From a virus: a stretch of DNA of 24,236 nt. Within the stretch, counting starts at the first letter, position 1. Each line of letters starts with the position of its first letter. Shown piece after piece: positions 1 to 24,236 of this stretch. Location: positions 1-24,236 of the IMG/VR virus record IMGVR_UViG_3300043436_000322; one strand, written 5' to 3'. The notes beneath the pieces were generated by a model. It worked only from the letters and a program-made list of their open reading frames with translations. It was not told the DNA's origin and ran no database searches. A program made the position numbers and the translations under genes.

Positions 1-294
1 TAGCTTGTTCAGATTCTGATACTTAGCTCCATTCTTAATGAAATCCTCACTATCAATACCTAGATGCCATGCCCAATGCCGGGAAGAAAAGCACTGTACT
101 ATTGTACCTCTTTCTCCTACCACAAATGCAGTAGCTATCCTGGTCTCATTACTATTCCAGTATCTACTAACTGCAGCAGCATCCCCTCCACCTGCTGTAT
201 GGTGCAGGTAAATCTGAGTTTTTTTACTATCCTCCTGGAAGTACTGCTTATCAGATAGGCGTACCTGTAATATCTTCGTTATGTCTAATTTCAT
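1..294 (-). CDS. N-acetylmuramoyl-L-alanine amidase, endolysin (partial, runs off left edge)
   Basis: Peptidoglycan-cleaving endolysin of the Amidase_2 / T7-lysozyme-like fold. The ATG at 294 opens 98 codons with no stop before the window edge, starting MKLDITKILQ. The family signature IYLHHTAGGG sits at residues 28-37, and its His pair supplies a zinc ligand. A central TAFVVGERGTIVQ strand pair and WAWHLG (residues 74-79), typical of the active-site core, follow. The remaining zinc ligands lie beyond the edge. The gene overlaps the holin by 44 nt, the usual holin-endolysin pairing. No signal peptide is visible, so release would depend on the holin. The start is chosen as the only ATG that precedes the conserved domain in frame. 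The family call is secure; substrate specificity is not visible. Confidence 0.88.
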   Translation of the reverse strand, partial: MKLDITKILQVRLSDKQYFQEDSKKTQIYLHHTAGGGDAAAVSRYWNSNETRIATAFVVGERGTIVQCFSSRHWAWHLGIDSEDFIKNGAKYQNLNKL

Positions 295-742
295 CTACCT
301 CTTTTTTAATCTCCTTAGCTCTCGCAAATAGGTTTTTCATAGCCTGCCACAGGTCTAATCCTTTCACTGCTTTGTAGTTTTCATTTATACTCATCACCTC
401 AATGGATACCAGGATTAAAGATAGCACCTTAGTGAGTAGTAACTGAACAGAAAAAAACTGCAATACTATGTTATTTAGTATGAAATGATCTATCATGTAG
501 AATAATACTACAGTTACCTCATATAATAGCATCTTACTAATGATAGCAGATAGGCCTCTGCTAGTTACAGGCACCTTATTCTTATAACTTTTCCATATAC
601 CAGTAACAGTATCTAATACAATAACGAATCCTACCAAAAATAACAGCCCAGATATCGGCATAAGGAATGCCCATAGCATAGCTATTAGCTTTACCCAGTT
701 AGCCTGCATGGTATTAAGAAGGATCGTTAGTTGTGTTTTCAT
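251..742 (-). CDS. Phage holin
   Basis: Inner-membrane pore former expected to time lysis and release the adjacent amidase. It has 163 residues. Hydrophobic stretches cover roughly residues 18-47 (two adjacent helices around MPISGLLFLVGFVIVLD), 70-90 and 98-115. A charged cytoplasmic tail ends in ARAKEIKKEVDEIRHNED. The central ENYKAVKGLDLWQAMKNL segment resembles the tail of Bacteroidota phage-holin-family proteins (the class often matched to holin family 4). It overlaps the upstream small membrane protein by 29 nt and the downstream amidase by 44 nt. That makes a compact lysis cassette. Function rests on membrane topology, family resemblance and location. Confidence 0.8.
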   Translation of the reverse strand: MKTQLTILLNTMQANWVKLIAMLWAFLMPISGLLFLVGFVIVLDTVTGIWKSYKNKVPVTSRGLSAIISKMLLYEVTVVLFYMIDHFILNNIVLQFFSVQLLLTKVLSLILVSIEVMSINENYKAVKGLDLWQAMKNLFARAKEIKKEVDEIRHNEDITGTPI

Positions 743-893
743 AGAATGTTACTGCTAGTTGGTAGGTTACGAATGTAAATAGTGCTAATCCTCCCATCAT
801 GATATAATGTGTATCACTCATCATCATGCTAATAGAGCAGGAGTAGATGCATAGATGGTAGAATATGGCTAGTATGTTAATGAAGTGCATCAT
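714..893 (-). CDS. Small two-helix membrane protein of the lysis cassette
   Basis: A 59-residue protein starting MMHFINILAIFYHLC. One hydrophobic segment covers about residues 3-20 and a second about 32-50 (GGLALFTFVTYQLAV), with a short polar tail. I start it at the ATG pair 893/890; a longer frame upstream would need a TTG at 914. It overlaps the end of the preceding 48-residue gene by 17 nt and the holin start by 29 nt. A tiny membrane protein directly before a holin could be an antiholin, a pinholin or a spanin-type partner. No lipobox or other diagnostic motif separates these options. Confidence 0.6.
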   Translation of the reverse strand: MMHFINILAIFYHLCIYSCSISMMMSDTHYIMMGGLALFTFVTYQLAVTFYENTTNDPS

Positions 894-1023
894 AGATAGG
901 CATGGTATTATCAATTAGTATTATCCCCTTATCCGTTTCAACGTGGAGCTGAGTATCACTAACCTGCTCAATAGGTCCAGTGATTGTATATTCTATTCCG
1001 TTGTATGTAAATGTATTAATCAT
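877..1023 (-). CDS. Small conserved-looking protein, unknown function
   Basis: A 48-codon gene encoding MINTFTYNGIEYTITGPIEQ and ending DNTMPIYDALH. Its beginning overlaps the end of the fibre gene by 8 nt, and its last codons overlap the next start by 17 nt. It therefore fills what would otherwise be a gap of more than 100 nt in a tightly packed operon. The sequence looks like a small all-beta protein with alternating hydrophobic residues, no membrane segment and no cysteine. Its place between tail fibre and lysis genes suggests a fibre-associated or lysis-associated role, but I do not recognise a family. Confidence 0.6.
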   Translation of the reverse strand: MINTFTYNGIEYTITGPIEQVSDTQLHVETDKGIILIDNTMPIYDALH

Positions 1024-1801
1024 ATATCTGTACTATTACTCTTCTATGTCCTAGATTATCAGGTGATGCAGTTGAATTTTGAACTGCAAAAATTAAATAA
1101 TAATTAATGGCAGGATTAAATGGCACTAACAGCATAGCACTGGAAGTTAAATCAGTAGAGGATGAAATAGCTGCACTAAAACAATTTAGATTTGTGCCAT
1201 CAAAATATATGTTTCTTTCAAATCTTTGGAACCATACGGATGTACTCATACCTCCTGCAGAACCTAGTGATGTAGCACCTGTTAAGCTGTTGGTAGTATT
1301 TATATATAATCTAGGAATTGAATTGGTAGAGCCTGCTGTTTTTGTTAGCAGATTTTTTATGTATATAGAATTGTTTGTAACTAATGTACCTGCAGGAATC
1401 AAAACGGATGCACTAATCTGAATAGCAGTACCTGTTAAATTTAAACCATTAACACTGGCTAATGTTCTAGGATTAGCACTAACAGATATATTCCCACTCC
1501 CTAGCAGTGAATTCCCGTTCACCGTCTTAATAGATGTACCTGATACTAGATTATCCTGCTTAGCATTCAATGCAGTATTTAGATCAGTTTGTGAGCTCAG
1601 TGTTCCTGTGATACCTCCCCATGCAGCAGCACTGGATACAGTCAAATCTCCGCTACCTAATACAGATGCTCCGTTAATGGTTTTAATGTTATCACCTGAT
1701 ACCAGTGTATCCTGCTTACCATTCCTTCCCTGATTAACAGCCTCACCGAATAGCTCAGCCATCTCATCAGGAGTATACGGATATTTGGTAGGCTTTATCA
1801 T
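1016..1801 (-). CDS. Tail fibre / receptor-binding-type protein with internal repeats
   Basis: A 261-residue probable fibre or appendage protein that would sit at the tail tip and contact the host surface. Residues about 29-57 and 85-113 are two copies of a unit of the form KQDxLVSGxxIKTxNGxSxLGSG, a repeat style common in the shafts of phage fibres. A DLNTALNAKQ linker separates them. The C-terminal half (residues about 118-261) is Ser/Thr/Asn-rich and aromatic, as expected of a beta-sandwich tip. There is no signal peptide. It overlaps the upstream gene by 4 nt (ATGA at the junction) and the next small gene by 8 nt. Fibre assignment rests on the repeats, composition and position before the lysis genes. 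Confidence 0.65.
   Translation of the reverse strand: MIKPTKYPYTPDEMAELFGEAVNQGRNGKQDTLVSGDNIKTINGASVLGSGDLTVSSAAAWGGITGTLSSQTDLNTALNAKQDNLVSGTSIKTVNGNSLLGSGNISVSANPRTLASVNGLNLTGTAIQISASVLIPAGTLVTNNSIYIKNLLTKTAGSTNSIPRLYINTTNSLTGATSLGSAGGMSTSVWFQRFERNIYFDGTNLNCFSAAISSSTDLTSSAMLLVPFNPAINYYLIFAVQNSTASPDNLGHRRVIVQIYD
1476..1717 (-). repeat. Diverged tandem repeat inside the fibre gene
   Basis: Two units of about 86-89 nt, at roughly 1629-1717 (first copy in the reading direction) and 1476-1561 (second copy). They are separated by about 67 nt and encode the two KQDxLVSG...LGSG shaft repeats. They are far more similar as protein than as DNA, so this is an old duplication kept by selection rather than a recent expansion. 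Confidence 0.7.
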
Positions 1802-2244
1802 ACAGTCAATGTATTAGATGTGAAAGTATATACTTCATCATCAACATTCACATTCAAAACACCATAGTATTCACCATTAGGCGGGAATTCCCATAGCTGA
1901 GTAATACCTGATACTACAGGTATATTAAATGATAGTGAACCATCCACATATAAATCTATATTAATATCTCTAGATTCTACTCCATCAGCTAATCTGAATG
2001 ATAGATACATAGTAGGAATAAATCCACCTACGCTATCCATATATATTAATGGCTCCTGATCTAATATAGTTACTTTCTCTCCATCAGTAGGCTCATTATC
2101 TGCATCCTGTGAACTTATATTAGTCTCTCCTGAGTAGCTATTAATCACTACAGTACCATAGCCTATCTCAGCTCCATTGACTGCAGCCATTCCGTATCCG
2201 CTTTCAGCATCATAGGGAGTACCCCATCCTATCTCATTTGCCAT
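1798..2244 (-). CDS. Virion protein with Gly-Tyr/Gly-Trp-rich N-terminus (tail fibre family)
   Basis: A 148-residue protein. The first 45 residues are a repetitive glycine-aromatic segment (NEIGWG, SGYGMAA, AEIGYG) ending in SYSGETNI. I recognise this layout from tail or fibre proteins of Bacteroidota phages. The rest (about 55-148) is a beta-rich domain with alternating hydrophobics, such as INIDLYVDGSLSFNI and YGVLNVNVDDEVYTF, consistent with an immunoglobulin-like fold. It lies between the head-completion gene and the fibre gene, overlapping the latter by 4 nt. The glycine-aromatic repeats could mediate oligomerisation. An exact role is not deducible from sequence. Confidence 0.55.
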   Translation of the reverse strand: MANEIGWGTPYDAESGYGMAAVNGAEIGYGTVVINSYSGETNISSQDADNEPTDGEKVTILDQEPLIYMDSVGGFIPTMYLSFRLADGVESRDINIDLYVDGSLSFNIPVVSGITQLWEFPPNGEYYGVLNVNVDDEVYTFTSNTLTV

Positions 2245-2298
2245 TGTTATTACTTAAGTAGGTTAGTAATTTCTTTATATTCGTTTGTTTTGGCTTTC

Positions 2299-3027
2299 TT
2301 ACAGCACCCATCCTATATTATAATTATTAGTATCCGGATACATATCCCCATTACTATTCTGATTATACTCTGGGAATAGGTTATTATTAAAGCACAGATA
2401 ATCTATCATCCTTTCAGTATAGTGCTGTGCTATTTGTCTCTGCTTATCTATTAGCATATCTAGCTCAGCCTTCTCAATGTTTACAGCATTCTCTGAGCTA
2501 TGCTTAAATATACCTTTGTTAGCTATTGTATACGCTGAGAATGGCAGGTATTCTACCATAGCCCAGTGTATCAAACATGGCTTAACATAGGTATTCAATA
2601 GTGTTCTATAGTTGGTAGTGATACTATCAGCAGTAACCTCAATAGTACCTCCTGTACCTGGACTGCTTACTGTGAGTATATCACCTACTTTATATCCTGT
2701 ACCCGGAGTAGATATAGTAAATGTTAATATAGCACCACCGGATGTACCTGTAATGTTAATAATACATCCACTCCCTGAGCCCCCTGTAGTATTATGAAAT
2801 CCACTAGAGTATCCTGTACCTCCTGTAATTAATGATGCAGCAGTAACATTCCCTGCATTAGTTAGGATATCAGTTTTAAGTTTGTTAAATAACCTTGTAC
2901 CTAAGTAGTTCTGCATATGGATATCCTGTGCTACCTTAATCCACTGGATGAAGTTATCAGTATCTACGTTACCATTGGTAGCAGTGAACTTTACAAGGTC
3001 CTGTCTTGTTATAAATAGTGCCTCCAT
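2299..3027 (-). CDS. Head-completion/adaptor protein (DUF6712-type) with an inserted beta-rich domain
   Basis: A 242-residue protein. Residues 1-57 (MEALFITRQDLVKFT, then AQDIHMQNYLGTRLF) and about 138-242 (YRTLLNTYVKPCLIHWAMVE to MYPDTN...GWVL) together look like the DUF6712 family of Bacteroidota phages. This is a helical protein encoded next to the portal and thought to act in head completion. Between the halves, residues about 58-136 are a Gly/Thr/Ser-rich segment with two GTGY motifs (ITGGTGYSSG; TPGTGYKVGD), typical of beta-rich decoration or repeat domains in virion proteins. The family core as I know it joins these helices by a short loop. Its start overlaps the portal stop by 1 nt. 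Family call good; function of the insert unknown. Confidence 0.65.
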   Translation of the reverse strand: MEALFITRQDLVKFTATNGNVDTDNFIQWIKVAQDIHMQNYLGTRLFNKLKTDILTNAGNVTAASLITGGTGYSSGFHNTTGGSGSGCIINITGTSGGAILTFTISTPGTGYKVGDILTVSSPGTGGTIEVTADSITTNYRTLLNTYVKPCLIHWAMVEYLPFSAYTIANKGIFKHSSENAVNIEKAELDMLIDKQRQIAQHYTERMIDYLCFNNNLFPEYNQNSNGDMYPDTNNYNIGWVL

Positions 3028-4889
3028 TATCCTTTATAGTTTGGGTGATGTCCATTGTTCGGCATATCAATAGGCGGAGTATTAGCATCTCCTGAGCCTG
3101 CAGGATTCGGCATGTAGCTCTTAGGTATAGATGCTACCTGCTCAGATGAACTCAATGCCTTATCAGGCCGATATGTACCATCAGTATTCTTCTTTAATCT
3201 ATAGAGCTGCTCAGTCCAGTAATGACCACAATTTACCCCTCCTTTGAACTTGAATAAATCATATGGCTCTCCTTTGTGGCCTAACTGCTCATTAACTCCT
3301 GATCTACTAGCAGCATCTATATCCTCTAATCTATATACTACTCCATTAGCAGTACGTCTCATCATCTGCTGGCAGAACTCTCTGCTGTTTCCTTTGTTGT
3401 ATCTTTCAGAGTATCTGTAACGTACCTTATATACACTCTTATCTAGGTAGCTAAATCCGTTAGGGTTGCTCTTAATGAATGAACTTAACTTTTCTAGGAT
3501 AGTCTCCTTAGGCTTAATCATTCGAGTAGCCCACTCTTCTGTAGTATCATTCTTATCTGAATACTCTCTCTCATCTACTAGCTCCCATTCATCATCATCA
3601 TTGTGCTCTCCTTCCAGGATATCTAGTACCTCATTCAATACCTCATCAGATACATCCTCTTTCTTTAGAGCTATGGGTGCAGGTTTCAATCCTACTAATG
3701 CTCTAATCTCATCAGCAGTCATGGATTCTAGTACCCTGTTAGCTACTAATGGGCTCATCATATTGATAGCATCCGTAACTTTTGTAGCCTCATCTGTGGT
3801 AGTTAGATCACCCTGTGCATCTAATGGGTTTAATGTCTCAAAATATAGCTTTAATGCTATGCCATTATAGGCTAGTATCTTATCAAATGCATCTAGCATT
3901 ACCTCCTGTAGCGGAGTAATTACCATATTATTGAATAATATAGCACTGTTTTTTAGCTCATCTGCATTAGCAGAGAAGCCTGTAGTGGTAGCTATCCCGA
4001 ATAATAGCGGAGATGTTACGTTATGTCCTATGAGAATCTTTCTAACGCATTCCTCAGATAGGTATTTATACAGTTCAGGAGCCTGCTCTACAGGCATATT
4101 CTCTATGGTTGCTGCAGTTTCTTTAGATGTATTGAATGATATTACTACCTTATCCCCTTGTGGACCGGTTAGCTTATTATTAATATCACTCTTAATCATC
4201 TGCTGCTGCTCCTCAGATGGCACCCCATTATTAAAGTTAATGATAGTAGATGGGGAGAAATTACTTTTAACCAGGTTAATCATATAATCACTAGTCTGTT
4301 CCTCTAGTACTGTATATGGAAGTGCCCCTTGATAGTCTGGATAGGCATAGTATTTCATCCCCACAGAATATGGCTTAACGAACATGATCTCTATCTCATC
4401 CTTAGATGTACCGAATGCAGCGTATCTTTCAGGAGTATACTTCTTAACTTCTGCCCAGTTATCTGAGTAGTAGTATCCCATTATCTCTCCATCCTCATTA
4501 CATTTCTCAGCTCTTAATAAATGCACTGGGATATGATGAGCCTTAGCTATCTTTTTGTGGTCCTTTGTGTATAGTACCTGGATCGCGAACTGCCCTAACA
4601 TCTTAAAGTCAAGAGCCATTTTACGGATATCATCCTTCTCTAGCATTGACATCATTTGGGCATACTCATTAGGCTTATTTTTAGCATCTAATGCTTTTAG
4701 CCCCTTCCCATAAATTAACCGGGAGATGTTATTAATTACGGCTGAATTTGTGGTAGAATTGATATACCTATCCAGTAACCACTGGAAGTGCATATTATCC
4801 TCACCATACTCTACCCAGTCATTCTTTTTACTCTCCTTAATTACAGGAGCCTCATAGGCTGCTAGGTTAATTACATGAATGTTATCCAT
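3027..4889 (-). CDS. Portal protein with C-terminal extension
   Basis: The dodecameric ring at the head vertex through which DNA enters and leaves. It has 620 residues. The N-terminal 400 carry portal-like features: a conserved WVEYGEDNMHFQWLLDRY opening, the helix-rich stretch around TSDYMINLVKSNFSPSTIIN, and LFGIATTTGFSANADELKN with the helix that lines the tunnel. After an acidic low-complexity linker (about 426-450) comes a separate domain (about 470-565) with REFCQQM, VNEQLGHKGEPYDLFKF and GGVNCGHYW. This resembles the C-H-containing end of Mu gpF-like minor head proteins, often a separate gene. A Pro/Asn/His-rich tail closes it. It starts 1 nt after the preceding stop. The portal call is strong; the fusion is inferred. 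Confidence 0.8.
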   Translation of the reverse strand: MDNIHVINLAAYEAPVIKESKKNDWVEYGEDNMHFQWLLDRYINSTTNSAVINNISRLIYGKGLKALDAKNKPNEYAQMMSMLEKDDIRKMALDFKMLGQFAIQVLYTKDHKKIAKAHHIPVHLLRAEKCNEDGEIMGYYYSDNWAEVKKYTPERYAAFGTSKDEIEIMFVKPYSVGMKYYAYPDYQGALPYTVLEEQTSDYMINLVKSNFSPSTIINFNNGVPSEEQQQMIKSDINNKLTGPQGDKVVISFNTSKETAATIENMPVEQAPELYKYLSEECVRKILIGHNVTSPLLFGIATTTGFSANADELKNSAILFNNMVITPLQEVMLDAFDKILAYNGIALKLYFETLNPLDAQGDLTTTDEATKVTDAINMMSPLVANRVLESMTADEIRALVGLKPAPIALKKEDVSDEVLNEVLDILEGEHNDDDEWELVDEREYSDKNDTTEEWATRMIKPKETILEKLSSFIKSNPNGFSYLDKSVYKVRYRYSERYNKGNSREFCQQMMRRTANGVVYRLEDIDAASRSGVNEQLGHKGEPYDLFKFKGGVNCGHYWTEQLYRLKKNTDGTYRPDKALSSSEQVASIPKSYMPNPAGSGDANTPPIDMPNNGHHPNYKG

Positions 4890-4890
4890 A

Positions 4891-5232
4891 TTAGTACATT
4901 AAAAATTCATTATCATTAGGCACGCTAAATGATTTGTATCTATTTTGATTAGGAGTATAATCTGCAGGTACCTGATCAGTACAGAATATCCTATCTCTAT
5001 ATAACTCCACATCATTACTATCAAATATCACTAACCTATAATAGTGCCCCTCCTCTAAATCAAAAGTACCTCCTATCTCTAAAAAGTATTGTAAAGGTAT
5101 ATTACTAGATACATTAACATTAACATCTATATTAGTAGATTCATCAGTTAATATCATATAGTCAGGAGTACCCCCTGCTCTAAGTATGCATCTAACAGTT
5201 TGTGCAGTTTTGATTGTAGTTAGAACTATCAT
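4891..5232 (-). CDS. Small virion-associated protein upstream of the portal, unknown function
   Basis: A 113-residue protein starting MIVLTTIKTAQTVRC. I chose the ATG at 5232. A longer frame to 5304 would begin with GTG and run straight through the intrinsic terminator at 5265-5298, so that extension would not be on the downstream transcript. The protein is beta-rich (YFLEIGGTFDLEEGHYYRLV, then ELYRDRIFCTDQ) and ends in a flexible SVPNDNEFLMY tail. The ELYRDRIFCTDQ-type segment is familiar from Bacteroidota phage structural regions, but no function is known to me. Its stop lies 1 nt before the portal start, so the two are probably coupled. Confidence 0.7.
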   Translation of the reverse strand: MIVLTTIKTAQTVRCILRAGGTPDYMILTDESTNIDVNVNVSSNIPLQYFLEIGGTFDLEEGHYYRLVIFDSNDVELYRDRIFCTDQVPADYTPNQNRYKSFSVPNDNEFLMY

Positions 5233-5264
5233 ATTATTATAACTCACATTCTTAAAATATGTTT

Positions 5265-5298
5265 CTAAAAAGAAAAGCCCCACCATATAGGCAGGGCT
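5265..5298 (-). terminator. Intrinsic (Rho-independent) terminator after the tail-tube gene
   Basis: On the minus strand a 9-bp stem AGCCCTGCC / GGTGGGGCT (two G-U wobbles) closes a 5-nt TATAT loop. It is followed at once by TTTCTTTTTAG, a U-rich run. It starts 25 nt past the stop of the tail-tube-like gene and ends 33 nt before the next ATG. It is the clearest terminator in the window. It would end the transcript carrying scaffold, capsid and tube, with readthrough or a new promoter supplying portal and downstream genes. Confidence 0.87.
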
Positions 5299-5322
5299 CT
5301 TCACGCTATGTAGGATTAGTTA

Positions 5323-5916
5323 TTAGGTAGTAACTAATGTAGGTGATCCTAACAAAGTCAATAAATCAGATTCAGAATTGCAGTCAAGGAAGTTAGCAGG
5401 TTTCTCTTCCATAGCTTCAAACGTAAGTTTGTAACCATTGAAATCACCATAAGCTATACCACTCTCAATGCTTCCTGCAGTTGCATCACATCCTCTGTAA
5501 AGACCAGCTAAAAAGAATTGGTTACCATTAGTACGTACAATTACGTGAGGACGGCCATAAGCTAAAATCTTAAATTGCTTGTGGAAAACTGGATCTTGTC
5601 TCTTTAACTCAGCAGTAATAGTCTGAGTAAAGAAAGTAGTACCATTATCACGAGATGTGTTAACAGTTGTGTTAAATCCGTTTTGTCCTTTTAACTCATA
5701 CTTGTATACGAATGAAGTTACTGCAGGTGCAATAGGATTCAAAGTAATACCAGTAATTTGATCTTCAAAACCTACAGTAGTATCATATACTACATCCCCA
5801 CCTAATGTAGATGGATCAGGATCATAGCTACCGAAGTTAATTAGGTATAGAGCCTGGATACCAGAGATGCTATCCTTACATTGCTCAAGTCTACCATTTG
5901 CGATTAAACATGACAT
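5323..5916 (-). CDS. Probable tail tube protein (structural)
   Basis: A 197-residue virion protein. It opens with MSCLIANGRLEQCKDSISG; this Cys-x-I-x-x-G-R-x-x-x-CKD start is a recurrent feature of a Bacteroidota phage structural family usually placed as tail tube or major tail protein. The body is beta-rich with short polar loops. It ends with a Gly-Asp-Phe-Asn-Gly-Tyr strand and FEAMEEKPANFLDC. It follows the major capsid gene after a 58-nt leader that holds a stable hairpin, and a strong terminator sits right after it, so it appears to be expressed with the capsid at high level. A minor capsid or decoration protein is the main alternative. Confidence 0.55.
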   Translation of the reverse strand: MSCLIANGRLEQCKDSISGIQALYLINFGSYDPDPSTLGGDVVYDTTVGFEDQITGITLNPIAPAVTSFVYKYELKGQNGFNTTVNTSRDNGTTFFTQTITAELKRQDPVFHKQFKILAYGRPHVIVRTNGNQFFLAGLYRGCDATAGSIESGIAYGDFNGYKLTFEAMEEKPANFLDCNSESDLLTLLGSPTLVTT

Positions 5917-5935
5917 ATCTTTATTGTTTTATATA

Positions 5936-5957
5936 GGGGAGCAGTTACCCACTCCCC
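5936..5957 (-). promoter_or_regulatory. Stable leader hairpin between capsid and tube genes
   Basis: On the minus strand GGGGAGTGG / CTGCTCCCC forms a 9-bp stem (one U-G and one G-U wobble near the top) around a GTAA loop, which fits the GNRA tetraloop class. The following 20 nt are TATATAAAAC-like rather than a U-run, so this is unlikely to be a full terminator. It sits 20 nt upstream of the tube ATG. A role in mRNA processing or stability, or in tuning the capsid-to-tube ratio, is possible but inferred. Confidence 0.55.
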
Positions 5958-5974
5958 ATGATTATTACTATATA

Positions 5975-6940
5975 TTAGTTAGCAGAGTTAACAATACCGT
6001 AAGTAACGATATTTTCTACAGCACCATACTGAGCACCACCAGCCATACGCATGATTACACGTACATTTTGACTACCGTCGATGTCAGACATATCCAAAAC
6101 TTTAACTTCATTCAAATCCGAAAGCACAGATGTGCCGAAGAATAGGTTATCAGTAGTAGTTGCGATAGCAGTGTTAGCAGCTAATCCTGGAGCCCAGAAT
6201 ATCTCTACTCCATCAATGCTCAAAGATCCGTTAGAATACCACTGAGTAGATTGGTTGTTAACACCAGTTCCTGGAGTAACAGCAGCAGATGCACCTGATA
6301 CAGTAGAGAATCCACCTAATGCACGTACATACGCTTTAGCGATGTTAGTAGATACATAGATTCTTAAGTTAGGATTACCATAAAGAGCTGCAGGAATTGC
6401 ATCTACAATTTTACCCAATTCTACTACTACGTTCAAAGCAGTTACAGTAGTACCAGTTACCTCCTGTGCAGCAGGTAATAATGGATCAGTAGATACGATA
6501 GTAGAGATACCATTGAATGAACCAGAAGTACCTGTAGCACCTGTCCAGAATGCTGTCTCAACGTTAGCAGCAACTTTATCAGATGCATGAGCAATTAAGA
6601 AATCAGCAAAAGACTTAGGTAAAGTTTTGAAGTTAGAGAATCCCATCTCAGCAGCTTGCCATGTAGAGAAGAAATCTTTTTTACATAACTCTAGATTCAC
6701 CTGAAGATCTTTGGTAGTTAATACACGCTCAGTTAATGTAACTGTAGATACATCAGAGAATGCACAAGTAGCATCCTTTAAGATAGCATCAGTAGCTACC
6801 TTTTGAATAACTTGTTTGTAGTGTACGTTAGGTAGTACAGTTACTCCACCATTCTCAATGGTAGGAGCAGATAATAAAGCCGCAGATACATATTTCCCTG
6901 CGAACTCACCAGCATAAGTAGTTGTAATTGAAGTTGCCAT
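5975..6940 (-). CDS. Major capsid protein (HK97-like)
   Basis: The main shell subunit, 321 residues. It begins MATSITTTYAGEFAGKYVSA and is Ala/Thr/Val-rich, with a central helix region (ELCKKDFFSTWQAAEMGFSN at about 84-103). A P-domain-like segment follows with LRIYVSTNIAKAYVRALGG, then a C-terminal run EVKVLDMSDIDGSQNVRVIM and GAQYGAVENIVTYG. These match the family of capsid proteins in Bacteroidota siphoviruses. The preceding gene is a Glu/Ala-rich scaffold and the protease lies just upstream, the expected maturation partners. An A-run leader directly before the ATG suggests efficient translation. No decoration insertion is evident. Confidence 0.85.
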   Translation of the reverse strand: MATSITTTYAGEFAGKYVSAALLSAPTIENGGVTVLPNVHYKQVIQKVATDAILKDATCAFSDVSTVTLTERVLTTKDLQVNLELCKKDFFSTWQAAEMGFSNFKTLPKSFADFLIAHASDKVAANVETAFWTGATGTSGSFNGISTIVSTDPLLPAAQEVTGTTVTALNVVVELGKIVDAIPAALYGNPNLRIYVSTNIAKAYVRALGGFSTVSGASAAVTPGTGVNNQSTQWYSNGSLSIDGVEIFWAPGLAANTAIATTTDNLFFGTSVLSDLNEVKVLDMSDIDGSQNVRVIMRMAGGAQYGAVENIVTYGIVNSAN

Positions 6941-6957
6941 TTTTTTTTATTTTAATT
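6941..6957 (-). promoter_or_regulatory. A-rich translation leader of the capsid gene
   Basis: The 17 nt between the scaffold stop and the capsid ATG are almost pure A/T on the minus strand. They include an unbroken run of eight A immediately before the ATG. Bacteroidota initiate mostly without Shine-Dalgarno pairing and favour such A-rich leaders for strong expression. No purine SD motif is present. Confidence 0.45.
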
Positions 6958-7566
6958 TTAGTTAGCCAATTTATTTAGGATTCTATCCATAGTAGTCTCC
7001 TTTCTATTTGCACCAAATGTGAACTGTGGTGCAGCAGTTTGTTTTTCAGGGTTATGAGAGATAGGCTTAGCCGCTGGCTCTTCTACTACAGGAGCCTCTT
7101 CTACTACAGGCTGCTCAGATAGTTGTGCTTTCAAGCTCTCATTCTCTGCTTTTAACTCCTCAATTTTAGAGAATAACATCTCTTCGATTTGGGATTTAAT
7201 TACTTTCTTAGGTTGTGCAGGAGTACCCTCCTCAGCCATTTGCTCCTCCATCATTGGCTCCTCTGCTGCAGGCTCTTCTGCTACAGGTGCCTCCTCTTCT
7301 ACTTCAGGTGCCTCTTCCTCTTTCATCTTAATCTCAGCAATAACTCCCTCAGTAGCTACTACTAGGATTCTCTCATCCTCTAGCTCATACTCACCAACAG
7401 GTAAAGCGATTCGCTGCTCATCCTCAGTAACAATAAATACTTCCATACCTGGCTCGAATGCATCAGCCTCTAGTACAGTTACTCCATCCATTAACTTCAT
7501 GGATGCTAGCTCTACCTTCTCCATTCCGAGAAGTGCAGAGATACGTGATAAAATAGATTCTTTCAT
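6958..7566 (-). CDS. Probable capsid scaffolding protein
   Basis: A 202-residue internal assembly protein expected to template procapsid formation and then be removed. Residues 1-80 form a small beta-rich N-terminal part (VEVFIVTEDEQRIALPVGEY). Residues about 83-125 are a strongly acidic Glu/Ala/Pro low-complexity stretch. Residues about 128-148 form a predicted coiled coil (IEELKAENESLKAQLSEQ), followed by a second acidic Pro/Ala stretch. A basic C-terminus TTMDRILNKLAN is the sort of short helix that binds the capsid shell. It lies directly upstream of the major capsid gene, the canonical place. The start ATG at 7566 is preceded by an AT-only leader. Confidence 0.7.
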   Translation of the reverse strand: MKESILSRISALLGMEKVELASMKLMDGVTVLEADAFEPGMEVFIVTEDEQRIALPVGEYELEDERILVVATEGVIAEIKMKEEEAPEVEEEAPVAEEPAAEEPMMEEQMAEEGTPAQPKKVIKSQIEEMLFSKIEELKAENESLKAQLSEQPVVEEAPVVEEPAAKPISHNPEKQTAAPQFTFGANRKETTMDRILNKLAN

Positions 7567-7608
7567 ATTTTTTTATATATAACTCATTAATTATTTAGTT
7601 GTTCCATT

Positions 7609-7788
7609 TTAGTTAATCTGCCGCACCTGTATTATCTGAGTAATGTTACCCGGATTCTCAGTATTGATATCACCTATCCCCTGTGCAGGTAGTGTGCCAT
7701 CACAGCATTTAGCATTATAGGTACCATCCTTACATAGGCACCCTCTCTTTCCACCCTTAGGTGAGCTCTTTGATTCTTTACGTTTCAT
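7609..7788 (-). CDS. Small Cys-containing phage protein
   Basis: A 59-residue protein, MKRKESKSSPKGGKRGCLCK then DGTYNAKCCDG. The head is basic and glycine-rich. Four cysteines arranged C-x-C...CC form the compact motif CLCKDGTYNAKCCDG, and a polar tail NPGNITQIIQVRQIN follows. I recognise this motif as a recurring tiny protein in head regions of Bacteroidota phages, without a known function. Its start overlaps the stop of the 47-residue gene upstream (ATGA), so it is translated in series. The cysteines could bind metal or form disulfides. It is probably structural or packaged. Confidence 0.75.
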   Translation of the reverse strand: MKRKESKSSPKGGKRGCLCKDGTYNAKCCDGTLPAQGIGDINTENPGNITQIIQVRQIN

Positions 7789-7928
7789 TTTCCTTGTCCT
7801 TTATATAGTTTAAAATAATTCTTTGCCATCTTACTTCTAGATGCTTTGCATTTAGAGTGAATTCCTGGTCTCTTTCTCTTAGGCTTTCTCACGAATGAGA
7901 TACCTGTGGTAGCTTTAACCTTCGCCAT
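7785..7928 (-). CDS. Small highly basic phage protein
   Basis: A 47-residue protein, MAKVKATTGISFVRKPKRKR then PGIHSKCKAS, ending YFKLYKGQGK. About a third of the residues are Lys or Arg. The RKPKRKRPG core and SKNY/YKGQGK-like end recur in small proteins encoded in Bacteroidota phage head regions. It could bind DNA or an acidic partner such as the scaffold, but no function is established to my knowledge. The start overlaps the end of the protease gene by 14 nt, and the stop overlaps the next ATG. Both neighbours support it as real. Confidence 0.72.
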   Translation of the reverse strand: MAKVKATTGISFVRKPKRKRPGIHSKCKASRSKMAKNYFKLYKGQGK

Positions 7929-8829
7929 TTTCTTTTATTTTAGATTCTGCCCATGATAGTGCTGCCTTCCCTCCCCATAATAGGTAGGATATATACCCAC
8001 AGTCATTACTATCTCCCTGGTTATAATATACCTCAGCTCTTGATAGGTAGGAGTACATTCTCTTAATGGTTTCCATGCTCACCTTTTCACCATTAGCTAA
8101 CTGCTGAGCTCTAATCTTACCTACCTGAGTAGCACATTTATTGCCATTTCTCTCATTCAATAATATACCTCTCTGTGCATTCCTTCTCACTACAGATGGA
8201 TAGTCATTATAGCTCATCTCTTCCAGGTCTTGACCTTTGAGCACCTTCTTAATTTGCTCTATTAGGTATTCCTTTTCCTCATCCATAGCTTTACGCATAG
8301 CCATCTCCATGCTCATCTCATACTTATCTGCAAAGTATCCCTCAATAGAGAATCCCTTAACATCTCCATCCTTTACTTTTTTCCATACATCCGGATTATT
8401 CACCTTCATGCTGATCATCCACGTACCTTTAGGTAGGCTGAATCCATAGGCTGCACTCTTATCTTTCTCAGGATTATCAATGATCCATGATTCCACCACA
8501 GTCATTCCATCTATTTTAGCATCATGCTCATAGGTAGCAGCACTCTGGTTACTATTAATGAAAAACATCTCACTCGCTTTGCGTACTGTATCCTCTGAGA
8601 AGTAGATATAAAACTCCCCATGCTTCTCATTCTTACGATATATCTGCTTATTGGGGATCAATGCAGGCCCCATGAGTAGCTTTTTCTCCTTATCAATGGT
8701 AGCCAGCTCTATGCTTTGCTTGCTTAGTGCTATGAAGTTTTCCTCTATGGCAGGTTCATCTACTACAGATACCGCGTATACCCCCATCTCAGTATCCTTC
8801 TCATCTAAAATTAGTTCAATTATTTTCAT
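7915..8829 (-). CDS. Prohead maturation protease (XkdF-like) with C-terminal domain
   Basis: A 304-residue protein expected to cleave scaffold and capsid during head maturation. Residues 50-170 match the XkdF-like / Peptidase S78-type core: a conserved YEHDAKIDG (His102), VVESWIIDNPEKDKSAAYG, LPKGTWMISMKVNNPDVW and GDVKGFSIEGYF, with Ser161 the likely nucleophile. Catalytic roles are inferred from the family pattern. After a helical linker (about 170-205) comes a distinct domain with VVRRNAQRGI, VGKIRAQQLANGEKVS and WGGKAALSW, seen fused to proteases and elsewhere in phages and plasmids. The start shares one base with the tape-measure stop (TAATG). Confidence 0.78.
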   Translation of the reverse strand: MKIIELILDEKDTEMGVYAVSVVDEPAIEENFIALSKQSIELATIDKEKKLLMGPALIPNKQIYRKNEKHGEFYIYFSEDTVRKASEMFFINSNQSAATYEHDAKIDGMTVVESWIIDNPEKDKSAAYGFSLPKGTWMISMKVNNPDVWKKVKDGDVKGFSIEGYFADKYEMSMEMAMRKAMDEEKEYLIEQIKKVLKGQDLEEMSYNDYPSVVRRNAQRGILLNERNGNKCATQVGKIRAQQLANGEKVSMETIKRMYSYLSRAEVYYNQGDSNDCGYISYLLWGGKAALSWAESKIKENGEG

Positions 8830-11192
8830 TATAGTTGTGCGTTTGTTATTCTATTTCTATCTAATGCCTGTTGAGTAGATACCTCTGAGCCTACCACGTA
8901 TGCCTTAACAGGCTGCTGCTGTAATTGAGCTAACTGATTTAGCCCATTATTACCTACTACGTTAAAACTAGGTGCCATTACTCCACCTCCTGCACCTCCA
9001 CCTGTAGCCATACCTCCACCTGTACCTCCACCGCTAGGTGCATTACCTCCTCCTCCTATCTCTTTCAATGCCTTAGCTGTGGCTGCTACGTTGGCAGCTA
9101 TCCCTAATCCTAATGATATGTTATTAGCAGCGATAGTAGGAGCAGCAGTGATACCTCCTGATGCAATAGCCTGAGGAGTAGCTAATGCACCTAAGTTAGC
9201 TAGCTTATTAGCTATAACCATCTTAGCAATACCTGCAGCACTCTCTATAATCACTGCAGTTTTCTGTGCGGCTTTACTCTTACCTAGCGTATCCTTTAAT
9301 AAATTGGCAGCTTGTACAGCTATATCTGCATATTGGCTCTGTAGTGCTAACTTTTGCTCATACGCTGCCTCATCATCCTGTTTTATTTTATCATTAGTTG
9401 CCTTATTATCTGCAGCTAATCCATCCTGATATGCTTTCCAGTTATTTCTGGATGCAGTGGTAAATTGGTCAAAGGTAATTAACTCAGCATCTAAATTAGC
9501 CTGTAGTTCTATCTGCCCCTTACGATACGCTAGATTTTTAATGGCTGCCTCTTTATCTAGGCCTGCCTCCATAGCATCTATCTTAATCTGCTCACCTGCT
9601 AGGAATTGCTTAACAGATTCGCTATCCATCTCCTGCATTACCTTTAACTGGTCCTGCTCTCTTTTATTTAATGCATCTAATGCTAACTTATCATACTTAT
9701 CCTGGATAGCTCTACTTTCCTCTCCATGTTTTTTCTGTAGTTCAGCAGTATCTACTCCTGCTTTATCTGCTGCAGCATATAATGCCTCATACTGATCATC
9801 CAGTGCCTGTAATTCTTTCTGCTGTGCATCCGTTATCTTAGCTTTTCTCTGAGCCTCTAATGCATCTAGATACTCAGTCATAGACATATCAGCCTCTTTC
9901 TTATCTTTTTCCTGATTCTTATTAGATTCTTTTTTAATATCTCTGATCTCTAACTCAGCTCCATCTATCTCACTCTTTGTCTTAGCCAGTGCTGTTTTCA
10001 AAGCAGTTATTTCTGCATCTGATTCCTTAGCTATTCCCTCAGGATCGAAAATCATACTAGCTAATCCATCAGTAGCATATTCCCTAAACTCAGTCATGTA
10101 AGAATTTAAGGTCTTGAATTTAATCTCATCCTGCCCTAATGCTCTTAATCCTGCATTAATAGTTAGCATAGTAGCATCTACTAATCCTGCTAGCACTCTA
10201 AATGGCAGCATGATACCCTCTATCTCTAGAGTAAGATATGCCTCTAATAGTTCCTTATTTCTTTTAGCTGCAGCTACCTCTAGCTTTTTCTTATTCTCAG
10301 CTAGTTTAATATCCTCCTCCTGCTCCTTAGCTAATAGTCTTAGTTTACCTTGTCTTATTTTTAATATCTCCTTTTCACTCTTACCCTGTAGCCTTAAACT
10401 GTTCTCCTGAAGATCAAATAATTCTACTCCTTTCTCAGCTTGTTTTACCTGTGACTTAGATAAATCTACATTGTTCTGTAGCTCTTTACTTACTCCACCA
10501 ACAGCAGCTTTAATATCATCCCAATATGCTACTATGGTACCTAATGCTACCACTAATAAACCTATCCCAGTACCAGCTATAGCCCCCTTTACTCCGTTTA
10601 ATGATACCTTAGCAGCAGTACCCATTGTTTTGAATGATGCACCTGCAGTTACATTGGCTGCAGCCTGTGCCTCAGTAGCAGCTATATTGGCTGCTGTACT
10701 AACTGTTTGCTGAGTAGTTACTGCTGCATCTGCCTCCTTAGCTGCAGTTAATACTCCTAGCTTAACTAATGCATTAACTATACTGGCACCTAAATTCTTA
10801 AATGAATCTCTAGCCTCACCTAATGCATTTAATCCCTGCGATAGTGCCATAGCACTCTGCACCTTTAGCATCATCTTCTGCACCTCCTCACCCTCAGCTC
10901 CTACTAATCCCATAGCTCCCTGCACTGCAGAGAATCCACCTGCTACTCCTGTTAGGGATGCACCTAATGCTTTGAATTTAGCATCCGGATTATAGGCATC
11001 AGTTAATGCCTTAGCATCACCTATCCTATCCTTTAGATCAGCAGCTCTCTTGGCAGCTTCTATAGCTTGCTTAGATGTGGCACCATACTTATCTGCCAAA
11101 GTTTGTACCTCAGCCTGTGCCTCCTTTAGCTGTGCCTTTAAGCTCTTAGTATTATCCTTAACCTCTAAATTAACTGTTACTGTTTGTGCCAT
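8829..11192 (-). CDS. Tape measure protein
   Basis: Sets tail length and helps DNA delivery. It has 787 residues, which at about 0.15 nm per residue predicts a tail near 118 nm. The N-terminus (MAQTVTVNLEVKDNTKSLKA) leads into long helical, coiled-coil-prone sequence. An Ala-rich region and a hydrophobic segment around residues 205-225 (GTGIGLLVVALGTIVAYW) could insert in the host membrane. Further helices (IDGAELEIRDIKKESNKNQE) follow, then a Gly-rich stretch before the end. The C-terminal VKAYVVGSEVSTQQALDRN is typical of Bacteroidota phage tape measures. I see no peptidase motif. It lies immediately upstream of the protease, not next to its presumed chaperone. Confidence 0.88.
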   Translation of the reverse strand: MAQTVTVNLEVKDNTKSLKAQLKEAQAEVQTLADKYGATSKQAIEAAKRAADLKDRIGDAKALTDAYNPDAKFKALGASLTGVAGGFSAVQGAMGLVGAEGEEVQKMMLKVQSAMALSQGLNALGEARDSFKNLGASIVNALVKLGVLTAAKEADAAVTTQQTVSTAANIAATEAQAAANVTAGASFKTMGTAAKVSLNGVKGAIAGTGIGLLVVALGTIVAYWDDIKAAVGGVSKELQNNVDLSKSQVKQAEKGVELFDLQENSLRLQGKSEKEILKIRQGKLRLLAKEQEEDIKLAENKKKLEVAAAKRNKELLEAYLTLEIEGIMLPFRVLAGLVDATMLTINAGLRALGQDEIKFKTLNSYMTEFREYATDGLASMIFDPEGIAKESDAEITALKTALAKTKSEIDGAELEIRDIKKESNKNQEKDKKEADMSMTEYLDALEAQRKAKITDAQQKELQALDDQYEALYAAADKAGVDTAELQKKHGEESRAIQDKYDKLALDALNKREQDQLKVMQEMDSESVKQFLAGEQIKIDAMEAGLDKEAAIKNLAYRKGQIELQANLDAELITFDQFTTASRNNWKAYQDGLAADNKATNDKIKQDDEAAYEQKLALQSQYADIAVQAANLLKDTLGKSKAAQKTAVIIESAAGIAKMVIANKLANLGALATPQAIASGGITAAPTIAANNISLGLGIAANVAATAKALKEIGGGGNAPSGGGTGGGMATGGGAGGGVMAPSFNVVGNNGLNQLAQLQQQPVKAYVVGSEVSTQQALDRNRITNAQL

Positions 11193-11349
11193 TTCTTAGT
11201 GCTCGTTTCATATATAACTCACGCATGGCTTGTTTGTATACCCTCTTAGTTTTTGTCTCTATGGCATACTTACCCTTTGCTATTTCTATGAGCTCACTCT
11301 GCCCATAGTGTTCTGTGATGCTTAGCATCTGTATTATGTGATGTATCAT
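11170..11349 (-). CDS. Small basic protein before the tape measure, unknown
   Basis: A 59-codon gene, MIHHIIQMLSITEHYGQSEL then IEIAKGKYAIETKTKRVYKQ, ending MKRALRNGTNSNS. It fills the 160-nt interval between the large distal-tail gene (stop 3 nt upstream) and the tape measure, whose first 23 nt it overlaps. It is helical and net basic with no membrane segment. An alternative start is the Met at codon 8. In phages, small proteins just before the tape measure are often tail chaperones, but here a separate gene fits that role better. I recognise no family. Confidence 0.5.
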   Translation of the reverse strand: MIHHIIQMLSITEHYGQSELIEIAKGKYAIETKTKRVYKQAMRELYMKRALRNGTNSNS

Positions 11350-11352
11350 ATT

Positions 11353-13416
11353 CTAATCCTCTGGTAATGGCGGAATAATATCATCCGGGCTAACCGGCAT
11401 GAAGTCATTTAATAATCTTAGTGTAACCTCACCGCTCACCAGGTTACAATTCATATCATTAATAATGTATCTCTTATCTCTGATGATCACCCTATCATTT
11501 AACTTTAATCCTGTTAGCAGGGATATAGGTAGGATAGTCTTATAGGTAGTTAGCCTATTCTTTACATTATATAAATTAGCTAGATACTGATAGTAGTAAG
11601 TAGCGAATAAACTCTGCTGGATAGGATACAGATGGTAGGTAGAAGTCTCAGGTGCAAAATTGAGTGAATAATCCACATGAGCTAATGAGGTGAAATCCTG
11701 CCCAAACATGGTATAGTTGTGTTCTGATCTATTGCCTGTTACAGGATCTTTGTATCTAATATGTTTACTAAGATATCGTACTATGCTATACTTATATAGT
11801 ATCAATGGCTTAGGGATGTATGGGGCCAGTGAGCTGTTCACACAATATCCCACCTGTAGATCAGTACCTGTGAACTTATTAAACATCATATTCTCGAATG
11901 GTACCTCTATCACATATTCAGGACCATCATACGGATATTGGTAATCAGTATTCCCATACTCCTTACTCCACTGCTGAAAATAGTATTTATTCATAGCACT
12001 CTCAGATGTCTGATACTTGAATGCTATCCTCTTATATAATGGCACCTTAGCTACCTCAATGCTAGTAGCATCTGTATACCTGGTGATATCATACACATCC
12101 CCTGCTGCATACCAATCTAGTAATGGCTCTACTGTATACGTATCCACATCACTAGCTATACATACTAGGTTAAATTCTCTGAGTATCCCCCCAAAGAAAT
12201 CAGCTATCTTAATATCGGGAGCTGCACTGGCTAGGTTAGTTCCTGATACGAATGTTAATGTATTGGTAGTATACTGAAAATAATCCATCATGGTAGCCCC
12301 ATAGTACAGGAATGAATGATTCACGTACATATCAATGATAGATGCATTCTCAGTTCTTATCTTAAATGTATACGTCTCATCTAATCCATATACATTAGTG
12401 CTTAGTATATTCCCTGATACAGATAAATCTAATGCATCTATAGTGTTAAAAAATACCCCATTTCTATATACATCTATATACCATACTGTGCCAGGTACAG
12501 ATACTGAGATAGGAATGAAATCTATCTGATGATAAGATGCACCTGCACCTGGAAGATATACGAATCTAATACTATCATTTGTGAAATCCACATAGGGGCT
12601 CAAATCATAGTTAACAATTATAGAAGTATTCACCCCAGTGATATCTAAGCCTTGCGGAGCTGAGCTGAATGAAGGTACATTCTTATTCTTATACCATAGA
12701 TATGCAGCAGTGAATCTCTCATCTCCAAAGAAATTACTATTAAATGTGATAGCATATTTCTGCTCAATTAAATCCATGATCTTAGATATCCTAATAGCAG
12801 GGAATAATTCCGCCTTAGGATTAATAGCACCTGATGCATCATGGATATTGTTATTCGTTGTGGTAGATGTTACATAGTTAGGTAGTGTATACTGAGCTGC
12901 TGCTCCATCATACTCCCATAACCGGTTAGATGTAATCAGTGGCCACGCCACATCAGGATCAGGATATGTGCCATCTATCCTATCCACTATAGCATCCATA
13001 GTCCAGTCATGCTCATACGCTGAGTAGTTCAAATCCTTTAGCTTATCATCTCCGAATAGGTCTTTCAAGCTAGTGAGCTCACCATAGAATGTGATGGTAT
13101 AATTCTCTATCTTCCCATTGGTTAGAGTAGCTTTCTCTAGTGATATCCTTCCCTTTCTAAATGTGGTTAAATCTATCTCTATATAGCCATCCCTTCTGAG
13201 CCCATAATCTAAGGTGCCATCTACAGCATTCTCATAGAAGTGCTCAAATATCTGATTATTATTAGCACTACCTGGTACAGTGAATGACTGGCTCATATCA
13301 GTTTTAGTCTTACTGATATCGTATACATCCTGCACTGCAGATGTTACGTTAATCTGCTCATCATTGAATAGGTCCAGCTCTTGACCTTCTATGAATACTC
13401 TTACCTGTCTCTTCAT
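11353..13416 (-). CDS. Large distal-tail/baseplate-type structural protein
   Basis: A 687-residue virion protein. It opens MKRQVRVFIEGQELDLFNDE, followed by QDVYDISKTKTDMSQSFTVP, a start shared by a Bacteroidota phage tail family. The middle is beta-rich and aromatic (many Tyr/Phe/Asn). A conserved block at the C-terminus (ISLLTGLKLNDRVIIRDKRY, then VSGEVTLRLLNDF) resembles the module that closes hub or distal-tail proteins. It follows a 362-residue partner (1-nt gap) and precedes the tape measure, consistent with a tail-tip complex. The function is assigned by position and by family memory, so hub versus fibre-attachment protein remains open. Confidence 0.6.
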   Translation of the reverse strand: MKRQVRVFIEGQELDLFNDEQINVTSAVQDVYDISKTKTDMSQSFTVPGSANNNQIFEHFYENAVDGTLDYGLRRDGYIEIDLTTFRKGRISLEKATLTNGKIENYTITFYGELTSLKDLFGDDKLKDLNYSAYEHDWTMDAIVDRIDGTYPDPDVAWPLITSNRLWEYDGAAAQYTLPNYVTSTTTNNNIHDASGAINPKAELFPAIRISKIMDLIEQKYAITFNSNFFGDERFTAAYLWYKNKNVPSFSSAPQGLDITGVNTSIIVNYDLSPYVDFTNDSIRFVYLPGAGASYHQIDFIPISVSVPGTVWYIDVYRNGVFFNTIDALDLSVSGNILSTNVYGLDETYTFKIRTENASIIDMYVNHSFLYYGATMMDYFQYTTNTLTFVSGTNLASAAPDIKIADFFGGILREFNLVCIASDVDTYTVEPLLDWYAAGDVYDITRYTDATSIEVAKVPLYKRIAFKYQTSESAMNKYYFQQWSKEYGNTDYQYPYDGPEYVIEVPFENMMFNKFTGTDLQVGYCVNSSLAPYIPKPLILYKYSIVRYLSKHIRYKDPVTGNRSEHNYTMFGQDFTSLAHVDYSLNFAPETSTYHLYPIQQSLFATYYYQYLANLYNVKNRLTTYKTILPISLLTGLKLNDRVIIRDKRYIINDMNCNLVSGEVTLRLLNDFMPVSPDDIIPPLPED

Positions 13417-13417
13417 T

Positions 13418-14506
13418 TTAGATCACTGAATTGATAACATCAAATGCTAGCTCTATCTCTATAGAGTAGTTAATAGTTTTGTTATTGATATTTTTCTGCT
13501 TATTGATACTCTTAGTATTCACCTTTACAGGTATTCTCTTATTGCTATCCACCCATATAACTCTCTCACTGAGTAGGAGCTCCTGCATAGTTTCCCCATA
13601 GCTCTCATCTACCCATCCTGTATTAATGATATACTTACGTATTCCGTTATTATTGAATACTGCTCTCTGCCCCTCACTCAATGTCATAGGATAGATATCT
13701 GACATCATGAGATTATACGTAGTGCTATTCACATCTAACAGCTCCTGAGATGCCTTAAAGAAAAACTCTCTCTGCCATCCTCCGAACTTGTTTACAAAAT
13801 CAATAGTCATAGGAGTATATCTGCACTCTACCTTAGGCATGAATGTAGCCTCCCACTGCAGCACATTCAAATCATCATATATCTGCATCAGGTTACCTGC
13901 TCCATACCATGTAGAGAATACCCTGAATAGATCATATACTCCTGCAATACTATATGTGTGTGTCTGACCTAACCCTGTAATTAAATTCTTCCGATATACT
14001 TTCCAATCTTTACCCATATATGCAGTAACTATACCTGCTCTTTGTGAGCCAATGGATAGCGGAGTATTAGTTGAATCATACCAGTAGTAGTGCTTAGTTC
14101 CATTACCCAGTAGCACATCCCCTCTATCCACATTGGCTAAATCCTCATAGTATCCATATCCATCATAGCATCTAGCAGTAACCGTACTATCTAGGTAGTA
14201 AGTACCTCCGATTAGGTTATATGTTTTATACTGCACATAGGTATACTCATCATACTCAGTAAAATCATTAATCGTATTAAAGTTCATACCATTAAATTTA
14301 TGTCTGAGATACTCCCTTAAATATGGGCTAATGTTATACAGATTCTCAGTAACTCCTGTAGCAGGAATCAGCTTGCTTAGTGTATACGTTGGGGATGCAG
14401 GTACAGTGCTACCCCCATCATAGATGAATAGCTCTACCTTACTCCCAGTCTGAGATACATCATTAACTGGTACTATATATGGTGATCGTGCAAATATCCT
14501 TATCAT
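13418..14506 (-). CDS. Distal-tail structural protein, partner of the 687-residue protein
   Basis: A 362-residue protein with beta-rich, Tyr/Gly/Asn-rich sequence, starting MIRIFARSPYIVPVNDVSQ. Recognisable blocks are YNISPYLREYLRHKFNG, FGGWQREFFFKAS and GWVDESYGETMQELLLSERV. The last occurs in a family found beside the larger tail protein in related Bacteroidota phages. There is no signal peptide or membrane segment. Its start overlaps the tail-completion gene by 4 nt and its stop precedes the next gene by 1 nt, so it is co-translated with tail genes. The likely location is the tail tip or hub; there is no direct motif for enzymatic activity. Confidence 0.55.
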   Translation of the reverse strand: MIRIFARSPYIVPVNDVSQTGSKVELFIYDGGSTVPASPTYTLSKLIPATGVTENLYNISPYLREYLRHKFNGMNFNTINDFTEYDEYTYVQYKTYNLIGGTYYLDSTVTARCYDGYGYYEDLANVDRGDVLLGNGTKHYYWYDSTNTPLSIGSQRAGIVTAYMGKDWKVYRKNLITGLGQTHTYSIAGVYDLFRVFSTWYGAGNLMQIYDDLNVLQWEATFMPKVECRYTPMTIDFVNKFGGWQREFFFKASQELLDVNSTTYNLMMSDIYPMTLSEGQRAVFNNNGIRKYIINTGWVDESYGETMQELLLSERVIWVDSNKRIPVKVNTKSINKQKNINNKTINYSIEIELAFDVINSVI

Positions 14507-15021
14507 TTCTTTTTACTTATTTCTTTTAATGCCTGTGCTACTAGCTCCTCAACATCTAATCCGTACTTATCTATTAACTCAGTTGGTAGCTTTTTGTACG
14601 CCGATTCAAATGCCTTAGTAAAGAATAGGCTAGGCTTAATACCCTTCCGGAAGATACTCCTGGCTATCAGAAACTGCAGGCTCTTTCTTTTAATGAATTT
14701 ACCATCCTTATCTTTGGGAGCTATCCCCTTTCTGACTATCCATTTATCTAGCTTACTCATAGGGGGCATCTTATTCTTAAATGAGTATGGAGCTCCCCAT
14801 GATCTCTGAGTACCATTTACCCCCTTATCCTGGAATGCACCATACTGCTCCATCTCAAAATAGATACCTATGCTGTTAGGCATGGCCTTTACCTCACCAT
14901 CTATAGAGTTATACAGCTCACCTGAGCTTTTCTTACCCTGCTTAGTTAGGTTAGTTCTAGCCTGCTTTACTACATGGTCTCTAAATGCTTTGAGTGCCTT
15001 GTATGTCTCCTCTTGGTCCAT
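14503..15021 (-). CDS. Tail completion / head-tail joining protein (HK97 gp10-like)
   Basis: A 172-residue protein with the layout of HK97 gp10-type neck proteins. A basic helix (FRDHVVKQARTNLTKQGKKS) is followed by GELYNSIDGEVKAMPNSIGI, FEMEQYGAFQDKGVNG and a C-terminal helix (FFTKAFESAYKKL). The QYGAFQDKGVNG segment corresponds to the family's conserved Y-G-x-x-x-x-x-G core. It begins 1 nt after the stop of the preceding gene and overlaps the following one by 4 nt. The role is presumably to join tail tube to head connector or complete the neck. Confidence is moderate because the family is highly divergent. Confidence 0.65.
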   Translation of the reverse strand: MDQEETYKALKAFRDHVVKQARTNLTKQGKKSSGELYNSIDGEVKAMPNSIGIYFEMEQYGAFQDKGVNGTQRSWGAPYSFKNKMPPMSKLDKWIVRKGIAPKDKDGKFIKRKSLQFLIARSIFRKGIKPSLFFTKAFESAYKKLPTELIDKYGLDVEELVAQALKEISKKK

Positions 15022-15477
15022 CTAGCAGATAGTCATGTCATTAGGGCAGATAATATCTAAGGTCATAGCCCACCCTACCAGGTTATTCTCGAATCTCTCA
15101 GTAAATGGCTCACAGGTAGGTACATTCTCTACATGAAAATTAAGGTCATGCAGTGCCCCATGCAGTAACATCTGATAGGCTCTATTGAGAATCTGCAGTG
15201 TAGAATTCAATGCATCATTAGTGTTATCCTTTGTCTCCCATTTAGTATCATCCTCTACCTTTACAGCATCCACTATATCCATGCAGAATAAAGTAAGTGT
15301 GAATCTTTGGATGTTACTCTCGAACTGAGCCTGAGTTACCATAGTGTGTACCAATGGGAAGATAGTCTGCTTAGCTATATCTATATCAAAGATATCCCCA
15401 TTAGTAACTGTATTCACCAGTGCATCATTATCAAAATGATCCTTTAGTGCTTTTATTAGTGTGTAGTATCCGGTCAT
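15022..15477 (-). CDS. Probable tail terminator/completion protein
   Basis: A 151-residue protein, beginning MTGYYTLIKALKDHFDND. It contains DIFDIDIAKQTIFPLVHTMV, a pattern (GD-x-x-DID-x-x-K-x-x-x-FPLVH) recurrent in Bacteroidota phage tail regions. A beta-rich second half ends in FENNLVGWAMTLDIICPN. This alpha/beta layout and the place next to a gp10-like protein fit a tail terminator or minor tail protein. Its ATG overlaps the -1-frame stop (TGA, 15476-15474) of the upstream frameshift gene, forming ATGA. By contrast the 0-frame stop of that gene lies 16 nt before it. Confidence 0.6.
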   Translation of the reverse strand: MTGYYTLIKALKDHFDNDALVNTVTNGDIFDIDIAKQTIFPLVHTMVTQAQFESNIQRFTLTLFCMDIVDAVKVEDDTKWETKDNTNDALNSTLQILNRAYQMLLHGALHDLNFHVENVPTCEPFTERFENNLVGWAMTLDIICPNDMTIC

Positions 15478-16243
15478 GCTTTCTTAAATCTATTTAGTTC
15501 TCTTTGTTCAATTTCTGTTTTTTGTTTCTCGAAGGTGAGATAGGTGAGACATTGATGTAATCCGTATGCGGTAACTTCATCAAACTTTGTGATATCTCCT
15601 TTAGCGACTGCATATATGCTAGTATACCAGCCCCATTGTTTAGTAAACTGTCCTCTTTCAGAATAATCCTCCTCTGCCTTCTGCTCGGTTTCTGATTCAT
15701 CAGGCTCTCCAAATAGGACAGGGTAGAATTTAATAACTCGTTCCCTAAATGATAAAAAAAAACCCTAGCAGATATAGCTATCTCCATAGGCATATACTTC
15801 ATGAGCTCATGGTATTCCTCCCCTGCAGTGTATGGAGCTATCTCATACTTATCCTTACTCTTGTTAATGATGGGCCTGTACATCACAGCCATTGCTTTAT
15901 GGAATCCTTCCCAGTCATTGAGGTGATGTTCTAGATCTATATACTCACCCCATGAAATCTCTTCCAGGTTAGGAATGAATCCGAACTCCATCTCCTTTAA
16001 TTTGAACGTCTGATAGAACTGTGGCTTAACTGAAAATATCTTATTGAAATGCTCTACCAGGTTATTCATATCCTTTACCTTAATGGTAGCCACATCCTTC
16101 AAATCAATGCCGCAGAATATCTCAATCATCTTCTGAGCTATGAATTCCTCATCATTACTATTCTGCTGTACCTTTAGGAATTTCTGATAGTTCACTAATG
16201 GTATCTCTGCTATGCTCTCAGGTACGGTTAAATCTAGTTTCAT
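15474..16243 (-). CDS. Tail-assembly-chaperone-like protein, -1 frameshift product
   Basis: Reading codons 1-163 in frame 0 and then slipping back one base at the run of nine T (15762-15754) gives a 256-residue product. The shared part contains LEEISWGEYIDLEHHLNDWE, AVMYRPI and YHELMKYMPMEIAISARVFF, a pattern like tail or baseplate assembly chaperones. The -1 extension starts LSFRERVIKFYPVLFG, has an acidic linker GEPDESETEQKAEED, then KQWGWYTSIYAVAKGDITKF and CLTYLTFEKQKTEIEQ, and ends at TGA 15476-15474. The WGWYTSIYAVAKGDI block looks like genuine conserved protein, and the stop forms an ATGA overlap with the next gene. Programmed ribosomal slippage, polymerase slippage or a homopolymer length error could all explain it. 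Confidence 0.62.
15494..16243 (-). CDS. Tail-assembly-chaperone-like protein, 0-frame product
   Basis: Without slippage the gene gives 249 residues, MKLDLTVPESIAEIPLVNYQ onward. It continues past the T9 run as FYHLGNELLNSTLSYLESLM. The early part of this extension could be a real helix. The last 50 residues (RRQRRIILKEDSLLNNG to SPSRNKKQKLNKEN) read like out-of-frame translation of the WGWYTSIY region. Tail chaperone genes of phages such as lambda make a short and a frameshifted long product in a fixed ratio; here the short form is unusually long. It starts right after the 53-residue gene, whose stop overlaps its ATG. Confidence 0.55.
   Translation of the reverse strand: MKLDLTVPESIAEIPLVNYQKFLKVQQNSNDEEFIAQKMIEIFCGIDLKDVATIKVKDMNNLVEHFNKIFSVKPQFYQTFKLKEMEFGFIPNLEEISWGEYIDLEHHLNDWEGFHKAMAVMYRPIINKSKDKYEIAPYTAGEEYHELMKYMPMEIAISARVFFYHLGNELLNSTLSYLESLMNQKPSRRQRRIILKEDSLLNNGAGILAYMQSLKEISQSLMKLPHTDYINVSPISPSRNKKQKLNKEN
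15754..15763 (-). promoter_or_regulatory. Candidate slippery site for -1 frameshift (T9 run)
   Basis: On the minus strand the codons read GTT TTT TTT TAT: nine consecutive T after a G, containing the slippery heptamer T TTT TTT in the correct frame. Tandem re-pairing by -1 keeps full anticodon matches. Long T/A runs also cause RNA polymerase slippage. I did not find a convincing stimulatory hairpin by eye in the following bases, which favours simple slippage at the homopolymer or a sequence error over a classical pseudoknot-driven event. Confidence 0.55.
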
Positions 16244-16401
16244 TTTCTTTCATTCATTACATGATGATAGGCAGCTCTTAACATCTCAAAGTGCTCACTG
16301 AATCTCCTTACATTATTAAATTCAATACGCACCTTCTTGCCTGTCTTATCCAGGATATATGCCTGCACCACCACTATCATTTCATTGAGATCATTAGTCA
16401 T
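16240..16401 (-). CDS. Small protein between large terminase and tail chaperone, unknown
   Basis: A 53-codon gene, MTNDLNEMIVVVQAYILDKT then GKKVRIEFNNVRRFSEHFEM, ending YHHVMNERK. Its stop overlaps the next start (ATGA), so translation is coupled to the tail-chaperone-like gene. It is an alpha/beta peptide with a basic C-terminal helix and no membrane segment. It occupies most of the 261-nt interval after the large terminase; the other 103 nt upstream are an AT-rich leader with no clear -33/-7 promoter. No family recognised. Confidence 0.6.
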   Translation of the reverse strand: MTNDLNEMIVVVQAYILDKTGKKVRIEFNNVRRFSEHFEMLRAAYHHVMNERK

Positions 16402-16504
16402 ATCTTAATAACTCAATTCTGCGACATTTGTACTATGCATTTCTATATCCTTGTATATCACTGCTTTATCATTGGTTAGTTAAATAATTACTTTAAGTTA
16501 TCTA

Positions 16505-17713
16505 TTATATTATATAGTATTTTCCTTTATTTGGATTTTCGAGCTGATAAGAAATAGCGTATCTAATAGCATCCAGTGCATGATTCCATTTATCTATTGG
16601 AGTCTTACTCTTTTGAGATAGCCAGCAGTAGTTATTCAATTCCTTAATTAGCTCTATGCTACCCTCATCTATTATTAGATCATAATCCTGCATCAGGCTG
16701 ATACCATAGCTCACACTATCTGGTCCCTTAATGGCAGGCACCACGTTGCACCCCATAGCATTTAGCTCAGTGATTAGACGTGGCTCAGCACTATCACCTA
16801 TGATTAGGTTAGCTCCTGCTTTGCTCTTATTGATATCAGCTATCATGGAGGTAGTTAATCCCTTCTCATACAGGTGCAGCCTTAGGTATATTTTCTTATT
16901 GCCTCTATCTATGGAAGTCTCTACTAAGGTAGTAGGATCCTGTGAGAATCCGTAATCCTGCCCGAATACCACAGAGCCCATGTTCTGAAATAAGCCAATG
17001 GACCAGTTAGAGAATATCACTCCCTCTGCTTTATCTAGCCATCCCCCTAGAATTGAATGCTGGTACTTATCAGGCCTCCTCTCTCTCATGATGTTCACCT
17101 CATCTAAGAATGACTGTGGAAGATTCTCTATGTTATCCTGGTACGTTGTATGCACATAGCAAGTATCCCCATGCTCCCCATTTGTACCGGGCTGCACTCC
17201 TCTATCCTCAAAGAATCTCCTGTATATCCAGTGCTCTTTTGTGGATGGGTTGAGGATGAGCACTACCCTGTTATCCTGTTTACTGCTTCGGATGGATAGG
17301 TTAATCTTATCGAATGTGTTTTCCTCTATGAGCTCCTCTGCTTCATCCACTATCCAGGTAGTGATTCCCTGTAATGATTTTAGGTTAGCTGTTTGGTCAC
17401 CTGATGAGGTCTTAATACCTCTGAATATAATCTCACTGCCTGATGTCTTATTAACTATCTCACTCTTTGTTATCTCGAAATGGGCCTCTAATCCCATGAG
17501 CTCTATCTTCTCTTTGAATTCGGGGATGATGGATATATGGGCTGATGTCATTGTTTGCCGGGTGAATAGAATCTTATGCCCATGCTCAAATGATAGCAGG
17601 CATACCCATGCTGCCACACTAAATGATTTAGAGCTACCCCTACCTCCTGTAATTACGTAGTACCTACAATCGGATGCAAATAATCTATTATACTTCGAGC
17701 TTAGGCGAATCAT
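16505..17713 (-). CDS. terL: Terminase large subunit
   Basis: The packaging motor ATPase and nuclease that cuts concatemers and pumps DNA through the portal. It has 402 residues, typical of the compact PBSX/SPP1-like (Terminase_3) class. Walker A is GGRGSSKS (23-30), Walker B is WIVDEAEE (120-127) with the catalytic Glu, and the coupling motif is LILNPST (152-158). The RNase-H-like nuclease acidic residues are visible as GQDYG (Asp253), GDSAEP (Asp307) and HALDAIRYA (Asp381). All key residues are present. Its start overlaps the end of the small terminase by 26 nt, so the two are coupled. There is no inserted intein or frame break. Confidence 0.95.
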   Translation of the reverse strand: MIRLSSKYNRLFASDCRYYVITGGRGSSKSFSVAAWVCLLSFEHGHKILFTRQTMTSAHISIIPEFKEKIELMGLEAHFEITKSEIVNKTSGSEIIFRGIKTSSGDQTANLKSLQGITTWIVDEAEELIEENTFDKINLSIRSSKQDNRVVLILNPSTKEHWIYRRFFEDRGVQPGTNGEHGDTCYVHTTYQDNIENLPQSFLDEVNIMRERRPDKYQHSILGGWLDKAEGVIFSNWSIGLFQNMGSVVFGQDYGFSQDPTTLVETSIDRGNKKIYLRLHLYEKGLTTSMIADINKSKAGANLIIGDSAEPRLITELNAMGCNVVPAIKGPDSVSYGISLMQDYDLIIDEGSIELIKELNNYCWLSQKSKTPIDKWNHALDAIRYAISYQLENPNKGKYYII

Positions 17714-17987
17714 TGAATTCTACTACATCCTTAATGTTAAAGCTATTGATATCTACCTTAGTCTCTTGCTCCACCCGTTGCACTGGCATTCCTAACCGAT
17801 AATTTAACCACAGCTTTATGGCTGCAGTATCCCCATCTAGCACCTTATGGTATAGTGCATTGAGCACCTGCTCACATGGAGCTACCTTATCCATCTGCTC
17901 TGCTAGGGCTAGCTCTGCAGCTTTTGGTTTACGGCCTGCTCCTGGTCTCCTGCCCCCGTTTTTTACTACTGTTATCTCTTCTTTCAT
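17688..17987 (-). CDS. terS: Terminase small subunit
   Basis: A 99-residue protein expected to recognise the packaging start site and load the large subunit. The N-terminus carries the well-known GGRRPGAGRKPK motif (residues 11-22) of phage small terminases and related DNA-binding proteins. A helix follows (LALAEQMDKVAPCEQVLNAL), then TAAIKLWLNYRLGMPVQRVE, a segment common in this family. It overlaps the large subunit by 26 nt. The upstream spacer to the HAD-like gene is only 19 nt and contains no recognisable promoter. The packaging site itself is not identifiable from sequence. Confidence 0.85.
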   Translation of the reverse strand: MKEEITVVKNGGRRPGAGRKPKAAELALAEQMDKVAPCEQVLNALYHKVLDGDTAAIKLWLNYRLGMPVQRVEQETKVDINSFNIKDVVEFNDSPKLEV

Positions 17988-18006
17988 GATTGAAAAAAAC
18001 TGATTA

Positions 18007-18441
18007 TTAAAGTATAGCCCCTATTCCTTTTAATGCCCTAACTACCTCTATATTATTATCATAGTGAGTAGTAATACCTAGCTCTTTTACCTTAGCTATC
18101 TTAGCCTCATTACTCCCAGTAGCATATACATGGCTCTCAGGTATTCCCACTCTCCTAGCTAATTTTAGCATCCCTGATACCTCATCTCTAGCAGATATGA
18201 TATATACAGTGATTCCCTTCTCTACTAGGTCCATAGCTTTACGGATGGCTGATGCCTTAGTCAAGGTGCCATCATAATCGAATGATACTTTTGTAGCAGC
18301 TAACTGCTCATCAAATGCACTGCGGCATATGGCAGCTCTCTGCTCAGTAGGATATTCACTGATCATCTTCTCATCACTCATACATCTCTGCATGAATTCA
18401 TTTTCTGATTCTGACTGCTTAGGCTGTGGTATAGGCATCAT
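18007..18441 (-). CDS. HAD-fold phosphatase-like protein fused to a phage N-terminal segment
   Basis: A 144-residue protein with two parts. Residues 1-48 (MMPIPQPKQSESENEFMQRC, then EQRAAICRSAF) match a short segment widespread in phage genomes, where it occurs alone or ahead of other domains. Residues about 50-144 look like a small HAD-superfamily hydrolase. Motif I is VSFDYDGTLT, motif II is YIISAR, a Lys-containing stretch is EAKIAKVKELG, and HYDNN stands where an acidic motif IV is expected. Both motif I aspartates are present, but motif IV has only one Asp, which could weaken Mg binding. Substrate (nucleotide or DNA 3' phosphate) is unknown. It overlaps the upstream gene by 23 nt. Confidence 0.7.
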   Translation of the reverse strand: MMPIPQPKQSESENEFMQRCMSDEKMISEYPTEQRAAICRSAFDEQLAATKVSFDYDGTLTKASAIRKAMDLVEKGITVYIISARDEVSGMLKLARRVGIPESHVYATGSNEAKIAKVKELGITTHYDNNIEVVRALKGIGAIL

Positions 18442-18844
18442 ATACGTGTTTTAATTGATTCACCATTGACTGCACACATGAGCCACAGGTAGAATACTGC
18501 AGCCTCTGTGAGAATACTCTATTGTTTATCTCTAGCATCCTGTACTGCTCAGATGGTTTCATGGTTAGCTTAGGCCGGCTAAAGAATGTATCCAGGTATT
18601 CATACTCCTCAGGAGTTAATGGCTTAATAGTATTCCTACGAAAGAAAGTAGCTATCTTATCCTGGATTTTATTCCCCCATTCATTCAGCTTCTCTTTGCG
18701 TTCATCACATCCACAATCCTCCCCTACCATGTGCTTAACTATAGCCTTAATACCTGTAGCAGTAGTTACTGCTTCCACAGCATCACCTAACTGCCATTCT
18801 ACTACTGGCTCCTCTATGGGAGCTGTTACTTTTTTCTTTGCCAT
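18419..18844 (-). CDS. Conserved-looking phage protein with two Cys pairs, unknown function
   Basis: A 141-residue protein. Residues 1-15 are a basic/acidic start (MAKKKVTAPIEEPVVEW). GEDCGCDERKEKLN sits near residue 45 and STCGSCVQSMVNQLKHVYDA near the end. The middle (TPEEYEYLDTFFSRPKLTM) is helical. The CGC and CGSC pairs could form a metal-binding site or disulfide. I have seen DCGCDERKEKLN-like proteins near terminase genes of Bacteroidota phages, where they stay uncharacterised. The start shares one base with the stop of the coiled-coil gene upstream. Confidence 0.6.
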   Translation of the reverse strand: MAKKKVTAPIEEPVVEWQLGDAVEAVTTATGIKAIVKHMVGEDCGCDERKEKLNEWGNKIQDKIATFFRRNTIKPLTPEEYEYLDTFFSRPKLTMKPSEQYRMLEINNRVFSQRLQYSTCGSCVQSMVNQLKHVYDAYTTA

Positions 18845-19026
18845 TATACTATATTATTATTCTTTGCATACTCAGATAGCTCTCTAAGGTCATTCTTAAG
18901 AATCTTAATCTGCTCCTTTAATAGTTTAATCTCCTGCTCCATTAGAATGAACTCCTCATAGTTCTCTCTAGATCTCTCTTCTCTCTCTCTTATCTCCTTA
19001 TCTAATATCTCTAATATCTTTATCAT
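18844..19026 (-). CDS. Small coiled-coil protein
   Basis: A 60-residue, highly charged helical protein (MIKILEILDKEIREREERS, then EIKLLKEQIKILKNDLREL). Ile/Leu appears at heptad spacing through most of its length, a strong sign of a dimeric or longer coiled coil. It contains no cysteine, signal peptide or membrane segment. The start overlaps the end of the sigma-like gene by 4 nt (ATGA), so it may be a partner of that protein, but the function is unknown. Confidence 0.65.
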   Translation of the reverse strand: MIKILEILDKEIREREERSRENYEEFILMEQEIKLLKEQIKILKNDLRELSEYAKNNNIV

Positions 19027-19553
19027 ATCCTTTCGTAATCTTTATTAATGTAATCCTGGTAGTCCTCATTCAGTGAGTTATGGATTCTATTCTTACAGTG
19101 CTTTAAGGTAACGAATAAACTCTTTGGGCTAATGGTAGTCTCTTTGGCTAGCTTCCGGATACTCATCCCAGTATCTCTATAAATGTGCCATACTTTCTGA
19201 TCATACCAGTGCCACGAATTCACCTCCTTATCTATCTTATCCTGTATCTTAAGATATGCCTCAGTCATAGCTGTGATATCCTCATGGGCTTTGATGTTAT
19301 ATGCCTGATCTATGGATGTCATGGTAGGCTTATATCCCCTGTGCATGATTAGAAATGTATTCCGGAGCACGAAGTACATATATGGTTTATTAACCTGGTC
19401 ATTGACTATAACCTGCTCTTCACTGCAATAGGACATAATGCGAAGGTATACCTCCTGCACTATATCCTCTGCATAGAATTCCTCACCGAATGAGTTAACA
19501 ATTTTCACCCATTCATCATGATGCTTGACTATCTTAGTTACCCAGTGTGCCAT
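19023..19553 (-). CDS. RNA polymerase sigma-factor-like protein
   Basis: A 176-residue protein resembling small ECF-type sigma factors. FGEEFYAEDIVQEVYLRIMS (about 22-41) matches sigma region 2 with its EDIVQE-x-x-LR core. The C-terminal part has a helix-turn-helix of region-4 type: SIRKLAKETTISPKSLFVTL then KHCKNRIHNSL. The segment between is diverged and region 2.4, which reads the -10, is not convincing. Similar proteins occur in Flavobacteriia phages. Position just upstream of the terminase and structural genes makes a late-transcription regulator plausible. Its start overlaps the HTH gene end by 20 nt. Whether it binds core RNA polymerase is untested. Confidence 0.65.
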   Translation of the reverse strand: MAHWVTKIVKHHDEWVKIVNSFGEEFYAEDIVQEVYLRIMSYCSEEQVIVNDQVNKPYMYFVLRNTFLIMHRGYKPTMTSIDQAYNIKAHEDITAMTEAYLKIQDKIDKEVNSWHWYDQKVWHIYRDTGMSIRKLAKETTISPKSLFVTLKHCKNRIHNSLNEDYQDYINKDYERI

Positions 19554-19767
19554 AGTTTTGACGTAAATATACTCTAAAAAAGCTATCGTATATCTCCGTA
19601 GTTACGTTCCTACCTTGCATGAATCTATATAGCTTAGCATAATTCACTCCCATATCCTCAGATAAGTGAGTCAGTTTATATCTCTTGGATAGCTTATTAT
19701 GTATCTCTTTCCGCATCCAGTCTGATATCTGCTGATCATCAGAAAGGTAGATCGTCACTGCTCTCAT
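19534..19767 (-). CDS. Small helix-turn-helix protein
   Basis: About 77 residues from the ATG at 19767 (MRAVTIYLSDDQQISDWMRK). KRYKLTHLSEDMGVNYAKLY then RFMQGRNVTT has the look of a DNA-binding helix-turn-helix with a recognition helix at VNYAKLYRFMQ. A longer frame would need TTG at 19779, which I reject. A shorter start at 19716 (MRKEIHNKLSKRY) would avoid overlapping the SSB-like gene and is equally possible. The stop overlaps the sigma-like gene by 20 nt. A phage regulator acting with the sigma-like protein is a reasonable inference. Confidence 0.55.
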   Translation of the reverse strand: MRAVTIYLSDDQQISDWMRKEIHNKLSKRYKLTHLSEDMGVNYAKLYRFMQGRNVTTEIYDSFFRVYLRQNYGTLGN

Positions 19768-20095
19768 CTGTAGTGTCAAAAGTTTTTCTTAATTTATCAA
19801 CAGCACTGTTCTCTACCTTTGAACTCAGGCTCATAGTCCATGCCTCAATGGAGTTAAAGTACTTAATGGTACCATCCTGTGCCTCCCATCTGCGGCCTCT
19901 TAGGTTATAACTTACCTCTACTACTTCACCTGTTTTAAGGTTATTAGCTAGATCGCATTTATCCTGCGTTAACTGGAACGTAACATACTGCGGATACTCA
20001 TCCTGGCTCTTTAGAGTTATCTCTCTTTTTTTGAATTTGTCATTAACTGACGTTGTTGGTGTGATGAACACTACCTCTCCTTTGAATTTACTCAT
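19739..20095 (-). CDS. DUF3127 single-stranded-DNA-binding-like protein
   Basis: A 118-residue protein of the DUF3127 family, which is restricted mainly to Bacteroidota and thought to act as an SSB-like OB-fold protein. Visible family features are FKKREITLKSQDEYPQYVTF, QLTQDKCDLANNLKTGEVVE and VSYNLRGRRWEAQDG. The extreme C-terminus is DESSDDLPF, an acidic tip with a terminal Pro-Phe just like bacterial SSB tails that recruit repair enzymes. It fits the ERF and exonuclease genes upstream as a recombination and replication partner. The start overlaps the 31-residue membrane gene by 8 nt. Confidence 0.82.
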   Translation of the reverse strand: MSKFKGEVVFITPTTSVNDKFKKREITLKSQDEYPQYVTFQLTQDKCDLANNLKTGEVVEVSYNLRGRRWEAQDGTIKYFNSIEAWTMSLSSKVENSAVDKLRKTFDTTDESSDDLPF

Positions 20096-20183
20096 GGTTA
20101 TTTATGTATTTGATATAGTTTATTGTTGAAATCCAACCCCACACTATTGCAGGGGCTAGTAAAATTGAAAGTGCTAGTATCAT
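20088..20183 (-). CDS. Tiny single-helix membrane protein
   Basis: A 31-codon gene, MILALSILLAPAIVWGWIST then INYIKYINNHE. Residues 2-19 form one hydrophobic helix followed by a short polar tail. Its ATG overlaps the TGA of the preceding gene (ATGA at 20183-20180), the same junction type used through this cassette, and it overlaps the SSB-like gene by 8 nt. Such one-pass peptides often modulate host membrane proteins or superinfection, but no homologue is known to me. Confidence 0.55.
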   Translation of the reverse strand: MILALSILLAPAIVWGWISTINYIKYINNHE

Positions 20184-20395
20184 ATCTCTATGTTATAATC
20201 AGTTAATATTCTGTGGTATATATCCCTAACCTCTCCGATTAGTTCCCATTGATTTACAGGTAGCTCTCCATACTTATGCAGTGACCTTAGCTCCATGGCT
20301 ATCTCAATGAGTGCCTGTTTCATATTAACAGCTTGGCACGCTAGCTTGAAATCCTCCTGATCTTCAGGTAGATTGAATGTTAGCTTTGCTTTCAT
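20180..20395 (-). CDS. Small conserved phage protein, unknown function
   Basis: A 71-residue protein, MKAKLTFNLPEDQEDFKLAC, ending IGEVRDIYHRILTDYNIEI. The opening strand (AKLTFNLPEDQEDF) plus two helices is a pattern I recognise in early-region proteins of Bacteroidota phages, without an assigned role. It is acidic at the start, without cysteine pairs or membrane segments. It overlaps the previous gene by 32 nt and the next by 4 nt. Confidence 0.65.
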   Translation of the reverse strand: MKAKLTFNLPEDQEDFKLACQAVNMKQALIEIAMELRSLHKYGELPVNQWELIGEVRDIYHRILTDYNIEI

Positions 20396-20570
20396 CTTCT
20401 TTTTGTTTTAAATCTAATTCACTTTCATAAAAATAAGGACAACACCATTTTCTCTCATCACAATTAAGCTTAACCATCTTTCCACCATAACAACCCACTT
20501 GAGTCACTGTAGCCCAACCACTATATCTAGTTTTAACTCTGTCACCTACTTTTAAGTCATCAAATGTCAT
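20364..20570 (-). CDS. Small SH3/KOW-like protein, unknown function
   Basis: 68 residues from the ATG at 20570, MTFDDLKVGDRVKTRYSGWA. The sequence VGDRVKTRYSGWATVTQVG followed by KMVKLNCDERKW suggests a small SH3-like barrel. It has three Cys (CYGG, NCDE and a KWCCP-type pair). I prefer 20570 to the upstream Met at 20591 because 20570 forms the ATGA overlap with the preceding stop, preceded by AGAACA, like its neighbours. Function unknown; a nucleic-acid-binding or host-takeover role is possible. Confidence 0.6.
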   Translation of the reverse strand: MTFDDLKVGDRVKTRYSGWATVTQVGCYGGKMVKLNCDERKWCCPYFYESELDLKQKEDESKANIQST

Positions 20571-20770
20571 TGTTCTCTTATTATTTCCCATTTGAAATTA
20601 TATGTCTGACCTATTGTATCACCAACATCATTAGAATGTAGGATAAGCATAGTGTTTTCTTTATCATTTAGTAGTGAAGTAAACCACTCTAATTCTTCTT
20701 CATCACTATGTGAATACCAAGTATCCTCATCAAACTCAATTTCTGCTTCAATTTTTATTTTTGCTTTCAT
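20567..20770 (-). CDS. Small acidic protein, unknown function
   Basis: A 67-residue protein, MKAKIKIEAEIEFDEDTWYS, then HSDEEELEWFTSLLNDKENT. Strongly acidic, it opens with alternating charged and hydrophobic residues (a beta strand) and ends FKWEIIREQ. It starts inside an ATGA with the 35-residue gene and ends inside another ATGA with the next gene. Its DNA is visibly richer in A/T than the structural genes. Acidic phage peptides of this size can mimic DNA, but no such claim can be supported here. Confidence 0.55.
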   Translation of the reverse strand: MKAKIKIEAEIEFDEDTWYSHSDEEELEWFTSLLNDKENTMLILHSNDVGDTIGQTYNFKWEIIREQ

Positions 20771-20874
20771 TTTACTGGTTTATATGCATTAAGTCTCAGC
20801 TTCTTGAGCTCAGCATCCGTTAGTGGCTTAACCTTTTGAGCAAGTATTAACTTTCTTAGTTTACTTACTTTCAT
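20767..20874 (-). CDS. Tiny basic protein, unknown function
   Basis: A 35-codon gene, MKVSKLRKLILAQKVKPLTD then AELKKLRLNAYKPVK. Highly basic and helical with a Leu-rich face, so it could bind nucleic acid or a membrane. Its TGA overlaps the next ATG (ATGA), and it has the AAGAACAATGA start context seen at neighbouring genes. It fills most of the 156-nt interval between two longer genes. Short length keeps the confidence limited. Confidence 0.5.
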   Translation of the reverse strand: MKVSKLRKLILAQKVKPLTDAELKKLRLNAYKPVK

Positions 20875-20926
20875 TGTTCTTGTTGTTTAAAGGTTTTACA
20901 TTTATATTTTATTAATGTGGCAATTT

Positions 20927-21172
20927 TTACCCCTTATCATTAATTGATTTGTTAAAGGTTTCATTGTAGTATTGTTCTCCATCTTCATGGTCCCCAGTCC
21001 ATTCACAATCGTTATAAGCATTTACAATCTGCTCTTTTTCCATTTCTTTGGCTTGTTGAAATATATCACTTGTTCTTAAATCAATAAATAACTTTCCCAT
21101 CCTATCTTTATTCCAACTTAATTTCTCTGAACATAGTTGTTCAAATAACCACTCTACTGCTGTTTGTTTCAT
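20927..21172 (-). CDS. Small conserved phage protein, unknown function
   Basis: An 81-residue protein, MKQTAVEWLFEQLCSEKLSW, then FQQAKEMEKEQIVNAYNDCE. The KQTAVEWLxEQL start and IFxQAKEMEKEQIxxAY core are characteristic of a short family found very widely in Bacteroidota phages and prophages. It has never, to my knowledge, been given a function. It is mostly helical, acidic at its end (EWTGDHEDGEQYYNETF). It overlaps the previous gene by 4 nt, with the AAAGAACAATGA context. Confidence 0.75.
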   Translation of the reverse strand: MKQTAVEWLFEQLCSEKLSWNKDRMGKLFIDLRTSDIFQQAKEMEKEQIVNAYNDCEWTGDHEDGEQYYNETFNKSINDKG

Positions 21173-21381
21173 TGTTCTTTTTTTAGTTTCTCAATATAAA
21201 GAGTAGCATCCATTAGCTCCTCCTGTAGATGGTTAAGCCATCCCTCCAGGTCAACATCTTTCCTATCTAGGTTAGTACCATACTTCTGCTGCCCTCTTTT
21301 ACTCCGCTCATAGTACTTAGCCATCACTGCCAATAGGATGCTGTCCTCTTGCTTTATTTCGTTTTCGTGTGTTATGTTCAT
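21169..21381 (-). CDS. MazG-like nucleotide-pyrophosphohydrolase-type small protein
   Basis: A 70-residue protein. KRGQQKYGTNLDRKDVDLEG then WLNHLQEELMDATLYIEKLK resembles short MazG-like proteins in many phages. It has an RGQxKYGTxLDR motif and an EExxDAxxY helix in which the two Glu and the Asp are candidate Mg ligands. Full MazG domains have two such helices per subunit; this is a minimal version, so activity is uncertain. A role in adjusting nucleotide pools during replication is the family inference. It overlaps both neighbours by 4 nt. Confidence 0.6.
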   Translation of the reverse strand: MNITHENEIKQEDSILLAVMAKYYERSKRGQQKYGTNLDRKDVDLEGWLNHLQEELMDATLYIEKLKKEQ

Positions 21382-22001
21382 TTGTTCTTTAATTGGGTTA
21401 ATACTTCGTTATAGAATTCAGTAGCTAGGATTAATCTCTCAGCCATCTGTATCTCTATCTCCTTATCTCTTTCAAAGGTAATGGATGTGATTCTCTTCTC
21501 AGGTGCAATATGATCCACATAGTGCAGTGCTCCATTCTCATACTCACCCATTATCTCCGGTGCAGTAGTTACCATTACATAACATAGCTCAAATGCCGGC
21601 ATATCATATAGCCACATATATGCTCTACCTTGCCATTCATAATCTGAGGTATCTTTGAGCTCATATGTAGTAGCTGGGAAGGTATCTAATGACCATGAAG
21701 TTTTGATATCAATAATGGATGTATCAGTAATAATATCACAGCATCCGGATAACCACTCATTCTCTACCCTCTCCTCATTCTTTTTATAATCCTCTAGCCT
21801 AACCAGGTTAAGTAGGTTAATACTGTCCTGCTCCTGTGCTAGTCCTTTGGTGATGTACTTGCTGTTCAGCTCACTCCTGTACTCAAAGAAATCCTCTTTA
21901 GCTTTTTGGATGATGTAGCTCTTAGCTGTTTGACTCAATGACTCCCCCTTAGTACGGGAGGAGGTCATTAATTTTCCTAATTGTGATGCTCTGAATTTCA
22001 T
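21378..22001 (-). CDS. PD-(D/E)XK exonuclease (recombination partner)
   Basis: A 207-residue nuclease, probably the exonuclease that creates single-stranded ends for annealing. Residues consistent with the YqaJ/lambda-exonuclease-like fold are: TKGLAQEQ (Glu57 of the GxxxE motif), SGCCDI (Asp89), IIDIKTSW (Asp98 and Lys100, the D-x-K core) and YEWQGRAYMW (Gln124 with the Tyr helix). The overall length fits the family. It sits in the same operon as ERF, with one small gene between, which supports the pairing. The start overlaps that small gene by 4 nt. Confidence 0.8.
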   Translation of the reverse strand: MKFRASQLGKLMTSSRTKGESLSQTAKSYIIQKAKEDFFEYRSELNSKYITKGLAQEQDSINLLNLVRLEDYKKNEERVENEWLSGCCDIITDTSIIDIKTSWSLDTFPATTYELKDTSDYEWQGRAYMWLYDMPAFELCYVMVTTAPEIMGEYENGALHYVDHIAPEKRITSITFERDKEIEIQMAERLILATEFYNEVLTQLKNK

Positions 22002-22264
22002 AATTCTTCGATTTCGTGTTTAACTTCTTGCCAATAATCTATAGTAGGCTGATAAGTAATTAAAGTAATCAAAAGCAATATTTCATCAACTGCAATTACT
22101 GCGGATTTTTTAGCTAACTCATGCCAATATATTAAAACATCAGGGCCTAGCTCATCATTCATTATTTCTGCTTTAGCAGATGTTTCTTTGTTTGTCCATT
22201 CAATAGATTCTGCAACTGCAAAATACTTATTAAATAATTCCTGTGCTTTTTCCTGTGGTGTCAT
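21998..22264 (-). CDS. Small conserved phage protein between ERF and exonuclease, unknown
   Basis: An 88-residue helical protein, MTPQEKAQELFNKYFAVAES, then AVIAVDEILLLITLITYQPT. The TPQEKAQELFNKY start and SAVIAVDEILxxI...YWQEVKHEIEEL end are a repeated pattern in Bacteroidota phage genomes, always uncharacterised. There is no membrane span despite the hydrophobic helix. Its codon use is richer in A/T than its neighbours, which suggests separate acquisition. It overlaps ERF and the exonuclease by 4 nt each. Confidence 0.7.
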   Translation of the reverse strand: MTPQEKAQELFNKYFAVAESIEWTNKETSAKAEIMNDELGPDVLIYWHELAKKSAVIAVDEILLLITLITYQPTIDYWQEVKHEIEEL

Positions 22265-22794
22265 AGCTGTGCCTCCTGCTCTTTAGTTAGGTTGTACATC
22301 TCTTTAATCTGCTCAGGAGTGAACTTACCATTCTTCACTGCTGCCAGTGCCTTATCCCATCTCTCCCCATCTAGCGTAGGCTTTGCCTTAGGTGCCTTGC
22401 TTGCAGTTTCCCCATCATCATCTATAGCCTGCAGGGATAGAAGATTAACCAATGTATACCTACGGTAATAAGTACAGGCACCTCCTATCTTCTGTGGATC
22501 AGTAATGGGAGGTAATGTCATGAATGATTCAAATCTATCACCACTCTCAATATCCACTATGATAGTATATACCTTATCATCCTTAATAGGCTGTATTAGT
22601 AACAGTCCACAGTCTAATAAGATAGGCTCAACGGTCTCAATGATAGAGTTAATATCAGCATAGCTGCGTTTGAAATGGGGATTAGTCGCATTCTTAATTA
22701 CTTTCCCCATTGACTGCTTAGCACAGTGCAGTTTTTGGTAGATGTTTAGTGCTGGTTTTGGCTCTTCAGCTTGAGCTGTTTTCCTTGTTGTCAT
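22261..22794 (-). CDS. erf: ERF-family single-strand annealing protein
   Basis: A 177-residue recombinase that anneals complementary single strands, acting in phage recombination and concatemer formation. Typical ERF features are: ATNPHFKRSYADINSIIETV (the NPxFKxxYAD motif), GLLLIQPI, an FMTLPPITDPQKIGGACTYY stretch and RRYTLVNLLSLQAIDDDGE, with the conserved TYYRRYxLxxLLxLxxxDDDGE signature. Length is at the short end of the family. It is the first gene after a good Bacteroidota-type promoter and is followed by a small gene and the exonuclease. Confidence 0.9.
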   Translation of the reverse strand: MTTRKTAQAEEPKPALNIYQKLHCAKQSMGKVIKNATNPHFKRSYADINSIIETVEPILLDCGLLLIQPIKDDKVYTIIVDIESGDRFESFMTLPPITDPQKIGGACTYYRRYTLVNLLSLQAIDDDGETASKAPKAKPTLDGERWDKALAAVKNGKFTPEQIKEMYNLTKEQEAQL

Positions 22795-22817
22795 AATTTT
22801 AAGGTATTAAATTTCTA

Positions 22818-22850
22818 CAAATATACAAATTAATTGTACTTATTTACAAA
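22818..22850 (-). promoter_or_regulatory. Bacteroidota-type promoter upstream of the ERF gene
   Basis: On the minus strand TTTG (22850-22847), a 21-nt spacer and TATATTTG (22825-22818) match the Bacteroidota -33 TTTG / -7 TAnnTTTG consensus exactly. It lies at the end of the nuclease gene in an otherwise tightly packed region. It leaves a leader of about 17 nt before the ERF ATG at 22794. It would drive the recombination module separately from the primase operon. Confidence 0.65.
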
Positions 22851-23288
22851 ATCATTAAAAAAATCTACAAAATCATCAAAGTTTCTAGCTATGTAGTAGA
22901 TACCTCCTGCCTTCTCTATATTCTCCTGGTACCTCTTCTGAGCCTCAGACTGTCTATCTTTGCCTATCTTTACCTCTATTTTTACACTACGCCCCTTAAT
23001 GGTAGCAGATATATCGGCACTCCCTGCTGTAGATGTTCCTTTGGTCCATGTTACTCCCAGTACTCTACCATCAGTAGCTCTCTTTGTTCGAGCTGTGCCC
23101 ATAGTGTTGATACGTTCTGCCTGATATCCATGAAGAGTAATATAATCACAGATGGCTCTGGTTAATCCGTTTGCGGTTGAATCTTTGTACATAGTTTTAG
23201 GTATGTAATCAGGTGGATAATTGGGATGAGTTTCTGCATATCTCTTAATCTTTAGCTCATGCAGTAGAGCCTTATATTCTTTTTTCAT
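22830..23288 (-). CDS. VRR-NUC-family nuclease
   Basis: A 152-residue PD-(D/E)XK endonuclease of the VRR-NUC type, a family that includes structure-specific nucleases and phage Holliday-junction resolvase-like enzymes. The core GSADISATIKGRSVKIEVKI holds Asp92 and the E-x-K pair (Glu105, Lys107). SEAQKRYQENIEKAGGIYYI gives the Q-x-x-x-Q helix and final strand typical of the fold. The N-terminal 60 residues are helical and basic (YKALLHELKIKRYAE). It overlaps the lipoprotein gene by 4 nt. A role in processing replication or recombination intermediates is inferred. Confidence 0.82.
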   Translation of the reverse strand: MKKEYKALLHELKIKRYAETHPNYPPDYIPKTMYKDSTANGLTRAICDYITLHGYQAERINTMGTARTKRATDGRVLGVTWTKGTSTAGSADISATIKGRSVKIEVKIGKDRQSEAQKRYQENIEKAGGIYYIARNFDDFVDFFNDFVNKYN

Positions 23289-23518
23289 AGTTTAATTCTA
23301 AGCAGATACTCCTGATTATCCTTCCATGCTTTCAAATCATACTCACCCTTTGGAAGTTGTATGAATGAAGTACCATAGGTAGGTACAGTATCAGTGTAAC
23401 CTATTACCTGGATATAGTCATATCTGCCTACTTCTATGTATCCATATGCATCACATTTCTGTGAGCTCTTACAGGATGCTAGCAGCATCACTATAGCTAA
23501 ATTAAAAAGGTGCCTCAT
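23285..23518 (-). CDS. Small predicted lipoprotein
   Basis: A 77-residue protein, MRHLFNLAIVMLLASCKSSQ. A short Arg-His start, a hydrophobic stretch and the lipobox LASC (Cys16) form a type II signal peptide, so the mature protein of about 62 residues should be membrane-anchored. The rest is beta-rich with many Tyr/Gly/Asp (YGYIEVGRYDYIQVIGYTD). It overlaps the primase/helicase end by 17 nt and the nuclease start by 4 nt. A lipoprotein inside a replication operon is unusual; superinfection exclusion is one possibility. No classical acidic export signal follows the Cys. Confidence 0.7.
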   Translation of the reverse strand: MRHLFNLAIVMLLASCKSSQKCDAYGYIEVGRYDYIQVIGYTDTVPTYGTSFIQLPKGEYDLKAWKDNQEYLLRIKL

Positions 23519-24236
23519 TTGTTGGTTTTATATGGTTAAAATCAGTACTATCTGCATTAGGAGTAACCAGCTCAAAGTATCTACCATGATGATCCTTCTC
23601 TTTTATCATACTGTATCCCTTATATGTGGCCCATGATGCTACCCATCTCAGATACTTTTTAGAATCTAGATCCTTATATCCATTAGTATCATTTTGGAAT
23701 GCTTCCAGGCTGCTCTTATTATAGTTACGGATATCAGTAGGTATATTACCCTCTCTAGCGAATTCATAGAAATCCTTACAAGTTGCCTGAATAAATCTCT
23801 TAGCATCTGCATTAATACTCTTACTCTTAACTAATCCTATCTGCAGGTACATCTGTAGATTATTCAGCATATAGTTATCAAATGCACTCCATTCGTCAGC
23901 AGTCCATTCATCAAATAATAGCCTTCCATATTCCTGCACTGGGTTACGCTGTGAGTTGAAGTATTGAAAGAACTCTATTTCATGCCTTCTCCTGTCATGT
24001 GATGTACCAGCTCCTGCTATTACATAGTTAGTAGTGATAACTATCTTAGGGCTCCTTTCAAATGGGATGTATATCTCATCCTTATTCTTTCTATTCACAG
24101 GTATCCCCTCAGTGATTAGGGAGAATAACTGCTCAAAATCAAAATTCTTTTTGACATCATCAAATGCCAATACCTGAGTATCTAGATTCACCCTCTGATA
24201 TACAAAATCACTCTTACCAGGATTGAATGCTTTACC
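23502..24236 (-). CDS. Primase/helicase, SF3-type C-terminal part (partial, runs off right edge)
   Basis: The last 244 codons of a replication ATPase, open to the window edge (reading begins GKAFNPGKSDFVYQRVN). The part seen includes Walker B VLAFDDV, the LFSLITEGI segment with an acceptor loop, sensor-1-like KIVITTNY and a basic DRRRHEIEFF motif with likely arginine fingers. All are typical of SF3 helicase domains of D5-like primase-helicases. Walker A is beyond the edge. After residue 120 comes an all-helical C-terminal part ending in NHIKPTNEAPF. An apparent internal start at 24191 is only a GTG and is not a real N-terminus. Confidence 0.82.
   Translation of the reverse strand, partial: GKAFNPGKSDFVYQRVNLDTQVLAFDDVKKNFDFEQLFSLITEGIPVNRKNKDEIYIPFERSPKIVITTNYVIAGAGTSHDRRRHEIEFFQYFNSQRNPVQEYGRLLFDEWTADEWSAFDNYMLNNLQMYLQIGLVKSKSINADAKRFIQATCKDFYEFAREGNIPTDIRNYNKSSLEAFQNDTNGYKDLDSKKYLRWVASWATYKGYSMIKEKDHHGRYFELVTPNADSTDFNHIKPTNEAPF

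Follow-up and report, generated by a model that had tools for sequence, protein, structure and literature searches.

One gene in the tail module of a 24-kb virus record (24,236 nt, analysed at its full length and called the window here) would, in the reading we favour, yield two proteins: both would begin with a common N-terminal domain of 163 residues and end in one of two near-equal, dual-coded C-termini, with RNA polymerase slippage at a run of nine T giving access to the second, so that the pair would resemble gpG/gpGT of phage lambda. From the comparison of homologous sequences we put the probability of this reading at roughly 0.6. The broader proposition, that programmed RNA polymerase slippage at T9–T11 serves a widespread group of Bacteroidota phages to produce a tail-assembly protein pair with C-termini dual-coded over 55–90 codons, is in our estimate only slightly better than an even bet. 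Frame changes in phage tail chaperones are textbook ribosomal frameshifting with a short alternative tail. In the searchable literature we found no phage tail chaperone described as a product of transcriptional slippage, and none whose tail is dual-coded. The hundreds of natural homologues described below combine a long dual-coded overlap with a T run whose conserved length suggests slipping by the polymerase, and they make two questions testable: whether the same two-isoform output is reached via transcriptional rather than translational recoding, and what role a second selected C-terminus has in tail assembly.

The nine-T run and its conservation

The gene occupies 16243–15474 on the minus strand (Table 1). 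In the 0 frame the codons across the run are GTT TTT TTT TAT, giving the peptide VFFYHLGNELL..., and in the -1 frame the peptide becomes VFF-LSFRERVIKFYPVLFG... and ends at a TGA (15476–15474) that forms an ATGA overlap with the start codon of the next gene at 15477. The earlier note had described the run with its coordinates and frame, the lengths of the two products (249 and 256 aa) and the ATGA junction, and all of these were found correct on re-reading. In a predicted model the shared domain is helical with two beta hairpins (pLDDT mostly 85–96), and the 0-frame ORF matches the PHROG profile phrog_32199 (E=2.6e-12) over residues 4–171, reaching eight residues beyond the slip. A second profile, phrog_38404, was matched by the -1 extension in 15 of 50 relatives; PHROGs also splits the gene, with phrog_32199 as the 0-frame part and, apparently, phrog_38404 as the -1 part.

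Table 1. Features of the frameshift gene and its neighbours in the window.
Feature	Position	Strand	Remarks
0-frame ORF	15494..16243	-	249 aa; shared N-terminal domain plus 0-frame C-tail
Shared N-terminal domain	15755..16243	-	163 codons, in both products
Slippery T9 (U9 in the mRNA)	15754..15762	-	-1 register via one extra U or tandem slip on U UUU UUU
-1 frame extension	15474..15755	-	93 codons + TGA; fused product 256 aa; helical (model)
0-frame C-tail	15497..15754	-	86 codons, dual-coded with the -1 extension, judged by synonymous suppression and openness tests
TAG stop, third (+1) frame	15745..15747	-	three codons past the run
Next gene, phrog_30964	15022..15477	-	151 aa; ATGA overlap with the -1 stop; order kept in L164 and P12024L
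Terminase large subunit	16505..17713	-	upstream; conserved neighbour of the frameshift gene
Tail tape measure protein, predicted	8829..11192	-	787 aa; phrog_24676, E=7.8e-22; downstream, four genes between

Only two A/T runs of nine occur in the whole window, and 5 of 100 shuffles contained at least two T9 matches; by itself the run is mildly unusual, and its significance comes from conservation among homologues rather than from its presence alone. The sole other run of nine, an A9 at 6938–6948 (minus strand), runs into the ATG of a 321-aa gene (AAAAAAAAATG) with an A-rich start region.

Homologues were collected by scanning viral contigs five times and genome contigs once, with peptide patterns that avoid the slip site, which gave more than 300 loci. 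After filtering, 323 loci with a readable junction remained, and these form 97 clusters at <70% protein identity; as some contigs were fetched more than once, the number of clusters is the more reliable figure, and cluster counts are not tree-corrected (the synonymous tests below use non-overlapping pairs). A run of at least nine T stands at the junction in 323/323 loci (97 clusters), the successive scans giving 166/166 for the first ones and then 95/95 and 80/80. Near relatives (n=80, 60–97% identity) have T9 in every case, including four independently assembled contigs 95–97% identical to the window (L002–L005), and in distant relatives the run is 9, 10 or 11 T long. Among these distant relatives, all loci that could be tested (83/83 and 174/174) have their N and C parts in the -1 relation, and an in-frame or +1 relation was never found. 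The cultured Nonlabens phages P12024L and P12024S carry T9ATCATTTAGGGAACGA, letter-identical to the window, at a protein identity of ~25%, and the same T run, -1 relation and layout recur in a prophage (L348) within a 3.9-Mb chromosome contig from the family of the Flavobacterium MAG's genome. The -1 extension is conserved (WGWY...CLTYLTFEK), which supports the earlier claim that it is real protein.

Some sequencing methods are prone to errors at runs of nine T, and the gene might then truly be a single frame interrupted by a sequencing or assembly error. This is refuted, since hundreds of independent assemblies show the identical run and the -1 relation, as do two cultured phages and the prophage; moreover, the loci with T10 retain the -1 relation and the 0-frame tail is under selection (see below). 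The error that the earlier note wished to see excluded is thus excluded, and we leave it practically no weight. Another possibility is phase variation, in which slippage during DNA replication at the T run would switch between two genomic forms. A long homopolymer within a gene is the classic layout of a contingency locus, yet switching should show both forms, and all tested loci are -1: direct fusion of the two frames occurs in none of the 323 loci with a readable junction. We therefore reject phase variation as very improbable. The comparison across loci supports a programmed frame transition at the T run and shows that the run is not a sequencing error.

The earlier note had proposed looking for homologues of the -1 extension in one continuous protein. 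None directly fused was found; a 218-aa single-frame ORF in a bacterial genome (L351, G042:C36) matches the -1 extension domain weakly (E=3e-4) and gave no PHROG match. It is possibly an in-frame relative made without a frame change, and we set it aside rather than count it as evidence. In single loci one frame is broken and close relatives are intact (L007 and L115, with -1 extensions of 41 and 45 codons, and L242, with a 0-frame tail of 7); these may be errors or decay. In the cultured phages the frameshift gene is annotated as two hypothetical proteins, gp40/gp41 of P12024L (L082:9001-9695) and gp38/gp39 of P12024S (L083:9001-9695). Gene callers overlook the fused product, since they either record a single frame or, as in P12024L, divide the gene in two.

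Coding in the overlap of the two frames

The earlier note had dismissed the 0-frame tail as shadow translation, which proved wrong. Synonymous change in the -1 frame is less than half as frequent in the overlap as in either the N region or the downstream gene, the latter two agreeing with each other; the suppression amounts to 2–4 fold as long as the 0 frame is open, and the rate rises again past the 0-frame stop. One clade serves as an internal control: its 0 frame stops ~55 codons into an 84-codon extension, and the suppression eases past that stop. For 50 independent pairs, change at fourfold sites stood at 71/949 in the overlap. It was higher both past the 0-frame stop (29/155; p=5e-5) and in the N region (482/1837; p=7e-36), and the window clade gave 82/692 versus 234/972 (p=2e-10). 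The most constrained stretch is the first 16 codons past the run, with 1 fourfold change in 197 in the internal-control clade.

Openness was assessed by holding the -1 protein fixed and redrawing its synonymous codons. The median length of the open 0 frame past the run is 56 codons over the 97 clusters, compared with an expected median of 12 (P=0.001 for the window). One could suppose that only the -1 product matters and that the 0 frame is kept open so that translation reaches the next gene; the 0-frame stop is indeed often close to the next start, and the length of the tail varies between clades, from 7 to about 101 codons. However, suppression at fourfold sites is undiminished when only those that could not create a 0-frame stop are counted (65/772 in the overlap, 25/116 past the stop, 338/1256 in the N region; p=3e-26 and 9e-5). 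Since suppression is equal where no stop is possible, it is the amino acids that are kept and not openness alone. RNA pairing is not the cause either: none was detected downstream of the run in 60 representatives (mean z -0.07), and with a mean z about 0 it was discarded both as a source of the synonymous constraint and as a stimulator of frameshifting. We consider it unlikely that the -1 product alone matters.

Predicted models are helical for both frames of the overlap. As judged from the substitution patterns, the 0-frame tail is shown to be a real protein segment, with both frames of the overlap under purifying selection, and because the suppression of synonymous change in the -1 frame eases past the 0-frame stop, 55–90 codons are truly dual-coding. 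The alignment of homologous loci suggested in the earlier note thus finds the run kept throughout and both frames selected. Short 0-frame tails do occur (16–25 codons in the Nonlabens group, about 7 in L242), and a long 0-frame tail is neither universal nor everywhere indispensable.

The third frame was also looked at. Over all loci the +1 frame usually ends within four codons of the run, at TTTAG; 80 of the 97 clusters have this stop at codon index 2 or 3. Since it ends so early, a transcript short of one U would yield little beyond the shared domain. We do not claim a functional third product ending at the +1-frame TAG, because a TTA leucine codon in the 0 frame and an AGR arginine codon in the -1 frame together force TTTAG; the stop may simply follow from the two proteins encoded there.

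Slippage on the run: polymerase or ribosome

What is conserved at the junction is the length of the run. T runs occur in three phases, and in each a length of at least nine is kept through compensation: with u and v the number of T before and after the in-frame heptamer, u+v is never below 2, and v is at least 2 in 9/9 clusters with u=0 versus 8/88 of the others (Fisher p=1.7e-8). Elsewhere in these loci such runs are scarce. In 458 other ORFs (315 kb), runs of at least nine T numbered 0 with 8.1 expected, T8 runs 2 with 13.5 expected, and runs of at least nine A 7 with 27.2 expected; selection in these genomes thus acts against long runs. In E. coli and Buchnera, transcript insertions are mostly of one nucleotide and grow exponentially with the length of an A/T run (PMC5574713), and IS elements use runs of nine A for slippage (PMC1088944).

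The main rival is ribosomal -1 frameshifting on U UUU UUU, with the amino acids encoded in the two frames accounting for the flanking T. Every locus does contain this heptamer in frame, as it must, since any run of at least nine T includes one; the neighbouring codons mostly specify V/L/I on the 5' side and Y/W on the 3' side, and each of these contributes T; and tail chaperones widely use -1 frameshifting for which stimulators are dispensable (PMC5009743). Yet seven T would be enough for the ribosome, and no locus has 7 or 8. In addition, loci with G/A/S/D/N before the heptamer carry extra T after it (p=1.7e-8), and the avoidance of T runs in other genes is graded by length, strongest at eight or more. 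Stimulators are missing as well: besides the lack of RNA pairing already noted, Shine-Dalgarno-like sites upstream of the run are depleted, not enriched, which removes a Shine-Dalgarno stimulator from consideration. As tail chaperone frameshifting can work without stimulators (PMC5009743), their absence is weak evidence on the mechanism. In one account (PMC8710568), Flavobacterium johnsoniae, a member of the Bacteroidia, is described as seldom using Shine-Dalgarno sequences, and such scarce use may favour a non-ribosomal solution. We regard the ribosomal explanation as possible and the less likely of the two mechanisms.

Programmed transcriptional slippage adding one extra U is the mechanism that the sequences favour, and we think it probable, because the conserved feature is a run length of at least nine rather than a heptamer, runs of at least nine T are absent from the other ORFs, and no stimulator was detected. 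RNA polymerase would slip on the run, and a fraction of transcripts would gain one U (U10). As one added U leads to exactly the -1 frame, U10 transcripts would give the -1 product by ordinary translation, and unslipped transcripts would give the 0-frame product. Transcriptional and ribosomal slippage can both act at one site (PMC5009743), and the two may act together here.

Tail-module context and comparison with known systems

In the window and in P12024L the frameshift gene belongs to the tail module and lies upstream of a predicted tape measure gene. The order TerL, frameshift gene, phrog_30964, phrog_29822, phrog_35281 is conserved in the window, in P12024L and in a Flavobacterium MAG, and in the first two it continues with phrog_38559 and then the tape measure gene; the prophage has the same ORF layout as the window. 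As the earlier note had remarked, the gene is distant from the tape measure gene, with four genes intervening in the window, unlike the usual chaperone synteny in which the two are adjacent. The overall arrangement at 3027–17713 (minus strand) is unusual, running from the terminase through the frameshift gene, tail genes, tape measure gene, protease and head-like proteins to the portal, which comes last. An ORF of ~53 codons at about 16400–16240 lies between the terminase and the frameshift gene and overlaps the start of the latter in an ATGA.

The earlier description of the gene as tail-chaperone-like holds in part. Its position in the tail module and its conserved -1 extension speak for it; on the other side, no tail chaperone family was matched in Pfam, PHROGs or NCBIfam, and sequence and fold searches of the PDB gave no match. 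Among viral folds, the matches to proteins annotated as tail assembly chaperones are weak (E=0.41 and 1.7). Gp10 of Flavobacterium phage 6H, also a viral fold match (E=3.4e-4), was set aside, as it has no long T run and its frame structure is ambiguous. By analogy, the gene probably has the role of the tail chaperones gpG/gpGT in lambda. The tape measure protein would be covered by many copies of the shared domain, the tail tube protein would be brought in through the -1 extension, and the dual-coded 0-frame tail would provide a second, selected C-terminus for the other isoform.

Like lambda gpG/gpGT, the locus is a tail-module gene with a shared N-terminal domain, a C-terminal extension reached by a -1 shift on a slippery run near the end of that domain, and two implied isoforms. 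It differs in that neither a sequence nor a fold match between the two was found, in that the gene is not next to the tape measure gene, and in that a run of at least nine T is conserved and not merely a heptamer. Furthermore, the 0 frame runs on for 55–101 dual-coded codons in most relatives, making the isoforms near-equal; lambda has no such dual-coded 0-frame tail. The IS transposases and Thermus dnaX share a conserved A/T run of at least nine, mixed mRNA and products in two frames (PMC1088944, PMC5009743). There, slippage enters an early stop or a partly overlapping ORF, whereas both frames are selected for tens of codons in the present gene, which moreover belongs to a phage tail module. 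In P3N-PIPO of potyviruses, polymerase slippage likewise opens an overlapping, dual-coded frame and an alternative C-terminus (PMC5009743); that case concerns a plant RNA virus, an RNA-dependent RNA polymerase and a protein with another role. The direct homologues are gp40/gp41 and gp38/gp39 of the cultured Nonlabens phages, in which the 0-frame tail is only 25 codons long and there is little dual coding.
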